From Mucilaginibacter empetricola (GTDB taxonomy: Bacteria > Bacteroidota > Bacteroidia > Sphingobacteriales > Sphingobacteriaceae), in assembly GCF_024808665.1 (NCBI RefSeq), contig NZ_JANUBZ010000016.1:1-43403 (forward strand): 43,403 bases of DNA, read 5' to 3'. Numbering within the stretch: position 1 is the first letter of the stretch; each line of letters starts with the position of its first letter. The notes beneath the pieces were generated by a model, which was not told the origin of the DNA, searched no databases, and saw only the letters and a list, made by a program, of their open reading frames with translations. Of this stretch, positions 1-43,403 are shown in pieces. Position numbers and translations under genes: made by a program.

Positions 1-90
1 AACTCATCCTTCGGATTTTTGCCTGTGTAAACCAAAACAGAGTCTATGAAAAAAATTATCAAAGATTGCTTGCTTGAATCATAGAAATCG

Positions 91-205
91 AACGATAGAG
101 AGAAATCTTATACAACATGTATTCACGCTGGTACATTAACGAATGGGCATAGTTCGTTATGCATGGCATACAAGATTTCTCCTCGTACCCTCGTTCGAAA
201 TGACA
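91..205. repeat. Palindromic intergenic repeat family 1, copy 1
   Basis: This 115-base unit recurs at 230-344, offset by 139 bases, with only a few substitutions. Its ends are inverted: the left end carries AACGATAGAGAGAAATCTTA and the right end carries AAGATTTCTCCTCGTACC followed by CTCGTTCGAAATGACA. The left arm has lost about five bases relative to the right. The spacer holds a smaller palindrome (TAACGAA...TTCGTTA). Similar TCATTTCGAACGA/GAGAAATCTT repeats are common between genes in Sphingobacteria, which is family knowledge rather than something shown here. Confidence 0.85.
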
Positions 206-229
206 TCGAATAAAACTCTTGTCGTTTCC

Positions 230-344
230 AACGATAGAGAGAAATCTTATACGACGTGCATTCCCGCTGGTACATTAACGAATGGGCATAGTTCGTTATG
301 CATGGCATACAAGATTTCTCCTCGTACCCTCGTTCGAAATGACA
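230..344. repeat. Palindromic intergenic repeat family 1, copy 2
   Basis: This is the second tandem copy of the 115-base unit at 91-205. It differs at a few spacer positions, for example ACGACGTGCATTCCC against ACAACATGTATTCAC. The right arms (AAGATTTCTCCTCGTACCCT and the following TCGTTCGAAATGACA) are identical in both copies. The 24 bases between the copies contain a further decayed arm end. Confidence 0.85.
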
Positions 345-365
345 AGATGTTGATATGTATTCCTA

Positions 366-391
366 CTCCCCCTTCAGGGGGCTGGGGGGTT
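366..391. repeat. GC-rich repeat arm (family 3) at the marC stop
   Basis: The sequence is CTCCCCCTTCAGGGGG followed by CTGGGGGGTT. The same core appears at 39252-39277, 39363-39388, 41975-42000 and 42094-42120. The final TT is part of the TAA stop codon (minus strand) of the MarC-family gene, the same placement as at the ftsW stop. No opposing arm was found to the left. Confidence 0.85.
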
Positions 392-962
392 ATAAATGCG
401 TATTACTCCTGAACAACTTTATCGCGATAGCTAACAAAATAATACCGAAAGCTTTGCGCAATATGGCTAAGCCGGTTTGACCCAATAGATGCTCCAGCCA
501 TTTTACATTTTTCAGTACCAGGTACACAAACAAAGTATTTAATATAATGCCTACCACAATATCCTGTGTTTGGTATTGTGTTTTGAGCGATAACAGGGTC
601 GTCATAGTGCCGGCTCCGGCTATTAGGGGGAACGCAAGTGGGACGATAGATACCGTGGCAGGCATATGATCTTCTTTAAAAAGGGTAATGCCCATTATCA
701 TTTCCATCGCTATAATAAATATCACCAGCGAGCCTGCTATGGCGAAGGAAGATACATCTAAACCTATAATACCTAGCAGCTCATCGCCCACAAACAAAAA
801 AACTATCATTAATACCAGTACCGCTATACTGGCTTTTTCCGACTGGATATGCCCTGCCTTTTGGCGCAACTGGATGATTACGGGTATGGCACCCAAAACA
901 TCAATAATGGCAAACAGGATCATCGTTACGGAAAGTATCTCTCTGAATATGAATGGATGCAT
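390..962 (-). CDS. MarC-family integral membrane protein
   Basis: The product is 190 residues with about six hydrophobic segments and belongs to the MarC/UPF0056 (NAAT) family. These are inner-membrane proteins of unsettled function; the old link to multiple antibiotic resistance has not held up. The start FREILSVTMILFAIIDVLGAIPVI and the central PLAFPLIAGAGTMTTLL stretch are typical of the family, and the length matches the usual 190-220 residues. It starts 11 bases after the stop of the upstream MFS gene, so the two probably form one transcript. The stop codon overlaps a GC-rich repeat arm. The family call is confident; no substrate can be assigned. Confidence 0.88.
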   Translation of the reverse strand: MHPFIFREILSVTMILFAIIDVLGAIPVIIQLRQKAGHIQSEKASIAVLVLMIVFLFVGDELLGIIGLDVSSFAIAGSLVIFIIAMEMIMGITLFKEDHMPATVSIVPLAFPLIAGAGTMTTLLSLKTQYQTQDIVVGIILNTLFVYLVLKNVKWLEHLLGQTGLAILRKAFGIILLAIAIKLFRSNTHL

Positions 963-973
963 AGCTTTTTTTA

Positions 974-2137
974 TTAAGAATTAGACTTCAACCTAAAACT
1001 TAACAAAAATGCGATTAAAATATAGAAAGACGATAAAAAGAATATACAATGTACCGAAACAAGTGCCGTTAGTCCGGCCGTTATGGGCCCTAATGTTTGC
1101 CCTATGGAGGCGTACGACTGATTGATACCCAATATCTTACCTTGCTCATTCTGTTCAATATTATCGGCAATAATAGCATTCAGCATGGGGTTACGCAGGC
1201 CGTTAAACAGGCCGTAAACACACAGGCAAACAGCAAATGGTATAAGCAGCGAGTTAAGGCCCGATAAAAACATGGCTGCAAAGCAAAATATGGTTGATAG
1301 CATCAATATAAGCTTTTTAGACTTAAATGTTTTGATAAAAAAAGGCACACACAGCTGCATCACAATACCACAAACACCAAAGCCAGCCAGAAAGATGCCC
1401 ATCTGGGCCGGACTTATCTTCAAAATATCAACACTAAAGGTTTGGAAGCCTATAATCATAGTAAACTGGGCCATGGTGAGCACAAAACCTATAAACACCG
1501 CCGTGCCCACTGTTTTGCGCTTAAGAGTGGTAGCCAGCGCACTGAATTTGAAATTATACTGGCCATTTAGCCTGGTTTCTTTGGTGGTTACATTGGTTTC
1601 CTTTAATAAAAATGCGGCCAGTAAAGTACCTATTAACGAAATACCTGCTGCAAAAAAGAACGGCGCCTGCGGACTTAAAGCATTAAACGTGCCACCTACC
1701 AGTGGCCCTATCACAAAGCCAAATGCAAAGGCCGAGCCTAAAATACCAAACCTTTTGGCCCGGTTACTGGCTGTTGCCGTATCGGCCACCATGGCTTGCG
1801 CTACCGATACATTGCCACCTGTTAAGCCATCCAGTATCCGCGCAGCGAACAACACTATTAAGCTGCGTGCCTCGGCAAACATCAGGAAAGAGATACAGGT
1901 ACCCAGCAAGCTGATGACCAGTAAAGGCTTGCGTCCCCATTTATCTGATAGTGAACCCAACACCGGGGTAGCAAAAAACTGTGCTATAGAAAAACATGCC
2001 GTTAAAAGGCCCAGGGTAGTGCCGGTTAATCCGTACAGTTTGCCGTAGGTATAAAGCACGGGCACAATAATGCCAAAGCCCAACGAATTAATAACACAAA
2101 CAAATACTAATATCCAGAGGTTTTTATCGGCCTTCAT
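974..2137 (-). CDS. MFS transporter, DHA1 (TetA/drug-efflux-like) type
   Basis: This 387-residue protein has about twelve membrane segments and the general size of 12-TM drug:H+ antiporters. The loop-2 motif A is clear as GSLSDKWGRKPLL at about residues 61-73. The ILDGLTGGNVSVAQAMVAD segment at about 101-119 resembles TetA/DHA1 proteins, and GPLVGG follows the fifth helix. It probably exports a small hydrophobic compound by proton antiport, but the substrate cannot be read from sequence. The start is an ATG. The terminator of the APC permease lies upstream, so transcription probably begins just before this gene and runs on into the MarC-family gene. Confidence 0.88.
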   Translation of the reverse strand: MKADKNLWILVFVCVINSLGFGIIVPVLYTYGKLYGLTGTTLGLLTACFSIAQFFATPVLGSLSDKWGRKPLLVISLLGTCISFLMFAEARSLIVLFAARILDGLTGGNVSVAQAMVADTATASNRAKRFGILGSAFAFGFVIGPLVGGTFNALSPQAPFFFAAGISLIGTLLAAFLLKETNVTTKETRLNGQYNFKFSALATTLKRKTVGTAVFIGFVLTMAQFTMIIGFQTFSVDILKISPAQMGIFLAGFGVCGIVMQLCVPFFIKTFKSKKLILMLSTIFCFAAMFLSGLNSLLIPFAVCLCVYGLFNGLRNPMLNAIIADNIEQNEQGKILGINQSYASIGQTLGPITAGLTALVSVHCIFFLSSFYILIAFLLSFRLKSNS

Positions 2138-2172
2138 GTAATGGTTACGGGGTTTCAGAAAATTAAGGTAAC

Positions 2173-2198
2173 AAAAAAGGTTCTGATAAATCAGAACC
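2173..2198 (-). terminator. Rho-independent terminator of the APC permease
   Basis: A perfect 9-bp stem, GGTTCTGAT/ATCAGAACC with a two-base loop, is followed on the minus strand by TTTTTT. It lies 55 bases after the permease stop and 40 bases before the MFS gene, separating the two transcription units. Confidence 0.85.
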
Positions 2199-2252
2199 CT
2201 TTCAACAATTTGGTAATATTATTCAATCAATAGGGGCAAATTGCCCTGTTCA

Positions 2253-3794
2253 TTATTTCAATTCTTCGAAGTCAGATGCTGTTGGCAATGCGCCTGCCGC
2301 ACCTCCAATTTTACTGTGTCTACGACTGTAGCTGAAGTAAATTATCAAGCCAACTATCATCCAGGCTAAAGCAGCCAATTGAGTGCTTAGTGCCAAGCTG
2401 GCAATCATGGCTACGCAAATTAATATGCCTAATATAGGAACCAACGGAACCAATGGCGTTTTAAATGGCCTTTCCATGTTAGGCTCTTTTTTGCGAAGGA
2501 TAATTACACCAATACAAACCAATACAAATGCAAATAAGGTACCTATAGAGGTTAAATCGCCGGCTACTGTTTCGGGTAAAAACGCAGCGAATGAGCCTAC
2601 AAAAAGGAATAAGATGATGTTGCTTTTGTAAGGAGTGCGGAATTTAGGGTGCAAATCAGAAAACACTTTTGGCAATAAACCATCTGTCGACATGGTATAA
2701 AATACTCTCGACTGGCCCAAAAGCATCACCAATATTACCGACGAAAAGCCGAGCAATATAGCTACGGTTACTAAGGTTGATAACCATCCGTAACCTGTCA
2801 TGTATGTACTGATAGCATAAGCTACTGATGCTTCTTTACCTGAGTGCATAAAATCCTGATAAGGAGCTACACCTGTTAATACCCATGAGAAAAGGATATA
2901 AAGGATAGTACAAACAACCAATGAACCTAAAATACCAATTGGCATATCTTTTTTAGGATTTTTTGCTTCCTGAGCTGCTGTTGAAACGGCATCGAAACCG
3001 ATAAAGGCAAAAAATACAATGCCGGCACCTCTTAGTACACCACCCCATCCGTGTCTGAAAAAATCAGTGTATGAGTATGTCGAACCATCAGGCAATATAG
3101 CTGGTGGCGCATTTGCAGGTATTAAGTATGGTGTATGATTTTTAGCTTGTATAAAACCCCATCCTATAGCAATAAATACCAATACGATAGCAACTTTTAA
3201 AATTACGATGATAGCATTTACAATGGCCGATTCCTGGGTACCTTTTACTAATAATAAGGATAGTAAAAACAGGATCAATAATGCCGGTAAGTTAATGATA
3301 CCGTGATGGCTTACACCATTTATTATTGCCGATTCCATTGGTGAGTGGCACCACTCGTAAGGGATGCCCTTGCCCGCGACGCCTCCGCTAAGTAACCTGT
3401 TGGCATACTCGCTCCAGCTGATTGATACGGTAGCTGCACCAAGGGCATACTCCAATACCAATGCCCAACCAATAATCCAGGCAATAATTTCGCCCATGGT
3501 TGCGTAAGCGTAAGTATACGCACTACCTGCAATAGGAATAATTGAAGCAAACTCGGCATAACAAAGGCCTGCAAAAGCGCAACCAACAGCTGCAACAATA
3601 AAGGATATGGTTACGGCCGGGCCTGCAAATCCACCGGCGGCGGCGGCTGTCCGTACAAAAAGACCGGCTCCAATAATAGCGCCAATACCTAAAGCAATAA
3701 GGCTGCCCGCACCAAGCGTTCGTTTAAGCGTTCCATGTCCCTCCTCCGGAGAGGCCATCAATTGTTTAAGAGATTTTTTTACAAATAAGCTCAT
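2253..3794 (-). CDS. APC-superfamily amino acid permease
   Basis: The 513-residue integral membrane protein has about twelve to fourteen hydrophobic segments. The first helix contains the substrate-binding GIGAIIGAGLFVRTAAAAGGFAGPA region typical of APC transporters of the cationic amino acid transporter (YfnA/CAT) group. GFDAVSTAAQEAKNPKKDMPIGI at about residues 267-289 is the conserved loop after TM6. A cytoplasmic tail of about 30 residues follows the last helix. It probably carries amino acids in symport with protons; the substrate is not certain. The gene stands alone, with a terminator downstream and a possible promoter at 3830-3837. Confidence 0.9.
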   Translation of the reverse strand: MSLFVKKSLKQLMASPEEGHGTLKRTLGAGSLIALGIGAIIGAGLFVRTAAAAGGFAGPAVTISFIVAAVGCAFAGLCYAEFASIIPIAGSAYTYAYATMGEIIAWIIGWALVLEYALGAATVSISWSEYANRLLSGGVAGKGIPYEWCHSPMESAIINGVSHHGIINLPALLILFLLSLLLVKGTQESAIVNAIIVILKVAIVLVFIAIGWGFIQAKNHTPYLIPANAPPAILPDGSTYSYTDFFRHGWGGVLRGAGIVFFAFIGFDAVSTAAQEAKNPKKDMPIGILGSLVVCTILYILFSWVLTGVAPYQDFMHSGKEASVAYAISTYMTGYGWLSTLVTVAILLGFSSVILVMLLGQSRVFYTMSTDGLLPKVFSDLHPKFRTPYKSNIILFLFVGSFAAFLPETVAGDLTSIGTLFAFVLVCIGVIILRKKEPNMERPFKTPLVPLVPILGILICVAMIASLALSTQLAALAWMIVGLIIYFSYSRRHSKIGGAAGALPTASDFEELK

Positions 3795-3829
3795 GTTTAA
3801 ATAATAAGATCAGTTTTTTCAAGTTCCTC

Positions 3830-3837
3830 CAAACGTA
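3830..3837 (-). promoter_or_regulatory. Possible Bacteroidota -7 element for the APC permease
   Basis: The minus strand reads TACGTTTG, which fits the Bacteroidota -7 consensus TAnnTTTG. It lies 35 bases before the ATG. No clear TTG -33 element is present at the expected spacing (TTTA instead), so this is a weak call. Confidence 0.35.
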
Positions 3838-4004
3838 GTTAATTTTATTGAAAAGATAAATAGCTGAGCGTAACAATAAAAGCACTTATATGTTTTTTAT
3901 TATCAATTGATAAACAAGTAGTTAATTACCCATAAAATAGCAGCTTCAACACACTAAGAACGGCAACATTATTCGCAAATCCTCATCTCCACGTCATACC
4001 AACA

Positions 4005-4117
4005 CGTCATTGCGAGGTACGAAGCAATCTCTAAGCTGTACAGGGCCAATAGAAAAGTCGTAAACCTTGCATAACCGCTCTGCCTGTGTAGAGATTGCTT
4101 CGTACCTCGCAATGACG
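4005..4117. repeat. Palindromic intergenic repeat family 2, perfect 29-bp arms
   Basis: The arms at 4005-4033 and 4089-4117 are exact reverse complements over 29 bases (CGTCATTGCGAGGTACGAAG... and ...CTTCGTACCTCGCAATGACG), around a 55-base spacer. The same arm sequence, more decayed, occurs at 9490-9606 and 9679-9806. CTCCACG flanks copies of this family on the outside. In RNA it would fold into a long hairpin. Confidence 0.95.
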
Positions 4118-4202
4118 CTAGGAAAAATCGCTTCAAAAATTCTGTAAATTCTTTAATCCTGTAAATTCTGATTCAGACAAATGACCTAGCGAAGAAACAA
4201 AC

Positions 4203-4231
4203 AAAAAAGGCTCCATCGCTGAAGCCTTTTT
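4203..4231 (-). terminator. Rho-independent terminator of hppA
   Basis: On the minus strand GGCTTCA-GCGA-TGGAGCC (7-bp stem with one G-T pair) is followed by TTTTTT. It starts about 20 bases after the hppA stop codon. Confidence 0.8.
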
Positions 4232-4251
4232 CATTACTATTTAGGTTGAAA

Positions 4252-6501
4252 TTATCCTTTTTTGTTAATCACCTTGATGGGCGAGTTCACGGCCTGCATC
4301 CTGATTTCTTTTTGTACGGGGTGATGATTTACCGCTGCTGGTTTAGCATCATTTGCATTTAAGTGCGGCGCTATTACCAGTGATACTATCGACATCAGCT
4401 TAATTAAAATATTCATCGATGGGCCCGAGGTATCTTTAAACGGATCGCCTACCGTATCGCCGGTTACCGATGCTTTGTGCGGTTCTGATTTTTTGTAATA
4501 GATCTCGCCATTTATTTCGCATCCTTTTTCGAATGATTTTTTGGCATTATCCCAGGCACCACCGGCATTGCTCTGGAAAATTCCCATCAACACACCAGAT
4601 ACGGTTACGCCTGCCAGTAATCCACCCAAAACTTCCGGACCAAAAGCAAAACCAATGATGATTGGAGTAATTAAGGCTATCAGTCCCGGCGCAACCATCT
4701 CGCGGATAGATGCTTTGGTTGATATGGCTACGCATTTTTCGTACTCGGGTTTGCCGGTATATTCCATAATGCCCGGTATCTCGCGGAACTGGCGTCTTAC
4801 TTCTTCCACCATCGCCATAGCAGCACGACCAACAGCCGAGATACACAACGCCGAGAAGATAAACGGTATCATACCACCAACAAACAAGCCGGCCAGTACA
4901 TTGGCTTTATAAATATCAATATGCTCAATACCTGCCACGCCCACAAAGGCAGCAAACAGGGCCAGTGAGGTCAACGCTGCCGAAGCAATAGCAAAACCTT
5001 TACCGGTTGCTGCGGTAGTGTTACCTACAGCGTCAAGGTTATCGGTACGATGCCTAACTTCTTCGGGCAGGCGGCTCATTTCGGCAATACCTCCTGCATT
5101 ATCGGCAATAGGGCCAAAAGCGTCAATAGCTAATTGCATAGCAGTGGTCGCCATCATGCCGGCAGCAGCAATAGCCACGCCGTATAAACCCGCAAAGTAA
5201 TGTGCACCATAAATACCAGCTGCCAACACTAATATAGGAGCCACGGTTGATTCCATACCAACGGCTAAACCACCAATAATATTGGTTGCATGCCCTGTAG
5301 ACGACTGTCTGATAATACTCAGCACCGGGCGTTTGCCCATAGCCGTATAATACTCCGTAATCATTGACATTAGCGTACCCACAACCAACCCTACCAGTAT
5401 GGCCATAAACACACCGTTTTTGGTAAAGTGTGATGCTCCTTCTTTTAAAACTCCATTAGCCAAATCTCTCGACATGTGGAACTCGCCATCAGGCAACATC
5501 CATTGTACCACAAAATAAGTAGCTATAGCGGTTAATATAATCGACGTCCAGTTGCCTATATTTAATGCTTTTTGCACGCTGGCAGTTTCGCTTTTTATTT
5601 TTACAAACGAGGCTCCTATTAAAGAAAACACAATGCCTAAGCCTGCAATTACCATCGGCAATAATACCGGGGCTATGCCACCAAATTTATCATCAGATAT
5701 TATTTCACGACCCAGCACCATAGTTGCCAGCATAGTAGCCACGTACGATCCGAATAAATCGGCACCCATACCGGCTACGTCGCCCACGTTATCGCCTACG
5801 TTATCGGCAATGGTAGCAGGGTTACGCACGTCATCCTCGGGGATACCGGCTTCTACTTTACCTACAAGGTCGGCACCTACGTCGGCAGCTTTGGTATAAA
5901 TACCACCACCAACACGGGCAAACAACGCGATTGACTCGGCACCTAACGAAAATCCGGCCAGTACATCCAGCGCTCTCGCCATCGCTTCGCCGTTAACACT
6001 GCTGCCTGTATTTACCACGTAAACGGTATAAAACACAATAAACAACGAACCTAAACCAATAACCGCCAAACCGGCAACGCCCAAACCCATTACCGTACCG
6101 CCTGTAAACGATACTTTTAGGGCCTTGGCTAAACTGGTTTTAGCAGCCTGCGTGGTACGCACGTTAGCTTTGGTAGCAATACGCATCCCCAAAAAGCCGG
6201 CAAAGGCCGATAGGAAAGCGCCAACCAAAAATGATACCGCAATTACCGGGCTCGATGTTACCACCGTAGTGCCCGACCATGCCAGCAATATCATCGCTAA
6301 TACCACAAAATAGCTCAGTATTTTCCACTCGGCACGTAAAAATGCCATCGCTCCATCGGCAATGTAACCTGCCAGCTGATTCATGCTGGCATCGCCGGTT
6401 TCTTGTTTTGTAACCCATGCGGCCTTAATGCCCATGGCGATAATTCCAATAAGTCCAAATACAGGAATCAAATAAATTAAGTACGTGTTTAAAAAATCCA
6501 T
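4252..6501 (-). CDS. hppA: Membrane-bound cation-pumping pyrophosphatase
   Basis: The protein couples hydrolysis of cytoplasmic pyrophosphate to H+ and/or Na+ export. At 749 residues with about 16 helices it is of family length. The substrate-binding motif [11 protein letters not shown] starts at about residue 207 and is followed by the acidic [17 protein letters not shown] segment; [12 protein letters not shown] lies near residue 460. Right after GNTT (about residue 493) there is Ala where K+-independent enzymes have Lys, which points to the K+-dependent subfamily. Na+ versus H+ cannot be decided here. The start is the ATG at 6501; a TTG two codons upstream is less likely. A basic tail of about 50 residues follows the [13 protein letters not shown] core end. 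The gene stands alone with its own terminator and is divergent from the next permease. Confidence 0.97.
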
Positions 6502-6651
6502 ATTCAATAATTGGTGTAAGTTTTTTGTTATTAATCCCTTAGGCGACTAAAATTAATTGGTTGGTGCAAATTAGCAAATTAATTTATTTACAATAGCGTG
6601 TCAATTATAAAGTTTTTTGAATAGTTTAGAAGCTTAAACACCTCATTATTG

Positions 6652-8088
6652 ATGACCGATAAACAAGAACAACCAAAAATGAAGCACCAACTGGGCTTGC
6701 TTGATGGCACTATGCTGGTAGCAGGCTCCATGATAGGCTCAGGAATATTTATTGTTAGTGCCGATATTACCCGCAATGTAGGCTCTGCTGGCTGGCTTAT
6801 TGCCGTTTGGTTAATAACCGGTTTTATGACCCTTACCGCGGCCGTAAGCTACGGCGAACTGAGCGCCATGTTCCCTAAAGCAGGCGGTCAGTACATCTAC
6901 CTTAAAGAAGCCTACAACAAACTGATTGCCTTTTTATACGGATGGAGCTTTTTTGCTGTTATACAAACCGGCACCATTGCTGCCGTTGGGGTGGCATTCT
7001 CCAAATTTGCAGCTTATATTATTCACCCGCTTAGCGAAGACAATATTCTTTTTCACAGTAGTTTGGTTAATATCAGCGCAGCGCAACTTGTATCAATCGT
7101 AGTAATTGTACTGCTCACTTATATTAATACTCAGGGTGTTCAAAGCGGTAAAATCATCCAAAACATATTTACTATTACTAAACTGCTCAGTTTATTTGGG
7201 TTGATTATTTTTGGATTGATAGCCCTTAAAGGCGAGGTATGGCATGCCAACTGGACAAATGCATGGAGCATGCACAAGCTCAATACCGATGGCTCATTTA
7301 GCAACCTAACCCTGGCAGCTGCTATGGGTGCTATTGCCGCCGCTATGGTGGGTTCTATTTTTAGCAGCGATGCCTGGAACAACGTAACCTTTATTGCCGG
7401 CGAAATGAGCAATCCAAAACGTAACATTGGGTTGAGTTTGTTTTTTGGTACACTGATAGTTACCGTTATTTATGTATCGGCTAATGTGATGTATACCGGG
7501 GTACTGTCCATGCACGATATTGCTACTGCCGATAAGGATCGTGTTGCCGTTGCAGCATCACATGCGATATTCGGCGGCTTAGGCACCTATATCATTGCCG
7601 TAATGATCATGATATCCACCTTTGGCTGTAACAACGGTTTAATTATGGCGGGTGCAAGGGTTTATTACAGCATGGCTAAAGATGGCTTGTTTTTTAAACG
7701 TACCGGTACTTTAAACAAGTTTGCCGTACCCGAATTTGGTTTATGGATACAGGCTGTAGTGGCTTCAATCCTTTGCCTCAGTGGTCGCTATGGTGATTTA
7801 CTGGATATGATTTCATTTGTAGTGGTGATATTTTATGTATTAACCATTTTGGGTATTTATATACTCCGCGTCAAGCGCCCCGATGCCGAAAGACCTTATA
7901 AAGCATTCGGATACCCGATATTGCCAGCCATTTACATGATTATGGGGGTTATTTTTTGTATCCTGCTCATTATTTATAAACCTAACTTTACCTGGCCCGG
8001 CTTAATTATTGTGCTAATCGGTATCCCTATTTATTACGTAACGCAACGCAAATCAACAAATGAAGATCAGGCAGATCTGCTTAGTTAG
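6652..8088 (+). CDS. APC-superfamily amino acid permease
   Basis: This 478-residue protein has about twelve membrane helices. The first helix shows GTMLVAGSMIGSGIFIVSADI, the unwound substrate-binding motif of the APC/LAT group, and SSDAWNNVTFIAGEMSNPKRNI matches the conserved loop after TM6. It belongs to a different subgroup from the permease at 2253-3794 and is closer to LAT/SteT-type amino acid exchangers. The start chosen is the ATG at 6652; an adjacent TTG is only the preceding codon. Its 3' end overlaps the next gene by 29 bases, suggesting coupled translation with a cell-wall carboxypeptidase. The substrate is unknown. Confidence 0.9.
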   Translation: MTDKQEQPKMKHQLGLLDGTMLVAGSMIGSGIFIVSADITRNVGSAGWLIAVWLITGFMTLTAAVSYGELSAMFPKAGGQYIYLKEAYNKLIAFLYGWSFFAVIQTGTIAAVGVAFSKFAAYIIHPLSEDNILFHSSLVNISAAQLVSIVVIVLLTYINTQGVQSGKIIQNIFTITKLLSLFGLIIFGLIALKGEVWHANWTNAWSMHKLNTDGSFSNLTLAAAMGAIAAAMVGSIFSSDAWNNVTFIAGEMSNPKRNIGLSLFFGTLIVTVIYVSANVMYTGVLSMHDIATADKDRVAVAASHAIFGGLGTYIIAVMIMISTFGCNNGLIMAGARVYYSMAKDGLFFKRTGTLNKFAVPEFGLWIQAVVASILCLSGRYGDLLDMISFVVVIFYVLTILGIYILRVKRPDAERPYKAFGYPILPAIYMIMGVIFCILLIIYKPNFTWPGLIIVLIGIPIYYVTQRKSTNEDQADLLS

Positions 8089-9472
8089 TTTATTTTTTTT
8101 AGGAGTTGATGCTTCGGGGCAATCGCTGCAGCAAAATCTGCAGTCGGCCATTACCCGTTTGCAAAATGATGCGCAGTGCCGTTATGCCTCAGTATCATTA
8201 ACCGTGCTGGATGCTAAAACAGGCAAAACGGTATTTGCCGTCAACCCCAATATGGGCCTTGCAACGGCATCAACCTTAAAAACAGTAACTACTATAACCG
8301 CCTTTAATTTATTAGGGAAAGATTTTCAGTACCAAACCCAATTCGGCTATACCGGTAGCATTACTGCCGATGGGACGCTTAATGGTGATATCATTATTAA
8401 AGGTGCCGGCGACCCCACCCTGGGCAGCTGGCGCTACGAAAGCATGCACGAGGATCATATCCTCACCCTGATGGTTACCGCCCTGCAAAAGGCAGGAATA
8501 AAAAAGGTAAACGGTAGGGTTATTGGCGATGACAGCGTATTCGGCACACAATCAATCCCCGAGGGATGGATATGGATGGATGTGGGCAATTACTACGGCG
8601 CCGGTACATCAGGACTTTGCTGGCGCGAAAATCAGTTTGATATTAAGCTGCATACGGGTGGGGTTGATAGTCCGGTGAGTGTAACGCATACCGTGCCCAA
8701 TGTGCCTTACCTGAGCTTTAAAAGCGAACTGATTAATGCCCCTGCCGGTACCGGCGATAACGCTTATGCCTTTTTACCCATCGGCGGTAAAACCATGTAC
8801 CTGCGTGGCACTTATGCCATCGATCAAACTAAAAAAAGCATTGCTGCAGCGCTGCCTGATCCTGCTTATGATGCCGCATACCGCCTTAACGACACCCTTA
8901 AACGACTAGGTATTTTGGTAAGCAATGAACCTGAATCAACCGGAACATTGGCTGCAAAGGGCTTAATAACGCCACAGATAGCCACTAATTTAACCAGCAT
9001 ACCATCGCCAAGGTTAAGCCAGATAGTTTACTGGCTCAATCAGAAAAGCATCAACCTATATGCCGAGCAATTGTTAAAAACCATAGCCTGGAAAGCAGGT
9101 AAACAACCCTCAACCATCAACGGCGTACAGGTAGAGCAGGATTTTTGGAAGGCTAAAGGTGTCGACCCTTATTCACTAAATATTGTTGATGGCAGTGGCC
9201 TGTCACCAACCGACAGGGTAACCACCTTAACTATGGCTACCATCCTGAAATCAGCAAAAGGGACAGACTGGTTCCCTGATTTTTATGAGAGCCTGCCTAC
9301 CTACAACAACATGAAAATGAAAAGCGGCAGCATTATAGGTGTGCTTACCTATGCCGGTTACCAAACCTACAAAGGCCGGGAGTTATGTTTCTCCATAATG
9401 GTGAACAATTTTAATGGCTCAAGTCATGCTATTAAGGAGAAGATTTTTGAGGTGTTGGATGAGTTGAAGTAG
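8060..9472 (+). CDS. dacB: D-alanyl-D-alanine carboxypeptidase/endopeptidase, PBP4 (S13) type
   Basis: This is a periplasmic class C penicillin-binding protein that trims or cleaves peptidoglycan peptides. The 470 residues begin with a signal peptide (MKIRQICLVSLFFLGVDASG). The catalytic SxxK is S71-T-L-K74; SIN near residue 328 is the SxN motif, and KSGS near residue 416 replaces the KTG triad, a normal variant. GDIIIKGAGDPTLGS belongs to the S13 inserted domain. All three catalytic motifs are intact. The start overlaps the permease gene by 29 bases, so expression is probably coupled. Its stop is followed by an array of palindromic repeats. Confidence 0.93.
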   Translation: MKIRQICLVSLFFLGVDASGQSLQQNLQSAITRLQNDAQCRYASVSLTVLDAKTGKTVFAVNPNMGLATASTLKTVTTITAFNLLGKDFQYQTQFGYTGSITADGTLNGDIIIKGAGDPTLGSWRYESMHEDHILTLMVTALQKAGIKKVNGRVIGDDSVFGTQSIPEGWIWMDVGNYYGAGTSGLCWRENQFDIKLHTGGVDSPVSVTHTVPNVPYLSFKSELINAPAGTGDNAYAFLPIGGKTMYLRGTYAIDQTKKSIAAALPDPAYDAAYRLNDTLKRLGILVSNEPESTGTLAAKGLITPQIATNLTSIPSPRLSQIVYWLNQKSINLYAEQLLKTIAWKAGKQPSTINGVQVEQDFWKAKGVDPYSLNIVDGSGLSPTDRVTTLTMATILKSAKGTDWFPDFYESLPTYNNMKMKSGSIIGVLTYAGYQTYKGRELCFSIMVNNFNGSSHAIKEKIFEVLDELK

Positions 9473-9489
9473 GGTGAATATTATCAGAG

Positions 9490-9606
9490 CGTCATTGCGA
9501 GGTACGAAGCAATCTATACGTAGGATAGTCAACTGCACAGAACTACGTTATTGAACAAAATTCATCCCATTGATTTGCATAGCTTATAGATTGCTTCGCA
9601 AGGACG
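9490..9606. repeat. Palindromic intergenic repeat family 2, copy 2
   Basis: The left arm 9490-9518 matches the arm at 4005 (CGTCATTGCGAGGTACGAAG then CAATCTATA). The right arm at 9585-9606 has lost the TACCT block. The spacer is homologous to that of the copy at 9679-9806, so the two are full-length relatives about 190 bases apart. GGACGTGGAGGAGAG follows the right arm in both. Confidence 0.9.
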
Positions 9607-9678
9607 TGGAGGAGAGAGATTTGTCTGTAAGTGTCCGTCATACCCTTACTTAAAAACCGGACGGACAAAACTCTCCAC

Positions 9679-9806
9679 GCGTCATTGCAGAAGAATGAAG
9701 CAACCTCTACTTAGGATAATCAACAGCACGGAATTACGTCATTTAACGCAATTCCTACTCCATTGATTTGCATAGCTTATAGATTGCTTCGTACCTCACA
9801 AGGACG
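9679..9806. repeat. Palindromic intergenic repeat family 2, copy 3
   Basis: The right arm 9778-9806 is nearly intact (ATTGCTTCGTACCTC then ACAAGGACG). The left arm is diverged (GCGTCATTGCAGAAGAATGA). The spacer shares TAGGATA, CAACAGCACGG and ATTGATTTGCATAGCTTA with the copy at 9490-9606. Confidence 0.88.
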
Positions 9807-9821
9807 TGGAGGAGAGTTTTT

Positions 9822-10538
9822 TTACCTTCCCGATTTAATACTGTTAAACGGTACGCCCAAACCATCGGCGGCGTATTGAGTAAGTACACTATCTTTTAGG
9901 GTGATGTAATCGCCATTGGGGGTTACCAGCCACTTTTCGAAGCCATCATTTACCTTTTGCGGCATAGTGGCCGATACTATTTTGGCGGTTGAGTCGAGCT
10001 CAATAATGTACAGGCTGTTTTTTTCATCCAGCGGGTCGGTAAAGGGGATAATTACGGTGTGATTGTAATCGTCAATAAACCTGCCCAGCACATTCTTATT
10101 AGCTATTTCTTTAGGCTGAAGGTTCAGCAGGGCTTTAGCTTTTGCGCTATCCAAACCATAGATCTTTACTCTGAAAACATTGCCATTATTATCTTTTAAA
10201 GTATCGGTAGGTTTTACATCGCTTTCTTTAATAAACTTAGCGGCGGCATAATAGCTGTTATCACCTGCGCTAAAATCGGTATTGCCGGGCAGCAGGTAAT
10301 GGATGGCCAGGTGTTCAATTTTAGCGCTATCGGTTTTCACTTTACCGGCTATCAGCAATAATTGCTGTGCGGTCATCCTGTTATTAATGTGTACGTTAAC
10401 GGTAGTAAGGGTATCCGTTTTAAAAACTTTTGATACCGTATAATGCGGAACCGGCTGCGGCTTTTTGCAGGCCAAAGCGCTTAAAATTAAACCGGTAACT
10501 GCTATATTTTTTATAAATCTTGTCATTTTTAAATTCAT
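9822..10538 (-). CDS. Putative lipoprotein, unknown function
   Basis: The product is about 238 residues. It starts with a short basic stretch and a hydrophobic segment ending in LILSALACKK, which looks like a lipoprotein signal with Cys about 24 residues in; the -3 residue is Ala rather than Leu, so lipidation is likely but not certain. The rest is soluble and rich in Asp and Lys, with no family recognised. The longer open frame would overlap ubiD and lacks a signal, so the ATG at 10538 (or 10526, four codons later) was chosen. It lies four bases after the ubiD stop and is probably cotranscribed with it. The TVIIPFTDPLDEKNSLYIIELDS region suggests a beta-rich fold, but no function should be inferred. 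Confidence 0.75.
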   Translation of the reverse strand: MNLKMTRFIKNIAVTGLILSALACKKPQPVPHYTVSKVFKTDTLTTVNVHINNRMTAQQLLLIAGKVKTDSAKIEHLAIHYLLPGNTDFSAGDNSYYAAAKFIKESDVKPTDTLKDNNGNVFRVKIYGLDSAKAKALLNLQPKEIANKNVLGRFIDDYNHTVIIPFTDPLDEKNSLYIIELDSTAKIVSATMPQKVNDGFEKWLVTPNGDYITLKDSVLTQYAADGLGVPFNSIKSGR

Positions 10539-10542
10539 CTGC

Positions 10543-12381
10543 TTAAATAATTCCATGCAACACGCCTCCCGGCTCTCCCATTTTGTCAACCAGTTTTTCA
10601 ACCTCTGGATCTTTTATTAATACCGGCGCATGGTGTGGTTTAATACGTGCATCAATAATCAGCGGACCATTGCAGCCCCAGTGTTTATGCTCGGTAAAAC
10701 TATTAATGCCATAAATATCGTGCGATGGGTTGCTCCTGGTAAAGGTTACCCAAACCAGATTATTAATGTTTTGAGCGGTAAAAGCGGCATCGTCACATAA
10801 AACCATTAGCGGTAAGCCCTCCAATTCGGCATCCTCCAGGTGTTCCCGCAATATTTCCAATACTAATGGCATATCGCTGGTTTTGATGTTTTTTGGCACC
10901 TCAACAGCTAATACACCCGGCATAGCCATTTTATATTTTTCAATCGGGCGGGGCAAGTTAAAGGTTGATGGCAGTTCGGTCCACAGTTCGCGTTTTATAT
11001 CGCCTGCTGCTGCTATGGCTACTTTGCTACCGGCATTTAAGCCGCTGCCGCTATAGTCGAGCGTATCGATGGTGGTTTTAGTGTAGAAGTGTAAATCGCG
11101 GGTCAGGTCAATCCTTTGCAGCATGTGCTTTAAAAAGCCGCCAATATCGTTTACATCTAGCTTGGCGTCGTCTTCCTGCGCAGCAATAAACAGGTATTTA
11201 GCCAGGCTAAGCTGACTTTTACCAAGTATGTGGTTGGCAATAGTTAATATTTCCTGTGGCTGGCGTTCTTTGATATAAGGTGTATAACGCTCGCTACCTA
11301 TAGCAAACAACAAAGGATGAACCCCAGCAGCATCAACTGCGTTTACGGCATGCAGTCCTGGGATTTCTTTTGGTATGGCCGATCCACTAATTTCATGGAT
11401 CAGCGCACCAAAGCTGGTATCTTCCTGCGGTGGTCGGCCAACTACTGTGAACGACCAGATTGCATCCTTACGGTGGTAAACATTATGCACTTTTAATAAA
11501 GGGAACGGGTGGATCAGGCTATAATAGCCCAAATGATCACCAAAAGGGCCCTCGGGTTTATTATCATGCGGCATTACGGTTCCTGTGATCACAAAATCAG
11601 CATCGGCAGAAATACAAAAACCTTCGTCGTCATAAAAATAACGGAAACGACGGTTACCCAATGCCCCGGCAAAGGTCATTTCAGATAAGCCCTCGGGCAA
11701 CGGCATTACCGCAGCTACGGGATGCGAAGGCGGCCCACCGACAAATATGCTCACCTTTAAGGGTTGGCCCTTTGCATTGGCTTTGGCCTGGTGAACGCCT
11801 ATACCCCTGTGCAATTGGTAATGGAGGCCAATTTCCTCATTCAAAATATAATCGTTACCAGCCAGCTGGATGCGGTACATCCCCAGGTTGGCATTCATAA
11901 TGCCGGGTTTATCGGCATCTTCTGTATACACTTGCGGCATGGTCACAAAGGGACCGCCATCCTTGGGCCAATTTACTATTTGGGGGATATCACTGATGTG
12001 GCATTTAGCAAAGCTGACGGGTGCATTTCGCCCCACCTTCATCGGCAGTGCTGATAACGCTGTCATGGCTACATTGGCATATTTAAAAGGGTGTTTGATA
12101 GCCTTAAGTGGGTCTGTTTTAATATCGACCAGGGTTTTAACCTTATCCAAGCTATCCCTAAAAATAAACTTCGACCTCTCCAGCGTACCAAACAGGTTGG
12201 ATATGGCTGGAAACTTACTGCCTTTTACTTTCTCAAAAAGTATAGCCGGTCCTTCATTTTCAAACACCCGCAAATGAATTGCTGCCATTTGCAAATAAGG
12301 ATCAACCTCCTCTTTTATGCGGATCAAATGACCGTGTTTTTCCAGATCAGTAATGCAGGCTTGTAAACTTTTATAACTCAT
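10543..12381 (-). CDS. UbiD-family prenylated-FMN decarboxylase
   Basis: UbiD enzymes decarboxylate aromatic or unsaturated acids using prenylated FMN. The 612-residue product has the family signature EGPFGDHLGYYS in the middle, preceded by the EEIGLHYQLHRGIGVHQAKA segment that corresponds to the cofactor-binding arginine region. It is longer than E. coli UbiD (497 residues) and closer to the long menaquinone-linked decarboxylases, so a role in quinone synthesis is plausible but not shown. No ubiX flavin prenyltransferase gene is in the window. The ATG at 12381 (MSYKSLQACI) was chosen over an upstream frame start that gives a non-conserved hydrophobic leader. A lipoprotein gene follows in the same transcript. 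Confidence 0.9.
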   Translation of the reverse strand: MSYKSLQACITDLEKHGHLIRIKEEVDPYLQMAAIHLRVFENEGPAILFEKVKGSKFPAISNLFGTLERSKFIFRDSLDKVKTLVDIKTDPLKAIKHPFKYANVAMTALSALPMKVGRNAPVSFAKCHISDIPQIVNWPKDGGPFVTMPQVYTEDADKPGIMNANLGMYRIQLAGNDYILNEEIGLHYQLHRGIGVHQAKANAKGQPLKVSIFVGGPPSHPVAAVMPLPEGLSEMTFAGALGNRRFRYFYDDEGFCISADADFVITGTVMPHDNKPEGPFGDHLGYYSLIHPFPLLKVHNVYHRKDAIWSFTVVGRPPQEDTSFGALIHEISGSAIPKEIPGLHAVNAVDAAGVHPLLFAIGSERYTPYIKERQPQEILTIANHILGKSQLSLAKYLFIAAQEDDAKLDVNDIGGFLKHMLQRIDLTRDLHFYTKTTIDTLDYSGSGLNAGSKVAIAAAGDIKRELWTELPSTFNLPRPIEKYKMAMPGVLAVEVPKNIKTSDMPLVLEILREHLEDAELEGLPLMVLCDDAAFTAQNINNLVWVTFTRSNPSHDIYGINSFTEHKHWGCNGPLIIDARIKPHHAPVLIKDPEVEKLVDKMGEPGGVLHGII

Positions 12382-12515
12382 AATGCTGGCAGCAAATGTA
12401 CAAATTGCCAAAGGTAACGGCATAGCCCTGTCATGATTTTAAATGCTACAAAGGCTATATTATCGGGTAATTCTATAGATAAACATTAAAGTAAGCGCTT
12501 AAAAAAAGTTATTGT

Positions 12516-12523
12516 TACTTTTG
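12516..12523 (+). promoter_or_regulatory. Possible -7 promoter element of the TauE/SafE gene
   Basis: TACTTTTG fits the Bacteroidota TAnnTTTG -7 consensus and lies 23 bases before the ATG. No TTG is found at the -33 position. A perfect 10-base palindrome, TAAGCGCTTA, lies at 12492-12501, where it could act as an operator. Confidence 0.4.
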
Positions 12524-12546
12524 CGGCGTCAGCAAGAGGTAGTACT

Positions 12547-13383
12547 ATGTCGATTCTGTTATTTACTTTAATAATACTTATTGGTTCATATTTTGCAGGT
12601 TTATTAGGCTCATTAACAGGTCTTGGCGGCGGGGTGGTTATCATTCCGTTATTAACGCTGCTACTTAAGGTTGATATCCATTATGCTATCGGTGCTTCGC
12701 TGGTATCGGTTATTGCCACATCTTCAGGATCAGCAGCTGCTTATGTTAAAGAGGGCATTACGAATATGCGCCTGGGCATGTTTTTAGAAATTGCCACTAC
12801 TGCCGGCGCTATGTGCGGCGCTATTTTAGCAGTTTATATTCCAACACATTATATTGCTATTTTATTTGGTGTGATCCTTATCGTTTCGGCAATACTATCG
12901 CTTCGCAAAAAGGCCGAGATAATTGTACAGCATAAAAGCTACCTGTCTGAAAAATTGAAACTCAACAGCAGCTATCCTACTGCCAACGGTACGGTTAACT
13001 ACAGTGTAAACAAAGTGGGTGGCGGTTTTTTTATGATGCTGTTTGCAGGCGTCATTTCGGGCTTGCTAGGGATAGGATCGGGTGCTTTAAAGGTTATTGC
13101 TATGGATAGCATTATGCGCATCCCCTTTAAAGTATCAACCACTACCAGCAATTTTATGATTGGGGTTACGGCATCGGCAAGTGCGGTAGTTTATTTGCAG
13201 CGGGGGTATATCAGTCCGGGCTTATCCATGCCGGTAGTAATAGGCGTGTTGTTTGGTGCATTTACCGGTTCAAAATTACTGGTACAATCAACATCGTCCA
13301 GATGGTTACGGTGGACATTTGCCATTGTAGTTACATTTTTAGCTGGACAAATGATTTATAATGGCGCTACGGGGAAAATATAG
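12547..13383 (+). CDS. TauE/SafE-family membrane permease
   Basis: The 278-residue protein has about eight hydrophobic segments and belongs to the TauE/SafE (DUF81) family, which is linked to export of sulfite, sulfoacetate and other anions. Both family half-repeats are visible: GLLGSLTGLGGGVVIIPLL near the N-terminus and GVISGLLGIGSGALKVIAMD after a cytoplasmic loop of about 45 residues. KVSTTTSNFMIGVTASAS is also conserved. The next gene encodes a DUF1634 protein, a frequent neighbour of this family, so the two probably act together. Substrate unknown. Confidence 0.92.
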   Translation: MSILLFTLIILIGSYFAGLLGSLTGLGGGVVIIPLLTLLLKVDIHYAIGASLVSVIATSSGSAAAYVKEGITNMRLGMFLEIATTAGAMCGAILAVYIPTHYIAILFGVILIVSAILSLRKKAEIIVQHKSYLSEKLKLNSSYPTANGTVNYSVNKVGGGFFMMLFAGVISGLLGIGSGALKVIAMDSIMRIPFKVSTTTSNFMIGVTASASAVVYLQRGYISPGLSMPVVIGVLFGAFTGSKLLVQSTSSRWLRWTFAIVVTFLAGQMIYNGATGKI

Positions 13384-13397
13384 TTTGGGGGCTACAG

Positions 13398-13427
13398 GTT
13401 CATAGTTGATGGTTCATAGTTCATGGC
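13398..13427. repeat. ATGAAC-type repeat arm (family 4), single
   Basis: The sequence is GGTTCATAGTTGATGGTTCA followed by TAGTTCATGG. It matches the arms of the inverted element at 28104-28245. It lies in the 101-base gap between the TauE/SafE gene and the DUF1634 gene, with no opposing arm seen. Confidence 0.75.
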
Positions 13428-13484
13428 AGAATTTGGAACTGGGAAAGATAATAGTCAGAACCATTATCAATAAAGAAAACAAGC

Positions 13485-13865
13485 ATGGCAAAATTTAAAG
13501 ATACAGACATACAGGCACTTATTGGTAACGTACTACGTGCTGGGACTATCATATCAATTAGTATTGTTTTTATTGGGGGGATAGTTTATTTGTACAGGCA
13601 TGGCCAAACAGCAGCCGGTTACCAGATATTTAACGGGATTCCTGATTTTTTGCAACACCCGGGTAGCCTTATTACTAGTGCATTTAACTTACGGGGGCAA
13701 GCAATTATCCAACTCGGAATAATTCTATTAATAGCTACGCCAATATTAAGGGTAATATGCTCGGCCATCGGCTTTGCCATTGAAAAAGATTACCTGTATG
13801 TGGGTATAAGTATATTGGTATTACTAATCATTTTTGCCAGTCTGCTTAACGGTCATGCGGGGTAA
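13485..13865 (+). CDS. DUF1634 membrane protein
   Basis: This small protein (126 residues) has three predicted helices: ISISIVFIGGIVYLY, IIQLGIILLIATPILRVICSA and YLYVGISILVLLIIFASLL. The pattern and the DIQALIGNVLRAGTIISI start match DUF1634, a family of unknown function usually encoded beside TauE/SafE permeases, as here. It is probably an accessory subunit of that transporter, inferred from gene order only. A repeat arm sits in the gap between the two genes. It converges on the outer-membrane protein gene six bases away. Confidence 0.85.
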   Translation: MAKFKDTDIQALIGNVLRAGTIISISIVFIGGIVYLYRHGQTAAGYQIFNGIPDFLQHPGSLITSAFNLRGQAIIQLGIILLIATPILRVICSAIGFAIEKDYLYVGISILVLLIIFASLLNGHAG

Positions 13866-13871
13866 AAACAA

Positions 13872-16304
13872 TTAATATATCGTATTCATCCTTTTCAGCT
13901 CTTCGTCGGTACCAGTATGATGGCTTATGGTTTTCAGGCTTTTTCCAAAACGATAGGTAAAAGTAAGTCTTACTACCTGGCTTTCAATTTTATCAGTTCC
14001 TGTCATATTGAGGCCGTTATAGTCGGTTTGGCTTCTGTCTCGTAAAGTATTAAAAATATCTGTTGCTGATAATCTCAGGCTTCCCCGTTTTTGAAACAAT
14101 TGCTGACTAATACCCGCATCCATATTATAGTACGATTTGTATTGATTAACCCCATAAAAGCTAGGGCTTTCATATCGTACCGAAACTTCGGTCTTAAGCG
14201 TGCTGCTTAGCGTGAAATATTGAGTTGTTTTAAGCACTATGTCCTGAGTGCCTTTGTCCAGATAAGCATTGCCAGGATATGATACATAGCGCTGGTAAGC
14301 CGCATCAAGGTTAAAATTGGCAGTCCACCACTTTGTAAATGTTGCAGGGGCAAAAAATCTGATACCATAATTACTAATGCGACCCAGGTTTTTAGCGGTA
14401 TTAATATTTATTTTAGAAGTATCGTTCTGTTGATAAAAATTAAACTCATAAGCATCACTCACAATATTGGTGTATAGCGTAGCACTTATGGCGTGGTTAT
14501 AGGTATATGATAACTCTACCGAGTTTGAATACTCGGGTTTTAAATAAGGATTACCTTCGGTATAATCGTATAAATCAACATAATTTAAAAAAGGGTTAAG
14601 CTTTTCATATTCGGGCCTTTGTATGCCGCGATTATAATCCAAACTAAATTCATTTTTATCATCTTTTGTATAAGTAAAAAGCGCATGGGGAAACAGATTA
14701 GTGTAATTGCTGTTAACTGTTTCATTCAACGTAACCGAATGGCCCTTTGAATCGGTTTGCTCGGCCCGTAAACCAGCCTCTATATTCAGTTTATCAATTT
14801 TGGTCTCATATGTTAAATATGCGGCGTTAACGTTCTCGGTATAAATAAAGTCATTGCTGATTTGCGGGTTGCTGGTGTACTGACCGTTAACATATGGGCC
14901 AAAAATTAAATCGTTGTTACTGGTAACATTGCTGTATTTGAGGCCGGCTTCCAGTTTGGAGGTTTTTGAAAGCGGATCGGTAAAATCAACCTTTGAAAGC
15001 CATATGTGTATATTGGATGGCGATAAGTTCTGCAGCAACAGGGGCTGGTTATACGTACTGCCATCGGCATTGTAAAAGCTATTGGTAATATATTCCGACG
15101 AGGAACGATTGTAGGTATTATAATTAACGTTAGCCGAAAGGGCTTTCCCGGCATCATCAAATTTACCGTTATAATTTAAGTTATAATTCAGCCTGCTGAT
15201 ATGGCGCTCAACACCAGAATTTGCTACAATAGTTGAGTCAAATACCGATTGATTGTATATTTTGAGGTTATTGTTTTTAGTGATAGAACTACCTATTACT
15301 GAGCCATTAACCAAAAAGCCGATAGTTTGGGTTTTAGTCAAAAAATAATCGGTACCGAAGCCAAAATTATTGCTATTGCTTACCGTAACTGCATCATAAT
15401 CTACATTATAATTGCTGGTTACATCGTCAAAATCAATTGTCCTGTCGCTGGTAAAATCGTGAAATGTTTTATTGGCACTGAAGTTATAGTTGCCAAAAAT
15501 ATTGAATTTGTCGGTACGGTCATTAAACACAATGCCTGCATTGGCTTTATAGTATCGTCCATATCCGGCAGTAGCCGTAACCGTTGCATTTGCGCCAACG
15601 TTATTCCCTTTTTTTGATACAATATTGATAATGCCGCCAGCCGAAGCATCATATTTAGCCGATCCGCCGGTAATTAGTTCAATACGATCAATAGTGTTTG
15701 CAGGCATGCTCCTTAAAACAGCGGCCAAATCTTCGCCCGTTAAGTTTGTTGGCCTGCCATCAATGGTTACCATAGCATTTTGCCGACCTATAATACTGAT
15801 GTTATTACTGTTATCAACCCTTACCCCCGGCGATTGTCTTAAAAAATCAAAGGCCGAAGAACCAGTGCCTATTATACTGCTTTGTACATTTAAAATAATT
15901 TTCCCGGGCTGAACTTCAACCGGTGGTTTATTACTTGATACAGTAACCTCTTGCAGCTGTTTTGTAGCCGGAGTTATTACAATATCATCGGCAGTAGTGT
16001 TTTGGCCCGATAAAAGCTTGTAGTGTTTTGAGTAGCTATTGTTGTATCCAATTTTGGTTACCATAAAAAGGTAATCGCCAGGGTTAACATTTAAGAATTT
16101 AAAAATGCCCGATTTATTAACTACCGTTGATTTTACAATAGAAGAGTCGCTGTAGTTTAACAAAACAACAGTGGATGATTCGGCTGGTGCTTGATTGCCT
16201 GCTAACACTCTTCCTTGCAGCCCGGCTGTTTTTACCTGTGCGTACGATGTGCTGTACACGCATATAAGGAATGCTGCAACTAAGCCACCAATTATACCCC
16301 TCAT
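13872..16304 (-). CDS. TonB-receptor-like outer membrane beta-barrel protein
   Basis: The 810-residue product begins with a signal peptide cut near SYAQ (about residue 23). A carboxypeptidase-regulatory-like beta-sandwich covers about residues 28-110, and a plug domain follows at about 120-230, including VTIDGRPTNLTGEDLAAVL and IDRIELITGGSAKYDASAGGI. The rest is a beta-barrel rich in alternating aromatic residues and Asn, ending in VVRLTFTYRFGKS plus a short hydrophilic tail. This matches the outer-membrane beta-barrel family related to TonB-dependent receptors. No clear TonB box and no SusD partner are present, so it is not a typical SusCD pair. The ligand is unknown. Confidence 0.9.
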   Translation of the reverse strand: MRGIIGGLVAAFLICVYSTSYAQVKTAGLQGRVLAGNQAPAESSTVVLLNYSDSSIVKSTVVNKSGIFKFLNVNPGDYLFMVTKIGYNNSYSKHYKLLSGQNTTADDIVITPATKQLQEVTVSSNKPPVEVQPGKIILNVQSSIIGTGSSAFDFLRQSPGVRVDNSNNISIIGRQNAMVTIDGRPTNLTGEDLAAVLRSMPANTIDRIELITGGSAKYDASAGGIINIVSKKGNNVGANATVTATAGYGRYYKANAGIVFNDRTDKFNIFGNYNFSANKTFHDFTSDRTIDFDDVTSNYNVDYDAVTVSNSNNFGFGTDYFLTKTQTIGFLVNGSVIGSSITKNNNLKIYNQSVFDSTIVANSGVERHISRLNYNLNYNGKFDDAGKALSANVNYNTYNRSSSEYITNSFYNADGSTYNQPLLLQNLSPSNIHIWLSKVDFTDPLSKTSKLEAGLKYSNVTSNNDLIFGPYVNGQYTSNPQISNDFIYTENVNAAYLTYETKIDKLNIEAGLRAEQTDSKGHSVTLNETVNSNYTNLFPHALFTYTKDDKNEFSLDYNRGIQRPEYEKLNPFLNYVDLYDYTEGNPYLKPEYSNSVELSYTYNHAISATLYTNIVSDAYEFNFYQQNDTSKININTAKNLGRISNYGIRFFAPATFTKWWTANFNLDAAYQRYVSYPGNAYLDKGTQDIVLKTTQYFTLSSTLKTEVSVRYESPSFYGVNQYKSYYNMDAGISQQLFQKRGSLRLSATDIFNTLRDRSQTDYNGLNMTGTDKIESQVVRLTFTYRFGKSLKTISHHTGTDEELKRMNTIY

Positions 16305-16540
16305 TAAATAGATGTTGTAGAAATTTACTATAAACTTAATTTTAAATTAAAAGAGCCTCAATATAGTAACAATAATTAAATTGAAAAATAACATTTTGAT
16401 GTTTTACGACGCACGTTATTTTAATGTTACTGTAATAAGGCGGTGTTAATTTGTAAAGATAATTTAAAAATATAATTAAGTCGCTATTTTTTTATGATGT
16501 ACTTTTACCCGCACAAGCGTAATTTATTTGATTGCCTTTT

Positions 16541-17338
16541 ATGAATTTATACTCTCCTCAACTTAGAACAGTTAATGTTACCCGCTACGTTACGCCACTG
16601 CGCGAAGGAGGTTCATTACCTGCAATTACCGAGGCCGACGATGATTTTTTATACGTACTCAAGTTCCGCGGCGCAGGCCAGGGCAGCAGAGCACTTATTG
16701 CGGAGTTAATTGGTGGCGAAATAGCCCGTGTATTGGGTCTAAAAATCCCCGAAATAGTTTTTGCCAACCTTGATGAGGCATTTGGCCGTACCGAACCCGA
16801 CGAAGAGATACAAGACCTGCTTAAAGCGAGCGTAGGCCTTAACCTGGCGCTGCATTATCTTTCGGGCGCCATAACGTTTGATCCGGCAATAAACAAACCG
16901 AATAATAAACTGGCATCGCAAATTGTTTGGTTAGATTGCCTGCTTATTAATGTTGACCGAACGCCGCGTAATACAAATATGCTTACCTGGCACAAGGAAT
17001 TATGGTTAATTGATCATGGCGCGGCACTTTATTTTCATCATAGCTGGCATAATTGGGAAGAACAAGCAAAGCGGCCATTTGTACAAATAAAAGATCATGT
17101 ACTGCTGCCACAAGCTACCGAACTGGATGAAGTTGATACCGAATTCAAAGCTATTTTGACTACCGAAGTCATTACTTCAATTGTTGCATTGATTCCTGAC
17201 GAATGGCTAAGGGGCGAATCGTCATTCTCATCTGTGCAAGACTATCGCGATGCCTATATAAAATTTTTATTAACCCGGATTGAGCATTCGGAAATTTTTG
17301 TAAAAGAAGCTAAAAATGCAGCAGAAATACTTATTTGA
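16541..17338 (+). CDS. HipA-like kinase-fold protein (HipA_2 type)
   Basis: The 265-residue protein looks like a small HipA-family Ser/Thr kinase. K41 in YVLKFRGAGQGSRAL fits the ATP-binding lysine. INVDRTPRNTN (D139, N144) fits the catalytic loop DRxxxN, and WLIDHG (D158) fits the metal-binding DFG-like motif, so the core looks active. It is much shorter than HipA (about 440 residues) and lacks the N-terminal subdomain. The ATG at 16541 was chosen over a TTG three codons upstream. No HipB-like DNA-binding gene is adjacent; instead the next gene, DUF3037, overlaps by 23 bases. Its phosphorylation target and a toxin role are unknown. Confidence 0.82.
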   Translation: MNLYSPQLRTVNVTRYVTPLREGGSLPAITEADDDFLYVLKFRGAGQGSRALIAELIGGEIARVLGLKIPEIVFANLDEAFGRTEPDEEIQDLLKASVGLNLALHYLSGAITFDPAINKPNNKLASQIVWLDCLLINVDRTPRNTNMLTWHKELWLIDHGAALYFHHSWHNWEEQAKRPFVQIKDHVLLPQATELDEVDTEFKAILTTEVITSIVALIPDEWLRGESSFSSVQDYRDAYIKFLLTRIEHSEIFVKEAKNAAEILI

Positions 17339-17699
17339 ATACGCAGTTATCCGTGTGGTGCCCAGGGTTGAGCGCGAGGAGTTTCTGAACATTGGGGTAA
17401 TTGTTTACTGTGCCAAACAAAAATTTTTACAAGCCCGGTATTTACTTAATGAACACCGCCTTGAAGCGTTTTGTGCTGATTTGGATATAGCTGAGTTAAA
17501 AGAACACGTTTGCTCAATTGAACGTATTTGCACCGGCGACAAAGCTGCCGGACCAATAGGCAAGTTCGACATAGCTTCCAGATTCCGATGGTTAACTGCC
17601 ACACGCAGCACCATTGTGCAAACATCAAAAGTGCATCCCGGTTTTTGCGATGAAGCGTCAGAAACGCTTAATAAATTGTTTGAACAGTTAGTAGCGTGA
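17316..17699 (+). CDS. DUF3037 protein, partner of the HipA-like kinase
   Basis: The protein has 127 residues and no signal or membrane segment. The start KYLFEYAVIRVVPRVEREEFLNIGVIVYC is the typical beginning of DUF3037 proteins. FRWLTATRSTIVQTSKVHPGFCDE near residues 90-112 is a second conserved block with basic and polar residues. The ATG lies inside the 3' end of the kinase gene, a 23-base overlap that implies translational coupling. Function unknown. The tight linkage suggests it regulates, or is a substrate or antidote of, the kinase, which is inference only. Confidence 0.82.
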   Translation: MQQKYLFEYAVIRVVPRVEREEFLNIGVIVYCAKQKFLQARYLLNEHRLEAFCADLDIAELKEHVCSIERICTGDKAAGPIGKFDIASRFRWLTATRSTIVQTSKVHPGFCDEASETLNKLFEQLVA

Positions 17700-17766
17700 A
17701 AGATAATGCCGATCAAATGTTTTTTATTAATTTCGGAACTTGAATATTACCCCTGAATATAATTAA

Positions 17767-18738
17767 ATGAAAAAAATCGTTTTTTTTATCCTTGTTTCAT
17801 TTGTTAGCGTTAAAGCTATTGCACAGGATATCACGCTGGATCCATCTTTATCTGAAACCCCTATATCGGCAAAAACTTTATCAAGTACTATTTCGGGCTC
17901 TTTGGTAATGCCCAAAGATGCGAAAGAAAAAATACCCGTAATTTTAATTATTGGAGATGCGGGGCTTACAGACAGAGATGGCAACAACGTTAAAACGGGA
18001 GTATCAGGCAATACATATAAACTGATGGCTTATGAATTGGGTAAAAAAGGTATTGCAACTGTACGTTATGATAAACGTTTTGTAGGCTCAACTACAACTA
18101 CCATAAAAGAATCACAATTGCATATTGAGGATTTTAGCGACGATGCCGTTAGCCTGATGAACCTACTGAATGCAGATCCACGTTTTTCAAAAATAATTTT
18201 GTTTGGTCATGGTGAAGGTGCTTTAGTATCATTATTAGCTGGCTACGAGCAACCCGAAAAGGCTTACATATTTGCCGAAGGATATGCCGACAAAGGTGAA
18301 AAAGTATTGGCCGACATAATGAAATCTAAACCAAAGTTTTTGGCTGATGAATTTAAAACGATAATGGACAGCCTTAAAAAAGGCAAAACAACTGATAATG
18401 TCGATCCATCTTTATATTATATAGCGAGGCCATCTGTACAGCCGTTCATCATGTCGTGGTGCCGGTATGATCCAATGCGGGGGTTTAAGGCTATAAAGTT
18501 GCCCATACTGGTTATACAGGGAACAACCGATTTAACAGTTCCGGTAAGTAATGGCGATCGTTTTAAGAACGCTAAAAAAGAAGCTTTTTACCTGAAAATA
18601 AAAGATATGAACCATATACTGAAGGAAGCACCTGCCGATACCGATAAGAATATGGATACTTACGACAAGGCTAATCTTCCAATAAAACCCGAACTGATAA
18701 ACGGAATAGTTGAATTTGTTAATAAGGTAAAATCGTAA
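17767..18738 (+). CDS. Secreted alpha/beta hydrolase-fold protein with Gly at the nucleophile position
   Basis: The 323-residue protein has a signal peptide (MKKIVFFILVSFVSVKAIAQ) and the alpha/beta hydrolase layout common in Bacteroidota: a TDRDGN turn near residue 70, YDKRFVG near 101, a nucleophile elbow near 147, the acid strand PILVIQGTTDLTVP near 255 and a candidate catalytic His in DMNHILKEAP. The elbow reads G-H-G149-E-G rather than GHSEG, so the catalytic Ser is missing; the codon is GGT at 18211, one base from AGT. It may be a non-catalytic pseudoenzyme or use another residue. The frame is intact, so it is not an obvious pseudogene. Confidence 0.82.
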   Translation: MKKIVFFILVSFVSVKAIAQDITLDPSLSETPISAKTLSSTISGSLVMPKDAKEKIPVILIIGDAGLTDRDGNNVKTGVSGNTYKLMAYELGKKGIATVRYDKRFVGSTTTTIKESQLHIEDFSDDAVSLMNLLNADPRFSKIILFGHGEGALVSLLAGYEQPEKAYIFAEGYADKGEKVLADIMKSKPKFLADEFKTIMDSLKKGKTTDNVDPSLYYIARPSVQPFIMSWCRYDPMRGFKAIKLPILVIQGTTDLTVPVSNGDRFKNAKKEAFYLKIKDMNHILKEAPADTDKNMDTYDKANLPIKPELINGIVEFVNKVKS

Positions 18739-18745
18739 ATCAATA

Positions 18746-19219
18746 CTATTTCCAATTGTTCAAAACCCTTCTTACGGCAATTATTTCACCTATGTGATAG
18801 GCGTTATGATCGGCTATTTGAAGTGCTTCACGGAGTATACTTTGCCCTGTTCCGTGTGCAAACTCCTGGCAAATATCACTATGTTCCAGTAATTCTATAA
18901 ACTCGTCCAAATCGCTGTTTATTTGTTGTAATGAGCCTTTCCAGGCGTCATCATCCACCGGCGCATTTTCAGCAGGCCAGTATTCTTCGGGCCATTTTGG
19001 TGATTTATGCTCGGGATCCTTGCTAAACTGAAGCATATCCCATTGCGCTATTCTTATGTGCTCAACCAGTTGCCAAATACTATATGGCGTGTGAGCAGGT
19101 TTTACGCCCCGTAATTCGGGCTTAAGTCCTTCCAAAGCATGCTTTAAAGAAATATGGGCCGATCCGCCAAGTAATAATTTGGTTAACTCTTTAGTTATTA
19201 ATTTATGCTGATAGTTCAT
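18746..19219 (-). CDS. DinB-like four-helix-bundle protein
   Basis: The 157-residue protein belongs to the DinB/YfiT-like metal-binding superfamily. It has the helix SIWQLVEHIRIAQWDML and the C-terminal DHNAYHIGEIIAVRRVLNNW, whose histidines (H53 and the HxxxH pair near 138-142) form the usual three-His metal site. Members include metal-dependent thiol transferases and proteins of unknown role; the reaction is not known here. It is convergent with the hydrolase gene seven bases away, with no hairpin terminator between them. Confidence 0.85.
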   Translation of the reverse strand: MNYQHKLITKELTKLLLGGSAHISLKHALEGLKPELRGVKPAHTPYSIWQLVEHIRIAQWDMLQFSKDPEHKSPKWPEEYWPAENAPVDDDAWKGSLQQINSDLDEFIELLEHSDICQEFAHGTGQSILREALQIADHNAYHIGEIIAVRRVLNNWK

Positions 19220-19390
19220 TAGGTATAGTGTTTTTTATCTAAACAAATATCAGTCAAATTGGTTGAAATTTTTTCCGGAACAATATAATTAAGCACTATT
19301 TGTAAAAGATATAACGTTGTAATGATATTGTTTAATTTTTTTCGGTTAAATATTTTAAGTTTATACTTGCATACGTTAATTATAAACCCC

Positions 19391-21160
19391 GTGATCAAAA
19401 AACTGTTATATACGGCACTTTTACTTACCACAATACTTATTGGCTGTAAAAAAGATGGTTCTGTCGGCCCTAATGGCGCCAAAGATGATGCCGCCTTTAC
19501 CAATTATGAAAACTCTTTTCTGGAAGGTTTATGGAAATTAAATCCGGATTGGGCTACGTCTGTGGGCTATCATAAATACGACAGTTTATTATTTGTGCCC
19601 GATGACAAACTGAGAGATAAGATGACAACTTATGCCAAAGTACAGCTAGATTCACTAAGCAGGTTTGACATTGCTACACTTAACGATCCCAACAAAATTG
19701 ATTACCATTTAATGCAAAATCAAATGGAATCAATTGAATGGACCAATCAATCATTAAGAGCTGACCAATGGGATCCATCATCATATAACGTGATAAGCAC
19801 ATTCGCCTATATTCTAAATGAACATTATGAACCATTAGCTAAACGTTTGCGTAATTTTTATCAAAAAATGGCCAATATTCCGGCTTATTATAAAGAGGCC
19901 GAAAAGCAATTAAAAAATCCAGTTACAGAACTTACGGATCTGGCCATAGAACAACATACTGGCGGCGTTAGCGTAATAGAAAAAGATTTCGGCGATTCTT
20001 TAAAAAAGACCAATATCCCGGCTGCCGAGCAAAAACAAATGCTTGAAAGAGCACATACTTCAGCCGAAGCTATAAAGGCCTATACAGAGTGGTTAAAAGC
20101 ACTTAAAAATGATCATCCAAAAAGCTTCAGACTGGGCAAAGAATTGTACGAAGACAAGTTTAAGTTTGATATTCAATCTGCATCAACAGCACAACAAATT
20201 TATAATGCAGCTATTGAGCGTAAGAAAAGCATCCATCATGCCATGGCACAAATCAGCAAAAAACTTTGGCCTAAATACTTTGGCAGCAAAGCAATGCCTG
20301 CTGATTCGCTCGACCTGATAGCGCAAGTTATAGATACCCTTTCTTCCAAACATGTTGCACCCGGTCAATTTCAATCGGCTATTGAAAACCTGCTTCCAAA
20401 ACTTACTGCTTTTGTGAGTACAAAAGACCTTGTTGCCATTGATCCGGCTAAGCCATTGGTAGTTCGCAAAGAACCGGGATATATGGCAGGTGTAGCAGGT
20501 GCGTCAATGAGTTCGCCCGGCCCTTATGACAAAGACGGCAATTCATATTTTAATGTTGGCAGCCTTAACGGTTGGCCGGCAGAAAAAGCAGAGAGCTATC
20601 TGCGTGAATACAACCAGTATACGTTGCAGATATTATGTATTCATGAGGCAATTCCCGGGCATTATGTTCAGCTGGTGCATGCTAACCAGGCACCAAGTTT
20701 AATTAAATCGATTTTCGGAAACAGCGCTATGATTGAAGGCTGGGCAGTTTACAGCGAAGAAATGATGCTGGATAATGGCTACGATAACGATAGCCCGGAG
20801 ATAAGGCTGATGTGGTATAAATGGCATTTAAGATCAGTTTGCAATACCATATTGGATTATAGTGTGCATACCCAAAATATGTCAAAACAGGATGCATTGA
20901 AGTTGCTTACCCATGAAGCTTTCCAGCAGCAGGCCGAAGCTGAAGGCAAATGGAAACGGGTAAGCGTAACCAGCGTACAGTTAGACAGTTATTTTACCGG
21001 TTATAAAGAAATAATTGATTTGCGCGAGGCTTATAAAAAGAAAATGGGCGATAAATACAAGCTGAAAGAATTTAATGAAAAATTCCTGAGCTATGGTAGT
21101 GCACCTGTGAAATTTATAAGGGATGCCATGCTGGCAAAAGATAATACTCCAAGCCATTAA
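19391..21160 (+). CDS. DUF885-family lipoprotein, putative metallopeptidase
   Basis: The product is 589 residues. The GTG at 19391 gives MIKKLLYTALLLTTILIGCKK, an ideal lipoprotein signal with Cys19, whereas the upstream ATG at 19322 would put 23 extra residues before it and overlaps a possible -7 element (TATACTTG, 19362-19369). DUF885 proteins carry a HEAxPGH motif, here HEAIPGHYVQLVH near residue 420, with EGWAVYSEEMM about 30 residues later, resembling zinc-peptidase helices. It is probably a membrane-anchored peptidase of unknown substrate facing the periplasm or cell surface. The start-site choice is inference; the family call is strong. Confidence 0.88.
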   Translation: MIKKLLYTALLLTTILIGCKKDGSVGPNGAKDDAAFTNYENSFLEGLWKLNPDWATSVGYHKYDSLLFVPDDKLRDKMTTYAKVQLDSLSRFDIATLNDPNKIDYHLMQNQMESIEWTNQSLRADQWDPSSYNVISTFAYILNEHYEPLAKRLRNFYQKMANIPAYYKEAEKQLKNPVTELTDLAIEQHTGGVSVIEKDFGDSLKKTNIPAAEQKQMLERAHTSAEAIKAYTEWLKALKNDHPKSFRLGKELYEDKFKFDIQSASTAQQIYNAAIERKKSIHHAMAQISKKLWPKYFGSKAMPADSLDLIAQVIDTLSSKHVAPGQFQSAIENLLPKLTAFVSTKDLVAIDPAKPLVVRKEPGYMAGVAGASMSSPGPYDKDGNSYFNVGSLNGWPAEKAESYLREYNQYTLQILCIHEAIPGHYVQLVHANQAPSLIKSIFGNSAMIEGWAVYSEEMMLDNGYDNDSPEIRLMWYKWHLRSVCNTILDYSVHTQNMSKQDALKLLTHEAFQQQAEAEGKWKRVSVTSVQLDSYFTGYKEIIDLREAYKKKMGDKYKLKEFNEKFLSYGSAPVKFIRDAMLAKDNTPSH

Positions 21161-21548
21161 TATCTGAGAATTCATAGGTTTTTTCATATTAAATCTGCCT
21201 AAAAATTAAAATGGCTTGCTAATTGCAAGCTAGTAAATGTGCGTTTAGGTCAAATGATGGGCTATATCCCAAAATTCGTCAAAATTTACACATAAATTGA
21301 TAGGAAAGTTTTAATTATTGGGTAATTTTTACTTATATTTATTGGTTTAAAAAACCGGGCAAAAACAGAGAAATATTGCTTGTTTTTTTAACCCAAAAAA
21401 GGGGGCACATGATTACGCAAATCGGGTAAATATTTACTCATAAATCCCTCGAATTTAACTACTTGATTAACAAAAAAAATTCTATTGTTATAAATACATA
21501 AGCCAGACCCATTTTGGCATAACGGGTACGATTTTTGTATTATTTCTC

Positions 21549-21683
21549 ATGTTATCATTCACTCTCAAATTTAGTATTATCATGAGTTTATTAGCTATTA
21601 TCGGTATCGCAATTCAAGCAATTCCTGTGTTTTTTATTATAAAAACCAGCATTTCTATGATTAAGCGCAAAAGGCTTTCTTAA
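21549..21683 (+). CDS. Possible small hydrophobic peptide
   Basis: A 44-codon frame starts at an ATG at 21549, with an in-frame ATG at 21582 that would give 33 codons. It encodes one hydrophobic segment (LLAIIGIAIQAIPVFFIIK) followed by a basic end (MIKRKRLS), the layout of a single-pass membrane micropeptide. A good rho-independent terminator begins 45 bases after the stop, which supports a separate transcript. No family is recognised, and it could instead be part of a non-coding RNA. Confidence 0.35.
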   Translation: MLSFTLKFSIIMSLLAIIGIAIQAIPVFFIIKTSISMIKRKRLS

Positions 21684-21727
21684 GTAAGAAAAGTCTTTAA
21701 ATATTACTCACTTATCAATTAAGTATT

Positions 21728-21757
21728 GCTCTTGCGCAAAACGCAGGAGCTTTTTTG
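21728..21757 (+). terminator. Rho-independent terminator
   Basis: The stem GCTCTTGCG/CGCAGGAGC (9 bp with one G-T pair) closes on the loop CAAAA and is followed by TTTTTT. No conventional gene ends here. The nearest candidate upstream is the small frame at 21549-21683. Confidence 0.75.
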
Positions 21758-21828
21758 TTTATACGTAACCTAAAGCAAAATTTTTCCGTAAAACATGGTG
21801 AGTGAAAAATTAATGATAATGCTAATTT

Positions 21829-21869
21829 GAGAACTAGCCGGGGTTGAGAGCCTGGCTATTCTCGTTTTA
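21829..21869 (+). terminator. Hairpin, probable terminator
   Basis: GAGAA-C-TAGCC pairs with GGCTA-TTCTC (10 bp with one bulged C) and is followed by GTTTTAT. It comes 80 bases after another terminator with no gene between them, so it may end a short RNA or a premature leader transcript. Confidence 0.5.
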
Positions 21870-22035
21870 TATCATTTGCAAAATCAAACCAAATCTACCC
21901 CTCTTCACTATTCTTTCAGGCCTTTTATTGCCTTAATCAACAATTAAATAGCGCTTACCTTAATCGGCCAATAGTTTTACATCGCCAATAAAATTATATA
22001 CTTTGCATACGTTTAAAGGCATAAAAATTTAACGC

Positions 22036-22956
22036 ATGAAATACGTTTTAGGAGTATTGTTATCATTTTTATTTTGTAGTACATCAATTGCACAAAAAGT
22101 AAAGCCTGCGCTTAACTTAAAAAAAGGAAGCACTTACTATATGATCAGCAATGCCAACTCCACCATTGTGCAAACCTTAAACAGCCAGGAGAACACTTTG
22201 AACTTAACGTTCGTTTTTAAAATGGCATTTAAGGTAGTTGATGTTTTGGATACCACTTATAATATGGAGGTAAGTTACCAGGCCATCAACATGAAAATTC
22301 AGGCCGGTACGCAGTCTATTGAAATCGACTCAAAAAAAGCTGACACAGCCGATGTGCCTTCATCTTTTATGGCTGCTATGATGAATAAGCCATTTAACAT
22401 TATCCTTACCAAAAGCGGCAAGGTAAAGTCTGTTCAAAATATTGAAAAAATAATTGCTGTTGTTTTTGATGGCTTCCCTAAAATTGACTCCGTTAAAAAA
22501 AGTCAGTTAAAAAAACAGTTTCTGCAATCTTTTGGTGCAGATGCATTTAGGGGTAGCTTAGAAATGGGTACCGCCATTTTCCCAACAAAAGTGGTTAGCA
22601 AGGATGATAAATGGACAATTAACACAAATTTGGAAGCTCCCACAAAAGCAAACGTAAAAACGGTTTATCAGCTAACTGATATTACAAGCGACTTTTACCT
22701 TATACATGGCGATGGTACACTAGCTACCGATAAAGACGCAAAACCCGGAGAAATTAATGGGATGCCTATGGTATATAAGCTAAACGGCTCGTTAATAACC
22801 GATATAAAAATTGATAAAAATACAGGTTGGATAAATGAGGTAAAATTGAAGCAGATAATGAAGGGAACTATTGAAATACAGGATAATCCGCAATTGCCTG
22901 GCGGAATGACGATACCGATGACATTTAACACCGATGTACTTACCACCGATAAATAA
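22036..22956 (+). CDS. DUF6263-family secreted protein
   Basis: The 306-residue protein has a signal peptide (MKYVLGVLLSFLFCSTSIAQ). The mature part is beta-strand rich with regularly spaced conserved blocks: YNMEVSYQAINMKI, NKPFNIILTKSGKVKSVQNIEKI, FPTKVVSKDDKWTI and IDKNTGWINEVKLKQIMKGTIEI. This matches DUF6263, a Bacteroidota family of exported proteins of unknown function. It stands alone. TATACTTTG about 30 bases upstream resembles a -7 element with one extra base. Confidence 0.8.
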   Translation: MKYVLGVLLSFLFCSTSIAQKVKPALNLKKGSTYYMISNANSTIVQTLNSQENTLNLTFVFKMAFKVVDVLDTTYNMEVSYQAINMKIQAGTQSIEIDSKKADTADVPSSFMAAMMNKPFNIILTKSGKVKSVQNIEKIIAVVFDGFPKIDSVKKSQLKKQFLQSFGADAFRGSLEMGTAIFPTKVVSKDDKWTINTNLEAPTKANVKTVYQLTDITSDFYLIHGDGTLATDKDAKPGEINGMPMVYKLNGSLITDIKIDKNTGWINEVKLKQIMKGTIEIQDNPQLPGGMTIPMTFNTDVLTTDK

Positions 22957-23001
22957 TTTTATCAGCCCCTGTTAAGGCTCAGAGGCTGATAAAACATCTT
23001 A

Positions 23002-23310
23002 TTATTTCCAATGCCCCGGTATCCAAACGTAACCGCCACGACGGTCTTTCCAATGTCCTGCAACCCAAATTGCGTGTGGATGAGGCGGCAATGCCCAATA
23101 ACCTGCATGATATACGTAAGTGCCAACGCCCGGAGTCCACTCTTCGGCAACCCAAACGTGGTTCGGTGTTGGTCTGTCTGGTCTTCTTACAACAATTTCC
23201 GCTGGGCGGCTCATACGTTCTTTAACTATAATTTCCTGCGCTTTACTTTGTTTTACAGCAAAAACTGAAAACACCGATAGTAACATTAAAATTTTGCTTA
23301 ACCTTTTCAT
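23002..23310 (-). CDS. YXWGXW-repeat exported protein
   Basis: This short protein (102 residues) has a signal peptide (MKRLSKILMLLSVFSVFAVKQSKAQ). Its C-terminal half carries W-rich repeats: VWVAEEWTPG, YHAGYWALPPHPHAIWVAGHW and YVWIPGHWK, the YXWGXW (WxxGxW) repeat type found in small Bacteroidota and proteobacterial envelope proteins of unknown function. The repeat side chains suggest a beta-hairpin stack. The gene stands alone, and a repeat-poor gap separates it from ligA. Confidence 0.85.
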   Translation of the reverse strand: MKRLSKILMLLSVFSVFAVKQSKAQEIIVKERMSRPAEIVVRRPDRPTPNHVWVAEEWTPGVGTYVYHAGYWALPPHPHAIWVAGHWKDRRGGYVWIPGHWK

Positions 23311-23491
23311 AATGATTTAAGTGTTGTTTTGTTGGTAAGATAAAAAAAAGCCAACAGGGTTTAAAAACAGGTTTCACTTTTATCATAAAAAACTGCAAAA
23401 CAAATAATTAAATTTACTTAAAGTTCAATTGACATTTTAATATTTGGCAACTTATTTAAAGTGGCCATCAAAATATTACAGTATTTTATAA

Positions 23492-25528
<2,037 letters not shown>

Positions 25529-25546
25529 TTTATTTAGGATGGATAA

Positions 25547-25577
25547 AAGGAGCTTCGGAGGGAGCTTCTTATTCTTT
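25547..25577 (+). terminator. Probable terminator of ligA
   Basis: AAGGAGCT pairs with AGCTTCTT (8 bp including one G-T) around TCGGAGGG, followed by ATTCTTT. It starts 19 bases after the ligA stop. The T-run is weak. Confidence 0.5.
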
Positions 25578-25647
25578 AACATTAATTAACGTAAACCCGC
25601 TGTAACTTTCAGCAAATAAATTTCATCTTAGCATAAACACCTGCTAA

Positions 25648-28101
25648 ATGAAATTTACTTTACCTTTTACCCTGCTCCTTTTTATCAGCATTGCTGCATT
25701 TTCTCAACAAGTTACCCTAAGTGGCAAGATAACCGACGATCAAAATAAAGCCATTCCCTTTGCCAGCGTTTATATTAAAAACACCACCAAAGGCACATCG
25801 GCAAACAGCGATGGGGAATATGTTTTACAACTAAAACCAGGCACTTACCAAGTACAGTACAAGGCCGTAGGCTACGGGCAGCAAAGCCGCAAGCTGAGTA
25901 TCAGCGCCAACCAATCAATTAATGTTACGCTGAAAGCAGAAAGTTATCAGCTAAACGATGTGGTTATAAAAAGCGGCGGCGAGGACCCGGCCTATGCTAT
26001 TATCCGCAAGGCAATTAAAAAACGTAAGGCCCATTTAAATGAGGTTGATGCTTATACCTGTGAGGTTTATATCAAAGGCTTACAAAAGCTGTTGGCTGCT
26101 CCCAAAAAATTCATGGGCTTTGACGTCCAGAAAGCTGCACGTGAAAATGGACTTGACTCCAACCGAAAAGGAATAATATACTTATCAGAATCTGAATCAA
26201 AATATAGTTTCAAACGGCCCAATAATGTTCATGAAGAACTCATTTCATCCAAAGTATCGGGCAATAACCGGGCATTCAGTTATAACAGGGCATCGGATGT
26301 AAACGTCAATTTTTACGAGAATTTTCAAACCTGGGATGGCTTGAGTAACAGGCCTGTGATATCACCCATTGCCGATAACGCTTTATTTTATTACAACTAC
26401 AAATACATCGGTTTTTCGGTTGAAAATGGAGAAACTATAGACAAAATAAAGGTTATACCCAAACGGGGTTATGATGCCTGTTTCCAGGGATATATTTATA
26501 TTTTGGAAGATAGCTGGCGCATTTATGGGCTCGACCTTTTCATCACCAAAAAACAGAATATAAACTTTGTAGATACTCTACGGGTAAACGAGCAGTTTTT
26601 TCCGGTGGATCAGAAAGTATGGATGCCATCATCAGTAAAGTTTGAATTTACCGGAGGATTATTGGGATTTAAAATAGGCGGATATTTTATCTCTATCTAC
26701 AAAGATTATGATCTTAGCCCTGTTTTCACCAAAAATGAATTTGCAGAAGTATTGCGGATCACCAAAGGCGTTAATAAAAAAGACTCGGCCTTTTGGGAAC
26801 AGGAAAGACCCATCCCATTAACCGAAGAAGAAAAAACAGACTATCAAAAGAAAGCCATATTAGCCAAAAAACGCGAATCAAAGCCATATCTTGATTCACT
26901 CGATAAGGTAAATAATAAGTTTAACGCCAATAAATTTCTGCTCGGTGGCTATCAGCATGTAAACAGGTATGATCATGAGTACTACAACCTCGATCCGCTT
27001 TTAACTTCGATAAAATTTAACACCGTTGAAGGATTCAGCCTTAATTATGGCGCGTCCTATCGTAAACAAATTGATACCCTGAATAACCGTTATCTCAGCA
27101 TCAGCACTAAAATTGGCTATGGGTTTTCGGATCATAAATTTAAAGGCGTAGTGAACAGCACCGTACCGGCAGGGTCATTTACACTCGGATTTAAAGCTGG
27201 ATCTGACGTTGTTGATCTGAATAATACCAACCCGGTTTCGCCGTTCATCAATTCGCTTTATAGCTTGTTTGAAAAGCAGAATTATGAAAAGCTATATCAA
27301 AAACAATTCCTATCCGCATCGGTAAACAAACGTATTACAGGCGGGTGGATTGCCACTGTAGGTGCAGAATGGGCTGATAGAAAATGGCTCCCAAATGCCT
27401 CATCTTATAGTTTTTTTGATCCATCCAATAGAAACTACACATCGAATAATCCTTTAGTACCTAATCAGGATGCTCCGCTGTTCCCGGATAATCAGTCGTT
27501 CAAAATCAGTTTCCGCACCACTTATGATTTCAGCGATAAGTATGAAACCTATCCAAGCGGCAAACGGTATTTACCATCGCCATACCCAACAATAGGTTTT
27601 AACTATGATAAGGGAATCAGCAACTTTTTAGGCTCCGATGTTAATTACGATCAGATATCAGCCGATATATCTAAATCGGATATCAATGTGGGTGTATTTG
27701 GTCGCACATCCTTTTACATTGCGGCCGGCAAATTCCTCAATAATAGCAGCGTTTTTTACCCCGACTATAAACAGTTTGCAGGCAATGAGGTATTATTTTA
27801 TAAAAGCGGAATTGATAGCTTTTTACTGTTGAATTATTACAATTTCAGCACCTATACGCAGTACATTGAAGGACATCTGGAACAGAACTTTTCGGGCTTT
27901 ATACTGAATAAGATCCCGTTGATACGGAAACTGAAACTACAGGAAATTGTTGATGTAAATTATCTCAGCACTCCCACCATAAAAAATTATACCGAACTGG
28001 GTTTTGGACTACAATATTTAAATTTCAGAATAATGTATGGCACCTCCTTTAACAGCGGCAGCAATATTAAATCGGCCATCAGGCTTGGGTTGAGTTTTTG
28101 A
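25648..28101 (+). CDS. DUF5686 outer membrane protein with carboxypeptidase-regulatory-like domain
   Basis: The 817-residue protein begins with a signal peptide (MKFTLPFTLLLFISIAAFSQ). A CarboxypepD_reg-like domain covers about residues 22-105 (VTLSGKITDDQNKAIPFASVYI...). The rest matches DUF5686, a large family of presumed outer-membrane proteins in Bacteroidota with many alternating aromatic strands in the C-terminal half, ending in FNSGSNIKSAIRLGLSF, an aromatic C-terminus typical of barrels. Function unknown. It may form a barrel, but no plug domain is visible. It lies between ligA and dapA with its own promoter region. Confidence 0.88.
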   Translation: MKFTLPFTLLLFISIAAFSQQVTLSGKITDDQNKAIPFASVYIKNTTKGTSANSDGEYVLQLKPGTYQVQYKAVGYGQQSRKLSISANQSINVTLKAESYQLNDVVIKSGGEDPAYAIIRKAIKKRKAHLNEVDAYTCEVYIKGLQKLLAAPKKFMGFDVQKAARENGLDSNRKGIIYLSESESKYSFKRPNNVHEELISSKVSGNNRAFSYNRASDVNVNFYENFQTWDGLSNRPVISPIADNALFYYNYKYIGFSVENGETIDKIKVIPKRGYDACFQGYIYILEDSWRIYGLDLFITKKQNINFVDTLRVNEQFFPVDQKVWMPSSVKFEFTGGLLGFKIGGYFISIYKDYDLSPVFTKNEFAEVLRITKGVNKKDSAFWEQERPIPLTEEEKTDYQKKAILAKKRESKPYLDSLDKVNNKFNANKFLLGGYQHVNRYDHEYYNLDPLLTSIKFNTVEGFSLNYGASYRKQIDTLNNRYLSISTKIGYGFSDHKFKGVVNSTVPAGSFTLGFKAGSDVVDLNNTNPVSPFINSLYSLFEKQNYEKLYQKQFLSASVNKRITGGWIATVGAEWADRKWLPNASSYSFFDPSNRNYTSNNPLVPNQDAPLFPDNQSFKISFRTTYDFSDKYETYPSGKRYLPSPYPTIGFNYDKGISNFLGSDVNYDQISADISKSDINVGVFGRTSFYIAAGKFLNNSSVFYPDYKQFAGNEVLFYKSGIDSFLLLNYYNFSTYTQYIEGHLEQNFSGFILNKIPLIRKLKLQEIVDVNYLSTPTIKNYTELGFGLQYLNFRIMYGTSFNSGSNIKSAIRLGLSF

Positions 28102-28103
28102 TT

Positions 28104-28245
28104 GGTTCATGGTTGATAGATCATGGATCATAGTTGGTAGCTTGTATTTAAGAGTTTATTGTTCATAGATGACTACTCAATACGACTTACTTACTACCAT
28201 GAACCATGATCTATTAACTATCAACTATGAACAATTACTATGAAC
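28104..28245. repeat. Inverted intergenic element, ATGAAC/ATGATC family (family 4)
   Basis: The left arm 28104-28140 begins GGTTCATGGTTGATAG and ends CATAGTTGGTAG. The right arm 28194-28245 is its reverse complement with extra units (CTACCATGAACCATGATC ... CTATCAACTATGAAC). Each arm is itself built from near-repeats of TATGAAC/CATGAAC. It starts three bases after the DUF5686 stop codon and ends about 33 bases before dapA. A single related arm is at 13398-13427. Confidence 0.88.
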
Positions 28246-28278
28246 TATTACTATATTAGCATCTTTTTATAACTAAAG

Positions 28279-29157
28279 ATGAATAAATTTTATGGAACTG
28301 GGATAGCAATGGTTACCCCTTTTCAAACTGACGGAAAAATTGACTATGAAGGATTAGAAAAGCTAATCAATCACTTAATTGCAGGTGGCGTTGAGTACCT
28401 TGTATCATTGGGTACAACCGGCGAAAGTGCTACCTTAAGCAGTGAAGAACGAAAGCAGGTTTTTGCATTTACTTCTAAAATAGTTAAGGGCCGTGTAGCA
28501 CTGGTTGCAGGTATTGGAGGTAACAATACTGCCGAAGTTATTGAAACCATAAAACATTTTGATATTAATGGTTATGATGCCATATTATCGGCAAGCCCCA
28601 ACTACACCAAACCTACCCAGGAAGGCATTTACCAGCATTATAAAGCTATTGCAGAGGCAACTCCCCTGCCTGTAATTTTATATAATGTGCCAAGCCGTAC
28701 CGGCAGCAATATAAATGCTGATACTGTAACAAGACTTGCGAAGGACTTTAAAAACATCATCGGCATAAAAGAAGCCTCTGGAAACTTTGATCAAATTAAC
28801 CAGATTATGCGCGATAAGCCCGAAAGCTTCTTAGTAATATCGGGCGATGATCCGGTAACGCTGCCTATGATAGCTTTGGGTGCTGTGGGTGTTATTTCGG
28901 TTGTTGGCAATGCATTGCCGCGCAAGACATCAAACTTAACAAGACTTTGCCTTGCAGGCGATTTCAAGGCCGCACAGCAACCACATTCGGCTTTAATTGA
29001 CTTTACCCGGCTAATGTTTGTAGAAGGCAGTCCGGCTGGTGTAAAAACCGCATTAAAGCATTTAAATATTTGTGGCGATACAGTACGTTTATCATTAGTA
29101 CAAGTGAGCAGCAATACAGCCCAACGTATTATTCAGGAAACAGACAAGCTTGTTTAA
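28279..29157 (+). CDS. dapA: 4-hydroxy-tetrahydrodipicolinate synthase
   Basis: DapA condenses pyruvate with aspartate semialdehyde in the lysine/diaminopimelate pathway, supplying both lysine and the peptidoglycan cross-linking residue. The 292-residue TIM-barrel has the Schiff-base lysine K164 in IGIKEASG, the catalytic Tyr135 in ILYNVPSRTG and the GTTGES loop with T46/T47. All are in their expected places, so it should be active; the related aldolases of the same fold lack this combination. The gene follows an inverted repeat element and ends at a strong terminator. No other dap gene is nearby. Confidence 0.95.
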   Translation: MNKFYGTGIAMVTPFQTDGKIDYEGLEKLINHLIAGGVEYLVSLGTTGESATLSSEERKQVFAFTSKIVKGRVALVAGIGGNNTAEVIETIKHFDINGYDAILSASPNYTKPTQEGIYQHYKAIAEATPLPVILYNVPSRTGSNINADTVTRLAKDFKNIIGIKEASGNFDQINQIMRDKPESFLVISGDDPVTLPMIALGAVGVISVVGNALPRKTSNLTRLCLAGDFKAAQQPHSALIDFTRLMFVEGSPAGVKTALKHLNICGDTVRLSLVQVSSNTAQRIIQETDKLV

Positions 29158-29176
29158 AGCTTGACATAAACCCAAT

Positions 29177-29213
29177 AAAAAAACCCTTCAGCAAAAATTG
29201 CGAAGGGTTTTTT
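29177..29213. terminator. Bidirectional terminator between dapA and the histone H1 gene
   Basis: AAAAAACCCTT...AAGGGTTTTTT forms a long stem with the inner pairs GCAA/TTGC, and both strands have T-runs. It lies 20 bases after dapA and about 35 bases after the end of the convergent histone H1 gene, so it probably serves both. Confidence 0.88.
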
Positions 29214-29247
29214 CTTGTAATAAAGTAAAGATTATCTCTTCCTTATA

Positions 29248-29424
29248 CTAAACTTTGTTTTTAGCATCCTGCACTTCTAAGCGAATTGCCTGAGCTAAAT
29301 TTTTAAGGTCTTGCATTCCTTTACGTACGCGGGTACCAGCAGCGCTGTTACCTTTGTTGTAAAACTTGTCAGCATCCGCTTCCAAAGACGCTACTAATTC
29401 TTTTACTTCAGTAAATTTTTTCAT
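29248..29424 (-). CDS. Histone H1-like protein (Hc1-like, Bacteroidota type)
   Basis: This 58-residue basic protein was found by reading the minus strand directly. It begins MKKFTEVKELVASLEADADK and contains the conserved KGNSAAGTRVRKGMQDLKNLAQAIR stretch in overlapping pieces (residues about 24-48), a helical Lys/Arg-rich pattern typical of the small histone H1 family of Bacteroidota. It is predicted to bind DNA and act in nucleoid organisation; evidence is by similarity only. The ATG at 29424 follows AAAAGGAGTAACTGAA, a rare clear AGGAG ribosome-binding site. It is convergent with dapA. Confidence 0.88.
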   Translation of the reverse strand: MKKFTEVKELVASLEADADKFYNKGNSAAGTRVRKGMQDLKNLAQAIRLEVQDAKNKV

Positions 29425-29755
29425 TTCAGTTACTCCTTTTAAAATTGAGGTTTATTGTTTTATAAAGCTAATCTAAACTGTTTTTTCTAAAATAAAAATT
29501 TTTGAAGCACAAAAAATATGGCTTTAAAGTGGTTTTTTTCCACATTTTAACCATCTAAACCCTATAATAAACTTATTAAATACCATCAAAACAATAATAT
29601 GCTTATTGCTAATATTAATAAACAAACACCAATAATTTAGTTATTTGCATATAAATAATGCAATAATTAAAAAAAGACAAACCAAAGCGAAAAAACAAGA
29701 TAATATTTAATTTATTGTATTATTTAAAGTTATCAACACTTAAAAATAATACGCA
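29425..29755. other. AT-rich intergenic region upstream of the histone H1 gene
   Basis: These 331 bases are very AT-rich and hold no gene. One TTTTCCACA (29536-29544) resembles a DnaA box, but it is isolated. A short stem GTGG-TTTTTTT-CCAC is at about 29529-29543. The promoter of the histone H1 gene must lie here, but no convincing -7/-33 pair was found. Confidence 0.6.
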
Positions 29756-31180
29756 TTATACATTTTGTAATATTTCCGGATAATATTTGTGAACTTTTAT
29801 CACCAATTCGCCAAATAAAGTGTTTGCCCAGGCAAACCATTTGCGTGTAAAATCAGCGGCGTCGTCTTTATTAAAAGATTCGTGCATAAAACCTGTGCCT
29901 GCGTGTGTGCTTTTAAGCCATTGTATACACTTTGTTATTTCGGCTTTGTCAGTTGATGTTAACGCGCGCATAATAATGCTCATTGGCCAAATATAATTTA
30001 AACCAACATGCGGACCGCCTATACCTTCGGCTGCTTTACCTTTAAAAAAGTAAGGATTATCTGAACTTAAAACCATCCGCCTGGTATTTTTATAAAGCTC
30101 ATCATGCTCGGATAATGTGCCCAAATAAGGCATGGCCAATAAGCTTGGCACGTTGGCATCATCCATAAACAACTGATTTCCATAACCATCAACCTCATAA
30201 GCCAATACTTTTCCGTATACCAGATGCTGTTTAGTTGCATATTTTTGCAGGGCGTCATAAACTTCGGTGGCCAAAGTTTCGCATTCTGCCGCAGTAGTAC
30301 TGTCATTACCAATTGCCTTGTACATTTCGGCCAATTGTTTTAAGCTCGTAACAGCAAAATAGTTTGAGGGGATAAGAAAGGGATAAATTGTAGCATCGTC
30401 TGACGGCCTGAAAATGGAGCAGATCAACCCTACAGGCTTAATGGGATTACCATAACCGCCATTAGGTGCCGTATCGCTCGCTACTTCAGTTTTCCGTTGA
30501 AAATGATAAGGTCCTTTTCCATTCTTTCGCTGCTGTTCTTTGAACGTTGCAACTATTGATTTCCCGGCCTTTTGCCAGTTAGCATCAAAAAAAGTACTAT
30601 CTCCGCTAATTTTCCAATAGTTATATGCCAGCCTTACCGGGTAACAAAGCGAATCAATTTCCCATTTGCGCTCGTGCAGCTCGGGCTTCATATCGGTACG
30701 ATCACTGTCCCACTCACTTCCGGTTGGTCCGGCATTAAAGGCATTGGCATAAGGATCAATTAAAATACATTTAGCCTGACGGTTTATTACACCTCTTATT
30801 AAATTCTTTAGCGCGGCATCCTCCTTTATCAGTGGTAAATACGGCCAAACTTGTGCGGATGAATCACGCATCCACATAGCATCTATATCGCCTGTAATAA
30901 CAAAAGTATCCGGCTGGCCATCTTTTTCCGAATAATTTACTGTGGTATCCAGCGTATTAGGGTAGCAATTTTCAAATAACCAGGCCAGCTCGGGGTCTTT
31001 AATAGCAGCTTTAACCTTTTGAATAGCAGCCTCAACTGCTTTGCTGGTAAATTTACGATTGGCCAAAGGCGGGCGGTTACTTTCAAAAGCAGCACCAGCA
31101 AACCAGGCAGGCCTTAATCCTAAACCTAAACCCGCGGTAGTAACACCATTAATTTTTATAAAATCTCGTCGTGAAAGCAT
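29756..31180 (-). CDS. Glycoside hydrolase family 125 exo-alpha-mannosidase
   Basis: GH125 enzymes are metal-independent inverting exo-alpha-1,6-mannosidases. The 474-residue protein starts with a twin-arginine signal (SRRDFIKING then a hydrophobic stretch to about residue 30), so it is likely exported folded. The (alpha/alpha)6 family blocks are clear: DIDAMWMRDSSAQVWPY, FNAGPTGSEWDSDRTDM, KWEIDSLCYPVRLAYNYW and ICSIFRPSDDATIYPFLIPSN. Length is typical. It is not in a polysaccharide utilisation locus here; the neighbour is a PLP enzyme ended by its own terminator. Probable substrates are mannans or N-glycans from the environment. Confidence 0.93.
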   Translation of the reverse strand: MLSRRDFIKINGVTTAGLGLGLRPAWFAGAAFESNRPPLANRKFTSKAVEAAIQKVKAAIKDPELAWLFENCYPNTLDTTVNYSEKDGQPDTFVITGDIDAMWMRDSSAQVWPYLPLIKEDAALKNLIRGVINRQAKCILIDPYANAFNAGPTGSEWDSDRTDMKPELHERKWEIDSLCYPVRLAYNYWKISGDSTFFDANWQKAGKSIVATFKEQQRKNGKGPYHFQRKTEVASDTAPNGGYGNPIKPVGLICSIFRPSDDATIYPFLIPSNYFAVTSLKQLAEMYKAIGNDSTTAAECETLATEVYDALQKYATKQHLVYGKVLAYEVDGYGNQLFMDDANVPSLLAMPYLGTLSEHDELYKNTRRMVLSSDNPYFFKGKAAEGIGGPHVGLNYIWPMSIIMRALTSTDKAEITKCIQWLKSTHAGTGFMHESFNKDDAADFTRKWFAWANTLFGELVIKVHKYYPEILQNV

Positions 31181-31210
31181 ATAGAATAAATTGGTAGGCC
31201 ATAAAAATAG

Positions 31211-31240
31211 AAAAGCCTTCCGGATTACCGAAAGGCTTTT
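31211..31240 (-). terminator. Rho-independent terminator of the PLP enzyme
   Basis: AAAAGCCTT-C-CGG-ATTA-CCG-A-AAGGCTTTT forms a long stem with T-runs on both strands. It lies 31 bases after the minus-strand gene stop and 31 bases before the GH125 gene start. Confidence 0.88.
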
Positions 31241-31270
31241 AAAATAAAGTATTTCATTTTGTGGTATCTA

Positions 31271-32515
31271 TCAGGCCACCACCAATTTATTTTCTTTATA
31301 ATACCCGGCCTTAAGCTTTTCGCCCATTTCGCTATAAGCATTAAGTGTGCGTTGTACATCGTCGAGACTATGCGCGGCAGTAGGTATTAAACGCAACAGA
31401 ATTAACCCTTTAGGTATAACCGGATAAATTACTATAGAGCAAAATATACCGTAGTTTTCACGAAAATCGCGGGTTAGTGCGGTGGCTTCATATAAATCGC
31501 CCTCTAAAAACACAGGGGTAACCATTGTATTGGTAACACCTAAATTAAAACCGCGTTCTTTTAAACCTTTTTGAAGTGTACTTGAAATTTCCCAAAGTTT
31601 AGCACGCAATTCCGGTTGCGATTTAAGTAGTTCGAAGCGCTTTTTTAAACCTAAAACCATTGGCATCGGCAACGCCTTAGCAAATATTTGCGAACGCATG
31701 TTATAGCGCAGATAGTCTACAATTTCTTTATTTGCTGCTACAAATGCGCCAATACCAGCCATTGATTTGGCGAATGTTGCAAAGTAAACATCCGTACCTT
31801 CAATACAACCTTGTGCTTCGTGCGTTCCGGCTCCGGTTTCGCCCATGGTACCAAAACCATGCGCATCATCAACCAAAATACGGAAGTTGAATTTCTTTTT
31901 AAGGTCGATAATTTCTTTCAGTTTACCCTGAGCACCCGACATGCCGAAAACGCCCTCGGTAATCAGCAATATACCACCGCCGCTTTGTTCTGTCAATTTA
32001 GTGGCCCGTTCCAGCTGTTTCTCGCAGCTTTCAATATCATTATGCTGGTAAACAAAACGCTTACCCATATGCATGCGCAAACCATCAATAATACAAGCAT
32101 GCGACTCGGCGTCGTAAACTATTACATCATTACGATCAACCAGTGTATCAATAATTGATACCATGCCCTGGTAGCCGTAGTTTAATAAGAATGCGTCTTC
32201 TTTACCTACAAAAGCAGCCAGATCAGCTTCCAGTTCTTCATGATGCCTGGAGTTTCCGGACATCATACGTGCACCCATCGGATAAGCCATTCCGAAATCG
32301 GCCGCTGCCTGTGCATCAGCTGCCCTAACCTCGGGGTGGTTAGCCAAACCTAAGTAGTTATTTAAGCTCCAAACCAAATGTTCTTTGCCATTAAATTGCA
32401 TATGCGGGCCAATCTCGCCTTCGAGCTTTGGATATGAGAAATATCCATGCGACCACTTTTGGTGCTGCCCCAGCGGACCGCCCATGCTTTTCGATATTTT
32501 ATCAAATATATCCAA
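31271..32515 (-). CDS. Alpha-oxoamine synthase family PLP enzyme (KBL/AONS/SPT-like)
   Basis: These enzymes condense an amino acid with an acyl-CoA and decarboxylate it. The 414-residue fold type I protein has the PLP lysine K250 in ATFAKSMAGIGAFVA, D217 and H219 in VDDAHGFG and H139 in AESHACIIDG. It could be a serine palmitoyltransferase, since Sphingobacteria make sphingolipids, or another acyl-condensing enzyme; its N-terminus differs from the Sphingobacterium SPT I recall. The start is a TTG at 32515, consistent with the strong promoter ending about 25 bases upstream; an ATG ten codons in is the alternative. A palindrome overlaps the promoter. It is downstream of ftsZ but transcribed separately. 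Confidence 0.85.
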   Translation of the reverse strand: MDIFDKISKSMGGPLGQHQKWSHGYFSYPKLEGEIGPHMQFNGKEHLVWSLNNYLGLANHPEVRAADAQAAADFGMAYPMGARMMSGNSRHHEELEADLAAFVGKEDAFLLNYGYQGMVSIIDTLVDRNDVIVYDAESHACIIDGLRMHMGKRFVYQHNDIESCEKQLERATKLTEQSGGGILLITEGVFGMSGAQGKLKEIIDLKKKFNFRILVDDAHGFGTMGETGAGTHEAQGCIEGTDVYFATFAKSMAGIGAFVAANKEIVDYLRYNMRSQIFAKALPMPMVLGLKKRFELLKSQPELRAKLWEISSTLQKGLKERGFNLGVTNTMVTPVFLEGDLYEATALTRDFRENYGIFCSIVIYPVIPKGLILLRLIPTAAHSLDDVQRTLNAYSEMGEKLKAGYYKENKLVVA

Positions 32516-32539
32516 AATGGTATCGTGTTAATTTTATTA

Positions 32540-32570
32540 CAAATATAGCCCTAATAACGATTAAAGCCAA
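32540..32570 (-). promoter_or_regulatory. Bacteroidota-type promoter of the PLP enzyme
   Basis: On the minus strand TTG (32568-32570), a 20-base spacer and TATATTTG (32540-32547) match the -33/-7 consensus TTG-N19/20-TAnnTTTG exactly. It is the best promoter match in the window. The predicted transcript start is near 32533, giving a leader of about 18 bases to the TTG start codon. Confidence 0.7.
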
Positions 32571-32579
32571 TCGTTATTA
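32552..32579. promoter_or_regulatory. Operator-like palindrome on the -33 region
   Basis: TAATAACGATT and AATCGTTATTA are perfect 11-base reverse complements separated by six bases. The palindrome covers the -33 TTG and most of the spacer, so a bound dimer would block RNA polymerase. Related words (TAATAGCGATTA) occur 20 bases away in the next repeat, so it may instead be repeat-derived. Confidence 0.5.
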
Positions 32580-32601
32580 CTTTTTATAATAGGCTATAAT
32601 A

Positions 32602-32728
32602 GCGATTAGAGGTTGGTGATTAGCGTTTAGTTGTATTTATATATGACAACCGATCTGAAACAAAAATTGGAGGCTAGGCAAAACCCGACCTCCAATCTTT
32701 AACCTCTTATCTCTAATCACTAATCTAC
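32602..32728. repeat. Inverted intergenic element, CTAATCAC family (family 5)
   Basis: The left arm (GCGATTAGAGGTTGGTGATT, 32602-32625) is inverted relative to the right arm (CTCTTATCTCTAATCACTAA then TCTAC, 32704-32728). The right arm covers the ftsZ stop codon (CTA at 32720-32722 on this strand). The terminator hairpin sits between the arms. Confidence 0.8.
32662..32695 (-). terminator. Terminator at the end of the dcw cluster
   Basis: On the minus strand TTGGAGG pairs with CCTCCAA around a loop with GTCGGG and CCTAGC, followed by TTTTTG. It starts about 25 bases after the ftsZ stop and lies inside the family-5 inverted element. Confidence 0.75.
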
Positions 32729-34315
32729 ATTATCATGCAGAAACGAATTATTGCTGCGGATGCTGGCATTACCTTCGTCATCGGGCAATAAAGAGAACCT
32801 GGAAATCTGGCTTTCGTTAGATGCCGGAGTTTGCTGCAAAGCAATTTCTTTACGTTTATAAGCCGGAACGCTTTCTAATTCCTGCAAATTTCCGTTACGC
32901 AGCTTCATGCTCAGGTCTTTTAACCTCATGATGCGCTCACGCGATTTGCGTAATTGCTCTTCTATCGATTCATCTGTTTTATTATCATCTGCGCCAACAA
33001 CTATCTCGGGCTCTTTAGGTTCAGGGAGTTTTTGCTCCCTTACTGGTGGCTCCAAATTAATAACTGGCTCCGCAAGTTTAAAGGTCATCTCTGGCATATC
33101 AGCAGCTTCCGACTCACTACTAACCGGCTCTTCTGCCATCAAATCGTGCTTAATAACTGTTGGCTCTTCTTTCTGCGTAGCAAACAGATCAAATAAACCG
33201 GTTTGTTTCGGCTCATCCTTAGGTTTCATGTAAGGCTCGGCAGGCGTATTTGCTTTAACCGGATTTACAAATTCGTTAACAGGCTTAACTAGCGGCGTAT
33301 TTTCAGGCATTAGCATTGAAACAATTTTCTTGCTGCTTTGCTCTTTTTCACGCTCATCTTTTGTTTGGAAACCTGTAGCAATTATGGTTACCGACAGCTT
33401 TTCGCCCAGGTTCTCGTCAATACAGTTACCCCAAATTAAATCTGCGGCAAGGCCTGCTTCTTCCTGTATGTAATCGGTTATAACACTAACCTCATCCATG
33501 GTAACTTCTTTACTACCAGAGCTGATATTCAATAAGATATATCTTGCACCTTCAATTTCATTATCTTTTAACAATGGTGATGACAATGCGCCTTCAACAG
33601 CCTTTAAAGCGCGGTTTTCACCGTCAGCAGCAGAGCTTCCCATTATAGAAACACCGCTATCTTTCATCACCGTGCGCACGTCTTTAAAGTCGACGTTTAT
33701 ATAGCCGGGCAGTGTAATAATTTCAGCAATCCCTTTTGCGGCAGTTGTTAAAATATTATCGGCCTGTGCAAAAGCTGAACCTAAAGTAAGGTTGCCAAAT
33801 ATTTGACGCACTCTGTCATTTGAAATCACCAAAAAAGAATCGACATACTTTTTCAGCTCTTCCATGCCTTCTTCGGCCTGCATTTTACGGCGTTTACCTT
33901 CAAATGCAAACGGCGTTGTGATGATACCTACCGTTAAAATATCCAATTCGCGGGCTGCTTTAGCTATAATTGGACTGGCACCAGTTCCGGTACCGCCACC
34001 CATACCTGCTGTTATAAATAACATCTTGGTATTAGCGCCCAGCATTTGTTTTATATCATCAATATTTTCTATAGCCGAATTTTTGCCCACTTCGGGTATT
34101 GAGCCTGCACCCATTCCTTCGGTAAGGCTTGCCCCTAATTGAACTTTGTTTGGGATAGGGCTTAGCTCCAATGCCTGCGCATCAGTATTACAGATTATAA
34201 AATCAACGCCTGTAATACCTTGCCTGTACATGTGGTTAACTGCATTGCCCCCACCGCCGCCAACACCAATTACTTTGATGATAGAGGACTTTTCTTTTAA
34301 CATCTCAAACTGCAT
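32720..34315 (-). CDS. ftsZ: Cell division GTPase FtsZ
   Basis: FtsZ polymerises into the division ring. The 531-residue protein has the tubulin signature GGGTGTGAS near residue 106, the N-terminal nucleotide motif VIGVGGGGGNAVNHM, NTDAQAL near 43 and the T7 loop NVDFKD. After the GTPase core (to about residue 320) comes a long linker of about 190 residues rich in Pro, Glu and Lys, ending in the tip SNNSFLHDNVD, which is the conserved C-terminal peptide of Bacteroidota FtsZ and differs from the proteobacterial one. It is the last gene of the cluster, preceded by a 276-base gap with DnaA-box-like sites and a possible promoter. The TAG stop lies within a repeat arm. Confidence 0.97.
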   Translation of the reverse strand: MQFEMLKEKSSIIKVIGVGGGGGNAVNHMYRQGITGVDFIICNTDAQALELSPIPNKVQLGASLTEGMGAGSIPEVGKNSAIENIDDIKQMLGANTKMLFITAGMGGGTGTGASPIIAKAARELDILTVGIITTPFAFEGKRRKMQAEEGMEELKKYVDSFLVISNDRVRQIFGNLTLGSAFAQADNILTTAAKGIAEIITLPGYINVDFKDVRTVMKDSGVSIMGSSAADGENRALKAVEGALSSPLLKDNEIEGARYILLNISSGSKEVTMDEVSVITDYIQEEAGLAADLIWGNCIDENLGEKLSVTIIATGFQTKDEREKEQSSKKIVSMLMPENTPLVKPVNEFVNPVKANTPAEPYMKPKDEPKQTGLFDLFATQKEEPTVIKHDLMAEEPVSSESEAADMPEMTFKLAEPVINLEPPVREQKLPEPKEPEIVVGADDNKTDESIEEQLRKSRERIMRLKDLSMKLRNGNLQELESVPAYKRKEIALQQTPASNESQISRFSLLPDDEGNASIRSNNSFLHDNVD

Positions 34316-34448
34316 AATCCTTAGTTTTTTATTAAAAATAATCGCTTTGCAAAAAGCAATAGAGCTATCGTGTGTTAGTTTTTATTTCTGATCAGCACCG
34401 TAATCCATGACGATCAGCTATATGTAATTGACTAATATTCAGATTTCT

Positions 34449-34477
34449 CTAATGTAATAATACCATTTTTTCCACAA
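34449..34477 (-). promoter_or_regulatory. Possible ftsZ promoter
   Basis: On the minus strand TTG (34475-34477), 18 bases and TACATTAG (34449-34456) match the Bacteroidota promoter with one mismatch in the -7 element. The leader would be about 130 bases. The TTG overlaps the DnaA-box-like site at 34468-34476. Confidence 0.4.
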
Positions 34478-34526
34478 GGTTTTTCCACATTTGTCAATAT
34501 GTGGAAAAAAGATTAATTGTGAATAA
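34468..34526. promoter_or_regulatory. Cluster of four DnaA-box-like sites between ftsA and ftsZ
   Basis: Within 59 bases there are TTTTCCACA (34468-34476), TTTTCCACA (34481-34489), TGTGGAAAA (34500-34508, inverted) and TGTGAATAA (34518-34526). The last is the complement of TTATTCACA, a perfect match to the DnaA-box consensus TTATNCACA; the other three differ at one position. The region otherwise carries the 276-base ftsA-ftsZ gap. Binding is inferred, not shown. Confidence 0.5.
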
Positions 34527-34591
34527 CTCTCGCATTTACCGGCAAAACAAGCTCTGGTTTTACGTGTTTTTGCCTGCTAATGATGTCATTC

Positions 34592-35935
34592 TTATTTCAA
34601 AAAATCTTCATCCTTTATATCGTCCTTAATGAAACGTTTGCCTGTTTCAACCAGCTTACTTAAAAGTCCAAACTTTTTGTCTTCGGTATATTTTGGTTTC
34701 ACAACTTTCACATCTTCCGGTACCGATACATGCTCATTGTATTCTATTTTCTGAATACCTTTTATCAATAAACCAATACCTGTAGCAAACATTGGGCTTT
34801 GTAACTCTTCGTAAACATTTTTTGGCAACACCTCATTTTTTGCCAAGTGTTCATTAGGATATCCAACACGGCAATCCAGCCCGGTAACATATTCCACCAG
34901 TTGCGATAAATGCTTTAACTGCGCACCGCCACCGGTTATTACAATACCTGCAATAAGTTTTTTCTCATAACCCGATGATTTGATTTCGTAGTATACATGC
35001 TCAACTATTTCTTCCATGCGTGCCTGAATCACGAATGCCAGGTTTTTAACCGATATTTCTTTCGGTTCACGGCCACGCAAGCCCGGAACACATACAATTT
35101 CATTTTCCTTGTTTTCTTCAGCCAGTGCCGATCCAAACCTAACTTTTAGTTGTTCTGCAATGTTTCTCATTACAGAACAGCCTTCGCGGATGTCTTCGGT
35201 AATGCTGTTTCCGCCAAAAGGAATAACGGCAGTATGACGAATTATACCTTCGTGAAAAATAGCCACATCTGTAGTACCACCGCCAATATCAACTAAAACA
35301 ACGCCTGCTTCTTTTTCTTCATCACTCAAAACAGACTCTGATGAAGCTAATGGCTCCAGGATCAAATCCTGACTCTCCAGCGCAGCTTTGTTTACGCACT
35401 TAACGATGTTCTTAATTGCGGTAACCTGTCCGGATATAATATGGAAATTAGCTTCAAGCCTCACGCCTGCCATACCGATAGGATCTTTTATACCCGGCTC
35501 ATTATCAACAGTGAACTCCTGTGGTAGCACGTGGATAATTTCTTCTCCCGGAGGCATTACCAGGTTGTACATATCTTCAACCAGTTTGTCAATATCCTTG
35601 CGCGAGATCTCAGACTGCACATCTCTGCGGGTTATTAAACCGCGATGTTGTAAACTTTTAATATGCTGGCCGGCAATACCCACATTTACCACCCTGATTT
35701 CGACATTTGACTGCGTGCCTGCGATATCCACAGCCTGGCCTATCCCTTGTACTGTTTTGTCAATATTTGACACCACCCCCCGTGTTACACCGGCAGACTC
35801 CGCTTTACCAATTCCCAATACTTCTATTTTCCCGTTCTTTATCCGCCGGCCCACAATAGCGCATATTTTAGTAGTACCGATGTCCAGGCCTACTACAATT
35901 GGCGAACTTTTTTCCTGAGTTGAGCTTTTGTCCAT
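34592..35935 (-). CDS. ftsA: Cell division protein FtsA
   Basis: FtsA is the actin-fold ATPase that tethers FtsZ to the membrane. The 447-residue protein has the phosphate-1 motif VVGLDIGTTKICAIVG, the phosphate-2 motif VVLVDIGGGTTDVAIF near residue 214 and the adenosine motif AGIVITGGGAQLKHL near 332. The C-terminal SKLVETGKRFIKDDIKDEDF can form the amphipathic membrane-targeting helix. It starts nine bases after ftsQ and is followed by an unusually large gap before ftsZ. Confidence 0.96.
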   Translation of the reverse strand: MDKSSTQEKSSPIVVGLDIGTTKICAIVGRRIKNGKIEVLGIGKAESAGVTRGVVSNIDKTVQGIGQAVDIAGTQSNVEIRVVNVGIAGQHIKSLQHRGLITRRDVQSEISRKDIDKLVEDMYNLVMPPGEEIIHVLPQEFTVDNEPGIKDPIGMAGVRLEANFHIISGQVTAIKNIVKCVNKAALESQDLILEPLASSESVLSDEEKEAGVVLVDIGGGTTDVAIFHEGIIRHTAVIPFGGNSITEDIREGCSVMRNIAEQLKVRFGSALAEENKENEIVCVPGLRGREPKEISVKNLAFVIQARMEEIVEHVYYEIKSSGYEKKLIAGIVITGGGAQLKHLSQLVEYVTGLDCRVGYPNEHLAKNEVLPKNVYEELQSPMFATGIGLLIKGIQKIEYNEHVSVPEDVKVVKPKYTEDKKFGLLSKLVETGKRFIKDDIKDEDFLK

Positions 35936-35944
35936 ATTAATATC

Positions 35945-36805
35945 TTATTTAGTAGATTTAGATGTATCCTTAACCAATTTTATTGAATCACCGACCGCTG
36001 ATTTACCCTTCAGCGAGTCCTGTTTTAGTTTATCATTTCTAACCCCAATAACCTGGTTAGCATATTTAATATTTATTATTTTGTAGGTATCCCAACCTAC
36101 CTGCGGCAACGCTTTTTTATAAAACACCAGCAGATTATGAAATTTTGCAGCTAACGAATCGGCATTACCCAACAAAATACGGTTGTTACCAACCCGCGGA
36201 ATCAGTTCAATTTCATGATCCTTATTCACATACATTTGAGCAATCTGCGCATCCCACAACGAATCTTTCCTGATATAATCAGCGGTTTTAAACAACTCCT
36301 GGGCTATGGCAGTATGCAATGTATCTACCTGGTTAGCAAAAAGCTCGTCAATAAAACCGTTAGCTACCAGCACTCTTGCGGTGAAGTTTGTTGACAAAGG
36401 AATTTTTAAGCCATGCTGATCAACATAAAAATCCTGATCAATTTTGTTTATTATTCTTAAAATAGGCTGACGCTGGCTTATTTCTACATTAATAACTCCA
36501 TCCATATTGGTATAAACCTTGGCGAACTCAATAAATGGATTTGCCTTTAGTTTATTTTCCAGATCATGAATGTTTATTTCCTCCATTTTACGCCCTATTA
36601 AAGGCTTATTCTGTATCAATAATATTTTGTCAACCTCCTGCCTGTCAATAAAATACTGACTCCCAGGGATAAACACCTTTACATCTTTACAAATAACCTC
36701 CGATTTTTTTACTTCAATAAAACTCATCAGCACAATAAGCCCTCCCAGGCAAATTGTTACTGCAAGGCTTATTAAAACATATTTTAAAACCGGTTTTTTA
36801 AACAT
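35945..36805 (-). CDS. ftsQ: Cell division protein FtsQ/DivIB
   Basis: The 286-residue protein has a short cytoplasmic start, one transmembrane segment (YVLISLAVTICLGGLIVLMSF, about 9-29) and a POTRA-like region (VFIPGSQYFIDRQEVDKIL...) followed by the FtsQ beta domain with KVYTNMDGVINVEISQRQPI. It links early and late division proteins in the inner membrane. Sequence identity in this family is low, but position between murC and ftsA is decisive. The start overlaps the end of murC by eight bases; the C-terminus is Lys/Ser-rich. Confidence 0.92.
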   Translation of the reverse strand: MFKKPVLKYVLISLAVTICLGGLIVLMSFIEVKKSEVICKDVKVFIPGSQYFIDRQEVDKILLIQNKPLIGRKMEEINIHDLENKLKANPFIEFAKVYTNMDGVINVEISQRQPILRIINKIDQDFYVDQHGLKIPLSTNFTARVLVANGFIDELFANQVDTLHTAIAQELFKTADYIRKDSLWDAQIAQMYVNKDHEIELIPRVGNNRILLGNADSLAAKFHNLLVFYKKALPQVGWDTYKIINIKYANQVIGVRNDKLKQDSLKGKSAVGDSIKLVKDTSKSTK

Positions 36806-38153
36806 TTTGCAATGCTTGTTTTAAAGGTTGTACCATTTGGTCAATATCACCCGCACCTACCGTTAAAAGCAGTTCGGGTTGTTCGTTTCTTATTGTATCA
36901 ATTGTCTCGTTTTTTGAAAGTTTCCGTTTGTTGGTAATTTTCATTCTCTGCAAAATCATATCCGAATTAACACCTTCAATCGGCAGTTCGCGAGCCGGGT
37001 AAATGTCCAGAATGATGAGTTCATCCACCATATCAAGTGCTTCGGCAAAGCCATCAGCAAAATCGCGGGTACGGGTATAAAGGTGTGGCTGAAAAATAGT
37101 GGTCAGCTTCTTTTCAGGATACAATCTTTTAACCGAACGTATACACGCTTTTAACTCTTCGGGATGATGGGCATAGTCATCAATAAAAATACGATCATCG
37201 CTTTTCAGAATGTATTCAAAGCGTCTTTTAACTCCTTTGAACGACCCCAATGCACTTTTAATAGCATCGGCAGCAACACTTAACAATAAAGAAGCCTCAA
37301 TTGCAGCAACTGCATTTTCAATATTATGTAAGCCCGCAATGCCCAATTTTATATCGGTAATGCTTGTATTGGCATTTTTAAAATCGAAATAGAAGTCGCC
37401 ATTCTCAATGCGCACATTGGTTGCAAATGCATCAGCTTCTTTTTCAACGGCGTAGGTAAAACCGGTATCTAACGGTAATCCCTGGCGATGAATTAATTTG
37501 CCACCCGGCTTAATTTGCGAAGCAAAAAGCTTGAACGACTCGGTTAAATGACTGTGATCGCCATAAATGTCCAGGTGATCAGCATCCATCGAGGTTATAA
37601 TAGCCACATCGGGATGCAGGGTTAAAAATGAGCGATCATATTCATCGGCCTCAACCACCACAATATTATTTTTCCCGTACAGCACATTACTCTGATAGTT
37701 TGACGAAATACCACCCAAAAATGCTGAACAATCCTTACCAGAATCTTTAAGGATATGAGCAATCATAGTGGAGGTAGTAGTTTTGCCATGCGTACCGGCA
37801 ACGGCAACGGTAAACATACCTTTGCTGATAATTCCTAATACCTGCGAACGTTTAAACAGTTCAAAACCTTTATCAATAAAGAAATTTAAAATAACCGAAT
37901 CTTTCGGGATGGCTGGCGTGTAAATTATCAATGTTTCCTCGCCGGGTGTTTGAAAACTAACCGGTATCCAATCAACACTATCCGAAAAAATAACCGGAAT
38001 ACCTTCGCGATGCAATTCGCTGGTTAACTCGGTTGATGTTTTATCATACCCACAAACCACGCAACCCAAATGATGAAAATAACGGGCAAGACCACTCATC
38101 CCAATACCACCGATACCGATCAGATAAACCCGTTTTATATTACTTAATTCCAT
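36798..38153 (-). CDS. murC: UDP-N-acetylmuramate-L-alanine ligase
   Basis: MurC adds L-Ala to UDP-MurNAc, the first step of the stem peptide. The 451-residue protein shows the N-terminal Rossmann motif IGIGGIGMSGLARYF, the ATP P-loop VAGTHGKTTTSTMIAH near residue 115, EADEYDRSFL near 173, DADHLDIYGDH near 194 and DDYAHHPEEL in the C-terminal domain. All Mur ligase motifs are intact. It starts five bases after murG and overlaps ftsQ, so it is inside the operon. Confidence 0.97.
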   Translation of the reverse strand: MELSNIKRVYLIGIGGIGMSGLARYFHHLGCVVCGYDKTSTELTSELHREGIPVIFSDSVDWIPVSFQTPGEETLIIYTPAIPKDSVILNFFIDKGFELFKRSQVLGIISKGMFTVAVAGTHGKTTTSTMIAHILKDSGKDCSAFLGGISSNYQSNVLYGKNNIVVVEADEYDRSFLTLHPDVAIITSMDADHLDIYGDHSHLTESFKLFASQIKPGGKLIHRQGLPLDTGFTYAVEKEADAFATNVRIENGDFYFDFKNANTSITDIKLGIAGLHNIENAVAAIEASLLLSVAADAIKSALGSFKGVKRRFEYILKSDDRIFIDDYAHHPEELKACIRSVKRLYPEKKLTTIFQPHLYTRTRDFADGFAEALDMVDELIILDIYPARELPIEGVNSDMILQRMKITNKRKLSKNETIDTIRNEQPELLLTVGAGDIDQMVQPLKQALQNV

Positions 38154-38158
38154 TTTTA

Positions 38159-39313
38159 CTACCGACTTATTTTAAAAACCTCCTTAGCAATTACCTCATC
38201 TGCGTTGGGCAGCGCTAGTTTGCCAATTTGATCACTTAATCTCTTTTGTAAATCCTTATCCCCTAAAAGTTCTATTGCTTTGTCAACCAGATTTTGTTCT
38301 GCATCTCTATCGGCAACAAAGGCCGCTGCATTTTCCTGTACCAGCGCCAAAGCATTTTTTGTTTGATGATCTTCGGCCACATTAGGCGATGGCACCAGTA
38401 TTACCGGCTTTTTCACCACACACAGCTCTGCTATTGTTCCTGCCCCTGCCCTTGATATAATAACATCTGCGGCAGCATAAGCCAAATCCATCCGATTTAA
38501 AAATTCAACAATCTTCACATTGGGGTGATAATTTTCACCCAGCTTTTCGATGATGCTTTTATAATAAAACTTGCCTGTTTGCCATATCACCTGCACATCT
38601 GCCGCTATTATTTTATCCAGACCAGCCATTATGCTGTTATTCAATGTCCGGGCACCTAAACTGCCACCGGTAACCAGGATAGTTTTCTTAAATGCTGATA
38701 GCGAATAATTTTCGAGCGCCTGCATTTGTTTACCGTTAATATCAACCGATTCCTTACGGATAGGGTTACCGGTTTTAATAATGTTTGCCGCCGGGAAAAA
38801 CTGCTCCATACCATCAAATGCCACACATACTTTCTGCGCTTTTTTACCCAACCATTTATTGGTAATTCCGGCGTATGAATTTTGTTCCTGTATCAGGTAC
38901 GGAATTCCCTTTAATGAAGCCGCATACAACAACGGACCCGAAGCATACCCACCTACACCCACTGCGGCATCTGGTTTAAAATCCTTTATAATTTTAACCG
39001 ATTCCCTTACACTTAGCCACAGCTTTACAGGGAACATCAGGTTTTTCAGAATGGATTTACGCTGAATCCCTTGAATGTCCAACCCTATTATTTTGTAGCC
39101 GGCAGCCGGAACTTTTTCCATTTCCATACGGCCATTTGCGCCTACAAATAGTATCTGTGTATCAGGATCAAGCTTTTTTAAAGCATTAGCAATAGCAATA
39201 GCCGGGAAGATATGTCCTCCGGTACCGCCGCCGCTAATGATTATGCGTTTGCCACCCCCCACCCCCTGAAGGGGGAGTTTTTGATTGGCGCTTTGGTTAT
39301 TCCTCGATTCCAC
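38159..39313 (-). CDS. murG: Lipid II synthase MurG (N-acetylglucosaminyltransferase)
   Basis: MurG adds GlcNAc to lipid I on the inner face of the membrane. The 384-residue GT28 enzyme has the acceptor-side loop SGGGTGGHIFPAIAIANAL, a second G-loop ILVTGGSLGARTLN and the UDP-GlcNAc signature SRAGAGTIAELCVVKKP...EDHQ. The open frame starts at a GTG at 39313. The conserved fold begins only at residue 22; residues 13-21 (LPLQGVGGG) are encoded by a GC-rich repeat arm. An in-frame GTG inside that arm (39262) is an alternative start. The extension is not expected in other MurG proteins, which usually begin a few residues before IIISGGG. Confidence 0.96.
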   Translation of the reverse strand: MESRNNQSANQKLPLQGVGGGKRIIISGGGTGGHIFPAIAIANALKKLDPDTQILFVGANGRMEMEKVPAAGYKIIGLDIQGIQRKSILKNLMFPVKLWLSVRESVKIIKDFKPDAAVGVGGYASGPLLYAASLKGIPYLIQEQNSYAGITNKWLGKKAQKVCVAFDGMEQFFPAANIIKTGNPIRKESVDINGKQMQALENYSLSAFKKTILVTGGSLGARTLNNSIMAGLDKIIAADVQVIWQTGKFYYKSIIEKLGENYHPNVKIVEFLNRMDLAYAAADVIISRAGAGTIAELCVVKKPVILVPSPNVAEDHQTKNALALVQENAAAFVADRDAEQNLVDKAIELLGDKDLQKRLSDQIGKLALPNADEVIAKEVFKISR

Positions 39314-39388
39314 TGGTTGCTAATTTCTTTATTATATAATTTAACTTCTACTATTCAATCATTCCCCCCTTCAGGGGGCTAGGGGGTT
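39252..39388. repeat. Inverted GC-rich element (family 3) at the ftsW/murG junction
   Basis: The arms are CCACCCCCCACCCCCTGAAG then GGGGAG (39252-39277, inside the murG start) and TCCCCCCTTCAGGGGGCTAG then GGGGTT (39363-39388). Each arm is also a short palindrome around CCCCCTTCAGGGGG. The second arm overlaps the ftsW TAA stop by two bases; the first is read in frame by murG. The spacer is AT-rich, about 85 bases. Confidence 0.9.
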
Positions 39389-40541
39389 ATGCGGGCGCTA
39401 ATTCTGTTATCTCCCCCACAATAACCTTCTTAGGTTCTTCAATATCCCGGCTTACGGAAAGTATAATTCCGAATGCCAAACTGGTAAACAATATGGATGT
39501 ACCTCCCATGCTTACAAATGGTAGCGGTATACCTGTTACAGGCCCTAAACCAACGGCCACAGCCATATTGGCAAATGCCTGTATAGTTAAGCTGAAACTT
39601 AAACCTGCCGCCAGCAATGTTCCAAAAGCTTTTGGTGCTTTAGTGGCTATTTTTATGCATCGGTACAGCAAAAACAAATAAATGCTTATTAAAATTATAC
39701 CGCCTACAAGGCCATATTCCTCAACTATTATAGCATAAATTTCATCCGAGTAAGCTTCAGGCAAACTGTTTATCTCGTCGCTATTGCCTACCCCTTTACC
39801 AAATATGCCGCCGGTAGCAATGGCTATTTTTGCATGATTGGCCTGTTGTGCTTTATCCGGGTCAGCCTTGTCAGGATGCATGAAGGTGTTGATACGCGTC
39901 ATATACATATGCCGGCGGGGACCAAGCATAACCACACAGCCTAATAAAAATGCACCTGCTAAACACACTACTGCAATTTGTTTTACACTGATACGACCCA
40001 TAATAAGCAGTAAAATGCTTACCCCAAACAGCATCAATGCTGTTGAAAGATTGGCCCAGGCTATTAAAATAAACACCAAACAAACTGAACCCATAATGGG
40101 AATAAAGGATTGCTTTACATCCTTTATATTTTCCTGCTTTATTGATAATGTACGCGCCAGGTAGGTAATGAGCGCCAGTTTTGCCAAATCGGATGTTTGG
40201 AAACTTAGCCCTGTACCCGGGATTGACAACCATCTGCTGGCCTGGTTTACATGGCTGCCAAAAAGCAGTGTATATACCAGTAATGGCAGCGTGATAATCA
40301 TTAATAATTTTGATATCCCTCTGTAGTAACGATAATCAACCTTATGCGAAATATACATTAGTACTATACCGGCAACTATCATGGCAACATGTTTCATTAA
40401 AATAGACTCGGCACCTACTCCTTTTTTGTACGCAAGTGAGCCAATGGCGCTGTAAACAGCCAGCAATGAAATAAGCGACAGCAATATGACTATCAGCCAT
40501 ATCCAGCGGTCTCCTTTTGTGTTACTTAATATTCTGTCCAT
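39387..40541 (-). CDS. ftsW: SEDS peptidoglycan polymerase FtsW
   Basis: FtsW polymerises lipid II at the septum together with a class B PBP. The 384-residue protein has about ten transmembrane helices. SEDS features include WLSIPGTGLSFQTSDLAKLALITYLA near residue 112, NLSTALMLF near 164, EEYGLVGGI and PFVSMGGTSILFTSLAFGIILS near the C-terminus. Position between murD and murG in the dcw cluster favours FtsW over RodA. GC-rich repeat arms flank the gene on both sides: one ends five bases before its ATG and one overlaps its stop. Confidence 0.95.
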   Translation of the reverse strand: MDRILSNTKGDRWIWLIVILLSLISLLAVYSAIGSLAYKKGVGAESILMKHVAMIVAGIVLMYISHKVDYRYYRGISKLLMIITLPLLVYTLLFGSHVNQASRWLSIPGTGLSFQTSDLAKLALITYLARTLSIKQENIKDVKQSFIPIMGSVCLVFILIAWANLSTALMLFGVSILLLIMGRISVKQIAVVCLAGAFLLGCVVMLGPRRHMYMTRINTFMHPDKADPDKAQQANHAKIAIATGGIFGKGVGNSDEINSLPEAYSDEIYAIIVEEYGLVGGIILISIYLFLLYRCIKIATKAPKAFGTLLAAGLSFSLTIQAFANMAVAVGLGPVTGIPLPFVSMGGTSILFTSLAFGIILSVSRDIEEPKKVIVGEITELAPA

Positions 40542-40545
40542 TTTT

Positions 40546-40650
40546 GGCCCCCTCTAAATCTCCCCCGGCAGGGGAGACTTTTATTTTCACTTTATTTTAA
40601 TTTTACTCATTTTAAAGCCCTCCCTGCTGGGGAGGGTTGGGAGGGGCTTA
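40546..40650. repeat. Inverted GC-rich element (family 3 variant) at the murD/ftsW junction
   Basis: The arms are GGCCCCCTCTAAATCTCCCC then CGGCAGGGGAGACTTT (40546-40582) and AAAGCCCTCCCTGCTGGGGA then GGGTTGGGAGGGGCTTA (40614-40650). Reverse-complemented, the second resembles the first (GCCCC...CTCCCC.GCAGGG...GACTTT/GGCTTT). The second overlaps the murD TAA stop (40648-40650); the first ends five bases before the ftsW ATG. The 31-base spacer is AT-rich. It is a different subtype from the two neighbouring junctions. Confidence 0.85.
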
Positions 40651-42033
40651 CAATTCCTTTACCGCGTGTTTAAACTGATTGCCGCGGTCTTCATAATTTT
40701 TAAAAAGATCAAAACTTGCACAAGCTGGCGAAAGCAATACTGTATCTCCTTTTTTTGCCAGGTGATAAGACACCTGTACAGCTTCCTCGGCCGAATAGGT
40801 GTTCACAATGATTTCAACCAGATCTTCAAAAGCGTCATGAATCCGTTTATTGTCTTTTCCCAAACAAACGATGGCCTTCACTTTCTGCTTTACGAGGTCT
40901 TTCAACATCGAATAATCATTTCCTTTATCAACGCCGCCCAGTATCAAAACAACATCACTTGTCATACTCTCCAACGCGTACCAGGTAGAGTTAACATTGG
41001 TGGCTTTCGAATCGTTAATAAAGCTGATGCCTGATATCTTACCTACCGACTCTAACCGGTGCTCAATGTTTTTAAAGTTGCTCATGCTGTCCCTTATAGT
41101 GGGGTTGCGCAGTTCGAGCACTTTAGCTGCTATACCTGATGCCATTGAGTTGTAAATGTTGTGTTTGCCCTGAAGGGCCAAATCTGAAATTGACATCTGA
41201 AAATGTTGTTTGTGTACGTTTATGACAATATTGTCTTCTTCGAGATATGCTCCCGTTTCAATCTTTTTTTCGATGGAAAATGGCAGTTGTTGAGCCGCAA
41301 AATTTCTCCCGGCCATTCCTTTAATGGTTTCGGGGTCATCGGCACAAAAAATAAAATAATCGTCGGCTGTTTGGTTTTGTGTAACCCGAAACTTCGACGC
41401 TGCGTAATTTTCCATTTTATAATCATACCTGTCCAAATGATCAGGTGTAATGTTTAGCAGTATAGCTATGTCCACTTTAAAGCGGTGCATATCATCAAGC
41501 ATAAAGCTGCTTAGCTCCAGCACATACAGGTCAAACTTTTCTGTTGCTACCTGGTAGGCAAAGCTTTTACCGATGTTACCTGCCAGTCCAACATTTAACC
41601 CTGCATTTTTTAGGATATGATAAGTTAAACTGGTGGTAGTGGTTTTGCCGTTTGAACCGGTTATTCCTATAATTTTGGCATCGGTATATCTTCCAGCGAA
41701 TTCGATTTCAGATATTACTGATATGCCTTTTTCTTTAATCTTTTTTATAATCGGGGCCTTTTCAGGTATTCCCGGACTTTTTATTACTTCAACCGCCGCC
41801 AATATCTCTTCTTCGGTATGCTGCTTTTCTTCAAAGCGGATATTCCAATCAATTAATTGTTGTTTATAATGATCAGCAATGGCTCCAAAGTCCGAAACAA
41901 AAACTTCATAGCCCTGCTGCTGCGCCAAAAATGCTGCACCAACGCCGCTTTCGCCTGCGCCCAGAACTACTATTACCCCCCCCGCCCCCTGAAGGGGGAG
42001 CAATTGATTGGGTATGGTTTTGTTTTCGCTCAT
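40648..42033 (-). CDS. murD: UDP-N-acetylmuramoyl-L-alanine-D-glutamate ligase
   Basis: MurD adds D-Glu to UDP-MurNAc-L-Ala. The 461-residue protein shows VVLGAGESGVGAAFLA, the P-loop ITGSNGKTTTTSLTYH, ILNITPDHLDRYDYKMENYA, NDSKATN and HRLESVGKI, with all Mur ligase motifs in order. Residues 12-20 (LPLQGAGGV) are encoded by a GC-rich repeat arm (41975-42000) in the same reading frame as the one in murG, placed directly before the first beta strand. MurD proteins normally start a few residues before that strand. The stop codon touches another arm. Confidence 0.97.
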   Translation of the reverse strand: MSENKTIPNQLLPLQGAGGVIVVLGAGESGVGAAFLAQQQGYEVFVSDFGAIADHYKQQLIDWNIRFEEKQHTEEEILAAVEVIKSPGIPEKAPIIKKIKEKGISVISEIEFAGRYTDAKIIGITGSNGKTTTTSLTYHILKNAGLNVGLAGNIGKSFAYQVATEKFDLYVLELSSFMLDDMHRFKVDIAILLNITPDHLDRYDYKMENYAASKFRVTQNQTADDYFIFCADDPETIKGMAGRNFAAQQLPFSIEKKIETGAYLEEDNIVINVHKQHFQMSISDLALQGKHNIYNSMASGIAAKVLELRNPTIRDSMSNFKNIEHRLESVGKISGISFINDSKATNVNSTWYALESMTSDVVLILGGVDKGNDYSMLKDLVKQKVKAIVCLGKDNKRIHDAFEDLVEIIVNTYSAEEAVQVSYHLAKKGDTVLLSPACASFDLFKNYEDRGNQFKHAVKEL

Positions 42034-42120
42034 TTTTCGCGTGCTTTTACTGTTATCTCTTATCTATTTATCAAATCTTCTTCCACCACTACAATTCCCC
42101 CTTTAGGGGGTTAGGGGGTC
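41975..42120. repeat. Inverted GC-rich element (family 3) at the mraY/murD junction
   Basis: The arms are ACCCCCCCCGCCCCCTGAAG then GGGGAG (41975-42000, inside the murD coding start) and ATTCCCCCTTTAGGGGGTTA then GGGGGTC (42094-42120). The outer end of the second arm directly abuts the mraY TAA stop (42121-42123). The spacer of about 93 bases is AT-rich and includes the murD ATG. Confidence 0.9.
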
Positions 42121-43362
42121 TTATCTTAGCTTCAACGTCACAAATGTTATAATAGCCAGCAGGATACCGATAATCCAAAACCGGGTCACGATTTTAGCCT
42201 CATGAAATCCCTTTTTCTGGTAATGATGATGCAATGGCGCCATCAGGAAAACACGGATACCTGTACCTGTTCGTTTCTTGGTGTATTTAAACCAGAATAC
42301 CTGGATAATTACCGAGAAATTTTCTACCACAAAAACGCCGCATAGTATGGGTACCAATAATTCCTTACGGATCATGATGGCAAACACTGCGATGATACCG
42401 CCAATAGCCAAACTACCTGTATCGCCCATAAATACTTGTGCGGGGTACGAGTTATACCATAAAAAGCCAACACATGCTCCAACAAACGCGCCGGCAAATA
42501 TTACCAGCTCACCGGAGTTAGGGATATACATAATATTCAAATAATCGGCTATTACCGTATTACCCGAAACATAAGCCAGAATAGCTAACGTAATGCCGAT
42601 AATGGCAGAGGTGCCGGTCGCCAGACCATCGATACCATCGGTTATATTGGCCCCGTTTGATATAAATGTGATGATGATGATTACAAAAAACATAAACACC
42701 AGTAAAGAATAATGGTCAGTATCGGCACCAATAAACTTCAACACCTTGCCGTAATCAAATTCATTGTTCTTATAAAAAGGCATGGTTGTTTTAGTCGACC
42801 TGATATCCTGTGTATAAACCGGTGTATTGCCACGCATATGAAACTCAACAGGAACATCATATTTAACCGGTAACTTAACCTCCTGCCTTATCACTATATC
42901 TTTGTTTGAATACATGGTGAAGCCAATAAACAAAGCCAACCCAACCTGGCCAACAATTTTGAACTTACCGGCCAAACCTTCTTTATTTTTTCTAAATACT
43001 TTTATATAATCATCTAAAAAACCAATAGCGCCCAACCAAACTGTGGTTACCAGCATCATAATGATGTAGATATTATCAATTTTCGCAAACAGCAGCGTAG
43101 GGATTAAAATGCCCAGGATAATAATAATACCGCCCATTGTTGGCGTACCCGCCTTTTGCATCTGGCCCTCTAAACCCAAATTTCTAACGGTTTCGCCTAC
43201 CTGTTTAAAGCGTAAATAATCGATTAACCTGCGCCCAAAAACAGTTGTTACTATTAGCGACGTAATTACCGCCATTGCCATGCGGAAAGTGATGTATTGA
43301 AACACCCCCGCGCCGGGAATACTATAGTTTTTATTAAGCCAATTGAACAGGTAGTAAAGCAT
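42121..43362 (-). CDS. mraY: Phospho-MurNAc-pentapeptide transferase MraY
   Basis: MraY makes lipid I from UDP-MurNAc-pentapeptide and undecaprenyl phosphate. The 413-residue protein has about ten helices and the family motifs [49 protein letters not shown] and [20 protein letters not shown]. It is about 50 residues longer than E. coli MraY (360). The extra length sits in one loop at about residues 163-216 ([19 protein letters not shown] ... [11 protein letters not shown]). Its start is at the window edge, so upstream murE/ftsI are not visible. Confidence 0.96.
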
Positions 43363-43383
43363 GTTATTTCAATGTGTGGATTT

Positions 43384-43403
43384 CAGATGTGCAGATGTGC
43401 AAA
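43384..43403. repeat. Truncated repeat arm at the window edge
   Basis: CAGATGTGCAGATGTGCAAA is a tandem GATGTGCA-type arm just upstream of mraY, of a kind seen between genes in related genomes. The window ends inside it, so an opposing arm cannot be checked. Confidence 0.5.

Follow-up and report, generated by a model that had tools for sequence, protein, structure and literature searches.

Arm pairs at the dcw junctions

The window, a 43,403-nt stretch of the Mucilaginibacter empetricola genome, carries the dcw genes mraY, murD, ftsW and murG, and a pair of inverted GC-rich arms is present at each of the junctions mraY/murD, murD/ftsW and ftsW/murG, as an earlier sequence-only reading had described (Table 1). 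Each arm consists of an outer C-rich block and a C/G hairpin, with the outer block pointing toward coding DNA. That the middle junction differs also proved correct: its arms belong to another family (family-2) than the C5/G5 arms of the other two. The pairs had been placed in the gaps between genes, which is wrong for two arms, one lying within murD and the other in the open murG frame. In both MurD and MurG the frame reads through the arm as an N-terminal extension (..NQ(L/K)LPLQG..GG) followed by the conserved core, and the NCBIfam match begins at residue 21 of MurD and residue 22 of the MurG ORF. By eye, the ftsW/murG spacer resembles that of G023, the closest relative sampled. The lone arm near the start of the window borders an ORF (390–962, minus strand) whose product matches a NAAT-type transporter below the family cut-off. 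A fourth junction, 5′ of mraY and presumably preceded by murE, runs past the window end; a four-helix-bundle gene lies there between AT-rich word arms.

Table 1 Arms and spacers at the dcw junctions and elsewhere in the window
Feature	Position	Strand	Remarks
C5/G5 arm, murG side of ftsW/murG element	39255..39275	-	In open murG frame; NQKLPLQGVGGGK then RIIISGGG
Spacer of ftsW/murG element, AT-rich	39276..39363	-	Contains GTG start of open murG frame
C5/G5 arm, ftsW side of ftsW/murG element	39364..39386	-	Outer edge at ftsW stop TAA (39387-39389), 0 nt
Family-2 arm, ftsW side of murD/ftsW element	40547..40578	-	GTCTCCCCTGCCGGGGGAGATTTAGAGGGGGC (transcript sense); ftsW ATG 5 nt away
Spacer of murD/ftsW element, AT-rich	40579..40616	-	
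Family-2 arm, murD side of murD/ftsW element	40617..40647	-	GCCCCTCCCAACCCTCCCCAGCAGGGAGGGC (transcript sense); murD stop TAA (40648-40650) adjoins outer edge
C5/G5 arm within murD	41976..41998	-	In frame, LPLQGAGG, ahead of conserved MurD core
Spacer of mraY/murD element	41999..42096	-	Contains murD start codon (42031-42033)
C5/G5 arm, mraY side of mraY/murD element	42097..42118	-	mraY stop codon (42121-42123) 2 nt off
Lone C5/G5 arm (fifth in window)	368..389	+	TAA stop of ORF 390-962 (-) adjoins outer edge
AT-rich word arm, TTTCAGATGTGCAGATGTGCA	43366..43403	+	Adjoins mraY start; partner and PF05635 gene beyond window, contig 43733-44026

Three arm pairs in a row had been called far from random, and this holds for the CCCCCTTCAGGGGG family, which lies far above shuffles: the window contains 10 matches with at most two mismatches (one arm may score on both strands) against 0.11 expected and a maximum of 1 in 100 shuffles. 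The generic family-2 pattern by itself is at chance level in the window (1 match, 0.55 expected); the family-2 arms at murD/ftsW are credible because of the matching arms in leucyl-tRNA synthetase (LeuRS) described below. Predicted RNA folds of the three junction stretches gave z values of -4.8, -3.5 and -3.3, and none of 200 shuffles folded as well. An Rfam search of positions 39000–43403 returned one sub-threshold microRNA match over the murD/ftsW arms (29 bits against 100), which we judged to be chance.

Genome-wide copies and gene edges

Across the genome we found 41 exact C5/G5 cores and none of the reversed pattern, and 77 relaxed matches, overlapping ones counted, against 4 in the control. 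In most of the 55 strict C5/G5 arms the outer block stops only a few bases from a start or stop codon. Among the 36 that point at a gene 3′ end, 23 lie at 0 nt from the stop codon, 5 enclose it and 4 are 1–4 nt away; the others comprise one at 28 nt, two that read through and one inside radA. The 19 that point at a 5′ end have an ATG within 8 nt in 11 cases and read through in 8. Random gap points, used as a control, fell at 0 nt from a stop in 6 of 956 cases and within 8 nt of an ATG in 43 of 1044, which strengthens the edge counts; it weakens the read-through class, which is no evidence by itself as 384 of 956 random 3′-facing points also lay inside an open frame. All 23 edge stops at 0 nt are TAA, compared with 204 of 317 among ORF calls. 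When checked for the target-site duplications expected of a MITE from an insertion sequence, the outer arm edges show TAA or TTA, and whole gaps are often unlike between relatives. The spacers are by eye mostly unlike between copies, some retaining an apparent native terminator. A scan of C1 1–400000 for family-2 and family-3 arms found two, neither in a called gene, so coding copies are not dense there.

Presence and absence in relatives

Within the genus the number of exact C5/G5 cores per genome ranges from 0 to 68. By eye, 16 of 29 matched two-sided junctions lack clear arms in G023, which keeps arms at the other 13, several of them decayed; at mraY/murD, G023 has no arms. Together with the genome-wide cores, this supports the earlier proposal that the arms are repeated and mobile. 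Junction contents and arm family vary between relatives. The earlier reading held that, if distant relatives shared these arms at these junctions, conserved hairpins would be favoured over mobile DNA; such sharing was seen only in part, as one genome of another family bears a different arm family at mraY/murD and several members of the genus are arm-free there. A strict regular expression found GC arms near murD in 4 of 80 named Bacteroidota loci, a sporadic occurrence for strict copies at that position. Gaps compared between the present genome (G000) and G023 often differ wholly in sequence at similar length (76 versus 71 nt, 85 versus 82 nt), which looks like replacement instead of simple insertion.

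Arms around DUF559 nuclease genes

A search for cargo genes between GC arms found genes for DUF559, a Vsr-like nuclease: they too are bordered by the GC arm families known from dcw junctions, of which the window has two and relatives one. Host proteins were identified via Pfam and NCBIfam. In this genome DUF559 lies in frame within LeuRS and within IcmF and is fused to HisF; in other genomes it lies within MetH, HsdR and an Lhr-type helicase and at the end of TruB. The host reading frame stays open through the arms, the fused frames of the present genome have no stops, and no intein family appeared in the Pfam and NCBIfam matches of the fused proteins tried; for ribozymes, the Rfam search covered window positions 39000–43403. 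At 25 of 27 loci (5 of 32 were left out as incomplete) the gene has an inverted flank match scoring at least 24, against 5 of 81 shuffled and 21 of 81 cross-locus comparisons, the latter because arm families are common to several loci.

The arms-only copies and the DUF559-bearing elements are members of one family. The murD-side arm of the murD/ftsW pair is identical at 29 of 33 positions to the arm on the 5′ side of DUF559 in this genome's LeuRS, and the ftsW-side arm at 30 of 33 to the one on the 3′ side; the pair is asymmetric, one arm agreeing with the inverse of the other at only 21 of 31 positions. At one LeuRS site (loop A), relatives carry arms alone, a distant one carries arms with DUF559, and others carry neither. 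Occupied and empty alleles at conserved sites were seen for LeuRS sites A and B and for IcmF, of which P0097 is an arms-only version.

In the DUF559 alignment, columns D, E, D, H and D are invariant in 30 of 30 rows. The tree groups the sequences mostly by insertion site, although its branches are long and strong support is confined to a few forks, and the nearest solved chain is 3hrl, an endonuclease-like protein. The structure that AlphaFold predicted for the fused LeuRS was of too low quality to use (pLDDT 55.5, pTM 0.32). The dcw arm pairs have no nuclease gene, and arms and DUF559 do not always go together: in G010 there are 51 exact C5/G5 cores but one weak DUF559 match, and G008 has DUF559 and 0 exact cores.

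AT-rich word arms and S23-type genes

In parallel with GC arms and DUF559, AT-rich arms border four-helix-bundle (S23, PF05635) genes, which lie between inverted flanks scoring at least 24 at 32 of 34 loci (cross pairs, 4 of 68). Inverted ends around an S23 gene are found for AT-word cassettes; none was seen with C5/G5 arms. AT-word repeats, quite unlike the GC arms in sequence, are also found in the same loop of LeuRS and in some gaps between genes, so that a general overwriting of unconstrained DNA may need no DUF559. In a 400-kb test at a score of at least 26, boundary inverted repeats occurred in 10 of 170 gaps, direct repeats in 0 of 170 and cross-locus pairs in 1 of 340; at scores of 18 and 20, real and direct counts were barely apart (29 versus 27 and 15 versus 14).

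Alternative explanations

The sequence-only reading had suggested REPINs moved by a RAYT transposase. By inspection the layout resembles that of a REPIN, with two palindromic repeats inverted, an L arm before an R arm and outer blocks facing outward; an intergenic bias and repeat-supplied stop codons, a trait described for REPs (PMC3733652), agree with this. The Y1 genes that the reading proposed to look for exist: the genome has seven, four of them RAYT-sized, and a single family-2-like arm lies about 500 nt from an IS200-sized one (L032). The transposase search, which also bears on a possible MITE origin, covered the Y1 family. Yet no RAYT-sized gene has the matching repeat at its flanks, three of the four having clear inverted flanks of other sequence and the fourth only a weak pair; C5/G5 arms are absent from the 1.5 kb on both sides of each of the seven Y1 genes, and inspection of the arm ends found neither GTAG nor CGTC. 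REPIN copies have a common spacer; by eye the spacers here mostly differ. Given also the coding-edge placement and the DUF559 link, a RAYT-moved REPIN is unsupported, and we regard it as improbable. We give still less credence to conserved regulatory hairpins of the dcw operon, acting as terminators, attenuators or mRNA stabilizers: the predicted folds are strong and the arms adjoin stop and start codons, but copies occur at many unrelated genes, relatives differ in arm family, and we set this explanation aside because G023 has junctions without arms, mraY/murD included, and because some copies lie in coding frames.

Another explanation, which we consider unlikely, is passive filling, in which end-joining or template-switch repair replaces stretches free of selection, such as gene gaps and surface loops, with inverted cassettes rich in repeats, and the DUF559 and four-helix-bundle genes are mere passengers. 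It would account for the in-frame occupation of the same LeuRS loop, and of some gaps, by unrelated repeat families, for sequence being swapped while gap length is often retained, for junction contents that shift between relatives and for the inverted flanks of PF05635 loci. It fits poorly with asymmetric arm pairs preserved between distant loci, and with DUF559 keeping its catalytic-type residues and grouping mostly by site.

Proposed mechanism

The dcw arm pairs resemble vacant versions of a small selfish element that, when complete, bears a nuclease and lies translated and in frame within essential proteins such as LeuRS. Our main reading, to which we assign a probability of about 0.55, is that they are cargo-less members of a family of inverted-arm elements, the complete form being arm, DUF559 nuclease, arm, translated, unspliced and of homing type. 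We infer that the DUF559 nuclease drives the spread. It would nick or cut element-free alleles, and repair of the break by copying the element would spread it in a homing-like manner, with a jump to a new location now and then. Once translated, the arms may serve as flexible linkers that allow the host protein to fold, in which case splicing is not needed. Arms-only copies may have lost the nuclease or been copied in trans, and the C5/G5 family would bring its own terminal TAA. The limits of the arms would coincide with coding edges since overwriting is possible only in unconstrained DNA (gaps between genes, N and C termini, surface loops).

A broader proposal, which we advance tentatively and place somewhat short of even odds, is that Bacteroidota chromosomes host a general class of selfish inverted-arm cassettes, at coding edges or in frame in essential proteins. 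In one branch DUF559 would serve as a homing nuclease that is translated but not spliced, another would carry S23-type four-helix-bundle proteins, and most copies would be empty; jointly they would overwrite gaps and surface loops, hence the unrelated DNA at the same junction in close relatives.

Comparison with known systems

Rickettsia palindromic elements are palindromic selfish DNA translated in frame within proteins, as the arms are here; to our knowledge they are single palindromes with no nuclease-bearing form, unlike the present elements. The fold class of the DUF559 nucleases is, we assume, that of EDxHD or Vsr-like homing endonucleases, from which the present cases differ in the inverted arms around DUF559 and in having no intein family found. 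DUF559 has been placed among these endonucleases, in the I-Bth0305I family (PMC9403480), and a suspected homing role is common to both. Closest in behaviour is the ShiLan-type homing insertion of phage methylases (PMC11855218), similar elements having been found in prokaryotes according to the abstract. Like the elements here, it is described as a mobile, endonuclease-bearing insertion that leaves the frame of its host gene open, in which intein or intron parts were not found and whose spread was judged homing-like. ShiLan is a phage element with an HNH nuclease out of frame, whereas DUF559 lies in frame in chromosomal housekeeping genes; inverted GC arms around the nuclease and arms-only copies set the present elements apart from ShiLan as that source portrays it.

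REP and REPIN sequences and CGTC REPs share with the arms their inverted palindromes, stop-codon-supplying copies and copies inside ORFs, and CGTC REPs are described as having no dedicated transposase, as here (PMC3733652, PMC6006769). The arms differ in the tag and matching RAYT that our searches did not find, and in variable spacers, nuclease cargo and in-frame arm pairs. The 23S rRNA intervening sequences carry an S23 gene between inverted ends, like the AT-word cassettes with PF05635; they are reported in rRNA and excised by RNase III (PMC4990558), whereas the cassettes here have protein genes on both sides. TAACTGA heptamer repeats, also present in five Bacteroidetes, often lie 1 nt from start codons or across stop codons, comparable to the arms; they are direct repeats, for which the part of the source that describes them reports no cargo gene (PMC4679880), whereas the arms are inverted pairs.

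Implications

If the main reading is true, a nuclease gene can reside in essential enzymes without splicing, its hairpin ends being translated as linkers, and empty shells of the element remodel the ends of many genes, including MurD and MurG. It would give a testable role to DUF559, whose name still stands for a domain of unknown function, and would account for a class of unusual insertions, rich in Gly, Ser and Pro, that tRNA synthetases and mutases contain. It would also provide a reason for the fast turnover of gene gaps in the genus.

Inverted arms at the dcw junctions

GC-rich inverted arm pairs occur at all three dcw junctions for which the sequence-only reading claimed them, and the middle one, murD/ftsW, is indeed a variant: it holds a second arm family (family 2) built on the same plan as the C5/G5 arms of mraY/murD and ftsW/murG (genes named through NCBIfam, with the FtsW match below the curated cut-off). 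The window spans positions 1–43403 of contig C16, and most of the named MurD loci that match best come from Mucilaginibacter, which is probably the genus. Read from gene to gap, a typical C5/G5 arm is TAA-CCCCC-NNN-CCCCC-TGAA-GGGGG-AA. Its outer C block is joined through a short linker to a hairpin, and the G arm of this hairpin has two possible C-block partners. The core recurs across the 5.83-Mb genome, with 41 exact copies against none of the reversed pattern; relaxed matches number 77, against 4. Of the 25 genomes of the genus (this one counted), 20 carry the exact core, with copy numbers running from 0 (G002, G003, G007, G008 and G012) to 68 (G020); among 16 genomes of other families, 1 has it. 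In genome G010 the gap is flanked on either side by two arms in tandem at two junctions of one operon (mraY/murD and ftsW/murG; L123 and L153).

At the 55 places among the relaxed matches that have no more than one mismatch, we asked where the longest open frame past the outer block ends, using mechanical frames rather than curated genes. Thirty-six arms face a 3′ gene end: the stop lies at exactly 0 nt in 23, within the arm in 5 and 1–4 nt away in 4, one arm 28 nt from the stop is the inner copy of a tandem pair, the frame reads through in 2, and 1 is in frame within a gene that we take to be radA-like. The other 19 face a 5′ end, with an ATG within 8 nt in 11 and a frame running through the arm in 8. 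When the same rule was applied to 2,000 random points in called gaps of contig C1, a stop lay at 0 nt for 6 of 956 points and an ATG within 8 nt for 43 of 1,044; because 384 of the 956 fell within an open frame as well, the read-through class alone is no proof. The edge stop is TAA in 23 of 23 cases, against 204 of 317 stops in a 400-kb sample, so the element probably includes the TAA itself. REPs are known as repeats able to supply stop codons (PMC3733652).

Coordinates of individual features in this genome
Feature	Contig	Positions	Description
DUF559 element	C9	260421-260862	DUF559 gene reading through an arm into HisF
L095	C1	457424-457445	Single C5/G5 arm in frame in the radA-like gene (ERLTPLPPEGGVFGKG); kept in the closest sampled relative, G023
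L224	C16	43733-44026	Four-helix-bundle (PF05635) gene upstream of mraY, just beyond the window end, with GATGTGCGGATGTGCA-type inverted arms; further repeats of the arm stretch and a masked piece of sequence come after it

A DUF559 nuclease between arms

DUF559 was found in 49 of 60 genomes. Among the loci of best matches, 32 were examined and 5 incomplete ones dropped; 25 of the remaining 27 have inverted flanks at a score of at least 24, against 5 of 81 shuffled controls. Cross-locus pairs reach that score in 21 of 81 cases because arm families are shared between loci. In this genome DUF559 lies within IcmF, between GCCTCACCCCGGCCCTCTCCAAAGGAGAGGG and its inverse, within LeuRS, between family-2 arms, and at HisF, where the HisF match starts at residue 128, directly past the arm peptide. 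Other genomes carry it inside HsdR, MetH and an Lhr-type helicase and at the end of TruB, and some copies are free-standing intergenic genes. Four intergenic copies (L362, L363, L358 and L359) have arms laid out in a third way, with CTCACCC(C) first, then an additional palindrome and finally a CCTCT..AGAGG hairpin. The D, E, D, H and D columns are kept in 30 of 30 rows, insertions and intergenic copies included, and the closest solved chain is the endonuclease-like protein 3hrl (E = 2.8e-20). A model of the fused LeuRS was of poor quality.

Several observations tie the dcw arms to this element. HisF copies of DUF559 are flanked by C5/G5 arms, family 2 is common to the LeuRS copies and murD/ftsW, and CCTCTCC-type arms occur both around the IcmF copies and in murD of G006, G008 and G001. 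The two family-2 arms of a pair are imperfect inverses (one murD/ftsW arm matches the inverse of the other at 21 of 31 positions), and arm by arm the murD/ftsW and LeuRS pairs are identical at 29 of 33 and 30 of 33 positions. Single sites also vary in state. At LeuRS loop A, this genome, G008, G005, G006 and G043 have nothing but arms; the pair in G021 is mixed, G011 and G007 have one arm each, several other genomes have AT-word repeats, G029 has DUF559, and G023 and others have no GC arms there. DUF559 occupies LeuRS site B in this genome, in G023 and G008 and in the distant G038; G021, G011 and G015 have remnants there, and the IcmF homologue P0097 has arms at the DUF559 site without the nuclease. 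Taken together, the shared families, the matching asymmetric pair and the varied states argue that the dcw arms are part of the DUF559 element. Loop A itself (L369–L398) is a short coding loop with unrelated in-frame repeat families by species (TTTCGGATTTCGG, GACTCAAGACTCAAG, CACTCACCACTCA and others).

A parallel AT-rich class

Other gaps are edged by AT-rich arms of many sequences: within 400 kb, a score of 26 is reached by 10 of 170 gaps (one of them with a C5/G5 pair) and by 1 of 340 cross pairs. All seven PF05635 genes found in this genome, including that at the junction upstream of mraY, lie between inverted flanks (scores 29–71), and of 36 loci 2 were dropped and 28 of the remaining 34 reach a score of 28, against 3 of 68 cross pairs. 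In this they resemble rRNA intervening sequences (PMC4990558).

Movement and descent of the arms

The sequence-only reading likened the arms to REPINs moved by a RAYT transposase. This genome has seven Y1 genes, four of them RAYT-sized; three of these (L034, L036 and L037) are flanked by inverted palindromes of their own, a different family each, and L035 has only a weak inverted pair. No C5/G5 arm lies within 1.5 kb of any of the seven, and RAYT is not supported as the mover. A lone family-2-like arm lies about 500 nt from the IS200-sized Y1 gene L032.

Junctions lacking arms do occur in close relatives. Gene calls were mechanical and several classes were assigned by eye. Outside the dcw operon, 31 junctions were matched to G023 (closest on MurD and FtsW), 29 with both flanks; judged by eye, arms are kept at 13, several decayed, and 16 have no clear arms, although 3 of these open with short runs rich in C, which may be remnants. 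The gap as a whole is usually different in these 16, often of similar length, and several contain other inverted repeats. At mraY/murD in 24 genus loci, also by eye, GC arms are in both places in 7, at murD only in 5, decayed in 3 and absent in 9; G029, from another family, has a pair of a different arm family. At murD/ftsW, family-2 arms are common to this genome, G023 and G006, and G010 has a PF05635 gene.

In a tree of 30 DUF559 domains with long branches (7 of 27 inner branches strongly supported), six HisF copies group together (93/95), and Mucilaginibacter LeuRS site B and TruB copies fall inside the IcmF group (95/93), separate from the G038 site B copy. The copies thus appear mostly faithful to their insertion site, with jumps; plain vertical descent also fits the faithfulness. 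Simple homing does not account for whole-gap replacement, and arms and DUF559 do not co-vary in every genome. The four arm strings had no match, and DUF559 between inverted arms no paper title, in literature drawn mostly from outside subscription journals; the accessible parts of the DUF559 and homing-endonuclease literature yielded nothing on DUF559 between arms. One paper places DUF559 in the EDxHD homing family (PMC9403480). A homing insertion described from phages (PMC11855218) is likewise readable in frame and unspliced, but its nuclease is out of frame. We propose that DUF559 may home by cleavage, the arms at the dcw junctions being putative nuclease-less forms of its element.
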